Below are positions 1-64,000 of a stretch of DNA of 64,000 nucleotides, piece after piece. The notes under the pieces were generated by a model, which did no database searches, had not been told where the DNA came from, and saw only the letters and a program-made list of their open reading frames with translations. How positions within the stretch are numbered: the stretch's first letter is position 1; every line of letters starts with the position of its first letter. Position numbers and translations under genes: made by a program. This stretch comes from Rhodanobacteraceae bacterium (lineage in GTDB: Bacteria; Pseudomonadota; Gammaproteobacteria; Xanthomonadales; Rhodanobacteraceae), in the NCBI GenBank assembly GCA_016790075.1, contig JAEUPP010000043.1, positions 52,486 through 116,485 on the forward strand, given 5' to 3'.

Positions 1-270
1 GTTGTGCTGGCCTGGTTCCACGACACCAAGCAGCTCATCGAGCTGATCAATCAGGCCCAGATCTACCGTTTCCTGCCCAAGCCGATACGGCCGAACATGC
101 TGGAAATGGCCGTGGATGCGGCGTTTGCGCGTTATCGCGTGCTTTCCGCCTCGCCGGTCATGGCGAAAGCGCACGCCGTCGAGGCTGCGCCCGAGCCAGT
201 GGTGAACAACAGTTTTTCATCGAAGGTGGTTTCCTTTTTCCAGCGTCTCAAGGAGCGCGCCCGGGCGTGA
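1..270 (+). CDS. Response regulator receiver-domain protein, C-terminal fragment (5' end outside window)
   Basis: The frame is open from base 1 and ends in TGA at 270, so about 89 C-terminal residues are visible. The segment ending IYRFLPKPI matches the end of a CheY-like receiver domain: the lysine before Pro-Ile fits the conserved switch lysine, and the helix that follows (NMLEMAVDAAFARY) fits alpha-5. About 40 residues follow, ending in a basic amphipathic tail (FFQRLKERARA). Similar IYR[FY]L-KP endings occur in response regulators that carry other output domains, but none can be seen here. The phosphoacceptor aspartate lies upstream of the window, so the partner kinase and output are unknown. 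Confidence 0.6.
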   Translation, partial: VVLAWFHDTKQLIELINQAQIYRFLPKPIRPNMLEMAVDAAFARYRVLSASPVMAKAHAVEAAPEPVVNNSFSSKVVSFFQRLKERARA

Positions 271-511
271 ATCGTTTTTCCTTGGGAAAAATTTGCAAGT
301 CAGTAGTTTGGTAATGGTTTGCACTGCGTTTTTTATGCGGTGAATCAGTCGTTGGTCAGAAGCTTGCATGGCAGGTCATTGCAGATGTCGACACGGATGG
401 CGGAACACGAAGCCGATTTCGTAGGTGTTTGCGCGAAGATTTGTTAAGTATATTAAGGAATGATTTCGGTTATCGCCGACGCGGCCTTGCCGCACCAACT
501 GGGGATCTAAA

Positions 512-1225
512 ATGGTGCTTTCATCCAGAATGCTGCTTGCTCTTGCTTTGCTTGCGCCGGTTGTGGTGCAGGCGGAGGAGGCTGATAGTGCTCATAACTT
601 TGCCTTTACCGGCTGGCTGGTCAGCGACTACGTGTTTCGTGGGGTCTCACAGAATTATGAGGATCCGGCGCTGCAGGCCGCCGTGGACTACACACATTCG
701 TCCGGTTTCTACGCGGGCGTCTGGGCTTCACCAGTCGACTTCAACAACGACTCCGGTGCTGACCTGGAAGTCGATGCCTACGTGGGTTTCAAGCATCGAC
801 TGAACGATGTACTGACCGGCGATATACAGTTCATCCGGTATAACTATCCGGGGGTAAAAAACGGATTCCATCTGGCCTACAACGAAATCATCGGCAAGCT
901 CACGTTCTTTGAGCGTGTGGTCCTGACCGTTGGCTATTCCGACGATGTGTTTGCGTCCGGAAAATCCGGCCTCTACACCAATCTGACTGGTAACTGGAGC
1001 CTGCCGTACGAGCTGACCCTGTCGACCGGAGTCGGGCTTTACCGCTTCGACAGTGATCTGTTTCCGACGAAAGATGAGTATCTCGACTACAGCATAGGGC
1101 TGAGCCGCGCATTCGGTAAGCTCGAAACCGCTTTGACTTATGTGGATACCGACAACAACGGCCCCGTCCTGTTCGGCAAGATCGCGGACAGCCGTGTGGT
1201 TCTGTCACTCAAATATGCGTTCTAG
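512..1225 (+). CDS. TorF family putative porin (outer membrane beta-barrel)
   Basis: This 237-residue protein has a signal peptide (residues 1-21, cleavage likely after VQA) and then alternating hydrophobic/polar strands ending in an aromatic residue (LKYAF), as outer membrane barrels do. The start of the mature part (FTGWLVSDYVFRGVSQ) and the conserved YAGVWAS segment are typical of the TorF/Gcw_chp putative porin family, usually about 220-250 residues. The family is thought to form outer-membrane channels; substrates are unknown. A GGGGAT ribosome site lies about 8 bases before the ATG. The gene stands alone, followed by two tandem hairpins. Confidence 0.85.
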   Translation: MVLSSRMLLALALLAPVVVQAEEADSAHNFAFTGWLVSDYVFRGVSQNYEDPALQAAVDYTHSSGFYAGVWASPVDFNNDSGADLEVDAYVGFKHRLNDVLTGDIQFIRYNYPGVKNGFHLAYNEIIGKLTFFERVVLTVGYSDDVFASGKSGLYTNLTGNWSLPYELTLSTGVGLYRFDSDLFPTKDEYLDYSIGLSRAFGKLETALTYVDTDNNGPVLFGKIADSRVVLSLKYAF

Positions 1226-1280
1226 GGAAATCCTGCCATAGCGGATTTCCTGATTCGGCCGCCCCCTTGACTGGGGGCGG
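1226..1280 (+). terminator. Two tandem perfect hairpins after the TorF porin gene
   Basis: The first hairpin has arms GGAAATCC (1226-1233) and GGATTTCC (1243-1250) with a 9-base loop and starts one base after the stop codon begins. The second has arms CCGCCCCC (1259-1266) and GGGGGCGG (1273-1280) with a 6-base loop. Neither is followed by a T-run, so intrinsic termination is uncertain; they may instead protect the 3' end of the mRNA. Confidence 0.4.
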
Positions 1281-1668
1281 TCAGATATGCGCTTGGTAGG
1301 TACTCGGCGGGAATGGGCGGCTGGGTACGCAAGCCGTGCGGTAGCCACCTGTCTGGTCCTTCTCCGGGGCGCAATCCGACGGATTGATGCGCTTCATCGG
1401 CGAGAGCGGTGGGGTTGCTGGATAGACACGATTACGCTGCGTTTTCACAGGCAGAACGTCTGAATTTATAGATTTCTCCCAGATGCCGACTCGGTTGCGT
1501 GCCGCGCCAGTTGTCGCGGCAGGCGCAGTCACCGGTAGTGCCGGCGTGCTGTGGTGCCGTCATGTGTTCGACTGCTGATTGTGGGAGTCCGCCAGGTGGA
1601 TGACTTCAGGCGGCGACACACCATGTAACGTTCGGGCACAATCTGGTTGTCCAGCCTCCGGTTTTCCC
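1281..1668. other. Non-coding gap before the ECF sigma gene
   Basis: This 388-base stretch has no convincing gene. Short open frames on both strands lack recognisable sequence or a ribosome site. It presumably holds the promoter of the sigma/kinase pair, but no clear -35/-10 pair was found. Confidence 0.4.
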
Positions 1669-2226
1669 ATGTCCGACGTCGGTGATGTAACCCAATTGCT
1701 GCAGGCCTGGCGAGGTGGTGATCGCCTCGCGCTGGAGCGCCTGATGCCGCGGTTGTATGACACTTTGCGGGAGATGGCGGCGGTGCGCCTGCGCCGCGAG
1801 GGGGCGCAGCAGACCCTGGAACCGACCGCGCTAGTGCACGAGGCCCTGGTGCGCCTGCTCGGGGCGGCGGCGGACTGGCAGAACCGCGCCCATTTCCTTG
1901 CGCTGGCCGCCATGCATATGCGCTCGGTCCTGGTCGACCAGGCGCGCTCGCGGCTGGCTGCCAAGCGCGGCGGTGACATCGTCATGGTTACGCTGAGCCA
2001 TGCCGAGGCTCACGAAGGACAACGCATCGAGCTGGATCTGATTGCGCTCGACCAGGCCCTGGCGCGGTTGCACGACGAGGACCAGCGCGTGGCACGTATT
2101 GTGGAGATGAGCTATTTCGCCGGCATGGAGCGCGAGGAGATCGCGGCGGTGATTGGCATCTCGGTGCCAACGGTTGACCGCGACCTGCGCTTTGCGCGGG
2201 CCTGGCTCAATCGCGCACTCAGCTGA
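1669..2226 (+). CDS. ECF-type RNA polymerase sigma factor (kinase-linked ECF family)
   Basis: This 185-residue protein contains sigma region 2 (about residues 20-95, including EALVRLLG and the RSVLVDQAR helix) and region 4 (about 120-180, with the helix-turn-helix EEIAAVIGISVPTVDRDLRFA). The sequence fits the group of ECF factors often encoded beside Ser/Thr kinases with TPRs (TIGR02999-like). The frame is open further upstream; the ATG at 1669 was chosen because the family normally begins with a short MS-D-x-T-x-LL segment. It lies eight bases before the kinase gene, so they are almost certainly co-transcribed. Kinase control of this sigma factor is inferred from the pairing. Confidence 0.85.
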   Translation: MSDVGDVTQLLQAWRGGDRLALERLMPRLYDTLREMAAVRLRREGAQQTLEPTALVHEALVRLLGAAADWQNRAHFLALAAMHMRSVLVDQARSRLAAKRGGDIVMVTLSHAEAHEGQRIELDLIALDQALARLHDEDQRVARIVEMSYFAGMEREEIAAVIGISVPTVDRDLRFARAWLNRALS

Positions 2227-2234
2227 GGCCGGGT

Positions 2235-5015
2235 GTGACTACCGGTTCGCGCTTCAGCGAGTTACGCCGGCTATTTGATGAAGTCTGCGATCTCGCGCCC
2301 GAGGCGCGCCGGGCACATCTCTGTGGCAGTGGTGCTAGCCCCGATCTGATCACTGAGGTCGAGGCGCTGGTTGCAGCGCAGACTCGTGATCTGCGCCGTG
2401 CCGTTGCTCCTGTTACGGCGTTGCTTGCGCAGCTGCCGGAGACGGAGCTCGATGTCGGGGATCGAATCGGCTCCTGGCGGCTGGCGGAGAAGCTGGCAAG
2501 CGGCGGCATGGGGGCGGTATACCGCGCTGAGCGGGCGGATGGTCATTTCGAGCAGCAAGCCGCGATCAAGCTGCTGCGTGGCCTGCCGACCGAGGACACC
2601 CTGGCGCTGCTGATGGCAGAGCGGCAGATACTGGCTGGATTGCAGCATCCGCATATTGCGCGACTGCTGGACGGCGGCACCACGCCGGGCGGTCAGCCTT
2701 ATCTGGTCATGGAATTCGTCGAGGGCATAGCGATCGACCGTTGGTGCGCCCAGCGCGGCCTGCGGCTCAAGGCGCGTCTGCGCCTGTTCCGCAATGTCTG
2801 TCGCGCGGTGGCGTTCGCGCATCAGCGCCTGGTGGTGCACTGTGATCTCAAGCCGTCGAATGTGCTGGTGCGCGCCGATGGCGCTCCGGTGTTGCTCGAC
2901 TTTGGTATCGCGCGTGCGCTCGACCGTGCGATCGAGCGCTCACCGGATGCGTACTACACGCCGGGCTATGCGAGTCCGGAACAGATGGCGGGCGAGCCGG
3001 TCAGCGTCGCCAGCGATGTCTATTCGCTGGGGCTCATCCTGTTTGAGCTGGTCAGCGGACGCAAGGCGCGGATTGATGCGGACGACCGCACGGTCACCCA
3101 GCTATCCCAGGGGCTGCGGCGAGCCAGCGATCTAGCCGGTGAACAGTGCAGCTGGCGGCGCGAGCTGCGTGGTGATATCGACGCGATCATACGGCGGGCG
3201 GCTGCACAGCATCCGGCCGCACGTTATGCCTCTGCAGATGCCTTGGCAGCGGACATTGAGCGGCATCTGGATCAGAAGCCGGTCGATGCCCGCGCTCCAA
3301 CCTGGCGCTATCGGCTGGACCGGTTGCTGCGGCGCCGCTGGCCGCTGTTTGTCACCGGCACGCTGCTGCTGATGATGGCCGCTGGTTCCAGCTGGCGCCT
3401 GGTCAACGAACGCGACCGTGCGCTTGCCGCGGAACGCCGGGCGTTGAGCCAGGCGGAAACGGCCCAGGAAGTCAGCGCGTTCCTGATTTCGGTATTTGAG
3501 TTTGCCAATCCGGAAAAGAACACCAGGAACCGCGATATACGCGCGCGCGACCTGCTTGAAGAAAGCACGCGGCGGCTGACCGGCGAGCTTGACGGACGCA
3601 CCGAGGTCAAGGCGCGTCTGCTCGGCGTGCTCGCGCGCACCTGGGATCAGGTCGGTGAGCCCAGGCGCGCCATGGCGTTGTACCAGGACAGCATTGCGCA
3701 TTGGCAAAAGGCGGGCGCCACATTCGATGCCGAGCGCGCGCGCATGCTCGCGGACCTCGCCGTCATGCAGTCCAACAACGGCCAGCGCGCTGAGGCCGAA
3801 AAGACTGCACGCGCCGCGCTCGCCCTGCGCGAGGCGGCAACGCCGCCGGATGAAGTGGAACTGGCGGACTCGTGGAATGCGTTGGGTCTGGCAATACGCG
3901 GCATCGGCGGCCGCGAGACCGAGGCGGAAACCTATCTGCTGCGCGCGCTGGAAGTGCGCCGTCGCCGCGGTGGCAATACGCTCTCCGTGATGCACAATCT
4001 TGCCGGCGTGTATGCCGATCAGGGCAAGTTCGCTGCATCGATTGCATTGCATGAGCAAATACTGCATGGCAAGCGCGCGCTCTACGGTACTGACGAGCAT
4101 CCATCCGTAATCCACACGCTTCATGCCTATGCGCGTGTGCTGGCGCTGACCAGGCACTATGACGAGGCTATCGCGCTGCAGCAGCAGGCGCTGGTGCTGC
4201 AGCGGCGCATTTCGGAGGACAAGGGGGATATGGTTGCTGCCAGCTATACCGAGCTTGGCTGGGTACAGCAGGATGCGGGTCGCTATGCCGATGCACTGCA
4301 GGCCTTGCGCGAGTCGTTGCGTCTGCGCCGCGCTGATCCCGAGGTCGTGCCGGCCAATCTGGTGCAGTCGCTGAACAATCTCGGCGTGGCGCTGGACGAA
4401 GTCGGCGATACCGCGGCGGCAGAGCCGCTGCTGCGTGAGTCGCTGAACCTGCGGCGTTCGATCTTCCGCGCCGACGATGTGGCCGTGCTGCGCGCCGAGC
4501 ACAATCTTGCCCGTGTGCTGCTGAGGCGTGGGCGCCTGCAGGAGGCGCAGCCGTTGCTGGATCGGGCGCTGGCCGGGCGCCGCGCACAGCTCAGCACGAC
4601 ACATCCCGATCTGGTTCGCACGCTGCTGCTGCAGGTTGATTTTCTGCACCGCGACAGCAAGCACGATGCGGCGCAAGCTGCGCTCGCCGCACTGGATATG
4701 GCCGGCACGCTCACCGATAGAGCGCTGCAGGGACAGCGCGAACGCCTGCGTGCACAACTTGCGGTCGCCAGGCAGCAGCCCGAGGCGGCCATAGCGGCGT
4801 ATCGCGTCGCGCACGCGCGATACGCCGAGCACTATGGCGAAAATCATCCGCTGACAGCAGCCGTTGCACTGGAGCTTGCCGACACCTTGCGCCGTAACAG
4901 TGCAACCCTGGAAGCAAGGGCCTTGCTTGAGGCGCATGCCGCCTCGGTAGAGCAGACATTTGTTGAAGGCTCGGACGAGCGGCGGCGCCTGGATGCACTG
5001 CGCGCCGGGTTGTGA
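2235..5015 (+). CDS. Membrane-anchored serine/threonine protein kinase with C-terminal TPR repeats
   Basis: The 926-residue protein starts at GTG. An N-terminal helical region is followed by a eukaryotic-like kinase domain (about 78-345): glycine loop LASGGMGAVY (87-96), catalytic lysine near 112 (AAIK), catalytic loop HCDLKPSN (202-209), DFG (222-224) and ASPEQ (246-250). The usual HRD arginine is cysteine, which makes it a non-RD kinase. A single transmembrane segment at about 369-386 follows, then some 500 residues of tetratricopeptide-type repeats (for example ALNNLGVALDE-like units). The topology suggests a cytoplasmic kinase and a periplasmic TPR sensor or docking part. It is coupled to the upstream ECF sigma gene. 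Confidence 0.9.
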   Translation: MTTGSRFSELRRLFDEVCDLAPEARRAHLCGSGASPDLITEVEALVAAQTRDLRRAVAPVTALLAQLPETELDVGDRIGSWRLAEKLASGGMGAVYRAERADGHFEQQAAIKLLRGLPTEDTLALLMAERQILAGLQHPHIARLLDGGTTPGGQPYLVMEFVEGIAIDRWCAQRGLRLKARLRLFRNVCRAVAFAHQRLVVHCDLKPSNVLVRADGAPVLLDFGIARALDRAIERSPDAYYTPGYASPEQMAGEPVSVASDVYSLGLILFELVSGRKARIDADDRTVTQLSQGLRRASDLAGEQCSWRRELRGDIDAIIRRAAAQHPAARYASADALAADIERHLDQKPVDARAPTWRYRLDRLLRRRWPLFVTGTLLLMMAAGSSWRLVNERDRALAAERRALSQAETAQEVSAFLISVFEFANPEKNTRNRDIRARDLLEESTRRLTGELDGRTEVKARLLGVLARTWDQVGEPRRAMALYQDSIAHWQKAGATFDAERARMLADLAVMQSNNGQRAEAEKTARAALALREAATPPDEVELADSWNALGLAIRGIGGRETEAETYLLRALEVRRRRGGNTLSVMHNLAGVYADQGKFAASIALHEQILHGKRALYGTDEHPSVIHTLHAYARVLALTRHYDEAIALQQQALVLQRRISEDKGDMVAASYTELGWVQQDAGRYADALQALRESLRLRRADPEVVPANLVQSLNNLGVALDEVGDTAAAEPLLRESLNLRRSIFRADDVAVLRAEHNLARVLLRRGRLQEAQPLLDRALAGRRAQLSTTHPDLVRTLLLQVDFLHRDSKHDAAQAALAALDMAGTLTDRALQGQRERLRAQLAVARQQPEAAIAAYRVAHARYAEHYGENHPLTAAVALELADTLRRNSATLEARALLEAHAASVEQTFVEGSDERRRLDALRAGL

Positions 5016-5098
5016 CGGCGGCTAGTGGACGCCGTGTCGTGGAAAATGCCGGGCGCCGCGAGCACCGCCCGTACCCGGCAGACAGGGATACTTACAGG

Positions 5099-5327
5099 TC
5101 ATTGGTAGGTATAGGTGTAAGTCCCCGCATTCGGCCAGTAGTTGCCGGAGAAGTTGGCCCAGTCGAATACCGGCTGATTGCTGGGGAAATCAGGCGCTGA
5201 TACGTAGGAGCCGTTGCGCAGCGTGCGCAGGCTGAAGCTGGTCGCGCGGCCGTTGCCGGGAAAATGTTGACAACAACGTGCTGGGTGCCGTGCGGCGGAT
5301 CGCTCCAGTAGGCGACGTCCGGGCAAG
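5099..5327 (-). pseudogene. Frameshifted remnant of the C-terminal domain of an M4-type metalloprotease
   Basis: Read on the minus strand, this stretch encodes a C-terminal tail matching the end of the intact protease encoded at 13156-17169. Shared words include the LRNGS motif, APxFPSNQ, and GNYWP followed by a YTY-rich end, and both stop just after it. Further upstream, PDVAYWSDPPHGT corresponds to PDIAYWSSPPHGT in the intact gene, but it lies in a different frame: one base is missing at the Phe-Pro-Gly codons near 5266. Homology starts abruptly near 5327, with no protease body beyond it. It looks like a decayed leftover of a second gene copy in the same orientation. Confidence 0.8.
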
Positions 5328-5331
5328 AGCT

Positions 5332-5356
5332 GAATGGCGCTAAGTCAGCGCCATTC
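5332..5356. repeat. Perfect 10-bp inverted repeat (hairpin)
   Basis: Arms GAATGGCGCT (5332-5341) and AGCGCCATTC (5347-5356) enclose a 5-base loop. It sits exactly at the abrupt edge of the protease remnant. There is no T-run on either side. It may be a terminator-like hairpin or a scar of the rearrangement. Confidence 0.5.
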
Positions 5357-5739
5357 CAACCTGACCCCGTTTGCGCCCCAGCTTCAGGCCCGCGCGTGAC
5401 TGGCCTGGTGCAGGCGCGCTTGCAAACGTTTGATTGAAATCGCTGGCTTCAAGTCAACCTGGCCCGGTTCACGGAGCCAGGTCGTCCCCTGCGCCGTTGT
5501 TGCCATGACGCACAGCAGCTGCTTGCTTCATCTCCGTCTATTCGCCAGATCCATGCTCTGAATAGCCGTCTACACGGCTAAGTTGATGCACATCACTGTT
5601 ACAGGATTTTGACGTTTGCGGGTACGCGTGTGAAGAAAAAATCCAATACCCACCTTGCTTGCATTCCTAGACTCCGTCCGGCTACGCAACTTGTCCGCAT
5701 AGCATTTCAGGGGAAAATTAAAAACTTTGGGAGGGAGAA
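5357..5739. other. Non-coding gap upstream of the M9 protease gene
   Basis: No gene is supported in these 383 bases. There is a small hairpin with 7-bp arms (TAGCCGT/ACGGCTA, 5563-5580). The last 40 bases are AT-rich and end in a strong ribosome site (GGGAGGGAG, ten bases before the ATG). The promoter of the protease gene should lie here but could not be placed. Confidence 0.4.
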
Positions 5740-8658
5740 ATGAAACGTCAACCACGTTACCGATTACTTTCGAACAGCCTCGCCATCCTCGTGGCAGCAG
5801 GGTTATCGACGACTGCAATTTCAGCCACTAACGCAGGGGAAAAAGATGGTCGTGGCAAAAAAGCTTCGATCGAGTCGTTATTGGAAGTACAACATCACGT
5901 AAAATCGTCCAGCGCGGATTCGCTCAAAAGCGCGAGTCACGCGTCAGCGTCGCGTAGTGCAACCAGGCCACCCGCTCCGGCGTTTCGCGCACAGACACAC
6001 CGTGTTGATTACGATCTTGCGGACGCACTGACTCTCGAAAATCCGCGTCCATCGTATGAAATCGAGTCGGCGAGCCTGCTGAAAGCAGCCTGCGAACCAT
6101 CTTCATTCGGTTCGCTGAGTGGCAGCACACTCGTGGCCGCCGTCAAGGCGGCGGAAGTGGGGTGTATCAACGACCTGTTCGACCTTACCGGAAGTTCCGC
6201 CAGCGCGACATTCCGCGAGGCGCAGATGGCATCCATCGCCACGGCACTGCAGAGCGCTGCTGCCAACTACAATGGCACCAACTCCGGTAGTACGCTGCAG
6301 CTGATTCTATTTCTGCGAGCTGGCTACTACGTACAGTACTACAATCCATCCACAGTAGGATCCTACGGATCGACACTACGTAACGCGATCCGGCCAGCGC
6401 TAGACGCTTTCGCAGCGAACTCCAACTTTCTCGCAGCAAACGACGCGCACGGCGAAATCCTGGCTGAGTACGTGACGTTACTCGATAGCTCCGACGAGAA
6501 CGGCCGGTATCTCAACGTCATCAAGCGGTTGCTGACCAACTACAATCCCTCGACCCACTCCAGCTACTACTGGATGAGGGTGGCGACGAATAACGTATTC
6601 TCGGTTCTGTATCGCGGCCAGTGGTCTGACGAGTACCTCACTGCAATACAGAACGACACGTCGATCATCGACACGCTGTATACGTTTGCCAACACACATT
6701 TGTCCCGGCTCAATCAGAACGACAGCTATTTGGTGTACAACGCCGGCCGCGAGATGGGCCGCTTCCTGATGTACACGGGCAATGCAAAAGCACGGGCGCG
6801 CGTGCGGGTCAAAGAATTGCTGGATCGGACCAACGTCAGCGGACCAACCGCTTCCGTCTGGGTCGGCGTCGGCGAAATGGTCGAAAGCTACGACAAATCA
6901 AACTGCAGCTATTACAACACTTGCGATTTCGTCGCCCGGGTTGAGGCCGCTGCGCTTCCGATCACGCATACCTGCAGCCCGACTCTGCGCCTGCGCGCCC
7001 AGTCGATGAGCCAGAGCGACATCAACTACGTCTGCTCCACGGTTGCCGGAGAGGAAACCTATTTCCACAACAAGCTGGCAACCAACAACACCCCGGTCGC
7101 CAACGATGTCAACGCCTCGCTCGAGATGGTCGTGTTCGACAGCAGCAGCGACTATGAAACCTATGCGGGCACGCTGTTTGGCATCGATACCGACAATGGC
7201 GGCATGTATCTCGAGGGCGATCCGGCGGTTCCGGGCAACCAGGCGCGCTTTATTGCCTATGAAGCCGAGTGGCTGAGACCGACGTTCGACGTATGGAATC
7301 TGACCCACGAATACATCCATTATCTCGATGGCCGCTTCAACATGTACGGCGACTTCGAGCTCGGCATGCGCTATCCCACCGTATGGTGGTCGGAAGGCTT
7401 CGCGGAGTACATGTCGTACAGTTACCGCAATCTTTCTTATGACCGCGCCATTACGGAAGCAGGTCGTGGCACCTACCCCCTGAGTACAATTTTCGGCAAC
7501 GACTACAGCAGCGGCAGTGCGCGGGTGTACCAATGGGGTTATCTCGCGGTTCGCTTCCTGTTCGAGAAGCGGCCAGAAGTCGTGCGCACCATCCTCGGCA
7601 ACATGCGCTCGGGCAATTACAGCGGCTATGAGTCGTACCTGAATAGCATACGCACCACATACAACGGGGAGTTCTCAAGCTTCCTGACCTGCGTTGCCAA
7701 TCCGAACAGCTCGGGCTGTAGTGGCGGAGGCAGCAATCAGCTTCCGGTTGCCAGCTTCAGCTTCGTAGCCAATAACCTGACCGTGAACTTCACGGATGGC
7801 TCGAGCGACAGCGATGGCACCATCGCCTCCCGTAGCTGGAACTTCGGCGATGGCACCAGTTCCACGGCGACCAATCCGAGCAAAACGTATACGACCGCGG
7901 GGACCTACAGCGTCGCCCTTACTGTTACGGACAACAGCGGCGGTTCGCAGACCACGACGCGTTCGGTCACCGTGACAGCTCCCCAAACGGGCGGAACCCA
8001 GCTGCAGAACGGCGTGGCGCGAACCGGTCTGAGTGCCGCACAAGGCGAGAAGCTGTATTTCACGATTGACGTGCCGGCCGGCGCGACGAACCTGAAGGTG
8101 GCGCTCAGCGGCGGCACGGGTGATGGTGACCTGCACGTGCGCTTTGGCAGCAACCCGACCACTGCAGATTTCGACTGCCGACCCTATACCAACGGCAACA
8201 ACGAAACTTGCGACGTCGCTACACCGCAGGCTGGCCGCTACTACGTGATGGTCAATGCCTATGCCGCCTTCTCCGGTGCCTCCCTGGTTGCCAGCTACTC
8301 GACCTCGGGTGGTGGCAGTGGAAGCCTGACGGAATGCACGGGCTCGGATCCACGCACGCTGGGCAAGAACTGCAAGCGCAGCAATATCTCCGGCACTTCC
8401 GGGAACACGTCCTACTTCTACGTGATGATCCCCGCAGGCACGCCGCAACTGCGCATTCGTTCTACGGGTGGCACGGGTAATGCCGATCTCTACGCCAATG
8501 CATCGGGCTGGGCAACGCCGACCTCGTACCAGCAGCGTTCGATCGGTGGCACCAACGAAGAAACCCTGACCATCGCCAACCCACCTGCTGGCTACTACTA
8601 CATCAGTCTGCACTCGACCGGCGGCTTCAGCGGCGTAACGCTGAGCACCGAATTCTAA
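5740..8658 (+). CDS. Secreted M9-family collagenase-like metalloprotease with PKD and two PPC domains
   Basis: This 972-residue protein has a signal peptide (1 to about 29, ending AISA). The catalytic region contains HEYIH (523-527), which supplies two zinc ligands and the catalytic Glu524, and WWSEGFAEY, whose Glu552 fits the third zinc ligand of the gluzincin M9 family. The arrangement of an N-terminal helical activator part, the peptidase and then accessory domains is that of bacterial collagenases. A PKD domain (about 668-750, with WNFGDGT) and two pre-peptidase C-terminal (PPC) domains (about 754-853 and 863-972) follow; these usually bind substrate or are trimmed after secretion. Collagen specificity is inferred from family only. 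Confidence 0.88.
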   Translation: MKRQPRYRLLSNSLAILVAAGLSTTAISATNAGEKDGRGKKASIESLLEVQHHVKSSSADSLKSASHASASRSATRPPAPAFRAQTHRVDYDLADALTLENPRPSYEIESASLLKAACEPSSFGSLSGSTLVAAVKAAEVGCINDLFDLTGSSASATFREAQMASIATALQSAAANYNGTNSGSTLQLILFLRAGYYVQYYNPSTVGSYGSTLRNAIRPALDAFAANSNFLAANDAHGEILAEYVTLLDSSDENGRYLNVIKRLLTNYNPSTHSSYYWMRVATNNVFSVLYRGQWSDEYLTAIQNDTSIIDTLYTFANTHLSRLNQNDSYLVYNAGREMGRFLMYTGNAKARARVRVKELLDRTNVSGPTASVWVGVGEMVESYDKSNCSYYNTCDFVARVEAAALPITHTCSPTLRLRAQSMSQSDINYVCSTVAGEETYFHNKLATNNTPVANDVNASLEMVVFDSSSDYETYAGTLFGIDTDNGGMYLEGDPAVPGNQARFIAYEAEWLRPTFDVWNLTHEYIHYLDGRFNMYGDFELGMRYPTVWWSEGFAEYMSYSYRNLSYDRAITEAGRGTYPLSTIFGNDYSSGSARVYQWGYLAVRFLFEKRPEVVRTILGNMRSGNYSGYESYLNSIRTTYNGEFSSFLTCVANPNSSGCSGGGSNQLPVASFSFVANNLTVNFTDGSSDSDGTIASRSWNFGDGTSSTATNPSKTYTTAGTYSVALTVTDNSGGSQTTTRSVTVTAPQTGGTQLQNGVARTGLSAAQGEKLYFTIDVPAGATNLKVALSGGTGDGDLHVRFGSNPTTADFDCRPYTNGNNETCDVATPQAGRYYVMVNAYAAFSGASLVASYSTSGGGSGSLTECTGSDPRTLGKNCKRSNISGTSGNTSYFYVMIPAGTPQLRIRSTGGTGNADLYANASGWATPTSYQQRSIGGTNEETLTIANPPAGYYYISLHSTGGFSGVTLSTEF

Positions 8659-8704
8659 TTCGCTCGGGCCCACGACGGCCCAACCTGCGAGATCGTTTCC
8701 CCTG

Positions 8705-8743
8705 GAGGTGTTGGTCCAGCTCGTTCTACGAGCTGGACACCTC
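8705..8743 (+). terminator. Strong hairpin between the M9 protease and mosaic exoprotein genes
   Basis: A perfect 10-bp stem (GTCCAGCTCG at 8714-8723, CGAGCTGGAC at 8729-8738) with a 5-base loop is extended by GAGGT/ACCTC pairing across a 4-base bulge. No T-run follows, so it may attenuate or stabilise rather than terminate. Confidence 0.4.
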
Positions 8744-8841
8744 GCGTGCTGCCTCACGCAACGCCAAAGCGAAGCCGAGTTCGAGCGCAGCGACACCAAC
8801 GCGGAATACTCTCGCGCGGTGATAACCCTGAGAGCAAATTT

Positions 8842-11800
8842 ATGAATCTCACGCGCATACTTCAAAACAGATGCATGCAAACACTGACTGCAGCGGCGCT
8901 AACGTTCGCGACGCTGCAAGTCCAAGCGATGGATTGCCCCACATCGCCGACACAGTTCAAGAATGTATCGATTCCCAACCCCAATCCGCCGCCCGCTGCG
9001 GGCGAATTTCCGGCGGACCTGGACAAAATTCTGGCGTACGTCACCAGCAACAACATCACCACGGTAAAGCAGTTTCTCGACCACCTGCCGCTGCATCTGC
9101 GCAAGCACTATTCGTTCGTCAGAGAGACTGGTGGACTGAATGAAACCAGCGTCAGCAATCCCGGCCTGCTGACCTGGGGTTCCGACGCCCGCTTCATGAT
9201 GAACCTGGGTTCAAAGCGCGGCGCGCCGCTGTACGACGTCGTGGACCTGGCGCAACTGAAGGACAATGGCGACTGGGAGTTTCGCGCTCTGGATTTTCGC
9301 GGTGCAACGCCGCAGTTGAGCCCGATTGGCGGCACTGGCGGCGAATGTCGCCAGTGCCATGCGAAAGGCGGAAACGTCAATGTGGCGGGCTCACTGCGCC
9401 CCATTCTGGGCAACTACCTGCACTGGGACGGATTCATCTCGAATTCCGGCGGCGCAGGTGGTGAACATGTCATGCCGGATGAGAAACCGATTCTCGATGC
9501 GATCAAAGCCCACACGCAGAACAACGACCGGTTTCATAGCATCATCATCAGCGACTCCTATTACTCGCAGGTCGGCACGTCCAATCATATGCCGGACCAT
9601 GCCTATGGCCCCGGACTGACCATCTTCAACACGGAAATGTCGACGTCGGTTGCAGAGAGCGTGCACAAGCGGCTCTCGCGCAACGCGAACTACCGTGGCT
9701 TGCGCGAGGAAATCCTGGCGCTGAGTTACTGCGACAATGCCGGCGCACTGACTGCCCAGCAGAAGAACAGAATCCTGGATCTGACGGAAAGCCTGGGCGG
9801 CGCCCGCGCCGACTACGCAGCGTACAACAGCTGGGCAACGGCCTATCAAGCGCTGGGCATCGAGCCCAAGCACGAGTTCCCGCTGCACTTCAAGACGAAG
9901 AACGCCGGCTCGGTAACGGACAACGATATCAACTGGAATACCGGCGTATCGAACATTCGGGAAGTGGTCGATTTCCTGATCCTGATGGAACTGGCCAAGG
10001 AAAATGTTCCGTTGAACAACCTGCTGGCGAGCTATCAGACCTCCTACGACATGACGGGAGGATGCTCATTCAACAGCTTGAAAGACCATCTGGATCACAA
10101 GGAATACGCGCTGTTCACGTTGAAGGGCAACGCGCGTCAGAAGGCTCGCGAAAGCTACTACGACATTGACTATGTCCGAATTCACGCGAGTCTGGACAAT
10201 GTGAAGAATCAGCTGTGCGGGATGCTGACTAGTGACATCGGGCTAGGCACCATCGGTACTCCTGGCAACAGCACCAACCTACCTCCGGTTGCCCGGGCGA
10301 ATGGCCCCTACAGCGGGTCGGCCGGTGTGGACATTGCCTTCAGCAGTGCCGGCAGCAGCGATCCCGACGGCAGTATTTCCTCGTACAACTGGGACTTCGG
10401 CGACGGTGGCAGCAGTGCCGCTGCCAATCCTGTGCATCGCTACACAGCCGCTGGAAACTACGCGGTCACCCTGACGGTTACGGACAACAAGGGTGCCAGC
10501 AAGCAAGCCACTACCAGTTCGGTCGTTACCGATCCCAACTCCGGAGCAGAGCGCGCCCTGCAGAACGGGGTTCCGAAGAGCGGGCTATCGGGCAGTGCCA
10601 GCCAGGAACTCAAGTACTACATCGATGTGCCGGCTGGCGCGACCAACCTCGTCATCAAGACATCGGGCGGCAGCGGCGATGTCGACCTGTATACGCGGCT
10701 GGATGCCGAACCCACCACGAGTGTCTATTCGTGCCGCCCCTATCTGAGCAACAATGACGAAACCTGTACTACGGCCAGCCCAAGCCCTGGACGCTGGCAT
10801 GTACTGCTGAAAGGCTATTCTGCTTTTTCGGGCGTAACGTTGACTGCGTCGTATACCGTCAATACCAACCAGGCACCCGTCGCGAGGACGAACGGTCCGT
10901 ATACCGGACGCGCGAACAGCCCGATTCAATTCAGTAGTGCAGGCTCGTCGGATCCCGATGGCACCATCAGTGGTTTCAAATGGACGTTCGGCGATGGCAC
11001 GGACAGCACGTCCGCGAATCCCAGCCATGCGTACGCCTCGGCCGGAACATACAGCGTCAGTTTGACCGTAACCGACAACAGGGGGGCGACCCACCAGGGT
11101 TTGACGACCGCCACCGTCGTCGCCAATACCAACCAGCCGCCATCAGCTAACGCTAATGGCCCGTACACTGGCGTGGCTGGAGCGAATATCGCGTTCAGCA
11201 GTTCGGGCTCCGTGGATCCAGAGGGGCAAGCGGTCACCTACCTCTGGGACTTCGGCGACGGCACGACCAGCACGGCACAGAATCCCGCGCACGTGTACGC
11301 GACCGCTGGCAGCTACGTCGCAAAGCTGACGGTTACCGACAATCTCGGTGCTTCGAGCAGTGCCAATGCGAACGTGACCGTAGCTACAACGGCGCAGAAC
11401 GGCACGCAGTTGAGCAATGGCGTTCCGGTTACCGGACTGTCCGGTGCCGCGGGTCAGGAGCTGAAATACTATGTGCACGTCCATGGCGCCAACCCCAAGA
11501 ATCTGAAGATCAGCATGTCAGGTGGCACGGGTGACGCGGATCTTCATGTCAAGCGAGGAGTGCCGCCTACCGTCAACTCGTACGACTGTCGGCCCTATCT
11601 GAGTGGCAATGCAGAAGACTGCACCATTGCATCTCCCACTCATCATGACAGCTATTTCGTCATGATCCGCGGCTACAGCGCGTTCTCCGGCGTAACGCTG
11701 ACGGCCACGTACGACGAAGGAAATGCTACCGGCAACAATTACCTGATGACGGTCCAGAACTCGTCGCAGTACGGCAACTACCTGGCAGGCGGTGCCACGT

Positions 11801-12951
11801 CGACCCGGAACGGCATGAGTCTTTATGTGTTCGACTCGGATAGGGGTACCGGTGGCAGTCAGTGCTACGGCACTTGCGCAGCAACATGGCCGCCCCTCAC
11901 GGTCGCCAGCGCCAGCGCGATAACCGCGCCGGCAGGTGTCAACAATCTCGGTACCATCACGCGCACGGATGGCACCCTGCAGGTCACTCTCGATGGGCGT
12001 CCTCTGTATTTCTATACAGGCGACAGTGCCGTTGGAGATACCAGGGGTCACTCCAGTGGTGGCGCTTGGTGGCTGGCAGCCGTAGGCGGACCGGCGTCCA
12101 ACAGCGAGTATGGAATTCTCAATGCCTGCGGTCTGGGTCGCCCGGCGATCGCGAATCAGAATATCGATCTTGGCAAGGCCTATTGCGTCAGCAACGCGCC
12201 GAGCAATCAGCAGCAGGTCCGATTCAAATACACGCCCAAGCCATCGGACGTCGGCAAAGACGTATTGTTCACCATCGGTCACGGTACCGGCATCGCGGGC
12301 ATTACTGCCAATCAGGACTTTGGCAATTACGCCAGCCAGTCCGACTTCACGGCGAACCCGTCCCTCGTTTACGGCTCCTTTGGTCTGGATCCGAGAAACC
12401 AGAGGCGCACCTACAATCGGGTCATTGTCAAAAATGTGCAGGCGAACAAAGATATCTGGATCGCCGTCATTGCCGGAAGCGGGGGCTTTGGTGGGGTCGC
12501 CATCAAGGGCGAGCAGATCGTTCCTGTCAGCAGCACCTTGCCGGACGCGTGCGCCGCGGGAAAACCCGAAATAACGGATCAGTATGTCAATCTCGGCGAA
12601 GCGGTTTGTGGCAAAGCTTCACCAGGTCCTGGCTACTATACGCATTTCACGTACCGTCCAACCGCGTCGGAAGCCGGCAAGAACTTCATCCTGGAAACCA
12701 ACTACGGCACTGGCAATGCCAACATGACTGCAAACCAGCACTACAGTAATGCACCGACGTCCGGTGGAACGGCTTTCGCTCACGAGGAACACCTGGCAGA
12801 TCGCCCTGACCTGGTCTTCTCCTCGTTCAGAGAAGGTGTGCAACAGCGGATCGTTTACCCGAATGCCGAGGCAGGAAAAGACATCCTTGTTGTCATTCCG
12901 CCGGGCCCCAACGGGTTCTCGAAGTTTACCTTCCGCATCAGTGTCGAGTAA
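8842..12951 (+). CDS. Secreted mosaic protein: CxxCH region, 3 PKD, 2 PPC, COG4315-type repeat, tandem C-terminal repeat
   Basis: The 1369-residue protein starts at the ATG at 8842, which gives a proper signal peptide ending near QVQA; the frame is open 96 bases upstream but gives no signal. The N-terminal ~475 residues are unrecognised apart from a CRQCH haem c-type motif (169-173). Then come PKD (about 480-565), PPC (570-672), two PKDs (677-763, 764-850), PPC (852-960), a region like the COG4315 lipoprotein repeat (964-1083, with GTCAATWPPL and LYFYTGDSAVGDT), and two related ~130-residue units (from about 1095 and 1237). The role is unknown; an exported, possibly haem-bearing, surface or secreted protein is inferred. 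It ends at a strong terminator. Confidence 0.85.
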   Translation: MNLTRILQNRCMQTLTAAALTFATLQVQAMDCPTSPTQFKNVSIPNPNPPPAAGEFPADLDKILAYVTSNNITTVKQFLDHLPLHLRKHYSFVRETGGLNETSVSNPGLLTWGSDARFMMNLGSKRGAPLYDVVDLAQLKDNGDWEFRALDFRGATPQLSPIGGTGGECRQCHAKGGNVNVAGSLRPILGNYLHWDGFISNSGGAGGEHVMPDEKPILDAIKAHTQNNDRFHSIIISDSYYSQVGTSNHMPDHAYGPGLTIFNTEMSTSVAESVHKRLSRNANYRGLREEILALSYCDNAGALTAQQKNRILDLTESLGGARADYAAYNSWATAYQALGIEPKHEFPLHFKTKNAGSVTDNDINWNTGVSNIREVVDFLILMELAKENVPLNNLLASYQTSYDMTGGCSFNSLKDHLDHKEYALFTLKGNARQKARESYYDIDYVRIHASLDNVKNQLCGMLTSDIGLGTIGTPGNSTNLPPVARANGPYSGSAGVDIAFSSAGSSDPDGSISSYNWDFGDGGSSAAANPVHRYTAAGNYAVTLTVTDNKGASKQATTSSVVTDPNSGAERALQNGVPKSGLSGSASQELKYYIDVPAGATNLVIKTSGGSGDVDLYTRLDAEPTTSVYSCRPYLSNNDETCTTASPSPGRWHVLLKGYSAFSGVTLTASYTVNTNQAPVARTNGPYTGRANSPIQFSSAGSSDPDGTISGFKWTFGDGTDSTSANPSHAYASAGTYSVSLTVTDNRGATHQGLTTATVVANTNQPPSANANGPYTGVAGANIAFSSSGSVDPEGQAVTYLWDFGDGTTSTAQNPAHVYATAGSYVAKLTVTDNLGASSSANANVTVATTAQNGTQLSNGVPVTGLSGAAGQELKYYVHVHGANPKNLKISMSGGTGDADLHVKRGVPPTVNSYDCRPYLSGNAEDCTIASPTHHDSYFVMIRGYSAFSGVTLTATYDEGNATGNNYLMTVQNSSQYGNYLAGGATSTRNGMSLYVFDSDRGTGGSQCYGTCAATWPPLTVASASAITAPAGVNNLGTITRTDGTLQVTLDGRPLYFYTGDSAVGDTRGHSSGGAWWLAAVGGPASNSEYGILNACGLGRPAIANQNIDLGKAYCVSNAPSNQQQVRFKYTPKPSDVGKDVLFTIGHGTGIAGITANQDFGNYASQSDFTANPSLVYGSFGLDPRNQRRTYNRVIVKNVQANKDIWIAVIAGSGGFGGVAIKGEQIVPVSSTLPDACAAGKPEITDQYVNLGEAVCGKASPGPGYYTHFTYRPTASEAGKNFILETNYGTGNANMTANQHYSNAPTSGGTAFAHEEHLADRPDLVFSSFREGVQQRIVYPNAEAGKDILVVIPPGPNGFSKFTFRISVE

Positions 12952-12981
12952 GCGTCAACCGTTGTTGGGCAGGTAACACCC

Positions 12982-13018
12982 AAAGTGCCGGTCGGACGTT
13001 CCGATCGGCACTTTTTTT
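12982..13018 (+). terminator. Rho-independent terminator of the mosaic exoprotein gene
   Basis: A long GC-rich stem (AAAGTGCCGGTCGGA paired with TCCGATCGGCACTTT, with one wobble pair) and a 3-base loop is followed by a run of seven T. It lies 30 bases past the stop codon and separates two convergent genes. Confidence 0.92.
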
Positions 13019-13155
13019 GGTTCCCACGAAAGACCCTCGCTGACTCAATACCAGGCGCTGGGCTCGTGCTTCGGAACGCAGGCTACTGTGAATGCGTGGT
13101 GGGCGCGCGAAACGGGGTCGGCTTGGGATTTCGCCAGCGCCCGGCACATTGGCCG

Positions 13156-16100
13156 CTAGGGATAGCTGTAGGTGTAATCCCCCGTAGCAGGCCAGTAGTT
13201 GCCGGAAACATTGGCCCAGCCGACTACAGCCTGGTTGCTGGGAAAATTAGGTGCCGATACGACGGAACCATTGCGCAACGCGCGCAGGCGGAAGCTGGTC
13301 GCAAGGCCGTTGCCGGAGTAGATGCGTACGGCGACGTGGTAGGTGCCGTGAGGCGGACTGCTCCAGTAGGCGATATCGGGTCCTGTATCGCCTATCGTGT
13401 CCTGTACGTAATGCTCGGGATCGTCGTAGGTGAAAACGCGCCCGGTCGGGTCCTGGATAACCATGTCGAAATCGGCGTTAGTGGATTCTTCCAGTTCGAA
13501 CGCCAGCGCGGAATTGATTGGTTCGGCGTTTCTTACGGAATAAGTGAACGGTTCGGACTCACTGCAGTCGCGAGGACTTCCACCCGCGGGTGTTGGTGGG
13601 CAAGTCCGCACTCTCCAGCGATAGGTGTGGCCGGGAGTGCGGACGCCGCTGATGCTGGCGGAGCCCCGCGATGCCGGCCCTTCCGCGTAGGTCGAGCCCG
13701 ATCCGGTTGTGACATCGGTAATGAACAGGCTGGAGGTGGAGGCATTGGAGTCGACACTGGACCAGGAGAACGTGATCGGATTGGCGTTCGCCTCGATCGA
13801 CTGCCCGTTTGTCGGCGATGCGTTCACTGCGCTGGCAAGCGTCTTCACCACGTACGTGCGATGGCTCGAGTCCACTGCAATGAGACTGGGGGCCGGGCCC
13901 TTGGTAGTCACCCACCACTCGTAGACGCGGCCCGCGGACGAACCGCTGAGCAGCACGTCGTTCAATGTCTTGTTCAGCGCGCTGCCCACGTTGTAGTCCG
14001 ATACCGTGCCGTTGGGACGTTTCACGTGCAGTACGTAGCTGCTGGCGCGCGGTATGCTGTTCCAGGCAAATCGCAGCGCGCAGATACTCGGGCTGCCTGT
14101 GGAACTGCATTGCCATTGGGTCGCGCCATTGGCCGGTTCGTTGCCTTGCGCCCTTGGTGCCAGGCTGAAATCGACGGTGAAGCTGCGCGTCGTGGCGCTG
14201 TCCACGGATTCTGCCGGCAAGGCGTAAGGGCCTGCGAACAGGGTCGGGCTGCGGGCTGTGACACGCCAGTTGTATACGCGTCCATCAGTGATGCCCGATT
14301 GGTTGTTCAGGTCGAAATCGAAACTGGGTGATACCACACTGCTGCCCAACAACGATGCACCGCTGCGTATGTCGTAGACCGGTTCGCTCAGCACCCCGCT
14401 CGTCGTCCAGGCCATGCGAACAATGGCGTTGTCCCCGAACGGCGCGATTCGGACATTATTGGCCGGAGCCGTCAGGTTGACTGTAACGTCTGGCGTCACT
14501 ACCGAGAGCGTCTCGCTATAGGACGTCGCGTACTCGTTGAACAGGCTGTCGCGCCAGTCCGAGCGGGCGCGCACGCGGGCCAGCAGGGTCTTGTTCTTGG
14601 GCGCAGAAACCGTGAAGGAGCCACAGTCGCCGGACAAGGGATCGCAGTCGCCGCGGGTAGTTGCCGCGTAGACCAGCGTGGTGAAGTCCGGAGACGTCGG
14701 GTTGGCCAGTTCAAGCCGGTACTCCATGCCGGACTCGCTTCCCACATCCAGGCTCACGGGATCGTAGTAAACGTCGACGCCGTGCTTCCACGCCCACTCG
14801 TGCGCGGGCAGGTGTGCGTGTACCTCGAACTCAGGCGGGGTAACGAGGCGAGGCGCCGTGGTCGTTGCTCGCGAGCGCACCCAGGTGCAGAAGGCTTCGC
14901 GGCCTGCACACAGAGTGCTATCAGTCGCGGTCGTTCTGGCGCGCCAATAGTGATTCGTGGCGGGCTTGAGGTTCCAGCGTGCTTCGGCAGCGAACGGTGT
15001 CGCCGTCCGATTGGTGGCCACAGCGGTAGCAATCATGGCTTGTGGCGGCGTTGCGCCGGGGTTTGGCGTGAACGTCGCGCTGTTCGACAGCTCGAACTGC
15101 ATATTGCTTTCGTAGCCGTATTTCAGCCGCACGCGGACGGGCACATCTTTCAGCGTGGCGGATGGATTCGGTGTCAGGTTGATGGCGAGATATTCGTTGT
15201 CCCAGACCGCGCCGAAACGATCGCCGACACCGACTGAGGACCAGGCATCCATAGTGGCGATGTATTCCGGCGACTTGACCCAGCCCGGAACCGGGTCCGG
15301 ATACAGTACGCTGGCTGCATTCAGGCTTGCGGCGCGCACCGAGGCAAAGGACGGCGCAGGTCCCAACTGCTGCATGGTCAGGAAGGCGATGCGACGTGCC
15401 GCTATCGGGCCTAGCGGAAATACATCGTAGGCTTGGCCGAGTTCGTTGGTGCCGGTTCCACCGGTGACAAGCCGGTAATACCAGTGTCCGATAATCGTCG
15501 CATTGTGATGGGACCCACAGCGGTCGTTGGCGTCAGTACAAGCGGTGCCCGGTGGGAAATACAGATAGTTGGGACCGCCGGCAGTCGTTGGGTAGGGGCT
15601 GCGGCTATCGCTGATCGCACCTGGCGTGGCCAGATTCCGATAGCCGATGCCGACCCGGCTGCCGATGGTGACCCTGTGCCCCAGGGACCAGGAGAAATTT
15701 GTCGGCGTTGCACCAAATTCCACGATTTTGCCAAGCACGTCGCTGAAACCCTCGTCGATCGCAGCGGCGTCGCCGGTGAAGGCGTAGCCCGCATTGGCGG
15801 GTGCTTTGTGAATGATGCCGTGGCCGACCTCGTGGGCGAGTATGTCCAGATCGACCATCGGACCATCAGTCGTTCCGTTGCCGCCACCGGCAAGGATAAA
15901 GTTACTGCCCCAATCAAAAAAAGCGTTCGCCAGCTGGTCAGACACGTAGTAAGCATCGTAGGTCAGATTGCTCGAACCGTCGAAGCCACGAAATCCACCG
16001 CTGCCGCTGGGGCTTGGAAAGGTCGTATTGATAAAGCTGTGGATGTTTTGCAGGCTGATGATCTGAGATAGCGCCGGGTACCAGGCCGGAGGTGCGTCGT

Positions 16101-17169
16101 CGAACTTCCCGTCGGCGCCGCCCGGCGGAGCGATGCTAGGTAGAGCTGGACCGTGTTTGCCTGTCCGCAGGGAGGTGCTTGTGTCCGGATCGACGTATGG
16201 CGTCCGGCTCGCGATCATGGCGGCGAAGTCCAGCGCGCCAGTCGCCGGCACAGTGATCATTCTGGGAATGTTCCAGAAGTTGATACCGGGCAATTGATCC
16301 TGCTGAAAGCGGCCAAGATGGTAGGTGGCGTAGTTGTGATCGGTGTCGATGAACTGTCGCACCGTCAGCGGCTGCAGTCCGTCGTAAAGCGTCATGCCGA
16401 CGGACGAAACATTCTGCTGTGTCGTCCCGCCGGGGCCAGCCGCTTTCGTCGCATTGTTGCGTGGAGTGGTTTCAGCTGCTGGCGTTGGCGCACTCAGTTC
16501 CGACCGTGTGCTCCAGGACTGGATCAGCTCGCCCGTCTTGGCATCCACATCCATGCTGGCGGCTGCTGCGTCATCGCTGATGCGGTAGGCGAGGCGCGGT
16601 CGGGTTGCAGTTCCCGAGCCGGCCTGCATGATCAGGCCCAGGCGAGTTTTCACTCTGCTGGCGGACGAAATTTTTGCAGCCATTTCAATCGAAAGAGACT
16701 TTTTGCCTTTCTCCAGTGCGGCTGCGGCAGTTATCGCCGGCGCGACGTCGACACTGAGATGGGGAAACAGGTTGCCGTGACCGCTGGTCACGCGGCCATC
16801 ACGCTCGTAGAGGACGTAGAGGCTGTCCAGCACTTGTACACCGCGATGAAACTGCACGTAGTGGTGTACGACGTTGCCGAGGTCATCCGGTAACGAGGCC
16901 GTTTCCTGGATCGTGTCGGCCGCTGAGAGTCCGAATTCAGCCGCGTGGGTCTGAAAGAAACTCGCTGCCGATTCGGCTTGCGTGGGTGCGGTGCTGAACC
17001 CCAGGATGCGGTTGTCGCCGCTTGCGGCGCGCTCGACGGACTGCAATGCGGTGTTGGGTGGCGCGTTCAAGATGCGCGGTTCCATGCCGCTGGCGTGCTG
17101 CGCCGCGATAACGGCCAGCGCGGCGACAGCAGTTACCAGCCCGCGCCGGTGAAAGTGAGACTTTTCCAT
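13156..17169 (-). CDS. Secreted M4 (thermolysin-family) metalloprotease with FTP propeptide and fibronectin-like/PPC-like C-terminus
   Basis: The 1337-residue protein starts at the ATG complementary to 17167-17169; this choice yields a clean signal peptide (HFHRRGLVTAVAALAVIAAQHASG). Residues ~45-130 resemble the FTP/PepSY inhibitory propeptide of thermolysins. The catalytic centre is HEVGHG (His446, Glu447, His450) with DEGFSD, whose Glu473 is the expected third zinc ligand. A long C-terminal part (about 560-1337) contains fibronectin type III-like segments and ends in a PPC-like domain. M4 enzymes are autoprocessed extracellular endopeptidases. The last ~75 residues are duplicated as a broken remnant at 5099-5327. 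The gene is convergent with the mosaic exoprotein. Confidence 0.9.
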   Translation of the reverse strand: MEKSHFHRRGLVTAVAALAVIAAQHASGMEPRILNAPPNTALQSVERAASGDNRILGFSTAPTQAESAASFFQTHAAEFGLSAADTIQETASLPDDLGNVVHHYVQFHRGVQVLDSLYVLYERDGRVTSGHGNLFPHLSVDVAPAITAAAALEKGKKSLSIEMAAKISSASRVKTRLGLIMQAGSGTATRPRLAYRISDDAAAASMDVDAKTGELIQSWSTRSELSAPTPAAETTPRNNATKAAGPGGTTQQNVSSVGMTLYDGLQPLTVRQFIDTDHNYATYHLGRFQQDQLPGINFWNIPRMITVPATGALDFAAMIASRTPYVDPDTSTSLRTGKHGPALPSIAPPGGADGKFDDAPPAWYPALSQIISLQNIHSFINTTFPSPSGSGGFRGFDGSSNLTYDAYYVSDQLANAFFDWGSNFILAGGGNGTTDGPMVDLDILAHEVGHGIIHKAPANAGYAFTGDAAAIDEGFSDVLGKIVEFGATPTNFSWSLGHRVTIGSRVGIGYRNLATPGAISDSRSPYPTTAGGPNYLYFPPGTACTDANDRCGSHHNATIIGHWYYRLVTGGTGTNELGQAYDVFPLGPIAARRIAFLTMQQLGPAPSFASVRAASLNAASVLYPDPVPGWVKSPEYIATMDAWSSVGVGDRFGAVWDNEYLAINLTPNPSATLKDVPVRVRLKYGYESNMQFELSNSATFTPNPGATPPQAMIATAVATNRTATPFAAEARWNLKPATNHYWRARTTATDSTLCAGREAFCTWVRSRATTTAPRLVTPPEFEVHAHLPAHEWAWKHGVDVYYDPVSLDVGSESGMEYRLELANPTSPDFTTLVYAATTRGDCDPLSGDCGSFTVSAPKNKTLLARVRARSDWRDSLFNEYATSYSETLSVVTPDVTVNLTAPANNVRIAPFGDNAIVRMAWTTSGVLSEPVYDIRSGASLLGSSVVSPSFDFDLNNQSGITDGRVYNWRVTARSPTLFAGPYALPAESVDSATTRSFTVDFSLAPRAQGNEPANGATQWQCSSTGSPSICALRFAWNSIPRASSYVLHVKRPNGTVSDYNVGSALNKTLNDVLLSGSSAGRVYEWWVTTKGPAPSLIAVDSSHRTYVVKTLASAVNASPTNGQSIEANANPITFSWSSVDSNASTSSLFITDVTTGSGSTYAEGPASRGSASISGVRTPGHTYRWRVRTCPPTPAGGSPRDCSESEPFTYSVRNAEPINSALAFELEESTNADFDMVIQDPTGRVFTYDDPEHYVQDTIGDTGPDIAYWSSPPHGTYHVAVRIYSGNGLATSFRLRALRNGSVVSAPNFPSNQAVVGWANVSGNYWPATGDYTYSYP

Positions 17170-17619
17170 GAAAATACCTGTCGTGATTGGCGGTAGGGCT
17201 AAGCGGAGAACCCATCTCTGCAAAGCCCTCGCATGGATACGATCCAACGCCCCGAAATCCGCCAAGGTTCTTCAAGGATTTCTTGCTTGCGGAGGAAACA
17301 TGCGCGGTTGCCCCGAGGTTGCGGCACAGGCGTCACCACTTTCCAGCGTGCGCGCGCGCCGCGGCTTGTTGCCGCAGTCCAGACCAGGCGAATGCATCGC
17401 GGCTATGCTTCTCCGTATGAATCCCCGATCGCTGGCGCCTGCGGTGCTCTACGCGCCGTTCGCCGCCAAGGCACTCGTCTCACCCTCCTGCTTGACTGGG
17501 TCGCGGCTGACGGCGGCCATCGCGCGAGTGGCGTTCATATCCACACCCAACGGGGTCTGCCATAGCCGTGCTGGCCGGCCGGCGGGCATTGGCCACATTC
17601 ACCGGAAGGAACCTGGCTG
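17170..17619. other. Divergent intergenic region between the M4 protease and cydA
   Basis: This 450-base gap must hold the promoters of the minus-strand protease and the plus-strand cyd operon. A plus-strand frame runs through it but its product is low-complexity Arg/Ala/Pro-rich and unrecognised. No convincing FNR- or ArcA-like site or -35/-10 pair was found by eye. Confidence 0.4.
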
Positions 17620-19170
17620 ATGATCTCCGACACCGTGGTGGAACTGTCGCGTCTGCAGTTCGCGGCGACCGCGCTGTATCATTTCTTGTTCGTTCCTTTG
17701 ACCCTGGGACTGTCGTTCCTGCTCGCGATCATGGAGTCGGTCTATGTGATGACCGGCAAGCCGGTCTACCGGCAGATGACCCAGTTCTGGGGCAAGCTCT
17801 TCGGCATCAATTTCGCGCTTGGTGTTGCCACCGGCATCACCATGGAATTCCAGTTCGGCATGAACTGGTCGTATTACTCGCAGTACGTCGGTGATGTCTT
17901 CGGCACGCCGCTGGCGATAGAAGGCCTGATGGCCTTCTTTCTCGAATCGACCTTTGTCGGCCTGTTCTTTTTTGGTTGGGATCGGCTGAGCAAGGTCAAG
18001 CACCTGATGGTGACCTGGCTGGTTGCGCTAGGCTCGAATTTTTCCGCATTGTGGATATTGGTCGCGAACGCCTGGATGCAGTATCCGGTCGGTGCGGAGT
18101 TCAATCCCGATACGCTGCGCATGGAGCTCACGAGTTTTGCGCAGGTGTTCTTCAGTCCGGTCGCGCAGGTCAAGTTCGTGCACACGGTGTCGGCGGGCTA
18201 CGTTACGGGCGCCTGTTTCGTGCTGGGCATCAGCGCGTGGTATCTGCTCAAAGGTCGGCATATCGCATTCGCACAGCGTTCGTTCGCCATTGCTTCCGCC
18301 TTCGGTCTCGCGGCGACGCTGTCCGTGATTACGCTCGGGGACGAATCGGGTTATGAGCTGGGTCATGTGCAGAAAGTAAAACTCGCGGCGATTGAGGCCA
18401 TGTGGGAGACGCACGAACCGCCCGCGCCGTTCACCGTTATCGGCTTCATCGATCAGGACAACATGACGACGAATCATGCGGTCGAGATTCCCTGGCTGAT
18501 GGGCATCATCGCCACGCGTTCGGTGACCAAGCCGGTAACCGGGCTCAAGGATCTCGTCGCCGAGCATGAACAGCGCATACGCCGCGGCATGCAGGCGTAT
18601 GCAGCGCTGCAGCAGCTGCGTGCCAATCCCGATGACGCGCAAGCCAGGGCGAACTTCATCGAGCTGCGGCGCGACCTGGGCTACGGGTTGCTGCTCAAGC
18701 GCCGCGTACCGGATGTGGTCGATGCCACCGACGCACAGATCGCGCAGACCGCGCGTGACGCCATTCCACCGGTAGCGCCGCTGTTCTGGGCCTTTCGCAT
18801 CATGGTTGGCTGTGGTGTGCTGATGCTGCTGGTCTTCGTGCTGGCGCTGATCTCCGCATCACGCCGCGCCATCATGCGCCAGCGCTGGGTGCTCAAGCTG
18901 GCCGTCCTGGCTATTCCCCTGCCGTGGATTGCGTCGGAGGCGGGCTGGATAGTCGCCGAGCTGGGCCGGCAGCCCTGGACCGTGGCCGAGGTGCTGCCGA
19001 CCTGGATGAGTGTGTCCTCGCTGACCGTCGGCGACCTCCTTTTCAGCCTGACGGGTTTCCTGCTGCTGTATACGGCGCTGCTGGTGGTGGAGATGTATCT
19101 GATGGTCAAGTTCGCGCGCAAAGGCCCGGCCGAGCTTGATCTTGCAGCGGCTGTGCCGGCTCAGGCCTGA
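17620..19170 (+). CDS. cydA: Cytochrome bd ubiquinol oxidase subunit I
   Basis: This 516-residue inner-membrane protein oxidises ubiquinol and reduces oxygen to water without pumping protons. It follows E. coli CydA closely. [19 protein letters not shown] carries His21, which corresponds to the haem b595 ligand. [11 protein letters not shown] begins the quinol-binding Q-loop. The loop is long (IRRGMQAY to [10 protein letters not shown]), which places it in the L-type subfamily, not the cyanide-insensitive short-loop CioA type. RQPW and GEVLPT near residue 455 are conserved. A GGAAGG ribosome site precedes the ATG. It is the first gene of cydABX-DC. Confidence 0.97.
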
Positions 19171-19182
19171 GGAGAGCGCCAT

Positions 19183-20337
19183 ATGTCCGACACTGTTGCC
19201 TTGCTGATGAGCTACGAGACCCTGCGCCTGATCTGGTGGCTGTTCCTCGGCCTGCTGCTGATCGGCTTCGCGGTGATGGACGGTTTTGATCTCGGTGTCG
19301 CTGTGCTGCTGCCGGTAATTGCGCGTAGCGACGATGAGCGCCGCGTGCTGATCAACACCATAGGCCCGACATGGGAGGGAAATCAGGTCTGGTTCGTGCT
19401 CGGCGGAGGGGCGATATTTGCCGCTTTTCCGCTGATTTATGCGGCGGCGTTTTCGGGGTTTTTTGTCGCGCTGATTCTTGTGCTGTTCGCATTGATCCTG
19501 CGTCCGGTGGGTTTCGACTACCGCAGCAAGCTCAATGATCCGCGTTGGCGCTCCCTCTGGGACAGCTGTCTGTTCATCGGCGGCCTGGTACCCGCCTTCC
19601 TGTTCGGCGTCGCGTTCGGCAATCTGCTGCAGGGTGTGCCGTTCCGTTATGACGAGGTGCTGCGCGTCCATTACGAAGGCAGTTTCCTTGGTCTGCTGAA
19701 TCCCTTCGCGCTGCTGGTCGGCGCTGTGAGCCTGTCGCTGCTGGTCATGCACGGCGCGGTATTCCTGCAGCTCAAGACGGTCGAGACCTTGCGCCAGCGG
19801 GCGCGCCGCTGGCAGGGCATTGCGGCGCTGGTCTATGTTGCGAGTTTCGCCTTGGCCGGCATCTGGGTTGCCTATGGCATCGATGGTTATCGCATCATCA
19901 CGTTCGGCGGCACGGCCGCCCCGTCCAATCCGCTGGCAAAAAGTGTGGTGGTGGAAGCCGGTGCCTGGTTCGCCAATTTTCACGCACGGCCGCTATTGTG
20001 GCTGGTTCCGGCGGCAGCATTCGCCGGCGTGTTCGCCGCCTGGCGGCTGGCGCCGAGGCGTCCCGGGATTGCCTTTGTGGCGAGTGCGACAGCAGTTGGC
20101 GCAACCATCCTCACGGCGGGTACGGCCATGTTCCCGTTCATGCTGCCCTCGAGCCTTGCGCCCGCGCATAGCCTTACTCTCTGGGATTCGACCTCGAGCC
20201 TGCTCACGCTGCGCTGGATGTTCTGCATGACGGTCGTGTTCCTGCCGCTGATCGTGTGCTACACCGGCTGGGTATTCCGTGTCATGCGCGGACCGGTCAC
20301 GTTGGAGCAAGTGAGTGGATCAAATGTGCACTATTAG
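19183..20337 (+). CDS. cydB: Cytochrome bd ubiquinol oxidase subunit II
   Basis: This 384-residue polytopic membrane protein has the CydB hallmarks LIGFAVMDGFDLG near the N-terminus and GPTWEGNQVWFVLGGGA (about residues 62-78). CydB forms the heterodimer core with CydA and does not bind the haems directly. It starts 12 bases after cydA with a GGAGAG ribosome site, so it is translated from the same mRNA. The length is normal for the family. Confidence 0.97.
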   Translation: MSDTVALLMSYETLRLIWWLFLGLLLIGFAVMDGFDLGVAVLLPVIARSDDERRVLINTIGPTWEGNQVWFVLGGGAIFAAFPLIYAAAFSGFFVALILVLFALILRPVGFDYRSKLNDPRWRSLWDSCLFIGGLVPAFLFGVAFGNLLQGVPFRYDEVLRVHYEGSFLGLLNPFALLVGAVSLSLLVMHGAVFLQLKTVETLRQRARRWQGIAALVYVASFALAGIWVAYGIDGYRIITFGGTAAPSNPLAKSVVVEAGAWFANFHARPLLWLVPAAAFAGVFAAWRLAPRRPGIAFVASATAVGATILTAGTAMFPFMLPSSLAPAHSLTLWDSTSSLLTLRWMFCMTVVFLPLIVCYTGWVFRVMRGPVTLEQVSGSNVHY

Positions 20338-20498
20338 ATACTTAAATAATATTATTGGCTTCGGCCCGCCATCGCACCCGTCTGCGCCGTTGCCGGTGAT
20401 CCACGTTCGATGATTGCCATCGCAGAAAATTCACCTTCATGACGGTGGGCCAAGGCTCACCCTACAGTTCTTGGCTTGAGGTCCTTAGGAGCTGCGCC
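20338..20498. other. cydB-cydX spacer with AT-rich palindrome
   Basis: The 161-base spacer is long for this operon. It holds a perfect 12-bp AT palindrome (AATAATATTATT, 20345-20356) in an otherwise GC-rich region. It might mark a promoter or processing site for the distal genes; nothing more can be assigned. Confidence 0.35.
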
Positions 20499-20612
20499 AT
20501 GTGGTACTTCGCCTGGATACTTGGTGTGCTGATGGCCTGCTTCGCGGCCATCATCAATGCAATGTGGCTCGAATTCGAGGGCTATCCAGAAGACGAGGGG
20601 GCTGCGCGCTGA
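20499..20612 (+). CDS. cydX: Cytochrome bd small subunit CydX (37 aa)
   Basis: This very short gene encodes a single-span inner-membrane peptide beginning MWYFAWILGVLMACFAAI, the diagnostic CydX/YbgT start, followed by the conserved NAMWLE and an acidic tail (GYPEDEG). CydX binds CydAB and stabilises the haem centre in E. coli. An AGGAG ribosome site sits seven bases before the ATG. It lies between cydB and cydD, as expected for cydABX-DC operons, and is easily missed because of its size. Confidence 0.95.
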   Translation: MWYFAWILGVLMACFAAIINAMWLEFEGYPEDEGAAR

Positions 20613-20619
20613 AACGGTT

Positions 20620-22362
20620 GTGACGTTCGTGAGTGATGTTTCCACCGAGCGCGCTGCGGAGCTCTGGCTTGCCGCCCGAACCCGGGCCTTGCGTCGCTGG
20701 ACCCTTGCCGCCATCGGTGCCGGGGTTGGCGTGATACTCGCCTATGTCGTCTTTGCCGCCGCACTCGCCGCTACGGTGGCGGGTTGGCTGCTGCCACAGC
20801 CTTCGCGCGCAGAAGTACCTTTTGTGTTGCTGATGGCGGCGCTGCTCGCGCGCAGCGTATGTGCGGTGGTGCGCGATTCCTGCGCTGCCCAGGCTTCGCT
20901 GCGCCTGCGGGCTCAGTTGCGGGCCGATGTGCTGGCCGCGCTCGCGCGGCTAGGTCCGCTGCGCCGTCATGCCGGCGACGATGGCGCACTGGCGACACTG
21001 GCGATCGAGCAGGTCGATGCACTGGACGGCTATGTGGCGCGTTATCTGCCTCAGCGTCATGTGGCTGTGCTTGTGCCGCTGCTGCTGTGTGCGGCTATCG
21101 TGCCGCGCAGCTGGCTGGCCGCGTTGTTGCTGTTGTTCACCGCGCCGCTGATTCCGCTGTTCATGACTCTGGTTGGCCGCGGTGCTGCGCGCGCCAGCGC
21201 CGCACAGGCGCTCGCTCTGGGCCGCCTGGGCGCGCAGTTTCTCGATCTGCTGCGTGGCCTGCCACTGCTGCGCCTGCTCGGCAATGTGCAGGCAGGTGCC
21301 CGGCGGCTTGAGGCCAGCGCGCGCGACTACCGCCAGCGCATGATGACGGTACTGCGGCTGGCCTTCCTGTCCTCGGCGGTGCTGGAGCTGTTCGCATCGA
21401 TAGGTATTGCAATGGTGGCGTTGTATCTCGGTCTTGCGCTGCTGGGCCGGTTCGATCTGGGGCACTACGGCAGGCCGCTACAGCTAGATGACGCATTGTT
21501 TATTTTGCTGCTGGCGCCGGAGTTCTATGCGCCATTGCGCCAGCTAGGCAATGACTACCATGCACGCGCGGACGCACTGGCGGCGGCTGCGGTACTGGCG
21601 CCGCTGACTGATGCAGCGGCCGTGATCGCGGCTTCGCGGCAATTCGTGCCGGCGGCGGTGCGTGCGCCGGTGATCGAGTTCGATGCTGTCAGCCTGCGCC
21701 ATGCCGATGGACGCTGCGCGCTCGACGCGGTGAGTTTTCGTGTCGAGTCCGGCGAACGCATCGCGCTGCGTGGAGCCAGCGGCGCGGGCAAGAGTTCGAT
21801 ACTCGCTCTGCTGGCCGGGTTCGTCGTACCCAGCGCCGGCACGATACGCATCGACGGCATCGATCTTGCGCAATGGGATCGCGCCAGCTGGTGGCGCCGT
21901 ATCGCCTGGCTGGAGCAGCGGCCCGAGTGGTTCCGGCAGCCGATACGTGACAACGTGCTGCTGGGGCTCGATACCTCGGACACGCAATTGCTGTGGCAAG
22001 CATTGGATCAGGCCGGACTCGGTGAGGATGTGCGCGCATTGCCGCTCGCGGCGGATGCGGTGCCTGGCGAGGCATCGGGTTCGCTGTCGGGTGGTCAGCT
22101 GCAGCGGTTGGCGTTGGCGCGCACGCTCGCGCGTGATGCGGCACTGTGGCTGCTGGACGAGCCGCTGGCGCATCTCGATCCCGACACGGCGGCTGCATTG
22201 CGCGAGCGACTGGTCGCGACGAGCAGGGGACGTACCGTACTGATCGCAACGCATGGCGAAGCCGACTGCGCCTGGGTCGACCGCGTGATCGAACTCGATA
22301 ACGGGCGTGTGTGTACTGCCCCGGCCGGGCGCAGCGGGGGGACGGATGATGAGTCCGGCTGA
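20620..22362 (+). CDS. cydD: Thiol reductant ABC exporter subunit CydD
   Basis: This ABC half-transporter of about 580 residues has an N-terminal six-span membrane domain and a C-terminal ATPase with Walker A SGAGKSS (near residue 388), signature LSGGQLQR and Walker B LWLLDEPLAHLD. CydDC exports glutathione and cysteine to the periplasm and is required for cytochrome bd assembly. GTG at 20620 was chosen as the first in-frame start after the cydX stop; GTG at 20629 is also possible, and an upstream ATG at 20557 would overlap cydX and adds no family sequence. Its stop overlaps the cydC start. Confidence 0.93.
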   Translation: MTFVSDVSTERAAELWLAARTRALRRWTLAAIGAGVGVILAYVVFAAALAATVAGWLLPQPSRAEVPFVLLMAALLARSVCAVVRDSCAAQASLRLRAQLRADVLAALARLGPLRRHAGDDGALATLAIEQVDALDGYVARYLPQRHVAVLVPLLLCAAIVPRSWLAALLLLFTAPLIPLFMTLVGRGAARASAAQALALGRLGAQFLDLLRGLPLLRLLGNVQAGARRLEASARDYRQRMMTVLRLAFLSSAVLELFASIGIAMVALYLGLALLGRFDLGHYGRPLQLDDALFILLLAPEFYAPLRQLGNDYHARADALAAAAVLAPLTDAAAVIAASRQFVPAAVRAPVIEFDAVSLRHADGRCALDAVSFRVESGERIALRGASGAGKSSILALLAGFVVPSAGTIRIDGIDLAQWDRASWWRRIAWLEQRPEWFRQPIRDNVLLGLDTSDTQLLWQALDQAGLGEDVRALPLAADAVPGEASGSLSGGQLQRLALARTLARDAALWLLDEPLAHLDPDTAAALRERLVATSRGRTVLIATHGEADCAWVDRVIELDNGRVCTAPAGRSGGTDDESG

Positions 22363-24022
22363 CACGCGGCTGCGTATTGCCCGCCTGTTGCGCCGGCACT
22401 GGCAGCGGCTGGGGCTGGCCTTGCTGCTCGGCCTGTGCGCATTGCTCGCGGCGTTTGGCTTGCTCGTGTTTTCGGGCCAGTTCATCGTCGCTGCCGCCAT
22501 TGCCGGCAGCGGCGCGGCGACCGCGGCAGCATTCGATATTTTCCGGCCTGGAGCGCTGATTCGCCTGTTTGCGCTGGTGCGTACGGCTAGCCGCTATGGC
22601 GAACGCCTGGTTGCCCACGATGTGCTGCTGCGCCTGCTGCAGACACTGCGTAGTCGCACCTATGCGCGGCTGGCGGCGCTGACCCCGGAACCGCTGGCTC
22701 GTTGGTCTGAAGGCGAGTTGCTGCAGCGCCTGGTAGCGGATGTGGATGCTCTCAACGAGGCCCCGTTGCGCGCGGGCCTGCCGCTGGCGGCCGCGGGCGC
22801 GGTAGTCATTGCGGCGCTGATTGTTGCAGCGCTGGTCGAGCGCGACTTCCTGCTGCCAGTGGCCGTGGCGCTGCTGCTGGCGGCGCTTGTCGTGCCATTG
22901 GCCACGGCGTGCCGCAGTCGGCGTGACGGCCGACAGCTGGCGCAGTGTGCCGCAGTGCGCCGCGATGGGCTGGTCGATGCCTTGCGCGGGCTGACTACGC
23001 TGCTGCTCTGCGGTGCGTGGCCACAATGGCGCGAAGCCTGGCTGGCGGAGGACCGGGCCCTGCTCTCCGCGCAGTTCGCACAGCGTGTACGCGAGAGCCT
23101 GGGGCAGGCTGTTGCAGCGCTGACGATAGGTGCCGGTACCTGTGCCCTGGTTGCGGTTGTGGCATCGCACGACGCGCCTGCGTTCGCTGCTCCCGGTTTT
23201 GCAGCGGCCATACTCGGTCTGCTGGCCAGTGCCGAAGCCCTGGCGCCGATGACGGCCGCCTGGTTGGCCTGGGGACGCGCGCGCGCGGCGGCGCAGCGGA
23301 TAGGCGCTGTACTTGCGAGTGCGCCCGCCATTACTTTTCCCACGTCGCCAGCATCCTTGCCGCCGCCGCGCGGAGCGCTGGAACTGCGCCGTGTCAGCTA
23401 TATCTATCCGGCACGCAGTGCAGGACTGGCCGAGCTGACGCTGAGCATTGCGCCGGGCGCGCGCCTTTGTGTTTCCGGTGTATCTGGTGCGGGCAAGAGC
23501 ACGCTGGCAGCGCTGCTGGCGCGCAGCCTCGATCCCGCGTCCGGCGACATACGCCTGGACAGCGTTGACTTGCGCGACTACGACGAAGCGGCGTTGCGCT
23601 CACGTGTGGCCTTGCTGCCGCAACGGCCCCATCTGTTTGCCGCAAGCGTGGCCGAGAATCTACGCATCGCCGACCCGCAGGCCGACGATGCGCGTCTGCA
23701 GGCCGTGCTGCAGGCGGTTGCGCTGGATGCCTGGCTGGCGCAACTGCCGCAGGGATTGGCCACGCCGCTGGGTGAATACGGCACGGGTTTATCGGGCGGT
23801 GAAGCGCGCCGGCTTGCCCTGGCGCGCACCTTGTTGCGCCCTGCCGCCGTGTTTGTGCTGGACGAACCCTATGAAGGGCTCGATGCGGCATTGCGTGCAC
23901 GCGTTGCCGCTGGCGTCGATGCCTGGATAGGCGAGGCGACGCTGGTGCTTATTTCGCATCATGCGGTCACGATTGGTGTGGAAGCGACTTCGCTCACGCT
24001 GCAGCCGCTGCGGGTTGCCTAG
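22346..24022 (+). CDS. cydC: Thiol reductant ABC exporter subunit CydC
   Basis: This 558-residue partner of CydD has the same layout: a membrane domain, then an ATPase with Walker A SGAGKST (near residue 379), signature LSGGEARR and Walker B VFVLDEPYEGLD. ATG at 22346, or the adjacent ATG at 22349, follows a GGGGGAC ribosome site and lies inside the end of cydD, overlapping it by about 17 bases, which implies translational coupling. The heterodimer acts in the inner membrane. It is the last gene of the cyd cluster; several hairpins follow. Confidence 0.93.
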   Translation: MMSPADTRLRIARLLRRHWQRLGLALLLGLCALLAAFGLLVFSGQFIVAAAIAGSGAATAAAFDIFRPGALIRLFALVRTASRYGERLVAHDVLLRLLQTLRSRTYARLAALTPEPLARWSEGELLQRLVADVDALNEAPLRAGLPLAAAGAVVIAALIVAALVERDFLLPVAVALLLAALVVPLATACRSRRDGRQLAQCAAVRRDGLVDALRGLTTLLLCGAWPQWREAWLAEDRALLSAQFAQRVRESLGQAVAALTIGAGTCALVAVVASHDAPAFAAPGFAAAILGLLASAEALAPMTAAWLAWGRARAAAQRIGAVLASAPAITFPTSPASLPPPRGALELRRVSYIYPARSAGLAELTLSIAPGARLCVSGVSGAGKSTLAALLARSLDPASGDIRLDSVDLRDYDEAALRSRVALLPQRPHLFAASVAENLRIADPQADDARLQAVLQAVALDAWLAQLPQGLATPLGEYGTGLSGGEARRLALARTLLRPAAVFVLDEPYEGLDAALRARVAAGVDAWIGEATLVLISHHAVTIGVEATSLTLQPLRVA

Positions 24023-24065
24023 ATGTGGTGTTGGGTAAGCCTGCAGTGGGCTTGCATCCACCATC

Positions 24066-24165
24066 GCGGCGTATCCGCCGCTGCGGAGGCTGATAGAAGC
24101 ACTGCACCGTACAGGGTAATGGCAACCCGTGCGGCAGATTGACCGTCCTGACGGCGGGCTTTTTC
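24066..24165 (+). terminator. Hairpin cluster after cydC, probable terminator region
   Basis: Three hairpins occur in a row. GCGGCG/CGCCGC lies at 24066-24081. CCGTAC(A)GGGT/ACCCGTGCGG lies at 24107-24134, with a bulged A. A short CCGT/ACGG stem at 24143-24154 is followed by CGGGC and five T. This suits the end of the cyd operon, but no single strong intrinsic terminator stands out. Confidence 0.45.
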
Positions 24166-24217
24166 TACTTATAAACAGATGTATTTGTATTCTACTCAAG
24201 GTCTGGCTTGCACTTGA

Positions 24218-25300
24218 TCAGCGCGTTTGCGCGAACACCGTGATTTCTTCCCGGTCGTGATAGAGCTGCTTGGCGCGGATTTCGAGTTCGCGGCCTGCTG
24301 CGTTGACCTCGGCCCGCATGGTGGCGAAGGCCTGCTGCACTTCGGCATAGCGTTTCTTCATCGGCAGCTTGAGGTTGAACACGCTGCGCAGGCACCAGCC
24401 GGCGGCCAGCCAGGCGGCCATGCGTTCGGCGACGCGGCGCGGTTGTTCGACCATATCGCAGACCATCCAGTCGACGCGCTGCCGTGGCTGGTAGCGAAAG
24501 CCGTCTTCGCGCTTGTGCGCAACGAGTCCGGAAGCCATCAGCGCTTCGTTCATAGGCCCGTTGTCGACGGCGGTAACCTGCAGACCGCGGCGCACGAGCT
24601 GCCAGGTCCAGCCGCCGGGCGCGGCGCCGAGATCCACGGCAGTCATGCCGGGCTTGAACCAGCGTTCGCGTTCGCCCGCATTGAGCAGAACCTGCAGGGC
24701 CTCATCGAGCTTGAGTGTGGATCGGCTCGGTGCGTCGCGCGGAAACTTGAGTCGCGGTATGCCTTGCGGCCAGGGGGCGGCGTGATCAACGAGGGTCAGG
24801 CCGAGCAGGCAGCGTTCGCCGGTGGGGAACAGCGCATGCAGCCGCCAGGGGCTGGCGGCATCGAGCTGATGACTGCGGCGCAGTTGCTGCACAAAGGCAT
24901 TGTTGAAGCTGCGGCAGAACGCAGTCAGTGGTTTGGCCGCATCGCTGTCGGGTGTTTCGACCCAGACATCGCCTACGCGGAAATCCGCCGGCAGCGCTGC
25001 CAGCAGCGGGCTCAGACGGTCCTCGCGCGGCAAAGCCTTGAACTGGCCGATCACGGCCAGCGACTGGCGCGCAAAGGTCAGACGCGACCAGCCCAGCAGG
25101 CGCTGCAGGGCGTCAGGCGCACCTTCCTGGGTCAGCACGAATTCGGCGAATCCGGCATTGCGTTCGGTGCGCGCAAATCCTGCAACCCCGGCTTGTGCTG
25201 CGATGGCATCGAGCTCCTGCGCTGCTTCACTCTCGAAGCCGGCGCGGCAGTAGACGACGACGCCGCTGGCGAAAGGTGCGCTGGTCAGGGGCGTAGCCAT
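24218..25300 (-). CDS. rlmM: 23S rRNA (cytidine-2498-2'-O)-methyltransferase
   Basis: This 360-residue enzyme has an N-terminal THUMP-like part and a C-terminal Rossmann methyltransferase domain. The SAM-binding motif is VDLGAAPGGWTW, followed by VDNGPM, then VDWMVCDMVEQP and NLKLPMKKRY, which are typical of RlmM (YgdE). It 2'-O-methylates C2498 of 23S rRNA using SAM. The start was set at the ATG complementary to 25298-25300 because a perfect GGAGG lies seven bases upstream; the frame is open ten codons further but lacks such a site. Confidence 0.95.
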   Translation of the reverse strand: MATPLTSAPFASGVVVYCRAGFESEAAQELDAIAAQAGVAGFARTERNAGFAEFVLTQEGAPDALQRLLGWSRLTFARQSLAVIGQFKALPREDRLSPLLAALPADFRVGDVWVETPDSDAAKPLTAFCRSFNNAFVQQLRRSHQLDAASPWRLHALFPTGERCLLGLTLVDHAAPWPQGIPRLKFPRDAPSRSTLKLDEALQVLLNAGERERWFKPGMTAVDLGAAPGGWTWQLVRRGLQVTAVDNGPMNEALMASGLVAHKREDGFRYQPRQRVDWMVCDMVEQPRRVAERMAAWLAAGWCLRSVFNLKLPMKKRYAEVQQAFATMRAEVNAAGRELEIRAKQLYHDREEITVFAQTR

Positions 25301-25407
25301 CGGCAAACCTCCAAAACTGTCGTTGGGCAAAGCCCGCGTGCGTAGGCCGCGGCCTTGCGCTCGGACGGCTGCGACGACTCGAACCGGGCCACGGGCGTTG
25401 CCTGATT

Positions 25408-25968
25408 TCAGTACATCAGGCCGCCGCGTGTGCTATACGCGGCAAGCACGCGGCGGGCGTCATCGCGCCGGATGTCACGGCGAACCTGTATGCCGCGGCG
25501 TTCGAGCTCGCCTATCCAATCGGCTGGCAGTGGGCCTTCATCGAATTCGGTGAGTTCTTCGACATCTTCGCTGCGAGCGCCGATCAGCAGCTCGTCAACG
25601 CCAGCCCAGACCGTCGCGCCATAACACTGGCAGCAGGGTTGCGCACTGGTCGCCAGCACATAGCGGTTGCCGTCGGCGTTGAGGCGGAAACGCTGGGTGC
25701 GGGCCTGGGCAGTCATGTAGGCCATCATCTCCGCATGCGCCACCGAGCAATTGTGCTGCACTACACGATTGACGCCCGCAGCGATGACGCGGCCGCCATT
25801 GTCAAACACCGCTGCACCGAACGGCCCGCCGGTGTCGAGTTCGACATTGCGCTGGGACAGGCGTATTGCGAGGCCTACCTTGTCCTCGTCACTGGGATAA
25901 CGTGACGCCGGGTCAATTTCCTCGTGCAGCCAGACGGGCAGGGTCAGATGAACCTGGACATACAGCAT
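25408..25968 (-). CDS. Nucleoside deaminase (CDA/dCMP-type zinc hydrolase)
   Basis: The 186-residue protein carries the cytidine-deaminase-fold zinc motifs HAE (78-80) and PCCQC (111-115), giving ligands His78, Cys112 and Cys115 and proton shuttle Glu80. GGPFGAAVFD around residue 50 is typical of the guanine deaminase/TadA-like nucleoside deaminase branch. The substrate cannot be decided from sequence; guanine or another purine base is plausible. The start at 25968 gives a family-like N-terminus; the frame extends upstream into glnS without family sequence. It lies 43 bases after glnS on the same strand and may be co-transcribed. Confidence 0.85.
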   Translation of the reverse strand: MLYVQVHLTLPVWLHEEIDPASRYPSDEDKVGLAIRLSQRNVELDTGGPFGAAVFDNGGRVIAAGVNRVVQHNCSVAHAEMMAYMTAQARTQRFRLNADGNRYVLATSAQPCCQCYGATVWAGVDELLIGARSEDVEELTEFDEGPLPADWIGELERRGIQVRRDIRRDDARRVLAAYSTRGGLMY

Positions 25969-26011
25969 GGCGGATTGGCTCCAGTCGTCGTGCGCGGGCG
26001 CGCCGCGGCAC

Positions 26012-27745
26012 TCAGTTCTTGCCGGCCTTGGCCCAGGAATCGCGTAGCGTGACAGCACGATTGAACACAGGCTTGTGCTCGTTGTGGTCGTAGCGATCGG
26101 CGACGAAAAAACCCAGGCGTTCGAACTGGAACGCGGTTTCCGGCGGAACATGGGCGGCGGACGGCTCGATCCAGCCCTGTACCACCCGCCTGGAGTCCGG
26201 GTTCAGGTGATCGCGGTAGGTCTTGCCATCGCTGTCGTCGTCCGGGTTGGCGACATTGAACAGCCGGTCGTAGAGGCGGATTTCCGCCGCAATCGCGTCT
26301 GTAGCGCTAACCCAGTGAATCGTGCCCTTGACCTTGCGCTCGGCACCGGGCAGGCCCGGCCGCGTGTCCGTATCGAGTGTGCAATGCACGGCAGTGACCT
26401 GGCCATTGGTGTCCTTGACCAGCGACTCGCATTTGACGATGCCGACGCCGCGCAGCCGCACTTCGCCGCCAGGCACCAGACGATGAAAGCCCTTGGGCGG
26501 CAGTTCCATGAAGTCCTCGCGTTCTATCCAGAGCTCGCGGGAGAACGGCACGCTACGGTTGCCAAACGCCTCGTTCTTGGGGTGATTCGGGAAGGTCAGC
26601 GTTTCGCTGTGCCCATCCGGCAGGTTGTCGATCACGAGCTTCAGCGGATCGATCACCGCCAGGCGCCGCGCGGCGCTGGCGTCGAGTTCTTCCCGCACGC
26701 AGCCTTCAAGTACCGAGAATTCGATGACGCTGTTCTGCTTGGTCACGCCGACGCGCTCGCACAGCAGGCGCAGCGCCGCGGGGGGAAAACCGCGCCGGCG
26801 CACGCCCGACAGGGTCGGCATGCGCGGATCGTCCCAGCCCGCGACCAGCGCTTCGTCCACCAGCGCCATGAGCTTGCGTTTGCTCATCACGGTGAAGTCG
26901 AGATTGAGACGTGAAAATTCGATTTGCTGAGGCTGACCTATGGGCGCGGTCAGTCCGCGTGCGCTCAGCGACCCGGTAAGCTCGGGATGGTTGGGCAGGT
27001 CGATCTCGTGCAGGCACCAGTTGTACAGCGGCCGATGATCCTCGAACTCCAGCGTGCACAGGGAGTGGGTAATGCCTTCGACCGCGTCGGAAATGCAGTG
27101 GGCATAGTCGTACATCGGGTAGATGCACCAGGCATTGCCGGTGTTCTGATGCTCGACGTGACGTATGCGGTAGATGGCCGGGTCGCGCAGGTTGATGTTG
27201 CCCGAACTCATGTCGATCTTGGCGCGTAGCGTGCGCGAGCCATTCGGGAATTCGCCGGCACGCATGCGGCGAAACAGATCAAGGTTCTCTTCGGCGCTAC
27301 GGTCGCGGAACGGCGAATTGCGGCCAGGTTCGGTCAGGGTGCCGCGATAGGCACGTACCTCGTCGGCGGAAAGATCGCAGACATAGGCTTTGCCGTCATG
27401 GATCAGTTTTTCGGCGCAGGCGTAGAACACCTCGAAATAGTCCGAAGCGTGGCGCAGCTCGTCCCAGGCAAAGCCAAGCCAGAGCACGTCTTGCTTGATG
27501 GACTCGACGTATTCGAGGTCTTCCTTGGTTGGATTGGTGTCGTCAAAGCGCAGATTGCAGCGACCGCCGAATTCGCGTGCGATGCCGAAGTTCAGGCAGA
27601 TCGACTTGGCGTGACCGATATGCAGATAGCCGTTGGGTTCAGGCGGGAAGCGTGTTGCGACACGTCCGCCGTGTTTGCCGGCAGCTCTGTCGTCGATAAC
27701 GGTCTGGCGGATGAAATGATTGTGCTGCGGGGCTTCGTTGGTCAT
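26012..27745 (-). CDS. glnS: Glutaminyl-tRNA synthetase
   Basis: This 577-residue class I synthetase charges tRNA-Gln with glutamine in the cytoplasm. Class I motifs are PPEPNGYLHIGH (HIGH at 42-45) and VMSKR (286-290, the KMSKS counterpart). FDDTNP and the C-terminal anticodon-binding beta-barrels (for example LPPKGFHRLVPGGEVRLRG) match bacterial GlnRS. The ATG complementary to 27743-27745 begins the family-typical MTNE segment; the frame runs 103 codons upstream but that part is compositionally unlike protein and overlaps the neighbouring gene region. No strong ribosome site is visible. Confidence 0.97.
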   Translation of the reverse strand: MTNEAPQHNHFIRQTVIDDRAAGKHGGRVATRFPPEPNGYLHIGHAKSICLNFGIAREFGGRCNLRFDDTNPTKEDLEYVESIKQDVLWLGFAWDELRHASDYFEVFYACAEKLIHDGKAYVCDLSADEVRAYRGTLTEPGRNSPFRDRSAEENLDLFRRMRAGEFPNGSRTLRAKIDMSSGNINLRDPAIYRIRHVEHQNTGNAWCIYPMYDYAHCISDAVEGITHSLCTLEFEDHRPLYNWCLHEIDLPNHPELTGSLSARGLTAPIGQPQQIEFSRLNLDFTVMSKRKLMALVDEALVAGWDDPRMPTLSGVRRRGFPPAALRLLCERVGVTKQNSVIEFSVLEGCVREELDASAARRLAVIDPLKLVIDNLPDGHSETLTFPNHPKNEAFGNRSVPFSRELWIEREDFMELPPKGFHRLVPGGEVRLRGVGIVKCESLVKDTNGQVTAVHCTLDTDTRPGLPGAERKVKGTIHWVSATDAIAAEIRLYDRLFNVANPDDDSDGKTYRDHLNPDSRRVVQGWIEPSAAHVPPETAFQFERLGFFVADRYDHNEHKPVFNRAVTLRDSWAKAGKN

Positions 27746-27828
27746 GGAGTCGCGGTACTGGGCCGCCGGAGAGTCTCGGGTAAGACCGGCAAGTCTAACC
27801 CGGCGTCCGGCCCCTCCGCACGGCGTCC

Positions 27829-28131
27829 TCAGCCGCCGCGATAGCGCAGGCGTACCGGGCCGCGCGCGTCGAGTATGTCGACACGTCGGCCGTTCTGCAG
27901 GATTTCCAGGCGGCCTTCGCGCGCGAGTTCGGCGGCGATCAGCCGCACCGGCCGCATCAGATCCCGCCATTCTGCGCCGAGTCGTTCGGCGAGCACACGC
28001 GCCACGTCCGCAGGGGAGATGTCGTCCGCCTGGCGCAGCAGGCCAAGCAGGCACTCGCGCGTTCGCACCGCCAGCGTATCGTCGAAACGATAGCGCAAGG
28101 GAAACGGCGATCCGGCGGTTTCAATGACCAT
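27829..28131 (-). CDS. DUF3253 family protein
   Basis: This 100-residue cytoplasmic protein matches the DUF3253 pattern: an N-terminal helix, SPADVARVLAERLG, then WRDLMRPVRLIAAELAREG and a C-terminal GRRVDILDARGPVRLR. The layout resembles a small winged helix, but no function is established for the family. It lies 83 bases upstream of glnS on the same strand. Confidence 0.8.
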   Translation of the reverse strand: MVIETAGSPFPLRYRFDDTLAVRTRECLLGLLRQADDISPADVARVLAERLGAEWRDLMRPVRLIAAELAREGRLEILQNGRRVDILDARGPVRLRYRGG

Positions 28132-28195
28132 CGGCGCTCACGGCAGGTAATGTGGCGAGGATGCTGACGCGTACGTAGCGCCGCTGTGCGCGGGA

Positions 28196-28717
28196 TCACA
28201 TCGCATGGAGTTTTCCTGCCGGCAGTTCGAGCAGGAAGTAGGGCAGGTCCATTACGGGCGCCTTGCGGCCCAGTTGCAGCAGCGCAATCGAGGCTTGGCC
28301 ACGGTGATGGGTGGCGTGATTGAACACGTGCAGCACCAGTGAGGCGAACGGCAGCGTATACGGTGTGCCCTGCAGGTTGCGGTAGTCCAGGTCACCGGCA
28401 ACCGTCGCTGCGTCGAGCCCGTCGACGAACGGCCTCCAGCCGCGGGCGAATGATTGCAAACGCTGCTTGAGCGCGGCCCGGTTGGCTTCGAGCTGCTGGT
28501 CAAGCCCGCTCACCCGAAACATGGTGTGGTTCATGCGTGCCTGCCACAGGTGTTCGACCAGCAGCAGGTGATTCAAGGTGCCGTGTACGCTGCCGAAGAA
28601 CTGCCCGCAGTCACGGTAGTAGTCCGTGTCGGACAATGTATCGACTTCCACATAGAGCCGGTCCAGCGCCCAGGCGTGGTAGTCGGCCATAAGGCGCAGA
28701 TGCTGATGCAAATCCAT
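28196..28717 (-). CDS. DinB family protein (metal-dependent four-helix bundle)
   Basis: The 173-residue protein has the DinB/YfiT-type four-helix bundle with likely metal-binding histidines in TLNHLLLVEHLW (helix 2) and in VFNHATHHRGQ (helix 4). Family members include damage-inducible proteins and thiol-dependent transferases; the exact reaction here is unknown. The start at the ATG complementary to 28715-28717 gives the usual short lead before the first helix. It is divergent from the DUF2007 gene. Confidence 0.85.
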   Translation of the reverse strand: MDLHQHLRLMADYHAWALDRLYVEVDTLSDTDYYRDCGQFFGSVHGTLNHLLLVEHLWQARMNHTMFRVSGLDQQLEANRAALKQRLQSFARGWRPFVDGLDAATVAGDLDYRNLQGTPYTLPFASLVLHVFNHATHHRGQASIALLQLGRKAPVMDLPYFLLELPAGKLHAM

Positions 28718-28812
28718 GGCTGGCCGCGAGCATGAACACAAGCGCGCAGGATACGCGCTTTGACCGCCGCAGGGTCAAGCGCTAGCGTTAAATCGTGCAA
28801 CCGGGAATACAC

Positions 28813-29079
28813 ATGCGAATTGTCTACCGGGCTGAAAACATCATTGACGCGCATCTGGTGCGCAATGTGCTCGAAGGCGCCGGTATTCCGGCGCATGTCG
28901 CTGGCGAATACCTCGCGGGCGCCATGGGTGAGTTGCCCGTCATGGGGCTGCTGACCGTCATGGTCGCCGAGCACGATGTTCCGGCGGCTCGCGACCTGGT
29001 CGCGCAAGTCGACGCACAACTGTCTGAGGCGCGTGCGGCTGAGGATTTTGAAACGGATGGGCTGGGTGATCCGGCCTGA
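28813..29079 (+). CDS. DUF2007 domain-containing protein
   Basis: The 88-residue protein begins MRIVYRAENIIDAHLVRNVL, followed by GIPAHVAGEYLAGAMGELP, the pattern of the DUF2007 family of putative signal-transducing, PII-like small domains. ATG at 28813 is preceded by a weak GGGA site; a GTG six codons earlier is the alternative. The C-terminus is acidic. The function is unknown. It ends 107 bases before nadA but upstream of the nad promoter, so it is probably a separate unit. Confidence 0.75.
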   Translation: MRIVYRAENIIDAHLVRNVLEGAGIPAHVAGEYLAGAMGELPVMGLLTVMVAEHDVPAARDLVAQVDAQLSEARAAEDFETDGLGDPA

Positions 29080-29116
29080 GTTTGCTGTTGAGTCCGCTTC
29101 GTGGGCTCAGATACCG

Positions 29117-29145
29117 TTGACGCCTCTTATGCTCATCCCTAGCAT
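29117..29145 (+). promoter_or_regulatory. Predicted sigma-70 promoter of the nadA operon
   Basis: TTGACG (29117-29122) is a five-of-six -35 box. After an exact 17-base spacer comes TAGCAT (29140-29145) as a four-of-six -10. Transcription would start near 29152. The -10 lies inside the first palindrome, and the second palindrome covers the region just after the start. Confidence 0.65.
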
Positions 29146-29148
29146 AAG
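29126..29148. promoter_or_regulatory. Operator palindrome 1 of the nad operon
   Basis: Arms CTTATGCT (29126-29133) and AGCATAAG (29141-29148) form a perfect inverted repeat. In the frame of operator 2 it reads TATGCTCA-N3-CTAGCATA, two mismatches from symmetry. It covers the -10 element, a classic repressor position. Confidence 0.7.
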
Positions 29149-29157
29149 CAGCCCATA

Positions 29158-29176
29158 TATGCTCAGTGTGAGCATA
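29158..29176. promoter_or_regulatory. Operator palindrome 2 of the nad operon
   Basis: TATGCTCA-GTG-TGAGCATA is a perfect 8+3+8 palindrome, centred 30 bases (about three helical turns) from operator 1. It ends ten bases before the nadA start codon. The same word in two sites implies one dimeric repressor acting cooperatively. NadQ- or NrtR-type NAD regulators are candidates; neither is encoded here. Confidence 0.75.
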
Positions 29177-29186
29177 AGAGACTGCG

Positions 29187-30221
29187 ATGGCTACGCTTTC
29201 CGTACTTCCCGGCGTGCTGCCGGAACTGACCCCGGCACTGCTTGATCGCTACGCTCCGCTCTATGCACGCGTACGCGAGGTCATTCCCGAACTGGAATGG
29301 CAGACCCACCTTCCCTGGATCGACGCTATCCAGAGCCTGAAAAAGCAGCGCAACGCCGTCATTCTGGCGCACAACTATCAGGCCCCTGAAATTTTCCACA
29401 CCGTCGCCGACATCACGGGTGATTCACTGGCGCTTGCGCAGCAGGCTGCACGAGTGGAAGCAAAGGTACTCGTGCAGTGTGGCGTCCACTTCATGGCCGA
29501 GACATCCAAGATCCTGTGTCCGGACAAGACCGTGCTGATTCCCGATACGGCGGCCGGTTGCTCGCTGGCGGAGTCGATCACGGCCGAAGACGTGCGGTTA
29601 CTCAAGGCCAAGTATCCCGGCGTGCCAGTGGTGACCTATGTCAATACCTCGGCTGATGTGAAAGCCGAGTCCGACGTCTGCTGCACCTCGGCCAATGCGG
29701 TGCATATCGTCGAGTCTCTGGGCGTGGATCGGGTGATCTTCCTGCCTGACAAGTATCTTGGCCAGTACGTGGCTTCCAAGACCCAGGTCAAGGTCATACT
29801 CTGGGAAGGCTCCTGCGAGGTGCATGAGCGCTTCAGTGGTGAAGAATTGCGTTCGTATCGCCGCGCGCACGGCAACGTGCGCATTCTTGCGCATCCGGAA
29901 TGCCCGCAGGATGTGTTGCTGGAGGCGGACTTTGTCGGGTCGACGGCGGCCATGGTCACGCATCTGGCCGAGCGCCGGCCACGTCGCGTCGTCATGATTA
30001 CCGAATGCTCCATGAGCGACAACGTCGCCGTGCAGTTCCCCGATATCGAGTTCACCCGGCCCTGCAATCTCTGTCCTCATATGCGCCGCATCACCTTGCC
30101 GCGCATACACGATGCCCTGTTGCACCTGCGCCATGAAGTGCAGGTCGACGCCGCCATCGCGGCGCGTGCCCGCCAGGCGGTCGAGCGCATGCTCGCGATA
30201 GGGCGCAAGGAAGCAGCGTGA
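29187..30221 (+). CDS. nadA: Quinolinate synthase A
   Basis: This 344-residue [4Fe-4S] enzyme condenses iminoaspartate with dihydroxyacetone phosphate to give quinolinate in NAD de novo synthesis. ILAHNYQ (59-65) is the family signature. Cluster cysteines are expected at Cys98 (VQCGVHFMAE), Cys165 or 166 (DVCCTSANAV) and in CNLC (293-296), matching the three-region pattern of NadA. The gene follows the double-operator promoter. Its stop overlaps the next start in GTGA, so translation is coupled. Confidence 0.97.
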   Translation: MATLSVLPGVLPELTPALLDRYAPLYARVREVIPELEWQTHLPWIDAIQSLKKQRNAVILAHNYQAPEIFHTVADITGDSLALAQQAARVEAKVLVQCGVHFMAETSKILCPDKTVLIPDTAAGCSLAESITAEDVRLLKAKYPGVPVVTYVNTSADVKAESDVCCTSANAVHIVESLGVDRVIFLPDKYLGQYVASKTQVKVILWEGSCEVHERFSGEELRSYRRAHGNVRILAHPECPQDVLLEADFVGSTAAMVTHLAERRPRRVVMITECSMSDNVAVQFPDIEFTRPCNLCPHMRRITLPRIHDALLHLRHEVQVDAAIAARARQAVERMLAIGRKEAA

Positions 30222-30595
30222 GCAGCAGCGACGACCTGGTCACTCTGTACCGCCCGACCGGGCCTGCCGAACTCGATCTGGTACGAGCCAGCGGCTATCG
30301 CCGCTGGCCGCCGCGTCTGCCCGATCAGCCGATCTTCTATCCGGTGACCAACGAGGACTATGCGATCCAGATCGCACGTGACTGGAACGTGCCAGCCAGC
30401 GGCAGCGGCTATGTCACGCGGTTCCAGGTGCGCGCCGATTTCATGCGGCGCTATCCGCTACAGACCGTCGGCGGCCGCGAGCACACCGAATGGTGGATTC
30501 CGGCCGGGGAACTTGAGCAGCTCAACGACAATATCGTTGGCGAGATCGAGGTCTTGCATGAATTCCGGCGCTGCCCTACGGGCGAAGGCGGCTAG
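30218..30595 (+). CDS. Small protein of the 'ADP-ribosylation/crystallin J1' type
   Basis: The 125-residue cytoplasmic protein has conserved-looking blocks GPAELDLVRASGYRRWPPRL, QPIFYPVTNEDYAIQIARDW, SGSGYVTRF and EWWIPAGELEQLN. I recognise these from proteins that databases name ADP-ribosylation/crystallin J1; that label is automatic and not a proven activity. It starts at GTG inside the nadA stop (4-base overlap) and is followed by nadB, so it belongs to the NAD operon. This suggests, as inference, a link to NAD or ADP-ribose handling. No signal peptide or membrane segment is present. Confidence 0.7.
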   Translation: MSSSDDLVTLYRPTGPAELDLVRASGYRRWPPRLPDQPIFYPVTNEDYAIQIARDWNVPASGSGYVTRFQVRADFMRRYPLQTVGGREHTEWWIPAGELEQLNDNIVGEIEVLHEFRRCPTGEGG

Positions 30596-30720
30596 CCGTG
30601 GCGGGTTTGCCGATTCTGTCCCGGGCGATCGTGACGTACTTTTTCCCGGCGCAAACCCACTAGAAACAAGTTTCCGATAGTGAGCTTCTTTCCATTTCCA
30701 TTGCGCATCGCGGAACAGCC

Positions 30721-32202
30721 ATGCATTTCGATCTGATCGTTGTCGGTTCCGGCATAGCCGGCCTGTCAACCGCACTTGCTGCCGCGCCGCGACGTGTTGC
30801 GCTGATCACGCGCGGCGAGCTTGCGCGCGATGGGGCAAGCCGCTGGGCGCAGGGCGGTATTGCGGCTGCGCTGGGGCCTGGCGACAGTCCGGCCGTGCAT
30901 GCAAGTGACACGCTGGCTGCGGGCAACGGTCTTAACGATGCCGCGGCGGTCGAGGTGCTGACCCGCGGCGCCGCAGAGGCCGTGGAGTGGCTCAGTGCCA
31001 ACGGCGCGGCGTTTGATCGCAATGCGCAGGGCTTTCTGCTGGGCCGCGAAGCCGCGCATTCGCAGCATCGCATCGTGCACGCCAACGGCGATGCAACCGG
31101 TGCGGCCGTGATGCAGGCGCTGGCCGTAACCGGGCGCACAGCGGCGCATCTGCAGATTTTCGAGCAACACGCCGTCGTTGCGCTGCGCCGCGCGGGCGAG
31201 CGTATCTGCGGTGTCGTTGCACAGGGAGCGCAGGATTTCGTCGAACTGGATGCGGCCGCGGTCGTGCTGGCGACTGGCGGCATAGGCGCACTGTACCGTC
31301 ATACGACAAATCCCGAGGCGGCCGATGCGAGCGGTCTTGCGCTGGCACTTGAGGCGGGTGCGGCGTTGTCCGATATGGAATTTGTGCAATTTCACCCAAC
31401 CGCGCTGCGTACGCGTGATGGCCGCAGCGGGCAATTGCCGCTGCTGACCGAAGCGCTACGCGGCGCCGGTGCGGTATTGCTCAACGGCGCTGGCAAACGG
31501 TTCATGCGTCTGCACGCGCGCGAGGCGGAACTCGCGCCGCGCGACGTCGTTGCGCGCGGCGTCTGGGCCGAACTTGAGCGCGGCGAAACAGTATGGCTGG
31601 ATGCGAGCACGGCAGTTGGTGCGGATTTTCCGCAGCGTTTCCCCACCGTATTCGCCGCCTGCATGGCCGAAGGACTGGACCCGCGGCGCGAAGCCATACC
31701 CGTTGTTCCCGCGCAGCACTACCACATGGGCGGCGTGCGCGTGGACGCGGCGGCGCAGAGCAGCGTGCCGGGACTCTATGCGGTCGGCGAAGTCGCCTGT
31801 AGCGGGGTGCATGGCGCGAACCGGCTGGCCAGCAATTCGTTGCTCGAAGGACTGGTGTTCGGCCGGGCGCTGGGGCGCCGGCTTGCGGCACAGCTGCCGC
31901 CGGCGGCTACCGTGGCGGCTACCGTAGCGACGGCTCCGCCTGCGGACGATTGCGCGCAGGTCAGTGCGGCGATCTCACAGGCAGTCCGCGATCTGCTCTG
32001 GCGCGAAGTCGGCCTGGTCCGCGACGCATCGGGCTTGCGGCAAGCGCTGGCGGCGCTCGATACGTTGGCGCGTAGCGCCGGAACGCTGGCCGAGCGGCGC
32101 CGGATCGCCGTGGCCGTGCAAATTACCGCGGCGGCATTGCACCGGCATAACAGCGTAGGCGCTCACTATCGCCGCGATGCGGTACAGGCCCGCGCAGGCT
32201 GA
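30721..32202 (+). CDS. nadB: L-aspartate oxidase
   Basis: This 493-residue FAD enzyme oxidises L-aspartate to iminoaspartate, the substrate of NadA. The N-terminal FAD-binding motif is LIVVGSGIAGLS (5-16), followed by ASRWAQGGIAAA, which is typical of NadB. The C-terminal half has PAQHYHMGGVRVD and GEVACSGVHGANRLASNSLL, shared with fumarate reductase-like flavoproteins. It lies 125 bases after the small gene and is probably in the same operon. nadC, the next step, is not in this window. Confidence 0.96.
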   Translation: MHFDLIVVGSGIAGLSTALAAAPRRVALITRGELARDGASRWAQGGIAAALGPGDSPAVHASDTLAAGNGLNDAAAVEVLTRGAAEAVEWLSANGAAFDRNAQGFLLGREAAHSQHRIVHANGDATGAAVMQALAVTGRTAAHLQIFEQHAVVALRRAGERICGVVAQGAQDFVELDAAAVVLATGGIGALYRHTTNPEAADASGLALALEAGAALSDMEFVQFHPTALRTRDGRSGQLPLLTEALRGAGAVLLNGAGKRFMRLHAREAELAPRDVVARGVWAELERGETVWLDASTAVGADFPQRFPTVFAACMAEGLDPRREAIPVVPAQHYHMGGVRVDAAAQSSVPGLYAVGEVACSGVHGANRLASNSLLEGLVFGRALGRRLAAQLPPAATVAATVATAPPADDCAQVSAAISQAVRDLLWREVGLVRDASGLRQALAALDTLARSAGTLAERRRIAVAVQITAAALHRHNSVGAHYRRDAVQARAG

Positions 32203-32298
32203 ACAGCGCCGCAATCATTGGCTTGCTGCCGTCAACGAAGCCGCTATGCCTGCGTTGCCCTGTTCCTGCCAGCAGTTGCTGGTGCACGGAGAATTCAG

Positions 32299-32616
32299 AT
32301 GAGCAAAGCTATTGCACCGGTCCTTCTGCTCTGCGGTCTGCTGCTTGCCGGAGCCGCGTCGGCACAGACCCCAGCCGTCGACCAGCGTCAGGCCGATCAG
32401 CGCGCACGTATCAATCAAGGTGTCGCCAGCGATGAATTGACCCGGCGTGAAGCCGTGCATTTGCGCGCAGAACAGGCGCATATCCGGCAACAGGAGCGTG
32501 AGGCCAAGGCCGATGGTGTTGTCACGCGGCGTGAACGCCGTCAGCTGCAGCGTGAACTCGACCGTTCCAGTGCCCACATATACGAGCAGAAACACGATAC
32601 GCAGCAGCGCCGCTGA
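32299..32616 (+). CDS. Small exported protein of unknown function, Arg/Gln-rich helical
   Basis: A signal peptide (MSKAIAPVLLLCGLLLAGAASA) precedes about 80 residues rich in Gln, Arg, Glu and Ala that should be all helical. The blocks INQGVASDELTRREAVHLR and DGVVTRRERRQLQ repeat a 'D/G-x-L/V-T-RRE' word twice, about 45 residues apart. I have seen similar small periplasmic proteins in proteobacteria but know no function. A GGAG ribosome site lies seven bases before the ATG at 32299. A terminator follows. Confidence 0.75.
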   Translation: MSKAIAPVLLLCGLLLAGAASAQTPAVDQRQADQRARINQGVASDELTRREAVHLRAEQAHIRQQEREAKADGVVTRRERRQLQRELDRSSAHIYEQKHDTQQRR

Positions 32617-32711
32617 GCATTGAAGTCGGCGGCCCCGCGGCGTTTGTCAGCGTGATGCTACAGATTGCCCGCATTTGGCCATCAGCCAATGCTAGGCTCG
32701 CACAAGTCACC

Positions 32712-32737
32712 GCCGCGGCGATTCCGCCGCGGCTTTT
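32712..32737 (+). terminator. Intrinsic terminator after the small exported protein
   Basis: A perfect 9-bp stem (GCCGCGGCG/CGCCGCGGC) with a 4-base loop is followed by four T. It lies 96 bases past the stop codon at 32616 and 18 bases before the GST start. Confidence 0.7.
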
Positions 32738-32754
32738 CCATTGCGAGCCCGCCC

Positions 32755-33414
32755 ATGTCGAATGCCGTGCGTCCCACTCTGGTCATTGGCAACAAGAATT
32801 ACTCGTCCTGGTCGCTGCGGCCCTGGCTGCTGCTGAAGCACCACGCGGTCGAGTTCGATGAAGTGCGCCTGCCGCTGGATACGCCGGAGTTCTACACGAG
32901 GATAGGCAATTACTCGCCGACTGCACGTGTTCCGGTGATGCATGTAGACAAGCTCGTGGTCTGGGATTCTTTGGCGATACTTGAATACACCAACGAACGC
33001 TGGCTGGATGGGGCAGGCTGGCCGCGAGACCGCGACGTCCGGGCTCATGCCCGGGCCGTCAGTGCGGAAATGCATTCCGGCTTTCAGACCCTGCGCACCC
33101 AGTGCCCCATGGACTGCGTCAAGCGCAGCACGGCGCCGGTCAGTGTGGAAGTCATGCGCGATATCGAACGCATAGGCGCGATCTGGCGTGACTGTCGCGC
33201 GCGTCATGCGGCGGCCGGCGCGTTTCTGTTTGGTGATTTCTCGATTGCCGACGCCATGTATGCGCCGGTGGCGCTGCGCATCGTGAGCTACGCTATTCCG
33301 ATTGGCCCGGTGGAGCGCGGCTATGTCGATACGCTGCTGGCGCTACCGGCAATGCGTGAATGGCTGGCGGACGCGGAAGCGGAGCAGCGTGCCGCCAGGC
33401 GTGATTCGCGCTGA
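32755..33414 (+). CDS. Glutathione S-transferase family protein
   Basis: This 219-residue cytoplasmic protein has an N-terminal thioredoxin-like GST domain (VIGNKNYSSWSLRPWLLLK, with the cis-proline region ARVPVMHVDKLVVWDSLAILEY near residues 55-80) and an all-helical C-terminal domain (FLFGDFSIADAMYAPVA). The NYSSWSLRPW start marks a common proteobacterial GST subgroup whose substrates are unknown. ATG at 32755 begins just before the first strand; the frame is open upstream through the terminator hairpin, which argues against an earlier start. Confidence 0.88.
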   Translation: MSNAVRPTLVIGNKNYSSWSLRPWLLLKHHAVEFDEVRLPLDTPEFYTRIGNYSPTARVPVMHVDKLVVWDSLAILEYTNERWLDGAGWPRDRDVRAHARAVSAEMHSGFQTLRTQCPMDCVKRSTAPVSVEVMRDIERIGAIWRDCRARHAAAGAFLFGDFSIADAMYAPVALRIVSYAIPIGPVERGYVDTLLALPAMREWLADAEAEQRAARRDSR

Positions 33415-33431
33415 ATCCGCTGAGGGTTCAG
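33411..33431 (+). terminator. Weak hairpin overlapping the GST stop codon
   Basis: CTGAATCC (33411-33418) and GGGTTCAG (33424-33431) pair over 8 bp with one wobble and a 5-base loop. No T-run follows, so terminator function is doubtful. Confidence 0.25.
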
Positions 33432-33475
33432 TGCCTCTGGCCCCGAACAGGTCTGCTTAGCCCCAGGAGTACCCC

Positions 33476-34129
33476 ATGCTCGGTATTGGTGCCTGGAAAC
33501 AGCGTATGGTCGACGCGGCGTCCGCATTGCCCGGGCGTGATCAGCCGCTGAGTCTGGTCAATCGCCACTATGTCAGCGGCGCGCCGCTGCGTGCTGAGTT
33601 CCCCGGGGCGCAGCGCGTGCAGTTCGGCATGGGCTGCTTCTGGGGCGCGGAGCGCAAGTTCTGGGGGATTCCCGGCGTGCTGACGACCGCTGTCGGGTAT
33701 GCCGGCGGCTACACCCCAAATCCAACCTATGAAGAAACCTGTTCGGGCCTGACCGGGCACACCGAGGTCGTGCTTGTGGTTTATGACCCCGCTGCCGTTG
33801 CGCTGGATCTGTTGCTCAAGGTGTTCTGGGAAAATCACGATCCGACCCAGGGTATGCGTCAGGGCAACGACCGCGGCACGCAGTACCGCTCGGCAATCTA
33901 TGTTGGCGAAGCGGCGCAGCTGGCCCTGGCGCAGCGTTCGCGCGAGGCCTATGCACAGGCGCTGACGGCTGCGGGGCATGCCAGTGCAATCACGACCGAG
34001 ATCGCCGTCGGGGTGCCGTTCTACTATGCCGAGGATTATCACCAGCAATACCTCGCCAAGAACCCGCAGGGTTATTGCGGACTCGGTGGCACCGGTGTGA
34101 GTTGTCCTGTCGGCCTTGGCGCCGGCTAA
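33476..34129 (+). CDS. msrA: Peptide methionine sulfoxide reductase MsrA
   Basis: This 217-residue enzyme reduces methionine-S-sulfoxide in proteins and free methionine, repairing oxidative damage. [10 protein letters not shown] carries the catalytic Cys54. [24 protein letters not shown] and [23 protein letters not shown] are family signatures. Cysteines near the C-terminus ([12 protein letters not shown]) are the likely resolving residues. About 50 residues precede the catalytic domain, as in the longer E. coli-type enzyme. There is an AGGAG ribosome site seven bases before the ATG. Confidence 0.96.
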
Positions 34130-34401
34130 AACCGCGATAACGCCGGTCTCCGCCCCGAAACCGACATAAATTCCGGTCCTACTACGCCTCATTCGGGCGG
34201 CGTATGGCTTGTCTGTCGCGGGATAAGCAGGAACCATTGAGCCTCAGCCTTGCCCGGGGGGTCGGGTTTCTGTCCGGCGACGGGGCGTGCTACAGGTTGT
34301 CGGGTGTCGTTACGCGGGAAGTTTGCTGGGTCGCTGGAAAGTGCAGCAAGGCTTGGGCGCCTGGCTGTGGCTATTGGTTCAGTTCTTTTCTGGGGAATCA
34401 C

Positions 34402-37400
34402 ATGGATCTGCTTCGCGCACTCGCGCGTCTACCGCTGCAGCTGCTTGTCGGGCTTTGGCGGCTGCTGGCTTTTGTGTTGCGTATGCTGGCGACGCTGCTC
34501 AGCGTCATTGTCGGTCGTGTCTCCTGGCAGGCACCGGCCTGGATGCTCGCTACCGAACGCGCCGGGCTTGCAGGCTGGGGCGCGGTGCGGCGGAATCCGG
34601 GCCGTGTCGCCCTGGTCCTGGGCACCCTGGGACTGATTGCCGGCGGCGGCTGGCTGGCCTACACGATCGACAAGGAGCGACCCAAGCCGCCGGAACCCGT
34701 TGTCGCCACGTTTGCGGCAAACGCCCCGGCGCTGACGGATTACAGCAGCGAGCCGATCACCGTGCATTCGCTGGATCTGAACTTCAGCCAGTCGGTAGCG
34801 CCGCTGGCCCTGGTCGGCAAGGATGTCACCGCCGGCATTACCCTGACGCCGGCCATTGCAGGCAAATGGAACTGGGTCAACGACCGCCTGTTGCGTTTCA
34901 TGCCGGCGGGGGATTGGCCGGTAGGGCAGAAATACCAGGGGCGTTTTGACAAGAAAGTACTGTTCGCGCCGCAAGCCAATGTGCGTGCCGATGACTTTGA
35001 ATTTGCGACCGCGGATTTCGTCGTCTCCCTGGTCAGCAGCGAGTTCTATCAGGATCCGCAGGATGCGCAGCTGAAGAAGGGCATAGTCAACCTGAGCTTC
35101 AGCCATCCCGTCGACACCGCCGAGTTCGAGAAACATATCGAAGTTGTGCTGCAAGGCCCCAGGAGCAAGAAGCTGCCGCAGCAGTTCGTCGTCAATTACG
35201 ACAAGCTCAAGCTCAATGCCTGGGTGCATTCGGCACCGCTGTCGGCGCCGCCCAAAGACTCGACCACGCTCGACTACCGCATCACCAAAGGTGTCGTGGC
35301 GGCGGCGGGCGGCAAGGCTAGTGATGCGATCGTGGAAGCCAGCGTATCCGTGCCGGGCATGTACAGCCTTGGCGTCAGCGGGGTCGAGCCCACGCTGGTC
35401 GACAACAGCGAGTTCGAGCCCGAGCAGGTGCTGCTGGTGAATTTTTCCCATGCTGTTGGCGAAAAGCCGGCAGCGGGCGCGCTCAAGGCCTGGCTGCTGC
35501 CGCTCAACAACCCCTACGCACCGGAAGGCCAGCGCGATCAGGTCTGGAACTGGAGCAGTGGCAGCGTAGACGAACGGGTGCTCAAGAGCGCACAGGCGCT
35601 GGCGCTGGAACCGATTGCTGCGGAGCTGGATTACTCCGAACTGCAAAGCTACAAGTTCCGCGCGGATCCGGGACGCTATCTCTATGTGCGCGTAACCAAA
35701 GGGCTGGCTGCATTCGGCGGCTACCAGCTGGCGGACAATGCGAACAACGTGCTGCAGGTTCCGGAGTATCCGCGCATCCTGCGCTTCATGGCCGAAGGCT
35801 CATTGCTTTCGCTGTCGGGCGACAAGCGCGTTGCGGTCGTGTCGCGCAATGTGCCGGGCATGAAGCTCGAGATTGCACGCGTGCTGCCGGACCAGCTGCA
35901 GCATCTGGTAAGTTTCAACAATGGGACATTTGCCCAGCCCGAGCTGGGGGCCTTGTCGCGTGACAAGATCAGCGAACGCTTCGAGCAGAAGATCGCGTTC
36001 CAGGCGGATGATCCGACCAAGGCGCACTATGAAGGTGTCGACCTGTCACAGTACCTCGCCAGCGGTCGCCGCGGCGTGTTTCTGTTGCGGCTCAGCGACT
36101 ACGACCCGGCCAGCGAACCCGCGCCCAAGGCGCCGGATGAGGGCGACTCTGCCGACCCTGAACTCAGCGCACCCGAAGCTTCCAGCGGCGAGGAGGGGGG
36201 CGAAGAGTACAGCGAGGAAGAGTCCTACGACGAGGGCTATGACGGCGACTATGTCGAAAGCGGCGGCGAGATCAATGACAACAAGTTCATCGTCGTCACC
36301 GATCTCGGTCTTATCGTCAAACGTTCGCTGGACGGGCGCCTGGACACCTATGTGCAGTCGATCGCGACCGGTACACCGGTCGAGGGCGCGAACATCGAGA
36401 TCCTTGGCGAGAACGGCCAGCCGCTACTCAAGGCGACCAGCGACGCTACTGGCCACGCGTCGTTTGAATCAGTCGATGCGTTCACGCGCGAAAAGACCCC
36501 GGCCCTGTTCATCGTACGCAAGGGCGAGGATCTTTCGTTCCTGCCGATCAGCAAACGCGATCGCCGCCTGGACTTCTCGCGCTTTGACGTCGGTGGTATC
36601 AAGAATGCACGTAGCGCAGGCCAGCTCAGCGCCTATCTGTTTTCCGACCGCGGCTTGTATCGCCCGGGAGATACCTTCCATATCGGCATGATCGTGCGCG
36701 CGGCCGACTGGTCGCGTGATCTCAGCGGCGTGCCTTTGCAGGCGGACATACTCGATGCGCGTGGACTCAGCGTGGACAAGCGCACAGTGCGCCTCGGTGC
36801 CGCGGGTTTCGAGGAACTCGCGTTCACGACCCAGGAGACCTCGCCGACCGGCAGCTGGACGGTGAACCTGTCGCTGATCGACCAGTACAAGAATCCACAA
36901 CTCATCGGCTCGACGACGGTACAGATCAAGGAATTCCTGCCCGATCGCATGAAGGCGACGGCGCATCTGTCGCAGGAAGTCGTGGAAGGCTGGATCAAGC
37001 CGGACAATCTGAGCGCACGGGTGAGTCTGCAGAACCTGTTCGGAACACCGGCGCAGGAACGCCGCGTCGAAGCGACCTTGACCTTGTCGCCGGTACTGCC
37101 GGTGTTCCGCAGCTGGCCTGAGCACACCTTCTACGATCCACAGAAAGCCAAGGAAGGCTATAGCGAACCCCTGGGCGAACAGGTCACGAATGCCGAAGGC
37201 GTGGCTGAATTCCCGCTGGATCTGGCCAAGTACGGCACGGCGAGCTATCGCCTGCATTTCCTCGCCAAGGGTTATGAGGCTGAGGGCGGGCGCAGCGTCG
37301 CCGCAGAAACCATGAGTCTGGTGTCCTCGCTCGATTACCTGATCGGGGTCAAGGTGGTCGACGACCTCGACTACGTAGCGCGCGGAGCCGAGCGCTCGGT

Positions 37401-40400
37401 GAATCTGGTCGCTATCGACAATACCGCCAGGCGCATTGCGGTCGAAGGACTCAAGGCCGTGCTCGTCGAGCGCCGTTATGTCTCGGTGCTGACCAAGCAG
37501 GATTCCGGCGTATACAAGTATCAGTCTCGTCTGAAGGAGGTTGTAGTCAAGGAGGAGCCGTTGAAGCTCGCAGCAGCGGGCGCCGATTTCCGCCTGGCCA
37601 CCGACCAGCCGGGTGATTACGCCCTCGTGATAAAGAATGCGCGTGGCGAGACCTTGAATCAGGTCAACTACTCGGTGGCCGGCGAAGCCAATGTCACGCG
37701 CTCGCTGGAACGCAATGCGGAACTGCAGCTTGCGTTGTCGAAGAAGGATTATGCGCCGGGCGAGGAAATCGAGATCGCAGTGCGCGCGCCCTATGCCGGC
37801 GCGGGCCTGATCACGATAGAGCGCGACAAGGTCTATGCGCACCAGTGGTTCACGGCCTCGACTACGGCGTCGGTGCAGAAGATCCGCGTGCCGGCGGATT
37901 TCGAGGGCAATGGCTACGTCAACGTGCAATACGTGCGTGATCCGGCGTCGGCGGAAATTTTCATGAGTCCGTTGAGCTACGGCATAGCGCCGTTCTCGGT
38001 CAACCGTGGCGCGCGCCGCAACACGCTCGACATCGCCGCACAGGGGCTGGTCAAGCCGGGTGAGGTGCTCAAGATCAAGGTCAGGAGTGGCCAGCGTTCG
38101 CGCGTCGCGGTGTTCGCGGTCGACGAGGGCATATTGCAGGTCGCACGTTACAAGCTGGGCGATCCGCTCGATCACTTCTTCCAGAAGCGCATGCTTGAAG
38201 TGGCGACGAGCCAGATCCTCGATCAGATCCTGCCGGAATTTGCGCAGCTGACCGGTATGGCCGCTCCTGGCGGCGATGCTGACGGGCTGCTGGGCAAACA
38301 CCTCAACCCGTTCAAGAGAAAGCGCAAGCCGCCGGTGGTCTGGTGGTCGGGTATCAGCGACATCGAGGGCGAGCGCGAATTCAGCTGGACACTGCCGGAT
38401 GATTTCAACGGCAAGCTGCGCCTGATGGCGATTTCCGTATCGCCCGAGCGCATAGGCCGCAGCGAAAGCCAGACCACGGTACGCGGCGATTTCGTGCTGT
38501 CGCCGAATGTGCCGGCAATGGTCGCCCCGGGCGATGAGTTCGATGTCAGTGTCGGCGTTGCGAACAATCTGACCGGGGGCAACGGCAAGGAATCGAAAAT
38601 CACCGTGAAGCTCGAGCCCAGCACTCAGGTCGAATCACTTGGTGCCGCCGCGCAGGAGCTGACTCTGGCTGAAATGCGTGAAGGCGTAGCGGTGTTCCGC
38701 CTGCGGGCCAAGGGTGAGCCGGGTGCGGCAAGCTTGAAGTTCGTGGCCAGCAGCGGCGACAAGTCGGCGCGGCAAAGCGTTGACCTGTCGGTGCGTCCGG
38801 CTGTGCCGTTCCGCACTGAAGTGGTGATCGGCAACCTCGCTACCGGCGACAAGGAGGTCAAGCCGCTGCGCGACATGTTCGATGCCTACGCCCAGCGCGA
38901 GGCCAATGCCTCTTATGTGCCGCTTGTGCTCGCGCGCGGCCTGTCGGCCTACCTGTCCAGCTTCCCGCATCGCTGCACCGAGCAGTTGCTGAGCGCGGCG
39001 GTGCCGGCGCTGGTGTTCGACACGAATCCGGAGTTCGGCAAGCTCGTGCGCGAACCCGGCGACAAACGTACGACGCGTCAAGCGTTTGCCGAACTGCTGG
39101 CCGTGCTGCGCTCGCGTCAGAACGATGAAGGCGGCTACGGCCTGTGGATGGCGACCCCTGAGTCGCAGCGCTATGTGTCGGTCTATGCGACGCAGTATCT
39201 GGTCGAGGCAAAAGAGCGGGGCTGGGAGGTGCCGCAGGACATGCTCGACAAGTCCAACCGTTATCTCACGGCGCTTGCTGCTGACGAGAGCGATGGTTCG
39301 CTGGCCGGGCTGCGCGAGCGCGCGTTTGCGATCTACCTGCTGACACGTCAGGGAACGGTGACGACGAACGCGCTCGCGTCCGTGCGCCAGCGCCTGCAGG
39401 AGCGTTTTGCCGACACCTGGACCCAGGACACGGCGGCGGCCTATCTGGCGGCCAGCCTCAAGCTCATGAAGCAGGAAGCCGAAGCGCTGAAGCTCATTGT
39501 CGGCCCGGAAAAAATGCTGATACGCACGAGCATAGAAAGCGGCTGGCGCTATGAGCGCTACTACGATCCGCTGGTTCGTGACGGGGCGACGCTGTACCTG
39601 CTGGCCAAGCACTTCCCGGAACGCGCCAAGGCCTTGCCGGCTGCTGGGCTGGAGAACGTGATGCGGCCGCTGTCGCGGGGGCTGTTCAATACCTTGTCCT
39701 CAGCCACCACCATTCTCGCCCTCGATGCGTACGCCAAGCAGGTCGTGTCGCTTACCGGCGACAAGCTGCATATCTTCGAGCTGGCCAAGGACGGTAGCGC
39801 CAAGGCGATTGCGAAGGCGGAAGGTCTGGTACTCAGCGCGAACTTCAGCGGCGGGGCTGCGGGTGTGCGCGTAACGAACCAGGCGGATGCGAACGCCTGG
39901 TACAGCGTTGCGCAGGGTGGTTTCGATCGCAATCCGCCGGCCCAGGAAATCAAGGAAGGTCTGGAAATCGTGCGCGAGTACACCGATGCCGACGGCAAGC
40001 GGGTTGATCAGGTCGAGCTCGGCCAGGAAATCCTGGTCAAGCTCAAGATCCGTTCGACGCGGGCTGATGGTGTTGGCGATACGGCGGTGGTCGATCTGTT
40101 GCCGGGCGGCTTTGAAGTCGTGCAGGAAATTCCCGCAGCGCCGGCACCGCAAGAAGGTGAGCCGGCGACTGAGGAAACGGCTGCTCCTGCGTGGCGCAGT
40201 ACGGTCGGTCTGGCGACGTCGACCTGGGCTCCTGACTACGCCGACGTGCGTGACGATCGCGTCGTGATCTATGGCACGGCGACGCAGTCGGTGCGCGAGT
40301 TCGTCTACCGCATCAAGGCGACCAATGTCGGCAGCTTCGTGGTGCCGCCGGCGTATGCGGAATCGATGTACGAGCGCACGGTGCAGGCGCAGTCGCTGGG

Positions 40401-40431
40401 CGGGCGTATCAGCGTGGTCAAGCCGGACTGA
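34402..40431 (+). CDS. yfhM: Bacterial alpha-2-macroglobulin family protein
   Basis: This 2009-residue protein is a protease-trapping envelope protein of the alpha-2-macroglobulin/YfhM type. It has MG-type beta-domains, an RDGIYRPGDTF-like segment (GLYRPGDTFHIG) and a thioester-type motif HRCTEQ with Cys1525 and Gln1528, where many homologues have CLEQ. Instead of a lipobox, the N-terminus has two hydrophobic stretches (residues ~8-35 and ~70-92). A strongly acidic low-complexity segment (about 578-630) interrupts the N-terminal half. The ATG at 34402 follows GGGGA; the frame is open 66 codons upstream without signal. pbpC follows 20 bases later, the usual neighbour. Confidence 0.93.
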   Translation: MDLLRALARLPLQLLVGLWRLLAFVLRMLATLLSVIVGRVSWQAPAWMLATERAGLAGWGAVRRNPGRVALVLGTLGLIAGGGWLAYTIDKERPKPPEPVVATFAANAPALTDYSSEPITVHSLDLNFSQSVAPLALVGKDVTAGITLTPAIAGKWNWVNDRLLRFMPAGDWPVGQKYQGRFDKKVLFAPQANVRADDFEFATADFVVSLVSSEFYQDPQDAQLKKGIVNLSFSHPVDTAEFEKHIEVVLQGPRSKKLPQQFVVNYDKLKLNAWVHSAPLSAPPKDSTTLDYRITKGVVAAAGGKASDAIVEASVSVPGMYSLGVSGVEPTLVDNSEFEPEQVLLVNFSHAVGEKPAAGALKAWLLPLNNPYAPEGQRDQVWNWSSGSVDERVLKSAQALALEPIAAELDYSELQSYKFRADPGRYLYVRVTKGLAAFGGYQLADNANNVLQVPEYPRILRFMAEGSLLSLSGDKRVAVVSRNVPGMKLEIARVLPDQLQHLVSFNNGTFAQPELGALSRDKISERFEQKIAFQADDPTKAHYEGVDLSQYLASGRRGVFLLRLSDYDPASEPAPKAPDEGDSADPELSAPEASSGEEGGEEYSEEESYDEGYDGDYVESGGEINDNKFIVVTDLGLIVKRSLDGRLDTYVQSIATGTPVEGANIEILGENGQPLLKATSDATGHASFESVDAFTREKTPALFIVRKGEDLSFLPISKRDRRLDFSRFDVGGIKNARSAGQLSAYLFSDRGLYRPGDTFHIGMIVRAADWSRDLSGVPLQADILDARGLSVDKRTVRLGAAGFEELAFTTQETSPTGSWTVNLSLIDQYKNPQLIGSTTVQIKEFLPDRMKATAHLSQEVVEGWIKPDNLSARVSLQNLFGTPAQERRVEATLTLSPVLPVFRSWPEHTFYDPQKAKEGYSEPLGEQVTNAEGVAEFPLDLAKYGTASYRLHFLAKGYEAEGGRSVAAETMSLVSSLDYLIGVKVVDDLDYVARGAERSVNLVAIDNTARRIAVEGLKAVLVERRYVSVLTKQDSGVYKYQSRLKEVVVKEEPLKLAAAGADFRLATDQPGDYALVIKNARGETLNQVNYSVAGEANVTRSLERNAELQLALSKKDYAPGEEIEIAVRAPYAGAGLITIERDKVYAHQWFTASTTASVQKIRVPADFEGNGYVNVQYVRDPASAEIFMSPLSYGIAPFSVNRGARRNTLDIAAQGLVKPGEVLKIKVRSGQRSRVAVFAVDEGILQVARYKLGDPLDHFFQKRMLEVATSQILDQILPEFAQLTGMAAPGGDADGLLGKHLNPFKRKRKPPVVWWSGISDIEGEREFSWTLPDDFNGKLRLMAISVSPERIGRSESQTTVRGDFVLSPNVPAMVAPGDEFDVSVGVANNLTGGNGKESKITVKLEPSTQVESLGAAAQELTLAEMREGVAVFRLRAKGEPGAASLKFVASSGDKSARQSVDLSVRPAVPFRTEVVIGNLATGDKEVKPLRDMFDAYAQREANASYVPLVLARGLSAYLSSFPHRCTEQLLSAAVPALVFDTNPEFGKLVREPGDKRTTRQAFAELLAVLRSRQNDEGGYGLWMATPESQRYVSVYATQYLVEAKERGWEVPQDMLDKSNRYLTALAADESDGSLAGLRERAFAIYLLTRQGTVTTNALASVRQRLQERFADTWTQDTAAAYLAASLKLMKQEAEALKLIVGPEKMLIRTSIESGWRYERYYDPLVRDGATLYLLAKHFPERAKALPAAGLENVMRPLSRGLFNTLSSATTILALDAYAKQVVSLTGDKLHIFELAKDGSAKAIAKAEGLVLSANFSGGAAGVRVTNQADANAWYSVAQGGFDRNPPAQEIKEGLEIVREYTDADGKRVDQVELGQEILVKLKIRSTRADGVGDTAVVDLLPGGFEVVQEIPAAPAPQEGEPATEETAAPAWRSTVGLATSTWAPDYADVRDDRVVIYGTATQSVREFVYRIKATNVGSFVVPPAYAESMYERTVQAQSLGGRISVVKPD

Positions 40432-40451
40432 AGCGAAGTACGGGCACGGCA

Positions 40452-42848
40452 ATGCAGGCGGCTTTGCAGTGGGTGGTGCTAGCGGCGTGGCGCTGTGTGC
40501 TGCGCTGGCAGAATACCCTGGTCGCGATCGCACTGATCGCTGGCTTGCTGTGTGTGTTGAGGCTGTATCCGCATGCGCCGTTGTCGGCGCATGCGGATTC
40601 GTCGACCGCGCTCTATGGTGCCGACGGCGAATTGCTGCGCCTGACCCTGAGTCGCGACGACAAGTACCGTCAGTGGCTGCCGCTGGGGCAGATGCCGCCG
40701 GCCCTGGTTCAGGCCGTGCAGTTGCACGAGGACGCTTGGTTTCGTTGGCATCCCGGTTTCAATCCGGTCAGTCTGGTGCGTGGTGCCTGGGTCAGTTATG
40801 TGCAAGGCGGCAACCGGCAAGGTGGTTCGACCCTGACCATGCAGTTGGCCCGGCTGATGTACAAGCTCAATACGCGCAGCCCGCTGGGCAAGGCTGAGCA
40901 GGTCGCGCGTGCGGTCTGGCTGGAGCTGCGTTATTCCAAAGATGAAATTCTGGAAGCGTATCTGAACTACGCGCCCTACGGCCGCAACGTCGAAGGTGTG
41001 GCGGCGGCCAGTCTGGTGTACTTCGGCAAGCGGCCGCAGGATCTCGCCCTGCCGGAAATACTCACGCTGGCCGTGATTCCGCAGGATCCGAGCCGGCGGC
41101 TGCGCGCAGTGCAGCTGGTAGAGGGCGACGACAAGCTCAATCACGGGCTGCGTGCGGCGCGGGACAGGCTGTATGCGCGCTGGCGCGAGGTACATGCGGT
41201 CGACGCGCTCAGCGACGCGCTGATGCGCCTGCCGCTGGACCTGCGTACGCCCGCGCAGTTGCCGTTCGTTGCGCCGCATGCGGTGGAACAGGTGTTGCGG
41301 GAAGCAAGGCTTGAAGGCAAGAGCGCAGCGCGCATCGATACCACGATCGATACGGGCCTGCAGCGCACGCTGCAGCGGCAGCTGCAGGAAACCCTGCAGC
41401 GCGAACGTCTGCGCGGTATCAGTAACGCGGCTGCACTGCTGGTTGATACGCGTGACATGAGTGTGAAGGCGCTGGTCGGTTCGGCCGACTACGCCGATGC
41501 GGCGATTGCAGGCCAGGTCAACGGCACCGCGGCCAAGCGCTCGCCGGGGTCGACCTTGAAGCCCTTCATCTATGCGCTGGGCATGGATCAGGGCGTGCTG
41601 CACCCGCGCAGCGTACTGCGCGACGTGCCCAGCGCGTTTGGGCCGTTCATGCCGGAAAACTACGATGGCCGCTTCCTGGGGCCGGTGACGGCGACCGAGG
41701 CGCTGATCCGTAGCCGCAATATTCCCGCGGTCTGGGTGGCTTCCCAGCTCGCCGAGCCTAACCTCTACGAGTTTCTCCGCCGCGCGGGCATCAGCCGTAT
41801 GGCGAGCGAGCGGCATTACGGCCTCGCCCTGGTACTGGGCGGCGGCGAAGTGACCATGCAGGAGCTGGCGGCCCTGTACGCGATGCTGGCCAACCGCGGC
41901 GTGCTCAAGCCGCTGCGCCTGCGTCGCGACGAGGTGTCCGGCGACGGCGTGCGGCTGCTCAGCGATGCGGCGAGTTTCATGACCCTGGACATGCTGCGGC
42001 AGAACCCGCGTCCGGACGAAGCGACCACGGCGACGCCGGCGCGGCTGCCGATCTATTGGAAAACCGGCACGTCCTGGGGATTTCGTGATGCATGGACGGC
42101 GGGCATCTTCGGGCCCTACGTGCTCATCGTCTGGATGGGCAACTTCGACGGCGCCGGCAACCCGGCGCTGATCGGCGTGGAGACGGCGGCCCCGCTGTTC
42201 TTTCGCATCGCCGACGCGATACTGGCGCATGACCGCTCCCTGACGGAACCCGCCTGGACCGTGCCCGAAACGGTGCGCAAAGTGGAAGTTTGTCTCGCCA
42301 GCGGCGATCTGCCGAACGCCTGGTGCCCGCAGCGGGGCATGACCTGGTTCATACCCGGCAGGTCGCCGATCCGCGTGAGCAGCGTGCACCGGCCGGTCGT
42401 GATCGATGTGCGCACCGGGCGGGCAGCCTGTCCGCCCTATGATCCGGCCACGACGCGGTCGGAGGTTTATGAATTCTGGCCTTCGGATCTGGCGCAGGTA
42501 TTTGCCCAGGCCGGTATTCCCCGGCGCAAGCCGCCGACCGACGCAGACTGTGGTCTGCGCGGCAGCGGTGATCCTCCGCGGATAACCTCGCCCGTACGCG
42601 GTGCGGCCTATACCGTGCGGGCACGATCCGGCAACAGCGCGAACGATGGCCAGATTGCTTTCAATGCGACCGTCGATGCGGGTGTGCGTGAGGTCTACTG
42701 GTTTGTCGACGACGGCTACGTCGGCGTGGCACCCGCAGGCCAGACCCTGTTCTGGCGGCCGTCATCCGCCGGTGCGCATGTGGCGCGGGTGGTCGACGAT
42801 CATGGCCGTAGTGAGAGCCGCGAGCTGCGCGTAGTGGCCGCGGATTGA
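40452..42848 (+). CDS. pbpC: Penicillin-binding protein 1C (bifunctional peptidoglycan synthase)
   Basis: This 798-residue inner-membrane protein has one N-terminal membrane span (about 20-40), a GT51 glycosyltransferase domain (catalytic Glu93 in HEDAWFRWHPG; GGSTLTMQLARL), a transpeptidase domain (Ser367 in SPGSTLKPF, SRN, and KTGTSWG at 537-543) and a C-terminal BiPBP_C domain. It polymerises and cross-links peptidoglycan. PBP1C is commonly encoded next to an alpha-2-macroglobulin, which is thought to guard against proteases when the envelope is breached. It converges on the TonB receptor gene with a 30-base gap. Confidence 0.96.
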   Translation: MQAALQWVVLAAWRCVLRWQNTLVAIALIAGLLCVLRLYPHAPLSAHADSSTALYGADGELLRLTLSRDDKYRQWLPLGQMPPALVQAVQLHEDAWFRWHPGFNPVSLVRGAWVSYVQGGNRQGGSTLTMQLARLMYKLNTRSPLGKAEQVARAVWLELRYSKDEILEAYLNYAPYGRNVEGVAAASLVYFGKRPQDLALPEILTLAVIPQDPSRRLRAVQLVEGDDKLNHGLRAARDRLYARWREVHAVDALSDALMRLPLDLRTPAQLPFVAPHAVEQVLREARLEGKSAARIDTTIDTGLQRTLQRQLQETLQRERLRGISNAAALLVDTRDMSVKALVGSADYADAAIAGQVNGTAAKRSPGSTLKPFIYALGMDQGVLHPRSVLRDVPSAFGPFMPENYDGRFLGPVTATEALIRSRNIPAVWVASQLAEPNLYEFLRRAGISRMASERHYGLALVLGGGEVTMQELAALYAMLANRGVLKPLRLRRDEVSGDGVRLLSDAASFMTLDMLRQNPRPDEATTATPARLPIYWKTGTSWGFRDAWTAGIFGPYVLIVWMGNFDGAGNPALIGVETAAPLFFRIADAILAHDRSLTEPAWTVPETVRKVEVCLASGDLPNAWCPQRGMTWFIPGRSPIRVSSVHRPVVIDVRTGRAACPPYDPATTRSEVYEFWPSDLAQVFAQAGIPRRKPPTDADCGLRGSGDPPRITSPVRGAAYTVRARSGNSANDGQIAFNATVDAGVREVYWFVDDGYVGVAPAGQTLFWRPSSAGAHVARVVDDHGRSESRELRVVAAD

Positions 42849-42878
42849 AGCGGGTTCGGAGCGCTGCGCAGGTCGCGC

Positions 42879-45209
42879 CTACTGCCATTCGTACTGCCAG
42901 CGCAATTCTATGCGGCGTGGATCACCGAGACGGTAGCGCGTTTCCTGACGGCGGACGTTGTAGCGGAAGTCGACCCGGTCGAGGTAAAGCTCGTCGGTCG
43001 CGTTGGCGATGGTGAGCGAGAAGTCGGCTGCGTCGAGGCGATAGCCCAGACGCAGGTCGGCCAAACTGTAGGCGGGGCGGCGATTGCCCGGGTTGATATC
43101 CAGCGCCGTTTCCGCTTCTGCCGCGTGATACGCGTCCAGCGTGCCATACCAGCCTTGTTCGGCGCCGTAGCGCAGGCCGGCCAGCACGGTGTACTTCGGC
43201 GCGCCGGGCAGGCGCGGCGACGGATTCTCGTTGTAGTAGCGATAGTAGTCGTAGCGGGCGTCGAGCAGACCCAGGCCGAGTGTGGCGCGCCAGCGTTCGC
43301 CCAGCCGTGCATCGAGTTCAAACTCGGCGCCATGGACGCGCCCACGTGCACCTATGCTATTTGTCGCAAGGTGGAAACGTTCGCGAATCAGCGTACGGAA
43401 CACGGCCAGGCGTGCTTTGAGGCGTTCGTCAAACCAGTTCGCCTGCCAGGTGAGCTGACTGGAGTCGTCACGCTCAGGTTTCTGCGTGTATTCGGGACGC
43501 GTTCCTGCGCTGCGGATGCCGCGGCCGTGACTCAGGCTCAGGCGGTTGTTGTCGTTGATGTCCCAGTTGCCGACCAGAAACGGCACCGGTGTGCTGGTGT
43601 CGGCGCGACCACCCTCGGTGTACTCCAATTGGGACGCACGGGTTGCGCAGGCGCCAGGCCGCGGCGTAATGCCCGCGCCGATGGTGCAGCTGATGCTGAT
43701 GTAACGCTGCTGGACCTTTTCCTCCACCTGGCGCAGGCCGATGCCGGCGCTGAGGCGATCACCCCAGTGGTGGCCCAGCCAGAGCCAGCCGCTGCGCGTG
43801 CGGAAGTCGAGGTCCTCGCGGTTGTCGGCGACCCGGCGGAAACCGCTGATCCAGAGGGTGTCCGTGTCGGCAAAGGAGACCGCGCTGAACTCGACGCCAG
43901 CGGCCATTTCCCAATCGCCGGGCGTGTAGCGCCCGCTCAGGCCTACCGCCCGGCGCCGTTCGTTGTTGAGGTCGCCGCTGGGGCCGAAGCCGGAGCCCAG
44001 CCACAGCCCTTCCTGACGCGCGAACGTGCTGTTGGCGCTCAGCCGCAGGTTCCAGTCGTCGCGGCCGTACTGTAGGTTCAGTGCCGCGCCGAGCGCGCGA
44101 GCCTGGGTACGCCCTGCTTCGCGCGCATAACTCCGGCGCTCCCTCGCCAGTGGAAAAGGAAATTGTCCGGCGGCGATGTAGAGCGCCGGATCGTCACCCG
44201 ACACCGCCAGCAGCGCGAATTCCAGGCTGAAACCCGGCAACCACTCAGGTACTGCATTCAGCTTGGCATACAGATTGTCGACAACCCGGTAGTCACGGTT
44301 GGCTTCCGGCACATAGACCTCGTGCACGTATTCGGCCAGCACGCGGCGTTCCAGCGCCAGGCGCATGCCGCTCTCGCTGTCACCAAAACGCGTGGAGCCG
44401 GTAATCGAGCCGCGCATGGCCGTGTCGTTGCCCAGGCCCGCGCTTGCCCGCAGGCTGGGCGAGTCGGTCGGGGCTGCGGTGTAGAGGTCGAGCGCGCCGG
44501 CGGTCGCGTTGCCGCCGCGCTCGAAGCTGCGCGGGCCGCGTTGCAACTCCAGGCCGGCCAGTCCCTCTACCGGCACCATATCGCCTTCGATCAGGCTGCT
44601 GCCAAGATCTATCCCATCCAGGCGTACGCTGAGGCCACTGAACGGATCGAGATCGCGCTCCTGACCGCGAATCGCGAGACTGGCGCCGCTGGCATATACA
44701 TTGGGCGCGTAGCGTGCGATCTGGGCGAGGCTCAGCAGTGGGGCCGCCGACAGTCGCTCACGTTCAACCCGGGTGATGCTCATGGCCTCGTGCGCCATGC
44801 TGGTGACCGGCGGCGTCGCCGCCGTCACCGGAGCGAGAGAAGGCAACGGCGTGTCTTCTATCGTCAGCGCTGACAGATCGACACGCTCGCCAGGCAAGGC
44901 CTGAATTACTTCGATGGCGCCGTCATCACGCCGGCGCCAGGTCAGGCCGGCCGGTACCAGGAGCTGGTCCAGCGCCTGTGGCAAGGTGGCGTGCACACTG
45001 CGACCCGTACAGGCCGCCGCAGCGACGCGCTCGGAACGATCAACGATAGCAACGCGGGCGGCAAGGGCAATCTGTTCAAGACAGCCGAGCAACGGTCCCG
45101 CTTCGAGTTCCAAGGTGTAGACCGGTTCTGCCGCCGTGCCCGCAGCGTGCAGACCGATGGGTACAACGGCGGTCAGCAGGCCGGCTAGGCCCAGGCGGAC
45201 TGGCCTCAT
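42879..45209 (-). CDS. TonB-dependent receptor with N-terminal signalling (STN) domain
   Basis: This 776-residue outer-membrane protein has a signal peptide (1 to about 23), a secretin/TonB short N-terminal domain (about 30-105: YTLELEAGPLLGCLEQIA), a plug (about 140-260: LAIRGQERD, VRLDGIDLG, GLAGLELQRGP) and a 22-strand-type barrel ending WQYEWQ. The STN domain is the part that contacts a FecR-type anti-sigma factor, so the protein both imports and signals. The ligand is unknown; ferric chelates are usual for FecA-like receptors. Its start overlaps the fecR-like stop in ATGA, so translation is coupled. Confidence 0.93.
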   Translation of the reverse strand: MRPVRLGLAGLLTAVVPIGLHAAGTAAEPVYTLELEAGPLLGCLEQIALAARVAIVDRSERVAAAACTGRSVHATLPQALDQLLVPAGLTWRRRDDGAIEVIQALPGERVDLSALTIEDTPLPSLAPVTAATPPVTSMAHEAMSITRVERERLSAAPLLSLAQIARYAPNVYASGASLAIRGQERDLDPFSGLSVRLDGIDLGSSLIEGDMVPVEGLAGLELQRGPRSFERGGNATAGALDLYTAAPTDSPSLRASAGLGNDTAMRGSITGSTRFGDSESGMRLALERRVLAEYVHEVYVPEANRDYRVVDNLYAKLNAVPEWLPGFSLEFALLAVSGDDPALYIAAGQFPFPLARERRSYAREAGRTQARALGAALNLQYGRDDWNLRLSANSTFARQEGLWLGSGFGPSGDLNNERRRAVGLSGRYTPGDWEMAAGVEFSAVSFADTDTLWISGFRRVADNREDLDFRTRSGWLWLGHHWGDRLSAGIGLRQVEEKVQQRYISISCTIGAGITPRPGACATRASQLEYTEGGRADTSTPVPFLVGNWDINDNNRLSLSHGRGIRSAGTRPEYTQKPERDDSSQLTWQANWFDERLKARLAVFRTLIRERFHLATNSIGARGRVHGAEFELDARLGERWRATLGLGLLDARYDYYRYYNENPSPRLPGAPKYTVLAGLRYGAEQGWYGTLDAYHAAEAETALDINPGNRRPAYSLADLRLGYRLDAADFSLTIANATDELYLDRVDFRYNVRRQETRYRLGDPRRIELRWQYEWQ

Positions 45210-46153
45210 CGCATGATGTAGGCGACGCGCGGAATATGCCGCACGCTCAGCTGTGAAGTCTGGGCCAGCGTGTGCAAGGCGGCCGCCGGATTATCGAGCG
45301 GTAGCGTGGCCGTGATCGGCAGGTTGGCGCGCGCGCTGTCGGTCAGCACGATGCGTTCCGGCAGATAGCGGTCCAGTTCGGCCAGCACCTGGGCCAGAGG
45401 CATCTGCTCGACGCTGAGCACGCCGCGGGTCCAGCCATCGTTGGATACCAGCGCGCCGACGCGCGCGGCGAGTTCGCCGTCGCTGACGAAAGCTTGCTGG
45501 CCAGCGGTCAGGTCAACCGGTGCAGCACTGCCGGTGGTGACGCGGACTATGCCCTCGTGCACGCTGACCTCCGTGCCGGTTGCATTGTGATCGACCACGA
45601 ATCGGGTGCCGACGGCCATCGCGTCGACGCGGCCGGCCTGCACATGCAACGGGCGGGTGGAATCTTTGGCGACGGCGATGGCGAGACGACCGCGCAGCAG
45701 TTCGATATCGCGCCGGTTGCTGCCGAGGCGCACGCGCACGGCGCTGTCTGTGTCCAGCTCAAGTACCGAGCCATCGGCCAGCGTCTGCGACTGCGGCTTG
45801 CCGATGTCGGTATACAGATCGCTGTTCCAGTTCTGCCAGCTCGGCGCCAGGCGTGGGCCGACCAGCAGCGCAAACACCAGCAGCAGCGGCGTACCAGCCG
45901 CCATGCCCCAGCGCAACCAGGTGCGGGTTGCCGCCTTGGTCTGCGGTGCGCGCCTGACGATGGAGTTAGCGGCAGCGGCCGTCTGTTCCAGCGCAAAAGC
46001 CGCCGCGCAGATATCCGCATACGCCAGGCGATGCTGAGAACTCTGCGCAAGCCATTGATCCAGCGCGCGACTTTCATCGGCCGACAGATCCCGGCCGCTG
46101 GCGATGGCGTGCCAGCGGGCGGCTTGTTGCAGCAGCGATTCGGTCGATTTCAT
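45206..46153 (-). CDS. FecR family anti-sigma regulator
   Basis: The 315-residue protein has a cytoplasmic N-terminus (LLQQAARWHAIASGRDLSADE and LAYADICAAAFALEQ, typical DUF4880/FecR N), one membrane span (about 80-100), a periplasmic FecR domain (TLADGSVLELDTDSAVRV, LLRGRLAIAVAKD, FVVDHNATGTEVSVHEG) and a C-terminal STN-like segment that would meet the receptor. It relays receptor occupancy to the ECF factor. Start 46153 is preferred over the ATG two codons upstream because GGGAGA is then eight bases away. Confidence 0.92.
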   Translation of the reverse strand: MKSTESLLQQAARWHAIASGRDLSADESRALDQWLAQSSQHRLAYADICAAAFALEQTAAAANSIVRRAPQTKAATRTWLRWGMAAGTPLLLVFALLVGPRLAPSWQNWNSDLYTDIGKPQSQTLADGSVLELDTDSAVRVRLGSNRRDIELLRGRLAIAVAKDSTRPLHVQAGRVDAMAVGTRFVVDHNATGTEVSVHEGIVRVTTGSAAPVDLTAGQQAFVSDGELAARVGALVSNDGWTRGVLSVEQMPLAQVLAELDRYLPERIVLTDSARANLPITATLPLDNPAAALHTLAQTSQLSVRHIPRVAYIMR

Positions 46154-46244
46154 GAGCATGTCTCCCGCTTAGACGCGCGAGTGGGGATTTGCCCCCAACA
46201 GGGAAAACGAGGGCAGAAACCGGAACGGCGGAAACACGAGGGGT

Positions 46245-46781
46245 TCATTGGCGGCGCCTCTCGCCTAAGGCTGCCCCGAGCTGGGCCAGTGCCCGGGTCA
46301 GGTGGTTTTCTACGGTCTTTGGCTGCAGGTTGAGGCGGTTCGCAATTTCTTTCTGTGTATGGCCATGGATGCGGGCGAGCATAAGCACATCGCGCGCGCG
46401 CGGCGTCAAGGTGTTCAGTGCGGCGTTGACACGGGCCACGTCTTCCTGCACGGCAGCCATGTGATCTGCGCCAGGCGCATAACCACTGTCGTCGAAGTCG
46501 CCTTCGGCCGCATGGGCGTCACTCACGATGCGCCGGCGCAGTTGGTCGCGGGCGAGATTGGTCGCGACATGGAACAGGAAGGCGCGCGGCTTCTCCAGGG
46601 GTTCGCGCTTGCTTTGGGCAATCAGCCGCATGCCGGCCTCCTGGGCCAGATCCTCGGCCTGCCCATGGTCGGCGCAAAGCCGGCGCAGGTAGGCGACCAG
46701 CTCGCTGTAGCAGCTTGCATAGAGTTCGGCGACGGCCTGAGCTTTCGCATCGGGTGCGACCCGCGGTGAAATGGAATTCAT
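46245..46781 (-). CDS. FecI-type ECF sigma factor
   Basis: The 178-residue sigma factor has region 2 (YASCYSELVAYLRRLCADHGQAEDLAQEA, about 22-50) and region 4 (LTPRARDVLMLARIHGHTQKEIANRLNLQPKTVENHLTRAL, split here by its turn, about 124-165). Its order before a FecR gene and an STN receptor is the standard cell-surface signalling set. It probably drives the fecR-receptor genes. It starts 79 bases after the tonB gene on the same strand. Confidence 0.92.
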   Translation of the reverse strand: MNSISPRVAPDAKAQAVAELYASCYSELVAYLRRLCADHGQAEDLAQEAGMRLIAQSKREPLEKPRAFLFHVATNLARDQLRRRIVSDAHAAEGDFDDSGYAPGADHMAAVQEDVARVNAALNTLTPRARDVLMLARIHGHTQKEIANRLNLQPKTVENHLTRALAQLGAALGERRRQ

Positions 46782-46860
46782 GCTCGCCAGCAGCCGCCGG
46801 CAGCAAGGGAGTGCGGGCTGTGGCGGTGCGACCGGAACTGCGCAGGCATGATCGGCGGCA

Positions 46861-47676
46861 TCAGATGCTCAGGCGGTAGATGATGGGCAGACGTAGTTCG
46901 AGCTGGCGTGCTCCGCCAGTGAAGAATGCGGACATCGGCACCGGTGATGCGCGGCGCAGCAGATCCAGCGCCGCCTTGTCGAGTATGTCGTGGCCAGAAC
47001 TATGGGCGATGCGCTGATCGACCAGACGGCCGTCGGGCATCAGTACAACGACAACCTCAACCGTACCCTGCAGCCGCGCGCGCCGGGCAGGCCCAGGATA
47101 GCGGCGATGCTGGGCCAGCCATTCCAGCACCCGCACGGTGGCCGTGTTGACCAGCGGATCCTCGGGCGGCGTGACGACGTCTGTGCCGATCTCGGACAGA
47201 TCAGGTTGCGCTGGTGACGCCTGAGTAGCCGATTCGCGCTCAGGCAAAGCCACCAGGGCAGGCGGAACGGTCGGCGCTATGGCGGTCTTGGCCGGCTCGG
47301 GTGGGTGCGGCGCGGGCAGCGCCGCCGGTCTGCGCTGCGGCACGGGGGCCGTGGCGACGTTGGTTGGTGCCGCGGCTGGCTGATCAGCTTGAGCTGCCGG
47401 TGTGGCTTCAACCCCGCCGGCGCGGAGCCGGATCTGCAGTACCGGTCGTTCCGGGACGGGGGTCGATTCGGTTGACCACCGCCATAACACGGCGCCGGCT
47501 AGGCCGTGCAGGGTCAGCGACAGCAGCAGCGCAAACAGTGCGGAGCGGCGTGACGCGGGGGCGTCGGGAATGACAACATCGCTGTCCTGCTCCGGGCCTG
47601 CCAGCGGCGCAATCGACGCAGCCTCTGCTGGTGCGAGCAGCAGGAAGGGGGCGGAGTTGGCGGGCGAACTCGGCAT
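46861..47676 (-). CDS. tonB: TonB family energy transducer
   Basis: The 271-residue protein has a cytoplasmic lead, one membrane span (about 44-67, SALFALLLSLTLHGLAG, with the His typical of TonB transmembrane helices), a Pro/Ala-rich periplasmic linker and a C-terminal TonB domain (RYPGPARRARLQGTVEVVVV, then PDGRLVDQRI and LDKAALDLLRRASP). It passes proton-motive energy from ExbBD to outer-membrane receptors. Its position ahead of the sigma/FecR/receptor genes suggests a receptor-dedicated copy. exbB and exbD are not here. Confidence 0.9.
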   Translation of the reverse strand: MPSSPANSAPFLLLAPAEAASIAPLAGPEQDSDVVIPDAPASRRSALFALLLSLTLHGLAGAVLWRWSTESTPVPERPVLQIRLRAGGVEATPAAQADQPAAAPTNVATAPVPQRRPAALPAPHPPEPAKTAIAPTVPPALVALPERESATQASPAQPDLSEIGTDVVTPPEDPLVNTATVRVLEWLAQHRRYPGPARRARLQGTVEVVVVLMPDGRLVDQRIAHSSGHDILDKAALDLLRRASPVPMSAFFTGGARQLELRLPIIYRLSI

Positions 47677-47860
47677 CGCTGAATTGGACGGGAACAGGAT
47701 TGGCGGCGGATATTAGCCACGTTAGCGTGAAAAGGCATGCGGCACGATACAAAGAAAAGTCACTTGGGGGGATTTGGCGTCTGCTGCGTCTAACCCGAGT
47801 GAATGGGCAACCTGGGACCGCCGTAGCTGAATTCGGCGGCTGTAAATAGGGCGACAAGTC

Positions 47861-49408
47861 ATGACCAACCTGATCACAACGTATGGCCGCTGGATTCGCC
47901 GGCTCGGAGCGCTGGCCGCGCTGGGGCTTTGTGCGTCGACCTGCGGTGCTGTGCGTCTCGATCCCGATGGCATGGGGCAGGTACTGCTCTATCCGTACTA
48001 CACGGTGCGTGCCGGCAATCAGACGATTTACAGCGTGACCAACCATACGGACCGACACAAGGTGGTGCAGGTCATCATGAGCGAGGGGCGCAATGGCCGC
48101 GCGGCCATCGGGTTCAACGTGCTGCTCTCGCCCTATGACAGCTGGTCGGCGACGGTGTTTTATCGGGAGGAAGGGGACCCCGCGATGCTGCTCCCGGGAG
48201 ACCCGTCCTGTACCTATCCGAAGATCGACTCGTATGCCTTGCCGGACGGACGCCAGTACGTGCGCCTTTTTGAGTTCGACTATACCGGGTCGCGGCGAGA
48301 TGCCGGGCCGACCCGATCTGATCGCACGTACGAGGGCTACATCGCCATCTATGAACTCGCGACCATCGTTCCCGAGACCCCGCCGGCGGTGGCCATGGCG
48401 CCCGGCAGCAACGGCGTGCCGGCCGATTGCAACAGCATCCATGCGGCCTATGAAGGGGGCTACTGGCAGCAGGATCGCAAGACCTATCTGACCAACCCTA
48501 CCGGTGGTCTAAGTGGCGAAGCGATGGTGCTTAACGTTGCGGCTGGCACCGTGATGGCCTATCAGGCCACCGCATTGGCTGACTTTCGTGTGGATCCGGC
48601 CGACCTGCCGCAGGGGAGTCGCGCATCGGTAGTCAAGCATGTAATGCCCAGCGACGGGCTGGTCGGGCTCAGCGACGCGCTCAGCGATCCGGCGACCGGT
48701 TTTGCCAACGCCGTGATTGATTTGCCCAACAGGAGGCAGGAGCTGACTTATCCGCGCGAGCGCGCGATCGATGCGGTCAGCGCCGTGCTCGCGGCAGATG
48801 CGGTCAATGTCAGCTATGTCAACGATGCCAGCATAGGCGGAACCACGGATTGGGTCGTCACTTTCCCGACGCGCCGTTATTACACCGACAGCGCCATCGT
48901 AGGCAGTACGCCGATCAAGCCGTTTACCAGCGTCTATCCGGGTGCGGGGGGCAGCGAGAACACGGCGGCGATGCCGGTGTCGTATTCGCTGCGTGACCGT
49001 GATGGTCGCAGTGTGCTCGTTGCCGGAGGATTGACCCCGGTCGTTGATCTGCGCTTTACCACGCAAGTGATCACGGTAGCTCCCAGCGTCAACATCGTCT
49101 CGCAGGTTGGACGTCCACTGGGATCGGTGCTGGGCGCACGGCTTGCACCGGTGTCGGGTACTGCGCGCCGCGATGGTGGCTGGATGTCGCTTGATTTTCT
49201 GCGTTATCAGGACGGAGCGACGGCCGCCAACCGCAGCATGCGTCCAGCCGAAGACGGCACGGTGATGCTGGGCCTGCCCGCGATAGGTTTCGCTGCTGTC
49301 AATTATGTCAATGCGGCTGCGGGACCAGGCGTGCTGGCGAACTACAGCATGGCCAATCCGCAGCGGCGCACCCAGGACTGCCGTCGCAACACGATATCGT
49401 GCAAATGA
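47861..49408 (+). CDS. Conserved secreted protein of unknown function
   Basis: The 515-residue protein has an N-terminal signal (about 1-29, ALAALGLCASTCGA) and no membrane span in the mature part. The opening block GMGQVLLYPYYTVRAG, followed by VTNHTDRHKVVQVIMSEGRNGR and LSPYDSWSATVF, recurs in a family of exported proteobacterial proteins of about 450-550 residues that I recognise but cannot assign to a function. Cysteine pairs near residues ~118, ~190 and the C-terminus (DCRRNTISC) suggest a disulfide-bonded exoprotein. It is divergent from tonB. Confidence 0.75.
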   Translation: MTNLITTYGRWIRRLGALAALGLCASTCGAVRLDPDGMGQVLLYPYYTVRAGNQTIYSVTNHTDRHKVVQVIMSEGRNGRAAIGFNVLLSPYDSWSATVFYREEGDPAMLLPGDPSCTYPKIDSYALPDGRQYVRLFEFDYTGSRRDAGPTRSDRTYEGYIAIYELATIVPETPPAVAMAPGSNGVPADCNSIHAAYEGGYWQQDRKTYLTNPTGGLSGEAMVLNVAAGTVMAYQATALADFRVDPADLPQGSRASVVKHVMPSDGLVGLSDALSDPATGFANAVIDLPNRRQELTYPRERAIDAVSAVLAADAVNVSYVNDASIGGTTDWVVTFPTRRYYTDSAIVGSTPIKPFTSVYPGAGGSENTAAMPVSYSLRDRDGRSVLVAGGLTPVVDLRFTTQVITVAPSVNIVSQVGRPLGSVLGARLAPVSGTARRDGGWMSLDFLRYQDGATAANRSMRPAEDGTVMLGLPAIGFAAVNYVNAAAGPGVLANYSMANPQRRTQDCRRNTISCK

Positions 49409-49586
49409 CCTGCGTCTGCCCCGCATGTCGTAGGTGGTATCGCACTAGCTGATTACTCGCGCCAGGGAATGGCGCCCCCGTAGAGGTTGGGAAAGATTCG
49501 TGCGCGCCACGGATACGGCGTTCTGTTGCCCGAATTTCCCCTTGCTCCGCTTGTCGTCGAACCGAATAGCTGAAGGAATTAGCGCC

Positions 49587-49865
49587 ATGCATCTAGCCCC
49601 CGATCTGCACCGAGTCATGAATGCCGGTCGCCGCCCGCGTCTGCAGCGCGTCGCAGCGTATCGCCGGCTTGGATATCGCGTCGTCGTCGAAGGCACGCCG
49701 ACCACGCCGCTGCGCTGGAAAGTGTTCCGGCCCTGGCTGCGCACCGTGTCCGCGTCGGGCATCGTCGCCACGCGCGAAGCTGCGATTGAAGCGGCCAATG
49801 CATGGATTCGGCACGATGTGGAAGCTGCGCGCATCGCTGCCGCGGCGACGGCATTGGCACACTGA
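49587..49865 (+). CDS. Small hypothetical protein (92 aa)
   Basis: ATG at 49587 has an AAGGA ribosome site nine bases upstream and gives a 92-residue basic protein. YRRLGYRVVVEG looks like a beta-hairpin lead and REAAIEAANAWIRHDVEAARIAAAATALA a long helix, so a small folded domain is plausible. There is no signal peptide or membrane span. I do not recognise the family. Another frame on the opposite strand covers the same bases but is arginine/serine-rich and less protein-like. Confidence 0.5.
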   Translation: MHLAPDLHRVMNAGRRPRLQRVAAYRRLGYRVVVEGTPTTPLRWKVFRPWLRTVSASGIVATREAAIEAANAWIRHDVEAARIAAAATALAH

Positions 49866-50233
49866 GTCGGCAGCGTCAGGCGGATACTGCTGACGTTGCA
49901 TGGTCGATCTGTACGTCGACCGATTGCTGCGGCGTGTGGCCGGCGGAAATCAAAGAAACCAGCAGTCAACTACAAGAGCCTCGCTGCGGACACCTGTTCG
50001 GAGTGTTCGTGGGGACAACAGAGGTCGCAGGCCTTGATTCAAAACCCGGCATGGGTCACGTGGTTCCAGGCAGCATATTTCCACCGTGTGGCGCGTGAAT
50101 TTCTTGGGGTGCTTCGGGCCAGCATGGATCGCCTGACTCCGACGCGTCGCATTGGCTGCCGTGCTGCGAAATTGCCGGGGAGGTGCAGCCTGTAGCGCGG
50201 TGTACATCGATAGCAGTTGGCACTGCCAGCGCA
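49866..50233. other. Non-coding gap
   Basis: These 368 bases hold no supported gene. A 99-residue plus-strand frame (49896-50195) lacks a ribosome site and recognisable sequence. Its right edge is the terminator of the minus-strand secreted protein. Confidence 0.4.
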
Positions 50234-50268
50234 TAAAAAAAGCCACCGCCTTGCAGCGGTGGCTTTTC
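50234..50268 (-). terminator. Intrinsic terminator of the minus-strand secreted protein
   Basis: On the minus strand a 9-bp stem AGCCACCGC/GCGGTGGCT with a 6-base loop is followed by seven T. It lies 40 bases past the stop of the gene at 50311-53220. On the plus strand four T follow, so it may work both ways. Confidence 0.9.
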
Positions 50269-50310
50269 GGTCAGGGAGCGGCGCGGCTGGATCGGCCGCG
50301 ACCGCTTTGA

Positions 50311-53220
50311 TCAGTTGCAGATATCGATACGGACGTTATCGATTTCCATGCCGTTCGGTGCTGCGGCGGCAGTGTTGCTGTCGCTGCTGGCGCGGAAACG
50401 CAGCTGTATCGTCTGGCCGGCCATATCGTCCAGGTCAACGATGGAGCGTTTCGCTGCGGTGCCGGCGGCCTGATGGCACCAGCCCTGACGCCCCGCCAGT
50501 GGTGCGCCGGACGAGATCGTGCCGTCGTAGGAGTCCGTAAAGAAGCGGCCTGCGAGCAGCTGGGTGAAGCTGCCGGCGCCGATCTTTGCTTCCAGCGAGC
50601 CTGCATCCCAGCAGCCGGTAGCGCCGTCGGTTTCAAAGCTGTGGTAGTTGTCGTAGGACAGGATCACAGCCTGGGCGGCTGGAATCGCGATGCTCGGCGA
50701 CAGCACCGATCGATCGCTGGTGACCGTGTTGTTCGGCACTTTCCAGACGTTGCCGGTGAAACCGGTTGTGCCTGCGATCGGCGTGCCCGACGACCAGGCC
50801 GTGCCACCGGCATCACCCGGTGCGCCGGCAGTCCAGGCCGGTTCAGCACCGCCCTCGAAGCCGTAGGTCACGACATTGCTGAGCGTGGTGCCGGTTGGGC
50901 AGGTGCCCGGTGTTCCGGTGGTGAACGAGAACACGCTGGAGTTCGCGCCGTTGCCGCAGTAGTTGGTCGCCCGCACGCGCCAGAAATACTGAGTGGTCGA
51001 GGCCAGCGTGGTATCGACTGTCCAGTTGTTCGTGGTCACGGTGCTGGATGCAACGATGTTCGTGAAGCCCGCGTCGGTGGCCACTTCGACCCGATACGAC
51101 AGCGCACCCGACACAGCCGACCAGGTCAGCAGCGGACGTACCTTGACGCCCGTCGCGCCGAGGGCGGGGGCGGTCAGCGTGGATGCTGCCGGTGGCAGTG
51201 CAGAGACGCCGAGCTCCAGATTGAGTGAGCTTGAGCTTGCGCCGCCGGTGCCGCTGACGTTGATCAGGTATTCGCCGGTTGCCGCGCCACGACCGCCAAC
51301 TAGGGTGAACAGGCTGGAACCTGGCGTGGGGTTGATCGGATTGAGCGAGAAGCTCGGTGTGGTGCCGCCCGGCATGCCGGTCGGGGTCAAGGTGACCGAC
51401 GCATTGAAGCCGCCGACGGTGCCGGCGAGCAGATCCCAGGACGGATCCGGACCAGGATTCGCACCACACACTTCAATCCGGCGCGGGGTCTGGCTCACGA
51501 GCTTGAAGGCGGGCAGGCCGCATTCGTTGAACCTGAAGCTGCAGATGCGGGTGGACCACTGGTTCGTGCTCGTGGTCGGGTAGTACTCACCCGTGAACCA
51601 GAAGGTGCAATCGTCCGTCGGATCGACACTCATCGAGGTGTAGTCGCCCCAGCGGCCGCGGCCGCTGAACGATCCGGTCTGCGACCCCGTCGTCGCCGGC
51701 GTGCAGGCCTGTTCGTCACGCAGCGTGCCGTCAGGATCAGTCAGAGTGCGGCCGTTGATCATCAGGCGTGGATTGATGGCCGCCGACGATACGTTGTAGC
51801 CGACACCGATATTGCCGCCCTTGTCGATGGCGATACCACCCATCCAGCGCGTGTTGGTATCCGGGGTGTAGACGCCTTCATCGACAATGGCGCGCTGCAG
51901 CGGTGCGTTCGCCGAGGCCTGGTAACCGTCATTGAAGATGTTGTCGAAGCGCTGGTTGACCTGAGAAAGATCGAAGTGAGTCCAGCGTATGCCGCCCTGG
52001 TTGCTGGGGCCGAGTACGCCATGGTTCACGACCAGTGAGAGGCGAGTCGGCGAGCCGGCTGGGAACACACGGGCTGCGGCACGGTACATGATGTGCGTGC
52101 CGAAGGCGTCCAGTGGTACCGAGGAACCGAGTTGCGGCACGGTTGAGTAATTCGGCACAAATGGCGTTTCGGAGGCGATGCGCTGCGGCGTGCTGCTCAG
52201 GGTTGTGCTTGCCGGAGTCGTCCAGTTGATGCACATGTCCCAGAACAAATATTCCGAGGTTGCAGCATCAAAGTGGATGAACGGGGCGCAACTGCCCGGT
52301 TTCGCGTGCAACGTGCCATCCAGATGTACCGGCTCTGCGCCGTAGGCATCAATACCGGGGAAACGCACGATACCAACCTGAGCCGCCGGTGCGCCGGCCA
52401 GCATCTTGTCGCGCTCGACGGCGATATAAGCGGCGCCGAGGAAGGCCTGGGTCGCGTTGTTGAATTCGTGGGTGACGATGGTGTACGCGTTCTGCCGGCC
52501 AGTTTCGTCAGTCCAGACGCCGATATGCGGATAGTCGCCGAACACCTGCACCGGTGTGGTCGGCCAGACGAATTCATAGCGGTAGTAAGTGCCGAGCGGG
52601 TCGGACGTGGTCGAGATCGCGAAGCACTGGCTGGAGTTCGCGCCTGTCGTGAACTGCGACATGACCCAGCGCTGTGCGCGATCGTCCCAGATCGCCAGCG
52701 GATCGCCCGAGTTCGTGGTCTGGCATTTGCCGCCGAAGCCCGCGAAGAAGGAGTTGCCGGCGGTGGGGCCATTGATGCGTGCGCCGGTGGACTTGTTGAA
52801 AATCGCCCAGCTCGTATTGATCCACTGGATGAAATGCGTAGGGCTTACATCGCCGTTGGTATCCGGTGGTACGCCGCCGCCGCCCACACCAAGGGAAAGG
52901 CCATCGGCTGCCACTATGGTCGAGGGCGCCGGAGTACCGCTAGGCGAGGTCTGCGTGTTGCGCGCGCTCAGGCTGCGCATGAACTCGCCCATGTAGGCCT
53001 GGCTGGGCTTGACGAACTGGTTCGGGACTACGTAGACGTCCTGGCCGTCGGCGCCTACACGCGGCGCAGGATAGGCGGCAATAATGTCGCGCATAGGCGG
53101 GGAAACGTCGGAACGGACCGCGTGACCGACTACCACGCCGCCCGCAGCATTAACTGCCGGCGAAACTAATGTGGCGAAACCGGTCGCGACAGCCAAAACA
53201 AGGCCGTGACGAAGAAACAT
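50311..53220 (-). CDS. Large secreted protein with fibronectin III-like and C-terminal lectin/MAM-like domains
   Basis: This 969-residue protein has a signal peptide (1 to about 26, SPAVNAAGG). Residues ~110-560 form a repetitive beta-rich domain (GGGGVPPDTNGDVSPTHFIQ, RWVMSQFTTG, GDYPHIGVWTD) that looks like a propeller. A fibronectin type III-like unit follows (about 680-770; VKVRPLLTWSAVSGALSYRV). The C-terminal ~190 residues (YGFEGG to NGMEIDNVRIDIC) resemble the MAM/jelly-roll domain found at the end of immune-inhibitor-A-type proteins. No protease motif is visible. A GGGGGG ribosome site precedes the ATG. The function is unknown; an adhesive or substrate-binding exoprotein is inferred. 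Confidence 0.8.
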   Translation of the reverse strand: MFLRHGLVLAVATGFATLVSPAVNAAGGVVVGHAVRSDVSPPMRDIIAAYPAPRVGADGQDVYVVPNQFVKPSQAYMGEFMRSLSARNTQTSPSGTPAPSTIVAADGLSLGVGGGGVPPDTNGDVSPTHFIQWINTSWAIFNKSTGARINGPTAGNSFFAGFGGKCQTTNSGDPLAIWDDRAQRWVMSQFTTGANSSQCFAISTTSDPLGTYYRYEFVWPTTPVQVFGDYPHIGVWTDETGRQNAYTIVTHEFNNATQAFLGAAYIAVERDKMLAGAPAAQVGIVRFPGIDAYGAEPVHLDGTLHAKPGSCAPFIHFDAATSEYLFWDMCINWTTPASTTLSSTPQRIASETPFVPNYSTVPQLGSSVPLDAFGTHIMYRAAARVFPAGSPTRLSLVVNHGVLGPSNQGGIRWTHFDLSQVNQRFDNIFNDGYQASANAPLQRAIVDEGVYTPDTNTRWMGGIAIDKGGNIGVGYNVSSAAINPRLMINGRTLTDPDGTLRDEQACTPATTGSQTGSFSGRGRWGDYTSMSVDPTDDCTFWFTGEYYPTTSTNQWSTRICSFRFNECGLPAFKLVSQTPRRIEVCGANPGPDPSWDLLAGTVGGFNASVTLTPTGMPGGTTPSFSLNPINPTPGSSLFTLVGGRGAATGEYLINVSGTGGASSSSLNLELGVSALPPAASTLTAPALGATGVKVRPLLTWSAVSGALSYRVEVATDAGFTNIVASSTVTTNNWTVDTTLASTTQYFWRVRATNYCGNGANSSVFSFTTGTPGTCPTGTTLSNVVTYGFEGGAEPAWTAGAPGDAGGTAWSSGTPIAGTTGFTGNVWKVPNNTVTSDRSVLSPSIAIPAAQAVILSYDNYHSFETDGATGCWDAGSLEAKIGAGSFTQLLAGRFFTDSYDGTISSGAPLAGRQGWCHQAAGTAAKRSIVDLDDMAGQTIQLRFRASSDSNTAAAAPNGMEIDNVRIDICN

Positions 53221-53385
53221 TGCATACCCCCCAAGGGTGTTAAGACCTGAAGCTGACCAACAGCCAGCCTTGCGGATGATGCATCAATAGATGCCGCATG
53301 TCTCGAACAGGCGTTCTTCCGGCACGGAACCTGAGGGGTATTTTGTTGTCGCGCAGCGTGTGAATATGGTTGCGTTCGATATGTC

Positions 53386-54375
53386 CTAGCGGGACATCAG
53401 TGCCGCGCGGCGCTTATGGTCAAGCAGGAATTCGCGGGTGCCGGCAGGCAGCAGCGATAGCGACAATGCCTGTTCGAGCGCGGGCAGTTCCCGTGCCGGA
53501 TGCTGCCGGCGCAAGGCAAGCAGCGCCATTTCGGCCAGTGCCGCATTGTCGCCGCCGAGCCAGCGCTCGAGGACGGGTGCGCTGGTCGCAATGCGGTCGC
53601 GCTCGGCGAGTTCGAAAGCGAAGCGAACGAGGCTCGCATTGCCCTCGCTGTCCTGCACCTGTACCGGCGTCGTCGCGAGAACGGTCAGGGCGACGTCTTT
53701 CCAGCCGCTCTTGCCGAACAGGTCTGGCTGCGAAACGGCAGCGTGTAGCAGCCTTGCTCGTGCGTTGGTGTTTGCATCGGGATTGGCAGCAAAGCGCAGC
53801 AGCGCCTTGCGCGCGCGTGCATCCAGCGCTTCGGCCAACTGCGGCCGCAGCACGATTTCCGACAGGGCGAAGTTCTGTCTTTGCGGATCGTGGGCTTGCA
53901 GTAACGCGAGCAGTTGCGGCAGGCGCTTGCGTGCCGCTGCAGGGTCGGTATCGGGTTGCCAGGCGAAGATGGCGCGATTTTCGGCGTTGTCGCGCAGCAG
54001 TGCGGGCTCCAGGCCAGGGATTACCAGCAACTGGGCGCCCAGCCGCGATACCTGTATCTGTTCGGCCTCGCGCCGGAACAGGCTGTAGGCGATCAGATAG
54101 CGTTCACCCGGCAGTACGATACGGCGCAAGCTTGCCGGGACAGCGAGGTCGATAAGTTCCGGTATTTCTGCGTCGCCACCCAGTTTCTCTATGCGGCGAA
54201 AGACCATGCGCCCTTCGACGCCGGCTTCGGCGAACTCGACGGCGGCGACGCTGGTAGTGGCTTCGAGCAGCACGGCGCCGGGTGGTTTGATTTTCGCGCC
54301 GAATGCGTTGGTGGCCGAGAGTGGCAGCAGGCCGAACGACAGCAGGACGAGCAGGCTCAGTTGAATGGTGCGCAT
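53386..54375 (-). CDS. Secreted hypothetical protein with HEAT-like helical C-terminus
   Basis: The 329-residue protein starts at the ATG complementary to 54373-54375, giving a signal peptide (MRTIQLSLLVLLSFGLLPLS to about residue 26). The mature N-terminal part is mixed alpha/beta (GAVLLEATTSVAAVEF, GERYLIAYSLF). Residues ~140-320 are helical pairs rich in Ala and Leu (LPQLLALLQAHD, ALAEMALLALRRQHPAREL), like HEAT or ARM repeats. I do not recognise the family. It is divergent from the psp-like operon, with the 36-bp palindrome between them, so it may share that control. Confidence 0.7.
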   Translation of the reverse strand: MRTIQLSLLVLLSFGLLPLSATNAFGAKIKPPGAVLLEATTSVAAVEFAEAGVEGRMVFRRIEKLGGDAEIPELIDLAVPASLRRIVLPGERYLIAYSLFRREAEQIQVSRLGAQLLVIPGLEPALLRDNAENRAIFAWQPDTDPAAARKRLPQLLALLQAHDPQRQNFALSEIVLRPQLAEALDARARKALLRFAANPDANTNARARLLHAAVSQPDLFGKSGWKDVALTVLATTPVQVQDSEGNASLVRFAFELAERDRIATSAPVLERWLGGDNAALAEMALLALRRQHPARELPALEQALSLSLLPAGTREFLLDHKRRAALMSR

Positions 54376-54470
54376 GGGGGTGTTCCGGACAGGTCGCTGC
54401 AGCATAGCAGTGCGCAGTGCCGCACTGCGGTCGGCCGGTGCCGGCGACGGAAGGCAGCGACACAGGGTAT

Positions 54471-54506
54471 CGCCGACATAATATGTCTTGACATGTTATG
54501 TCGGCG
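54471..54506. promoter_or_regulatory. 36-bp palindrome of two tandem 13-bp boxes
   Basis: The site reads CGCC, GACATAATATGTC, TT, GACATGTTATGTC, GGCG. Of 18 possible base pairs 16 match; only T54482/G54495 and the central TT fail. Each 13-bp box is itself palindromic (GACAT...ATGTC). It lies between divergent genes and covers a consensus -35 (TTGACA, 54488-54493). This is most likely a double operator. Confidence 0.75.
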
Positions 54507-54517
54507 GGTCGTAGCGT
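54488..54517 (+). promoter_or_regulatory. Possible promoter of the psp/flotillin operon
   Basis: TTGACA at 54488-54493 is a perfect -35 box. The best -10 is TAGCGT (54512-54517) after 18 bases, which is weak and suggests a need for activation. The -35 lies within the palindrome. Confidence 0.4.
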
Positions 54518-54559
54518 TCGATCCCGCGTATACCCCAGGTGCGTCCCGGAGGAGGGGCT

Positions 54560-54985
54560 ATGGCAAGCCGGCGTCGACTGACCAGCCTGATCAAGGCCGC
54601 CGTGCCGCTGTTGCGGCGCCAGATCCTGGTTGAGGTCATCGATGTCGTACCGATTGCCGGTGACGTTCCCGTCATCGAGATCGCATTTCCAGGCAGTGAA
54701 CGCCTGCCTATCTATGTCACCGATGCGGGCAGCCAGCTGCTCTGTATCAGCTATCTCTGGCGCGACGCCGATGTGAAGCCGCGGCTGCGCGCCAAACTCC
54801 TGGAGACGCTGCTGGATCTGAATCCCAGCGTCCCGCTTTCGGCGTTCGGCCGCATAGGTGAGCATTTCGTGCTGGTCGGCGCCCTGAATCCTGCGGCTTC
54901 GGCTGCGGACATGGCGCTGGAGCTCGCCACGCTTGGCGACAACGGCCGCGACGCACTCGGCGCGCTTGCCGAATTCCTGGTCTGA
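54560..54985 (+). CDS. YjfI-like DUF2170 family protein
   Basis: The 141-residue cytoplasmic protein has the DUF2170 pattern: a basic start, PVIEIAFPGSERLPIYVTDAGSQLLCISYLW in its central sheet (seen as strands about 35-70), then LLETLLDLNPSVPLSAFGRIGEHFVLVGAL and an acidic helical C-terminus. In E. coli the homologue yjfI precedes yjfJ, a PspA-type gene, and the same order holds here. No biochemical function is established. ATG at 54560 follows a very strong GGAGGAGGGG ribosome site. Confidence 0.85.
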   Translation: MASRRRLTSLIKAAVPLLRRQILVEVIDVVPIAGDVPVIEIAFPGSERLPIYVTDAGSQLLCISYLWRDADVKPRLRAKLLETLLDLNPSVPLSAFGRIGEHFVLVGALNPAASAADMALELATLGDNGRDALGALAEFLV

Positions 54986-54993
54986 GGTGCGTG

Positions 54994-55623
54994 ATGGCCT
55001 GGTGGAATGACATCCGCAACATGCTCAAGCAGGAGCTTGGCGCTACCGCGGCGGCTGGCGCGGATCTGCCCGAGCCGTCCGAACCCCTGCGTCAGGCGCA
55101 ACGACTGCTGCAGCGTACCGCGCGCGAGCTCGCCCAGGCGCGCGCCCGCGCGGATGAAGTCCGGCGGCGGCTGGTGCGTGCACAAGCCAGGCTCGAGGCG
55201 CTCACGCGGGCCCCGCAATCACATCCGCGTTACCGCGAGCGGCTGATCGAACTCGCCCGCGCGATCGCGCGCGACACTGATCTTGCCGGCAGCTTCCAGG
55301 CGCACCTGAGCCAGCTCGATCTGCTGCACGATCAGGTCAACCGTCAGTTGCGCGAACTCGACCATGACGTGTCGATGGCACGCACGGCCAGCGTGATCGG
55401 CCAGGCTACTCAGGCAGTGGTGCAAGCCGCGCCGCGCCGCGCCACAGCAGCAAAACGCGTACCGGCAGCCGGGCCGAAAACGACTGCGCGCACCTCGCCC
55501 AGGACTACCGCCGGCCAGTCGCCCGTCAAACCCGTATTTCGCCGCGCTCGCGCGCCGCGCGTGATCGAAACACTGCAGCAGCTACCGCGGCAGCGGCCGG
55601 GACCGGACGCGCATGAAGACTGA
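54994..55623 (+). CDS. PspA/IM30-like coiled-coil protein
   Basis: The 209-residue protein begins MAWWNDIRNMLKQELG, an amphipathic start like the membrane-binding helix of PspA (YjfJ). Residues ~28-135 are almost all helical with heptads (LRQAQRLLQRTARELAQARA, VRRRLVRAQARLEAL, LDLLHDQVNRQLREL). The C-terminal ~70 residues are Pro/Arg/Thr-rich and probably disordered, which is unusual. PspA proteins coat and repair stressed inner membranes. ATG at 54994 has GAGG six bases upstream; it follows the yjfI-like gene by eight bases. Confidence 0.75.
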   Translation: MAWWNDIRNMLKQELGATAAAGADLPEPSEPLRQAQRLLQRTARELAQARARADEVRRRLVRAQARLEALTRAPQSHPRYRERLIELARAIARDTDLAGSFQAHLSQLDLLHDQVNRQLRELDHDVSMARTASVIGQATQAVVQAAPRRATAAKRVPAAGPKTTARTSPRTTAGQSPVKPVFRRARAPRVIETLQQLPRQRPGPDAHED

Positions 55624-55969
55624 GTTGCCAAGCCGCTGGCGATCATCACAACCGGCGCTGCGTGCGGTGCAGGTCGCGTTTGACGTTTCCGAAGCGGTAC
55701 TACAGGCGATCCGCGCTGCAGCTTACGAGGCGAATCTGTCGAACTCCGATCAGGTACGTGTGGTGTTAGGCCTGCCGTTGCTGCGCCAGGCCAAGCGTCC
55801 GCGTCTTACGGTCAGCCTGAGCGAGGACGACTACCGGCTGCTGGGGCTGCGCTACGAACTTGAGCCGAACGATCATCTCGCGATCAAGGAGCGTGTTGGT
55901 GCCGCACTGGTTGCATTCGCTGAAAAAAGGCATAAGTCGCGAACTGGAAAAAGGAGTTCAAAGCCGTGA
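55613..55969 (+). CDS. Small operon protein with two ribbon-helix-helix-like motifs
   Basis: The 118-residue basic protein overlaps the preceding gene by 11 bases and the next by 4 (GTGA), so it is translated as part of the operon. I do not recognise the family. It seems to contain two similar halves: strand VQVAFDVSE, helix, LSNSDQVRVVLGL (about 20-55), and strand RLTVSLSE, helix, PNDHLAIKERVGAAL (about 65-102). This strand-helix-helix plan resembles ribbon-helix-helix DNA-binding proteins. A lysine/arginine-rich tail (KRHKSRTGKRSSK) follows. A regulator binding the tandem boxes upstream is possible but unproven. Confidence 0.6.
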   Translation: MKTELPSRWRSSQPALRAVQVAFDVSEAVLQAIRAAAYEANLSNSDQVRVVLGLPLLRQAKRPRLTVSLSEDDYRLLGLRYELEPNDHLAIKERVGAALVAFAEKRHKSRTGKRSSKP

Positions 55970-56589
55970 GCTTCCTCGCTCTGCTGACGAGTTATCCGGG
56001 TCTGCTGCCAAGCATTCTCATCGGTGTGCTGCTGGTGTTCTGGCTGCTGACCATCGTTGGCCTGCTCGACCTGGACAACTTTGGCCCCGACTGGCTCGGC
56101 GGCAGCGACGATGCCGACGTCGATGGCCTGCCGGAAATGCTGCTCACCCTCGGCCTGGACCGGCTGCCGTTCTCCATCGTCATCAGCGGGGTCGCGTTCT
56201 ACTGGTGGCTGCTGACGATGCTGGCCGCAGCGCTGCTGCTGCCTATCCTGCCGTTGCCGGTCTGGCTGAGCGGGACACTGGTCCTGCTGGTAGCACTGGT
56301 TGCCGCGGTGCTGCTGGCTTCGGTATCGCTGCGGCCGCTGAAACCCGTGTTCATCGTGCAGGAAAATGTGACGCGTGAATCCGCGATCGGGCGCCGCTGC
56401 CGCATTCTGACCCTGAGTGTGGAAGACAACTTTGGTCAGGCCGAAGTCGAGATGGGCAGCGGCACACGGCTGACGCTGCAGGTTTACGCCGCGCAGCCCA
56501 ACCGCCTCGCGCGCGACTCGGCGGCCGTCGTGCTCGAATTCGACCCGCAGCGCAAACGCTATCTTGTAGCCGAACTGGAATCCGTCTGA
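55966..56589 (+). CDS. YqiJ-like membrane protein with C-terminal OB-fold (NfeD-type) domain
   Basis: The 207-residue protein starts at GTG in a 4-base overlap. It has membrane spans at about 11-33, 66-85 and 88-112 with an acidic loop between the first two (DNFGPDWLGGSDDADVDGL). The C-terminal ~80 residues (VFIVQENVTRESAIGRRCRI to KRYLVAELESV) are beta-rich and fit the OB-fold of YqiJ/NfeD proteins, including the GRRCRILTLSV segment. Such proteins are encoded beside flotillins and act with them in membrane domains. The next gene is a flotillin. Confidence 0.85.
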   Translation: MSFLALLTSYPGLLPSILIGVLLVFWLLTIVGLLDLDNFGPDWLGGSDDADVDGLPEMLLTLGLDRLPFSIVISGVAFYWWLLTMLAAALLLPILPLPVWLSGTLVLLVALVAAVLLASVSLRPLKPVFIVQENVTRESAIGRRCRILTLSVEDNFGQAEVEMGSGTRLTLQVYAAQPNRLARDSAAVVLEFDPQRKRYLVAELESV

Positions 56590-56736
56590 AGCCCAGGAAA
56601 CCTGCGCTGAACTGGAGCGATCCCTAGAAAACTTCCGGTGCCGGACAGCGGCGCCACCATACCCGCACCGTCGCCTCGTGTAGCGACGATGTGCAAAACG
56701 CAATGCACGTTTTCCACTTTGCAGCGGAGCGTCACC

Positions 56737-58761
56737 ATGGATATCGCCTTCACTACCTTGCTTGCCGCTATCGGCATTCTGGTCGTGTTTCTGCTTGGCT
56801 TCATGGCCATAGTGGCCAAGTTCTACCAGAAGGTCGACCAGGGCCACGCCATGATCGTCAACACCATGCGTGCCGAGCCTGACGTCACATTCACCGGTCG
56901 GCTGGTGATTCCCATCCTGCACCGGCGTGAAGTCATGGACATCTCGCTCAAGACCATCGAGATCGAACGCATGGGCAAGGAAGGCCTGATCTGCAAGGAC
57001 AACATGCGGGCTGACATCAAGGTCAAGTTCTTCGTGCGCGTGAACAAGACGCGCGAGGACGTGCTCCGCGTGGCGCAGGGCATAGGCTGCGAGCGTGCAA
57101 GCAACCAGGCCACGCTCGAAGATCTGTTCAGCGCAAAATTCTCCGAAGCCCTGAAGACGGTCGGCAAGAACATGGACTTCGTCGATCTGTACGAAGCGCG
57201 CGACCGCTTCCGTGACCAGATCGTGCGCCAGATCGGTGACGAGCTGTCGGGCTATGTGCTCGAGGATGCCGCCATCGACTATCTCGAACAGACGCCTCTG
57301 GAGAAGCTGGACCCACACAATATTCTTGATGCGCAGGGCATCAAGAAGATTACCGAGCTCACCGCCGAGCAGAACATCTTCACCAACGAGCTGCGCCGCA
57401 ACGAGGAAATGCGCATCAAGAAGAAGGACGTGGAAACCGCCGAGGCCGTGCTTGAGCTTGAGCGCCAGAAAGCACATGCGGAGGCGAATCAGCAGCGGGA
57501 AATAGTGATCACCAAGGCGCGCGAGGAAGCTGAAGCCGCCAAGGTCGTGGCAGAGGAACGCGCCAAGTCTGAATCGGCACGCCTGCTGGCTGAGCAGCAG
57601 ATCCTGGTACAGACCGAAAACATGAAACGCGAGGCCGAGGTCGCTGGGAAGAACCGTGAGCGCGCTGTTGCGATCGAGCAGGAAAAAGTAACCCGGGCAC
57701 GTGAACTGGAAACGGTTGATCGCGAACGCGAAGTGACTCTGCAGCGCATCGAGAAGGAAAAGGCGGTCGAAGTGCAGAAAAAGGCGATTGCCGATGTGAT
57801 TCGCGAGCGCATCGTGGTCGAGCGCACCGTCGCCGAGCAGGAGGAAGAGATCAAGAACCTGCGTGCCCTGTCGGAAGCGGACCGCACGAAGAAGTCGACC
57901 ATCGTGCTGGCCGAAGGCCAGGCCGAAGAAAAATTCATCACCGAAGTGAAAGTCGCCCTGGCCGACGAGCAGCGTGCCAAGCACAAGGCGGCGGAGGAGC
58001 TCACCTTGGCCGAGGCGCGGCTGGCCATCGCGAGCAAGACCGCTGAAGGCCGCAAGCGTGAAGCCGAAGGCATGGAAGCCGTCGCGGCGGCGCAAGGGCT
58101 GGCCGAAGCACGGGTTGCACTCGCGCGCGCCGATGCCGCGGAAAAGGAAGGACTGGTTGCCGCCAAGGTGCGGCTGGCCGAGGCCGATGCGATTGCCAAG
58201 CAGGGCGCCGCGAACGCAGACGCCCTGCGCCTCAGGCTGGAAGCCGAGGCCGCCGGCAAGCAGAAACATGGCGAAGCCGAGGCGCAGGCGATCGCCGCGC
58301 GCTTCGCTGCCGAAGCCAGCGGCCTCAAGGACAAGTTCGACGCCATGCAGGCCATGAGCGCCGATACACGCGCGCATGAAGAGCAGCGCATGCAACTCGA
58401 CTACGCCCACGCCCAACGTCTCAAGACCATCGAGGCGAATCAGGCCATAGCGCGCGAGCAGGCCGAGATCCTGTCCAAGGCGCTGGCGGTGGCGAAGATC
58501 GAAATCGTCGGCGGCGATGGCGAATATTTTGAACGCTTCATGCGCAGTCTGAGCCTGGGCAAGGCCATCGACACGACGGTCGACAAGAGTGAGCTGCTGC
58601 GCGTGGCGCTGGCGGATCACAAGGCGGGCAAGCGCGATCTCATCGCCGACGCACGCGAGCTTGTTGCGGCGCTGGGCGGTACGGATTCGGTGCGTGATCT
58701 CTCGCTGGCCTCGCTGGCGCAGAAGTTGTCCTCTCCGGCGCCGCGCGGTGATGGCCAATAA
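56737..58761 (+). CDS. yqiK: Flotillin family (YqiK-type) membrane scaffold protein
   Basis: The 674-residue protein has an N-terminal membrane anchor (about 3-25, FTTLLAAIGILVVFLLGFM), a band-7/SPFH domain (about 30-210: FYQKVDQGHAMIVNT, DNMRADIKVKFFVRVNK) and a long alanine/glutamate-rich coiled coil (about 225-600, many EAEAKA-type heptads) of the flotillin type, then a globular tail. Flotillins form scaffolds in ordered inner-membrane domains. It is longer than E. coli YqiK (about 550 residues). ATG 56737 has GGAG eight bases upstream; the frame opens 33 codons earlier without family sequence. The 147-base gap before it has two small hairpins (56669-56688 and 56695-56713). Confidence 0.93.
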   Translation: MDIAFTTLLAAIGILVVFLLGFMAIVAKFYQKVDQGHAMIVNTMRAEPDVTFTGRLVIPILHRREVMDISLKTIEIERMGKEGLICKDNMRADIKVKFFVRVNKTREDVLRVAQGIGCERASNQATLEDLFSAKFSEALKTVGKNMDFVDLYEARDRFRDQIVRQIGDELSGYVLEDAAIDYLEQTPLEKLDPHNILDAQGIKKITELTAEQNIFTNELRRNEEMRIKKKDVETAEAVLELERQKAHAEANQQREIVITKAREEAEAAKVVAEERAKSESARLLAEQQILVQTENMKREAEVAGKNRERAVAIEQEKVTRARELETVDREREVTLQRIEKEKAVEVQKKAIADVIRERIVVERTVAEQEEEIKNLRALSEADRTKKSTIVLAEGQAEEKFITEVKVALADEQRAKHKAAEELTLAEARLAIASKTAEGRKREAEGMEAVAAAQGLAEARVALARADAAEKEGLVAAKVRLAEADAIAKQGAANADALRLRLEAEAAGKQKHGEAEAQAIAARFAAEASGLKDKFDAMQAMSADTRAHEEQRMQLDYAHAQRLKTIEANQAIAREQAEILSKALAVAKIEIVGGDGEYFERFMRSLSLGKAIDTTVDKSELLRVALADHKAGKRDLIADARELVAALGGTDSVRDLSLASLAQKLSSPAPRGDGQ

Positions 58762-58966
58762 CGGCAGCATCCGTTGCGCCGGGCCGCAAGGCTGGCCGCA
58801 GCCCGTGCCGAGCGTATGCCGGCAAACCGTGGTCAGGGCGCTACCCGCAGCGCAATGACCGACCTGCTCAGGGTGGTTCGCGAGAGCGCTGCCCTGGGTG
58901 ATCGTGCGCTTGCAGCTCAACGTCCATCTGCGCATCGACGCGTCATCGAATGCACAAGGGGTTTCC

Positions 58967-61900
58967 ATGTCGGATTCCGCAACCTTTGAATTGCTGCGCA
59001 AGCGCCTGATTACGTCCGCGCAGGCGCTGAGCACCAAGGCCGAAGCACTGAATGCACGCCGCGTCGAAGCTTACGGCCGCGTGGAAAGCAAGCTCCTCGC
59101 GCGCCTCAGCGCGCGGACCGAGCACAACTGCGTTGCACGCGACATCGTACGGGTGGGCGAACTGCTGCTGTTCGGCTACAACGTCTTTATCGGGCTCAAG
59201 AAAGATACCGCTGTCAGCGATGTGTTCTGCCTCTACCGGCTTGCTGCCGGCGATGACAGCGCCGAGCTCGAACCGGTGCCACTGGCGGATTCCTTTCTCG
59301 CCGATCCGCGTTTCGTCGCGGACTTCCGCGAACTGTTTACCTACTACCGCTCCACCACGCTGGACCAGCTACGCGTACTGGACGAACGCCTGCTGCTGGT
59401 ATTCCGCACCGGCTCGCAGGTAGGCGACAAGCGTGTATTCCGGTTCGCCATTGCACGCGACGGCAAGCTCAGCTACCTCGACAACCGCGGCGAGCGCGAT
59501 CACGTATTGCCGCCCAGTCATGATTTTGAATGGGTGCCGGTCACCCGCGAGCACTACGTGCTCGGCCGTCATCCGCATATCAACGTACTCGATACGGTAT
59601 TCGTGGAAACGCTGGCCGGTGATCTCACTGTCAAGATCGAGAACAACACCGAGACGGGGCTCGGTGTGTACAGTGAACCGGTCGAGGACAAGAACCAGTC
59701 GCTTGCCGACGCCGACATCGCCTACGCCGACCTGCGCAGCCTGATCCTGTTGCGCGTGCGGCCCTACCGCGAAGATACGGTGCGTTATCTGGTGTTCAAC
59801 CGGCGCCTGAAGTCGGTGACGCGCATCGACGAGATCGGCGCCTCGTGCATGCAGCTGCCTGAGGACCACGGCATCGTATTTCCCGGCGGCTATTACCTTG
59901 AGTCCGGCGACTTCAAGCGTTTCGCCGATCTCGGGCACGATTTTTCGACCTATCGCATCAAGCGTGTCGTCAGGGCGCCCAGTGGCGAGGACATGCTGTA
60001 TGTGTTTTACGAAGCACAGGCCGGCGCCTATGCGCTGCTTTCCTACCATCTGATCGATCGCAGCATGAGCCAGCCCTTGCTGGGCAATGGCTACGCGCGT
60101 TTTGTCGACGGACGCATACTGCTGGCTACGCCCGAGGCGGCCGAACAGGCTTCGCGCCTGCATACCATGCAGCTCTGGCGTACGCCGTTCGCCTTCGACG
60201 ACTACGCCAGCGCGCAGCCGCGCGTGGCGGGCCTGCTGGGACGGCTGGGCAATGCCAGCGTGGTACGTGCGCTCGCTGATCTGCGCGAGCTGCGCCGGCT
60301 GGCCGAGGACGCTGGCAGCCGCGGCGCCTATGAACGCCTGCTGCGGCTGGCCGCGCGCTGCACCGATGCCTACCCGTGGCTGGCCGAAGCTGAGGCCGGT
60401 GATATCGGCAGCGAAGTAGCGATCCTGGCCCGCAGCGGTCGCGAGGCGCTGAATGCTTATGAACAGCTTGCCCAGGCGCAGACGGCAGGGCGCCAGCTTG
60501 TTGCGGATGCGGAGCGCAGCGTTGCCGAGCAGCTGTCGCGCGTCGCAAGTCTGCTGTGGCAGAAGCCCGAGGACTTTACCGAGGCAATCCGACAGCTCAA
60601 GCGCAAGCGCGGCGAACTGGCCGTGTTGTCCGAACAGCCACACACCGATTCCTCGGCGCTCAATGCGCTTGATGCGCGTCTGCGTGAAGAACTCGACCGT
60701 ATCGGCGCCCGTGCGCTCAAATTCTTTGCCGAGCCGGCGGCGTTCGCGAGCCTGCGCCAGGGGCTGGCTGAGAGTGCTGTCACGGTGGAGCAGGCGCGTA
60801 CGACGGCAGCACTGATGCCGGTTGCGGAACGTCTTGATGCGTTGGCGGAATCGCTGGATGGGCTGTCGGAACTGGTGGCGAGTTTCGAGCGCAGCGATGC
60901 GCAGCAACGCGCCGCGCTGCTGGGTGAGACGGCGCAGCTCTATGGCGAGGTCAATCGTCTGCGTGCCCTGTTGCGCACGCGCCGCGACGCGCTGCTGGTG
61001 CAGGAACAGGGGCTGGAATTCGGCGCACAACTGACCGTACTGGAGCAGTCCGTACTGAACCTCAGTGGCCGCTGTGATACGCCCGAAGGCGCGGATGCCG
61101 CGCTGGCGCAGATTCTCAGCCAGATCGAACAACTGGAAGCGCGGTTTGGCGAGCAGCCTGACTTTCTGCTCGAACTCACCACGCGCCGCGAAAGCGTGCT
61201 GGAGGTGTTTGCCGCACGGCGCGAGCAGATCGCCGGTCAGCGCGAGCGGCGTGCACAGGCGCTGCGGGAAGCCGTGGCCCGTGTGCTTGACGGTGTGCCG
61301 CGGCGCATCACACGCATTGCGACGGCTGAAGAACTGCAGGCGTTTTTCGCCGGCGACACGCTGCTGGAACGGGCGCGGCAGCAACTGGATGAACTGCGCG
61401 GTATCGGCCAGACCGTGGCCGCCGATGAACTCAGCGGGCGCTTGCGTGCACTCAAGGATGCCGGCCTGCGCGATTTGCGCGACCGCAACGAGCTGGGCGC
61501 GAGTACCGAGGCGCTGGCGTTAGGAGCGCATCGCTTCACCATCGAGCGCGGTGTGCTCGACCTGGCTTTGCTGCACGACGACAGCGGACTCACGTTCCAG
61601 CTCACCGGCACGGATTACCGGCGCCGTCTGGCCGATCCTCGAGCGGAAGCTTTCCGCGCCGTGTGGGGCCAGACACTGCCGAACGAAACCGCCGAGGTCT
61701 ATCGCGCCGAGTTTCTCGCCGCGCAACTCTGGTGGCGGCTCGAAGCGGGTGACGCGGCGTTACACGATGCCCTGCGCGCGGCGGATCCGCAACCGCTGGC
61801 TGATCTCGTCGCCCAGGAAGCACAGCGCCGGCCGGCCGAGGATTATCAGCGTGGCGTGCACGACGCTGATGCCGCGGCCATACTGCGCGAGGTCGCACGC

Positions 61901-64000
61901 CTCGCTGCGGCGGCCGGCGAACTGCGCGTGCCGGTGGTCGCGCGTGTGCTCGCGCAGGTCTGGTACGGAGAGCAGGGTGAACAGGAGCGGGCGTTGCTGC
62001 GCGCCCATGCCGCCGGATTGCATTGGTTCCTGCAGCGCGGCGAACTGCCGCTGCCGGCCTCCTGGCGCAGTGGTCTGCAGGGCGCGGCGCAGGCTTTCCA
62101 GCTTGAGACTGCATCCGTGGACGCGGCGATGCGTCATCTGGTGGTGAGTCTTGGTGCCGACACGCCACGATTCGCCATGAGTGCCGTCGCGGCAGATCTC
62201 GCCCAGCGTGCTCAGACCGAGCTGCCGCGCAGCGCGTTGGCTGCGCTGCACTCGGAACTGCCGGCGCCGGAACGGCTGCAGCTTGCGGTCCAGTGGTGTC
62301 AGCGGCTTGCCGCGGAGGATGCCGATGCCGCGCTCGAAGCCGGTTGTCTGCTGGTCTTTGCCGAACTGCCGCGCGAGCGCGTCAATGCGGTGCTGCGCAG
62401 CGACGTCAATGCGCTGCGTGGCTCCCATGCGCGCGTGCGCAGCGGCGTGCTTGCGCTACATTTGCCGGAGTTTCTGCAGCGTCTGTCGCGTCATGCGGAA
62501 ACGACCGTACGCGACTGGCAGGCGTTCGCAAAACTGCGTCACGAACTGGTCGAGGCGGAACGCAAGCGTCTCGGTGTCGACCGCTTCCTGGCCAAGCCCA
62601 TGGCGGGCTTCGTGCGCAACCGGCTCATTGACGAAGTCTATCTGCCGCTGATCGGCAACAATCTGGCCAAGCAGATCGGCAGCGCCGGTGACCTGCGCAG
62701 TGATCGCTCGGGTCTGCTGCTGCTGATCTCGCCGCCGGGCTATGGCAAGACCACGCTGATGGAGTACATCGCCCACCGTCTGGGCATGATCTTCGTGCGC
62801 GTGAACGGACCTACGCTAGGCCACGAAATCGTATCGCTTGATCCTGCCGCCGCCTCGCACCGGGGCGCAGCCGAAGAACTGGTGAAACTGAATCTCGGTC
62901 TTGCGATGGGCGTCAACGTGATGCTCTACCTCGACGACATTCAGCACCTGTCGGCCGAATTCCTGCAAAAGTTCATTAGTCTCTCGGATGCGACCCGGCG
63001 CATTGACGCGATCGTCGATGGTGACGCGCGTACGCTGGACCTGCGCGGCAAGCGCTTCGCGCTGGTCATGGCCGGCAATCCATATACCGAATCCGGTGAG
63101 GTGTTCCGCATTCCGGACATGCTCGCCAACCGTGCCGACGTCTATAATCTCGGCGATGTGCTCAGCGGCCGGGAAGCCCTTTTTGCCGACAGCTATATTG
63201 AAAATGCGCTGACCGCGAACGCACTCAGCGCAGCACTGGCAGAGCGGCCGCGCGCGGAAATTCTCAGCGCGCTGCGTGCCGCGCGTGGCGACGGTGAATT
63301 GCCCGGCGAGTTGCCCGGCGGCGTGCAAACTCTGGAATTGCTCAAGCGCATGGTTGCGGTGCGCGATGTGCTCATGCGCGTCAATGCGGCGTACGTGCAG
63401 AGTGCGGCGCAGGACGACGCCTACCGGACCGAGCCTGCGTTCAAGCTGCAGGGCAGCTATCGCAATATGGCCAAGCTCGCGGCGCAGCTGAGTCCCTTGC
63501 TGACGCCAGCCGAGCTCGATGCGCTGATTCGTGATCACTACCGCGGCGAAGCACAGACGCTGGGCGCACGTGCCGAGGAAAACCTGCTGCGTCTGGTACA
63601 GCTGATCGGTGCGCCGGGTGCGGACGAGTCTGCGCGCTGGAACGCGCTGGTCGACAACTTCCGCCGTCTGGTGCGGCAGGGCGGCAAGGACGCGGATGGC
63701 GCGACGCGTATGGCGCAGACCCTGTCCGATATTGCACTGCAGCTGGAGAAACAGGGCGACAACAGCAGAGGCTTGAGTGAAGCGCTGGCCGCGCTCAACG
63801 CATTGAGTGACATCCACGCAGCGCTGCAACGCGAGCCGAGGCTTGAAGCCCCGCCGGTACTCAGCGATGCGCTGACGCGCATGGCCAAAGCGTATGAGGA
63901 AACCCTGGTGCCGCTGGTCTCGGCTCTGCACCACAAGATGACACTCGATCACGACATGTGGGACCAGGTGCGGCATATGCGCACCGGACTCGATGCACTG
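58967..64000 (+). CDS. Giant AAA+ ATPase, DUF3686/'DNA repair ATPase' type (3' end outside window)
   Basis: The frame starts at ATG 58967 (AAGGGG upstream) and stays open for 1678 codons to the window end. The first ~380 residues fit the DUF3686 domain found in proteins named DNA repair ATPase (KKDTAVSDVFCLY, IVFPGGYYLESGDFK). A long helical region (about 400-1230) follows. The AAA+ core has Walker A PPGYGKTTL (1256-1264), Walker B MLYLDD (Asp1323, Asp1324), sensor-1 MAGNPYTES and IPDMLANRAD. It may remodel membrane or protein complexes with the flotillin and PspA-like partners; a direct role in DNA repair is not supported by context. Confidence 0.85.
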   Translation, partial: MSDSATFELLRKRLITSAQALSTKAEALNARRVEAYGRVESKLLARLSARTEHNCVARDIVRVGELLLFGYNVFIGLKKDTAVSDVFCLYRLAAGDDSAELEPVPLADSFLADPRFVADFRELFTYYRSTTLDQLRVLDERLLLVFRTGSQVGDKRVFRFAIARDGKLSYLDNRGERDHVLPPSHDFEWVPVTREHYVLGRHPHINVLDTVFVETLAGDLTVKIENNTETGLGVYSEPVEDKNQSLADADIAYADLRSLILLRVRPYREDTVRYLVFNRRLKSVTRIDEIGASCMQLPEDHGIVFPGGYYLESGDFKRFADLGHDFSTYRIKRVVRAPSGEDMLYVFYEAQAGAYALLSYHLIDRSMSQPLLGNGYARFVDGRILLATPEAAEQASRLHTMQLWRTPFAFDDYASAQPRVAGLLGRLGNASVVRALADLRELRRLAEDAGSRGAYERLLRLAARCTDAYPWLAEAEAGDIGSEVAILARSGREALNAYEQLAQAQTAGRQLVADAERSVAEQLSRVASLLWQKPEDFTEAIRQLKRKRGELAVLSEQPHTDSSALNALDARLREELDRIGARALKFFAEPAAFASLRQGLAESAVTVEQARTTAALMPVAERLDALAESLDGLSELVASFERSDAQQRAALLGETAQLYGEVNRLRALLRTRRDALLVQEQGLEFGAQLTVLEQSVLNLSGRCDTPEGADAALAQILSQIEQLEARFGEQPDFLLELTTRRESVLEVFAARREQIAGQRERRAQALREAVARVLDGVPRRITRIATAEELQAFFAGDTLLERARQQLDELRGIGQTVAADELSGRLRALKDAGLRDLRDRNELGASTEALALGAHRFTIERGVLDLALLHDDSGLTFQLTGTDYRRRLADPRAEAFRAVWGQTLPNETAEVYRAEFLAAQLWWRLEAGDAALHDALRAADPQPLADLVAQEAQRRPAEDYQRGVHDADAAAILREVARLAAAAGELRVPVVARVLAQVWYGEQGEQERALLRAHAAGLHWFLQRGELPLPASWRSGLQGAAQAFQLETASVDAAMRHLVVSLGADTPRFAMSAVAADLAQRAQTELPRSALAALHSELPAPERLQLAVQWCQRLAAEDADAALEAGCLLVFAELPRERVNAVLRSDVNALRGSHARVRSGVLALHLPEFLQRLSRHAETTVRDWQAFAKLRHELVEAERKRLGVDRFLAKPMAGFVRNRLIDEVYLPLIGNNLAKQIGSAGDLRSDRSGLLLLISPPGYGKTTLMEYIAHRLGMIFVRVNGPTLGHEIVSLDPAAASHRGAAEELVKLNLGLAMGVNVMLYLDDIQHLSAEFLQKFISLSDATRRIDAIVDGDARTLDLRGKRFALVMAGNPYTESGEVFRIPDMLANRADVYNLGDVLSGREALFADSYIENALTANALSAALAERPRAEILSALRAARGDGELPGELPGGVQTLELLKRMVAVRDVLMRVNAAYVQSAAQDDAYRTEPAFKLQGSYRNMAKLAAQLSPLLTPAELDALIRDHYRGEAQTLGARAEENLLRLVQLIGAPGADESARWNALVDNFRRLVRQGGKDADGATRMAQTLSDIALQLEKQGDNSRGLSEALAALNALSDIHAALQREPRLEAPPVLSDALTRMAKAYEETLVPLVSALHHKMTLDHDMWDQVRHMRTGLDAL

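What the first reader, a model, noticed from the sequence alone, without database searches (positions are those of the whole stretch)
54471..64000. Extended Psp-type module: YjfI, PspA-like, RHH-like, YqiJ, flotillin and giant AAA+ ATPase in one operon
Five tightly packed genes (gaps or overlaps of 8, -11, -4 bases, then 147) and a sixth 205 bases on combine two systems that are separate in E. coli: the yjfIJ branch (DUF2170 plus PspA-like) and the yqiJK branch (OB-fold membrane protein plus flotillin). A 1678+ residue AAA+ ATPase is added. Parts of this association are known from comparative genomics of phage-shock proteins, but the joint machine and the role of the ATPase are not characterised. 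One reading is that flotillin and YqiJ define a membrane patch, PspA coats it, and the ATPase disassembles the coat.
Basis: partly seen in the sequence, partly recalled or inferred. Interest (0 to 1): 0.75.

Follow-up and report, generated by a model that had tools for sequence, protein, structure and literature searches.

The report
Membrane-stress operon and its regulator
Six packed genes for a known kind of membrane-stress machine carry a shared DNA control site, and its distribution points to a small uncharacterised protein in the operon as the switch for a set of membrane-protection genes.

Summary
In detail: YjfI (DUF2170), a PspA-like protein, a small unknown protein, a YqiJ-like protein, flotillin and a giant DUF3686/AAA+ ATPase form one block in a Tahibacter genome. 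The contig end cuts the ATPase. The association is already in print (Ravi 2024; P. aeruginosa bac operon).

Two things look new. (1) A 28-bp operator, two GACATNNTATGTC palindromes around a TTGACA, precedes yjfI; this genome has no other perfect box. Half-sites precede yjfI in 12 of 12 sampled genomes with gene 3 and 1 of 10 without. In carriers of gene 3, boxes also precede pspA-pspC, NfeD-SPFH, YqiJ-flotillin, M48 (HtpX-like) and NhaA genes. Gene 3 is probably the regulator of a PSP/SPFH regulon that Tahibacter has gathered into one operon. (2) The PspA-like protein keeps helix 0 and the hairpin but lacks helices 4-5, which PspA/ESCRT-III relatives use to polymerise.

All function is inferred from sequence.

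The parts
54475..54502 (.). Operator: two 13-bp palindromes GACATAATATGTC and GACATGTTATGTC, 2 bp apart
   Evidence: 0 expected in shuffles; only perfect boxes in the 5.6-Mb assembly
54488..54517 (+). Promoter-like: TTGACA (54488-54493) inside the operator, 18-bp spacer, TAGCGT (54512-54517); the -10 is weak
   Evidence: read; similar in relatives; the consensus scan reports no promoter here
54560..54985 (+). YjfI/DUF2170, short type (141 aa), CesT/Tir-like chaperone fold by family
   Evidence: (8q8o, E 0.0039); start at ATG 54560 inferred from a GGAGGAGG site
54994..55623 (+). Gene 2: truncated PspA (helix 0 and hairpin, basic disordered linker, short C-terminal helix)
55613..55969 (+). Gene 3: small protein, predicted beta-alpha-alpha twice, candidate DNA-binding regulator of the operator
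55966..56589 (+). YqiJ/NfeD-like membrane protein
   Evidence: by profile; no Pfam hit of its own
56737..58761 (+). Flotillin (Band_7 plus long coiled coil)
58967..64000 (+). Giant ATPase: DUF3686, DUF7902, coiled coil, AAA+ (GYGKTT; VMLYLDD at residue 1318); cut by contig end

Best explanation
This is a Tahibacter form of the known YjfI-PspA-YqiJ-flotillin-AAA+ membrane-stress operon, switched by its own third gene. Gene 3 most likely binds the tandem palindromes over the -35 region and represses the operon until membrane stress relieves it. YjfI and the truncated PspA (membrane helix plus hairpin, no polymerising helices) would act as a membrane-binding chaperone/adaptor pair that senses damage. 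YqiJ and flotillin would form a membrane cage or clamp that holds damaged proteins or lipids, and the ATPase would pull on the clients or remodel the flotillin assembly. Shown by sequence: gene order, operator, link of operator to gene 3, shared operator on scattered PSP and SPFH operons elsewhere, loss of PspA helices 4-5. Inferred: DNA binding and repression by gene 3, sensing, and the ATPase's substrate.
For: Operator: no other perfect box in the assembly, and perfect boxes at one place only in 8 of 8 Tahibacter genomes. Link to gene 3: all 12 gene-3 genomes of 276 also carry DUF2170, which 22 of the 276 have; half-site before yjfI in 12 of 12 genomes with gene 3 and 1 of 10 without, perfect box there in 8 of 12 and 0 of 10. 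In another order, perfect boxes (forward/reverse strand) sum to 114/123 in 24 gene-3 genomes (reversed-pattern control 10/6) and 5/9 in 19 genomes without it (control 3/7). Regulon: 36 of 51 examined site clusters precede yjfI-pspA, lipoprotein-DUF350-spermine synthase, pspA-pspC, SPFH, NfeD-SPFH, YqiJ-flotillin, M48 or NhaA genes; 9 of the 36 are yjfI itself. In G285, YqiJ-flotillin-ATPase and yjfI-pspA lie apart but share the box. Truncated PspA. ATPase goes with flotillin-YqiJ. FloA-NfeD clamp: PMC11222466 (passages). PspA-SPFH link: PMC8581546 (abstract).
Against: No direct evidence of DNA binding. Gene 3 has no Pfam or significant PDB match; its two halves do not align better than shuffles (8 of 100 reach the score); its model is of middling confidence (pLDDT 71.6, five models 51-72). 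The motif was defined after looking at the data, and the genomes are related, so p-values are rough. 4 of 12 carriers have only half-sites before yjfI. 15 of 51 site clusters had no listed target. G647 has gene 3 and no perfect box. G347 and G364 have DUF2170, no gene 3, and 1-2 perfect boxes; the one of G347 precedes an unrelated gene. The -10 is weak. Co-transcription across the 147- and 205-bp gaps is unproven. The ATPase of G285 is split by a stop.
Confidence: 0.6

Rival explanations
1. One reading: flotillin and YqiJ mark a patch, PspA coats it, the ATPase acts like Vps4 and strips the coat.
For: Gene order conserved with a true PspA in other families; Ravi 2024 discusses PspA with AAA+ ATPases as ESCRT-III/Vps4-like.
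Against: Here PspA lacks helices 4-5. The helix-5 contact is called a defining feature of how the superfamily polymerises (PMC8281802, passages). No PspA was recognised in the fetched stretch of 9 of 32 ATPase loci.
Confidence: 0.2
2. YjfI, not gene 3, is the regulator; gene 3 is a passenger.
For: In P. aeruginosa a bacA (DUF2170) mutant accumulates the other Bac proteins 6- to 13-fold (PMC10948618, passages). G452 has short-type YjfI and half-sites but no gene 3 found.
Against: Three other short-type YjfI loci without gene 3 (L081, L082, L084) lack even half-sites, and the two YjfI loci of G386 differ in the box as they differ in gene 3. YjfI may still act as co-regulator.
Confidence: 0.15
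3. The boxes are sites of another factor inherited together with the operon.
For: No DNA-binding test; the gene-3 fold is not established.
Against: Gene 3 was found in 23 genera; 23 of 24 scanned carriers have perfect boxes, many scattered over the genome, while 19 genomes of the same order without it stay near the control.
Confidence: 0.15

Closest known systems
CesT/Tir(DUF2170)-PspA-YqiJ-flotillin-AAA+ operon class (Ravi et al. 2024, PMC11237479)
   Same: Same five gene families in one operon; [quoted passage not shown]
   Different: Gene 3 is not named in that operon class; the PspA is truncated here; no operator or regulon is described in the sections I read (18, 19)
P. aeruginosa bacABCDEF operon (PMC10948618, PMC2587700)
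   Same: DUF2170, PspA-like, short NfeD and flotillin in order, with RT-PCR across six genes
   Different: A sigma-54 site is proposed there, not these boxes; BacE and BacF were not identified or compared here
B. subtilis pspA-ydjGHI
   Same: An SPFH protein ties PspA to the membrane (PMC8581546, abstract)
   Different: Other membrane partners; no ATPase and no such operator known to me (recalled)
Ravi's second group with spermine synthase, DUF350 and sometimes a final RHH gene
   Same: G285, G757, G775 and G759 show this layout and carry gene 3 after yjfI-pspA and one more gene, so gene 3 may be their RHH gene
   Different: Identity of the two was not tested; the regulon is not mentioned in section 19

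Membership tests
Ravi-type PSP/flotillin/AAA+ operon | DUF2170, YqiJ, flotillin and AAA+ with DUF3686 in one operon-like block | tested here: met
   (gene order; co-transcription not tested)
Ravi-type PSP/flotillin/AAA+ operon | beta-propeller in the ATPase | not tested
   the PF12458 match covers the N-terminal part; its fold was not modelled
PspA/IM30 | PF04012 above curated cut-off | tested here: not met
   11.5 against 33.9 bits
PspA/IM30 | amphipathic helix 0 and alpha1-alpha2/3 hairpin | tested here: met
   helices 2-20, 30-72, 78-145; top 7 Foldseek hits are Vipp1 chains, E 0.014-0.057, none under 0.001; hhalign E 4.6e-7 and 8.7e-6 for a single comparison. Amphipathicity itself was not computed
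PspA/IM30 | helices alpha4 and alpha5 | tested here: not met
   residues 149-185 disordered, then one 9-residue helix; alignment
PspA/IM30 | forms rods or rings | not testable with these tools
   needs protein
Ribbon-helix-helix regulators | beta-alpha-alpha fold | tested here: inconclusive
   predicted twice; no significant fold match, best E 0.84; no Pfam
Ribbon-helix-helix regulators | palindromic operator upstream of its own operon | tested here: met
   (co-occurrence only, not binding)

The most novel reading that the evidence does not exclude
Gene 3 is the founder of an undescribed regulator family that runs an envelope-stress regulon in many Gammaproteobacteria, joining canonical PspA-PspC, YjfI-PspA, NfeD-SPFH, YqiJ-flotillin-ATPase, HtpX and NhaA. 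Tahibacter has folded this regulon into one self-controlled operon and turned its PspA from a coat protein into a non-polymerising adaptor.
Probability: 0.55. Interest if true: 0.8.

Novelty: new variant of a known kind. Interest (0 to 1): 0.62.

Why it matters
PSP and flotillin/SPFH systems are usually studied apart. A shared operator on both, tied to one small gene, would show that many bacteria run them as one response and gives a direct genetic handle: delete gene 3 and see what moves. A natural PspA without polymer-forming helices would also test which PspA functions need the coat.

Tried and rejected
Gene 3 as a split-off of the N-terminal extension of long YjfI: profile comparison gave nothing (probability 0.3%); only mutual exclusion remains (long or old-type YjfI genomes 0 of 7 with gene 3, short-type 12 of 15; types assigned by me from the sequences, counts tested). 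Internal repeat in gene 3: not supported. Gene-3 profile against the PDB: best hits are Vps4 MIT domains at E 0.06, not significant, taken as chance. Gene-2 profile against PDB sequences: no PspA. Anti-phage role: PADLOC gave only coiled-coil and P-loop matches, best E 5.9e-4. Conservation across the family: rejected. A first locus count of the half-sites (13 of 13 against 1 of 12) mixed locus and genome labels, so I recounted by genome. A search of the paper library for the operator letters found 9 papers, plant, animal or nematode by title; searches for DUF3686 (0 papers), DUF2170 (3 papers), ribbon-helix-helix/PspA/YjfI (12 papers) and HtpX/NfeD/PspA/regulon/ribbon-helix-helix (32 papers, 20 listed) showed no such regulon in titles or abstract starts. 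Supplementary tables of Ravi 2024 could not be read here. The plasmid collection gave no gene-3 relative.

Full report
1. What is there. The six genes are real and spaced as described. The window ends with its contig, so the ATPase is incomplete. Named relatives place the genome with Tahibacter (T. harae, T. aquaticus, T. caeni). By mechanical ORF calls the gene after the ATPase is on the other strand in L030, L031, L032, L035 and L048, and an ORF on the same strand follows in L033 and L049, so the ATPase is probably, not surely, the last gene.

2. Conservation. DUF3686 was found in 8 of 147 genomes of the family, all in this genus, 1 of 26 genera; in 10 of 369 of the class and 10 of 397 of the phylum. 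Tahibacter-type loci that reach far enough have the same six genes. Two genomes of another family (L093, L094) have exactly the same six, with a true PspA in position 2 (PF04012, 108 and 115 bits). L038, L039, L042, L043 and L089-L092 have a long YjfI, true PspA, YqiJ, flotillin and ATPase without gene 3. A Hymenobacter plasmid shows Tir chaperone, PspA, DUF1449, flotillin-like and ATPase genes. Of 32 ATPase loci (seven duplicates or fragments dropped), 31 have YqiJ and flotillin and 23 have PspA or gene 2 in the fetched stretch; about a third are Tahibacter-type, in L086 the PspA is six genes away, and a diverged PspA could have been missed, for instance in L088. In the ATPase tree of 30 rows the gene-3 operons form one group with support 100 (quick method, midpoint root).

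3. Already in print. Ravi et al. 2024 (PMC11237479, sections 18 and 19 read) describe this operon class. In P. aeruginosa the bacA-F operon was shown by RT-PCR (PMC10948618: passages, section 36 and part 1 of section 37), and deletion of its flotillin has mild effects (PMC13086221, passages). I did not compare P. aeruginosa sequences.

4. Gene 2 is a shortened PspA. Pfam alone would miss it. Its profile, run on 3626 ORFs of the fetched loci, hits besides itself only four ORFs at E up to 0.05, all among the 19 PspA-labelled ones (best 5.5e-7). Profile comparison with 18 PspAs gives E 4.6e-7 (global) and 8.7e-6 (local), for a single comparison, with probabilities of 87 and 83%. The model has helix 0, a hairpin, a disordered basic linker and a short C-terminal helix. 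The seven best PDB folds are Vipp1, though none is below E 0.001. Against this, a PDB sequence search with its profile finds no PspA. Helices 4 and 5 are missing; in Vipp1, helix 5 binds a neighbouring hairpin, called a defining feature of how the superfamily polymerises (PMC8281802, passages). G675 has a second short PspA (188 aa) in a yjfI-PspA-gene 3 setting and G907 seems to. The genome also has a canonical YjfI-PspA pair on C64 and another PspA on C79.

5. The operator. Upstream of yjfI lie GACATAATATGTC and GACATGTTATGTC, with TTGACA starting in the 2-bp spacer. None is expected in shuffled windows. In the whole assembly (95.65% complete) no other perfect box exists; the eight one-mismatch places elsewhere compare with five matches for the reversed pattern. 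All eight Tahibacter genomes have perfect boxes at one place only. For G079 that place is on a separate contig that also carries the start of gene 2.

6. The operator follows gene 3. In 276 class genomes, gene 3 occurs in 12, all among the 22 with DUF2170; in G430 and G379 it lies on another contig than yjfI. All 12 have at least a half-site before a yjfI (8 of 12 a perfect box); of the 10 without gene 3 one has half-sites, G452, of the same family as two carriers and 91% complete. The half-site pattern was set after inspecting four carriers that lack the perfect box. In an order rich in gene 3 (52 of 148 genomes, 14 of 66 genera) I scanned 24 carriers and 19 non-carriers. Perfect boxes, forward/reverse: 114/123 against 5/9; reversed-pattern controls 10/6 and 3/7. 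Non-carriers thus stay near the control, but 8 of 19 have at least one chance-like box, and among DUF2170 genomes without gene 3 so do G347 and G364.

7. The regulon. I examined 51 site clusters, from G285 and thirteen other carriers, asking for genes that start within about 320 bp and up to two genes behind them. 36 precede membrane-stress genes, 9 of them yjfI itself. Pfam confirms representatives: PspA, PspC, Band_7, NfeD, YqiJ_N/YqiJ_OB, Flot, M48 (HtpX by my naming), Na+/H+ antiporter 1 (NhaA), DUF350, spermine synthase. 15 do not, or my gene calling failed there; other neighbours include GlnE (often divergent), an M16 peptidase, an S51 peptidase and an alpha/beta hydrolase. In G285 all seven forward-strand boxes lie before such genes, including the separate YqiJ-flotillin-ATPase operon. 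Single loci of other carriers agree in part: L196, L200, L201, L203, L205 and L206 show such targets; L202, L204 and L208 do not, nor do four boxes with other centres (L180, L182, L187, L197), of which L180 and L197 both precede Tim44-domain genes. In G198 further boxes precede an NhaA and a TraB-family gene, in G386 one lies by CutA1. Seven sites in non-carriers (L185, L188-L191, L199, L207) show no such target.

8. Mechanism. The overlap of the operator with TTGACA suggests repression. FloA-NfeD of S. aureus clamps unfolded proteins without ATP (PMC11222466, passages), and an SPFH protein holds PspA at the membrane in B. subtilis (PMC8581546, abstract). On this basis I favour an ATPase working with flotillin/YqiJ, with YjfI and the hairpin PspA as adaptor and sensor. 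The ATPase's substrate is a guess.

9. Limits. No binding, expression or protein data. The gene-3 fold is unproven. Genomes are related and anonymous. Post hoc p-values are rough.

Noticed in passing
L048:9504-10004; L049:5114-5608; L054:6053-6607: An extra gene just before the ATPase in three Lysobacterales MAGs, each a 23S rRNA intervening-sequence protein family member (PF05635).
   Followed up: partly
G000 contig C64 66947-68043 (L095): A second, canonical YjfI-PspA pair in the same genome without the operator.
   Followed up: partly
L086 (plasmid pQBR103): YqiJ-like, SPFH and ATPase genes follow a PspA-rhomboid-DUF2491-DUF350-DUF1190-glutathionylspermidine synthase set on a plasmid.
   Followed up: no
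L225:6344-6910: A short PspA (188 aa, no Pfam match at 1e-5) ending in a motif between canonical PspA and the Tahibacter form, in a yjfI-PspA-gene 3 operon.
   Followed up: partly
L180:1501 and L197:1501: Boxes with other centres precede Tim44-domain genes in two carrier genera; perhaps further targets.
   Followed up: partly
gene-3 profile (A4): Weak PDB hits to the Vps4 MIT domain (E 0.06), probably chance but curious beside a PspA system.
   Followed up: no
L155:2824; L156:2692; G198 C54:19578: Boxes by CutA1 in G386, at the start of a TraB-family gene and before NhaA in G198.
   Followed up: partly
L037:4917-10010: The ATPase of G285 reads as two ORFs with one TGA between.
   Followed up: no
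annotated plasmid records: The DUF3686 ATPase is labelled 'DNA repair ATPase' in several public records, which its flotillin neighbourhood does not suggest.
   Followed up: no
window 50311-53220 (-): Large ORF of 969 aa with a signal-like start upstream of the block; not examined.
   Followed up: no
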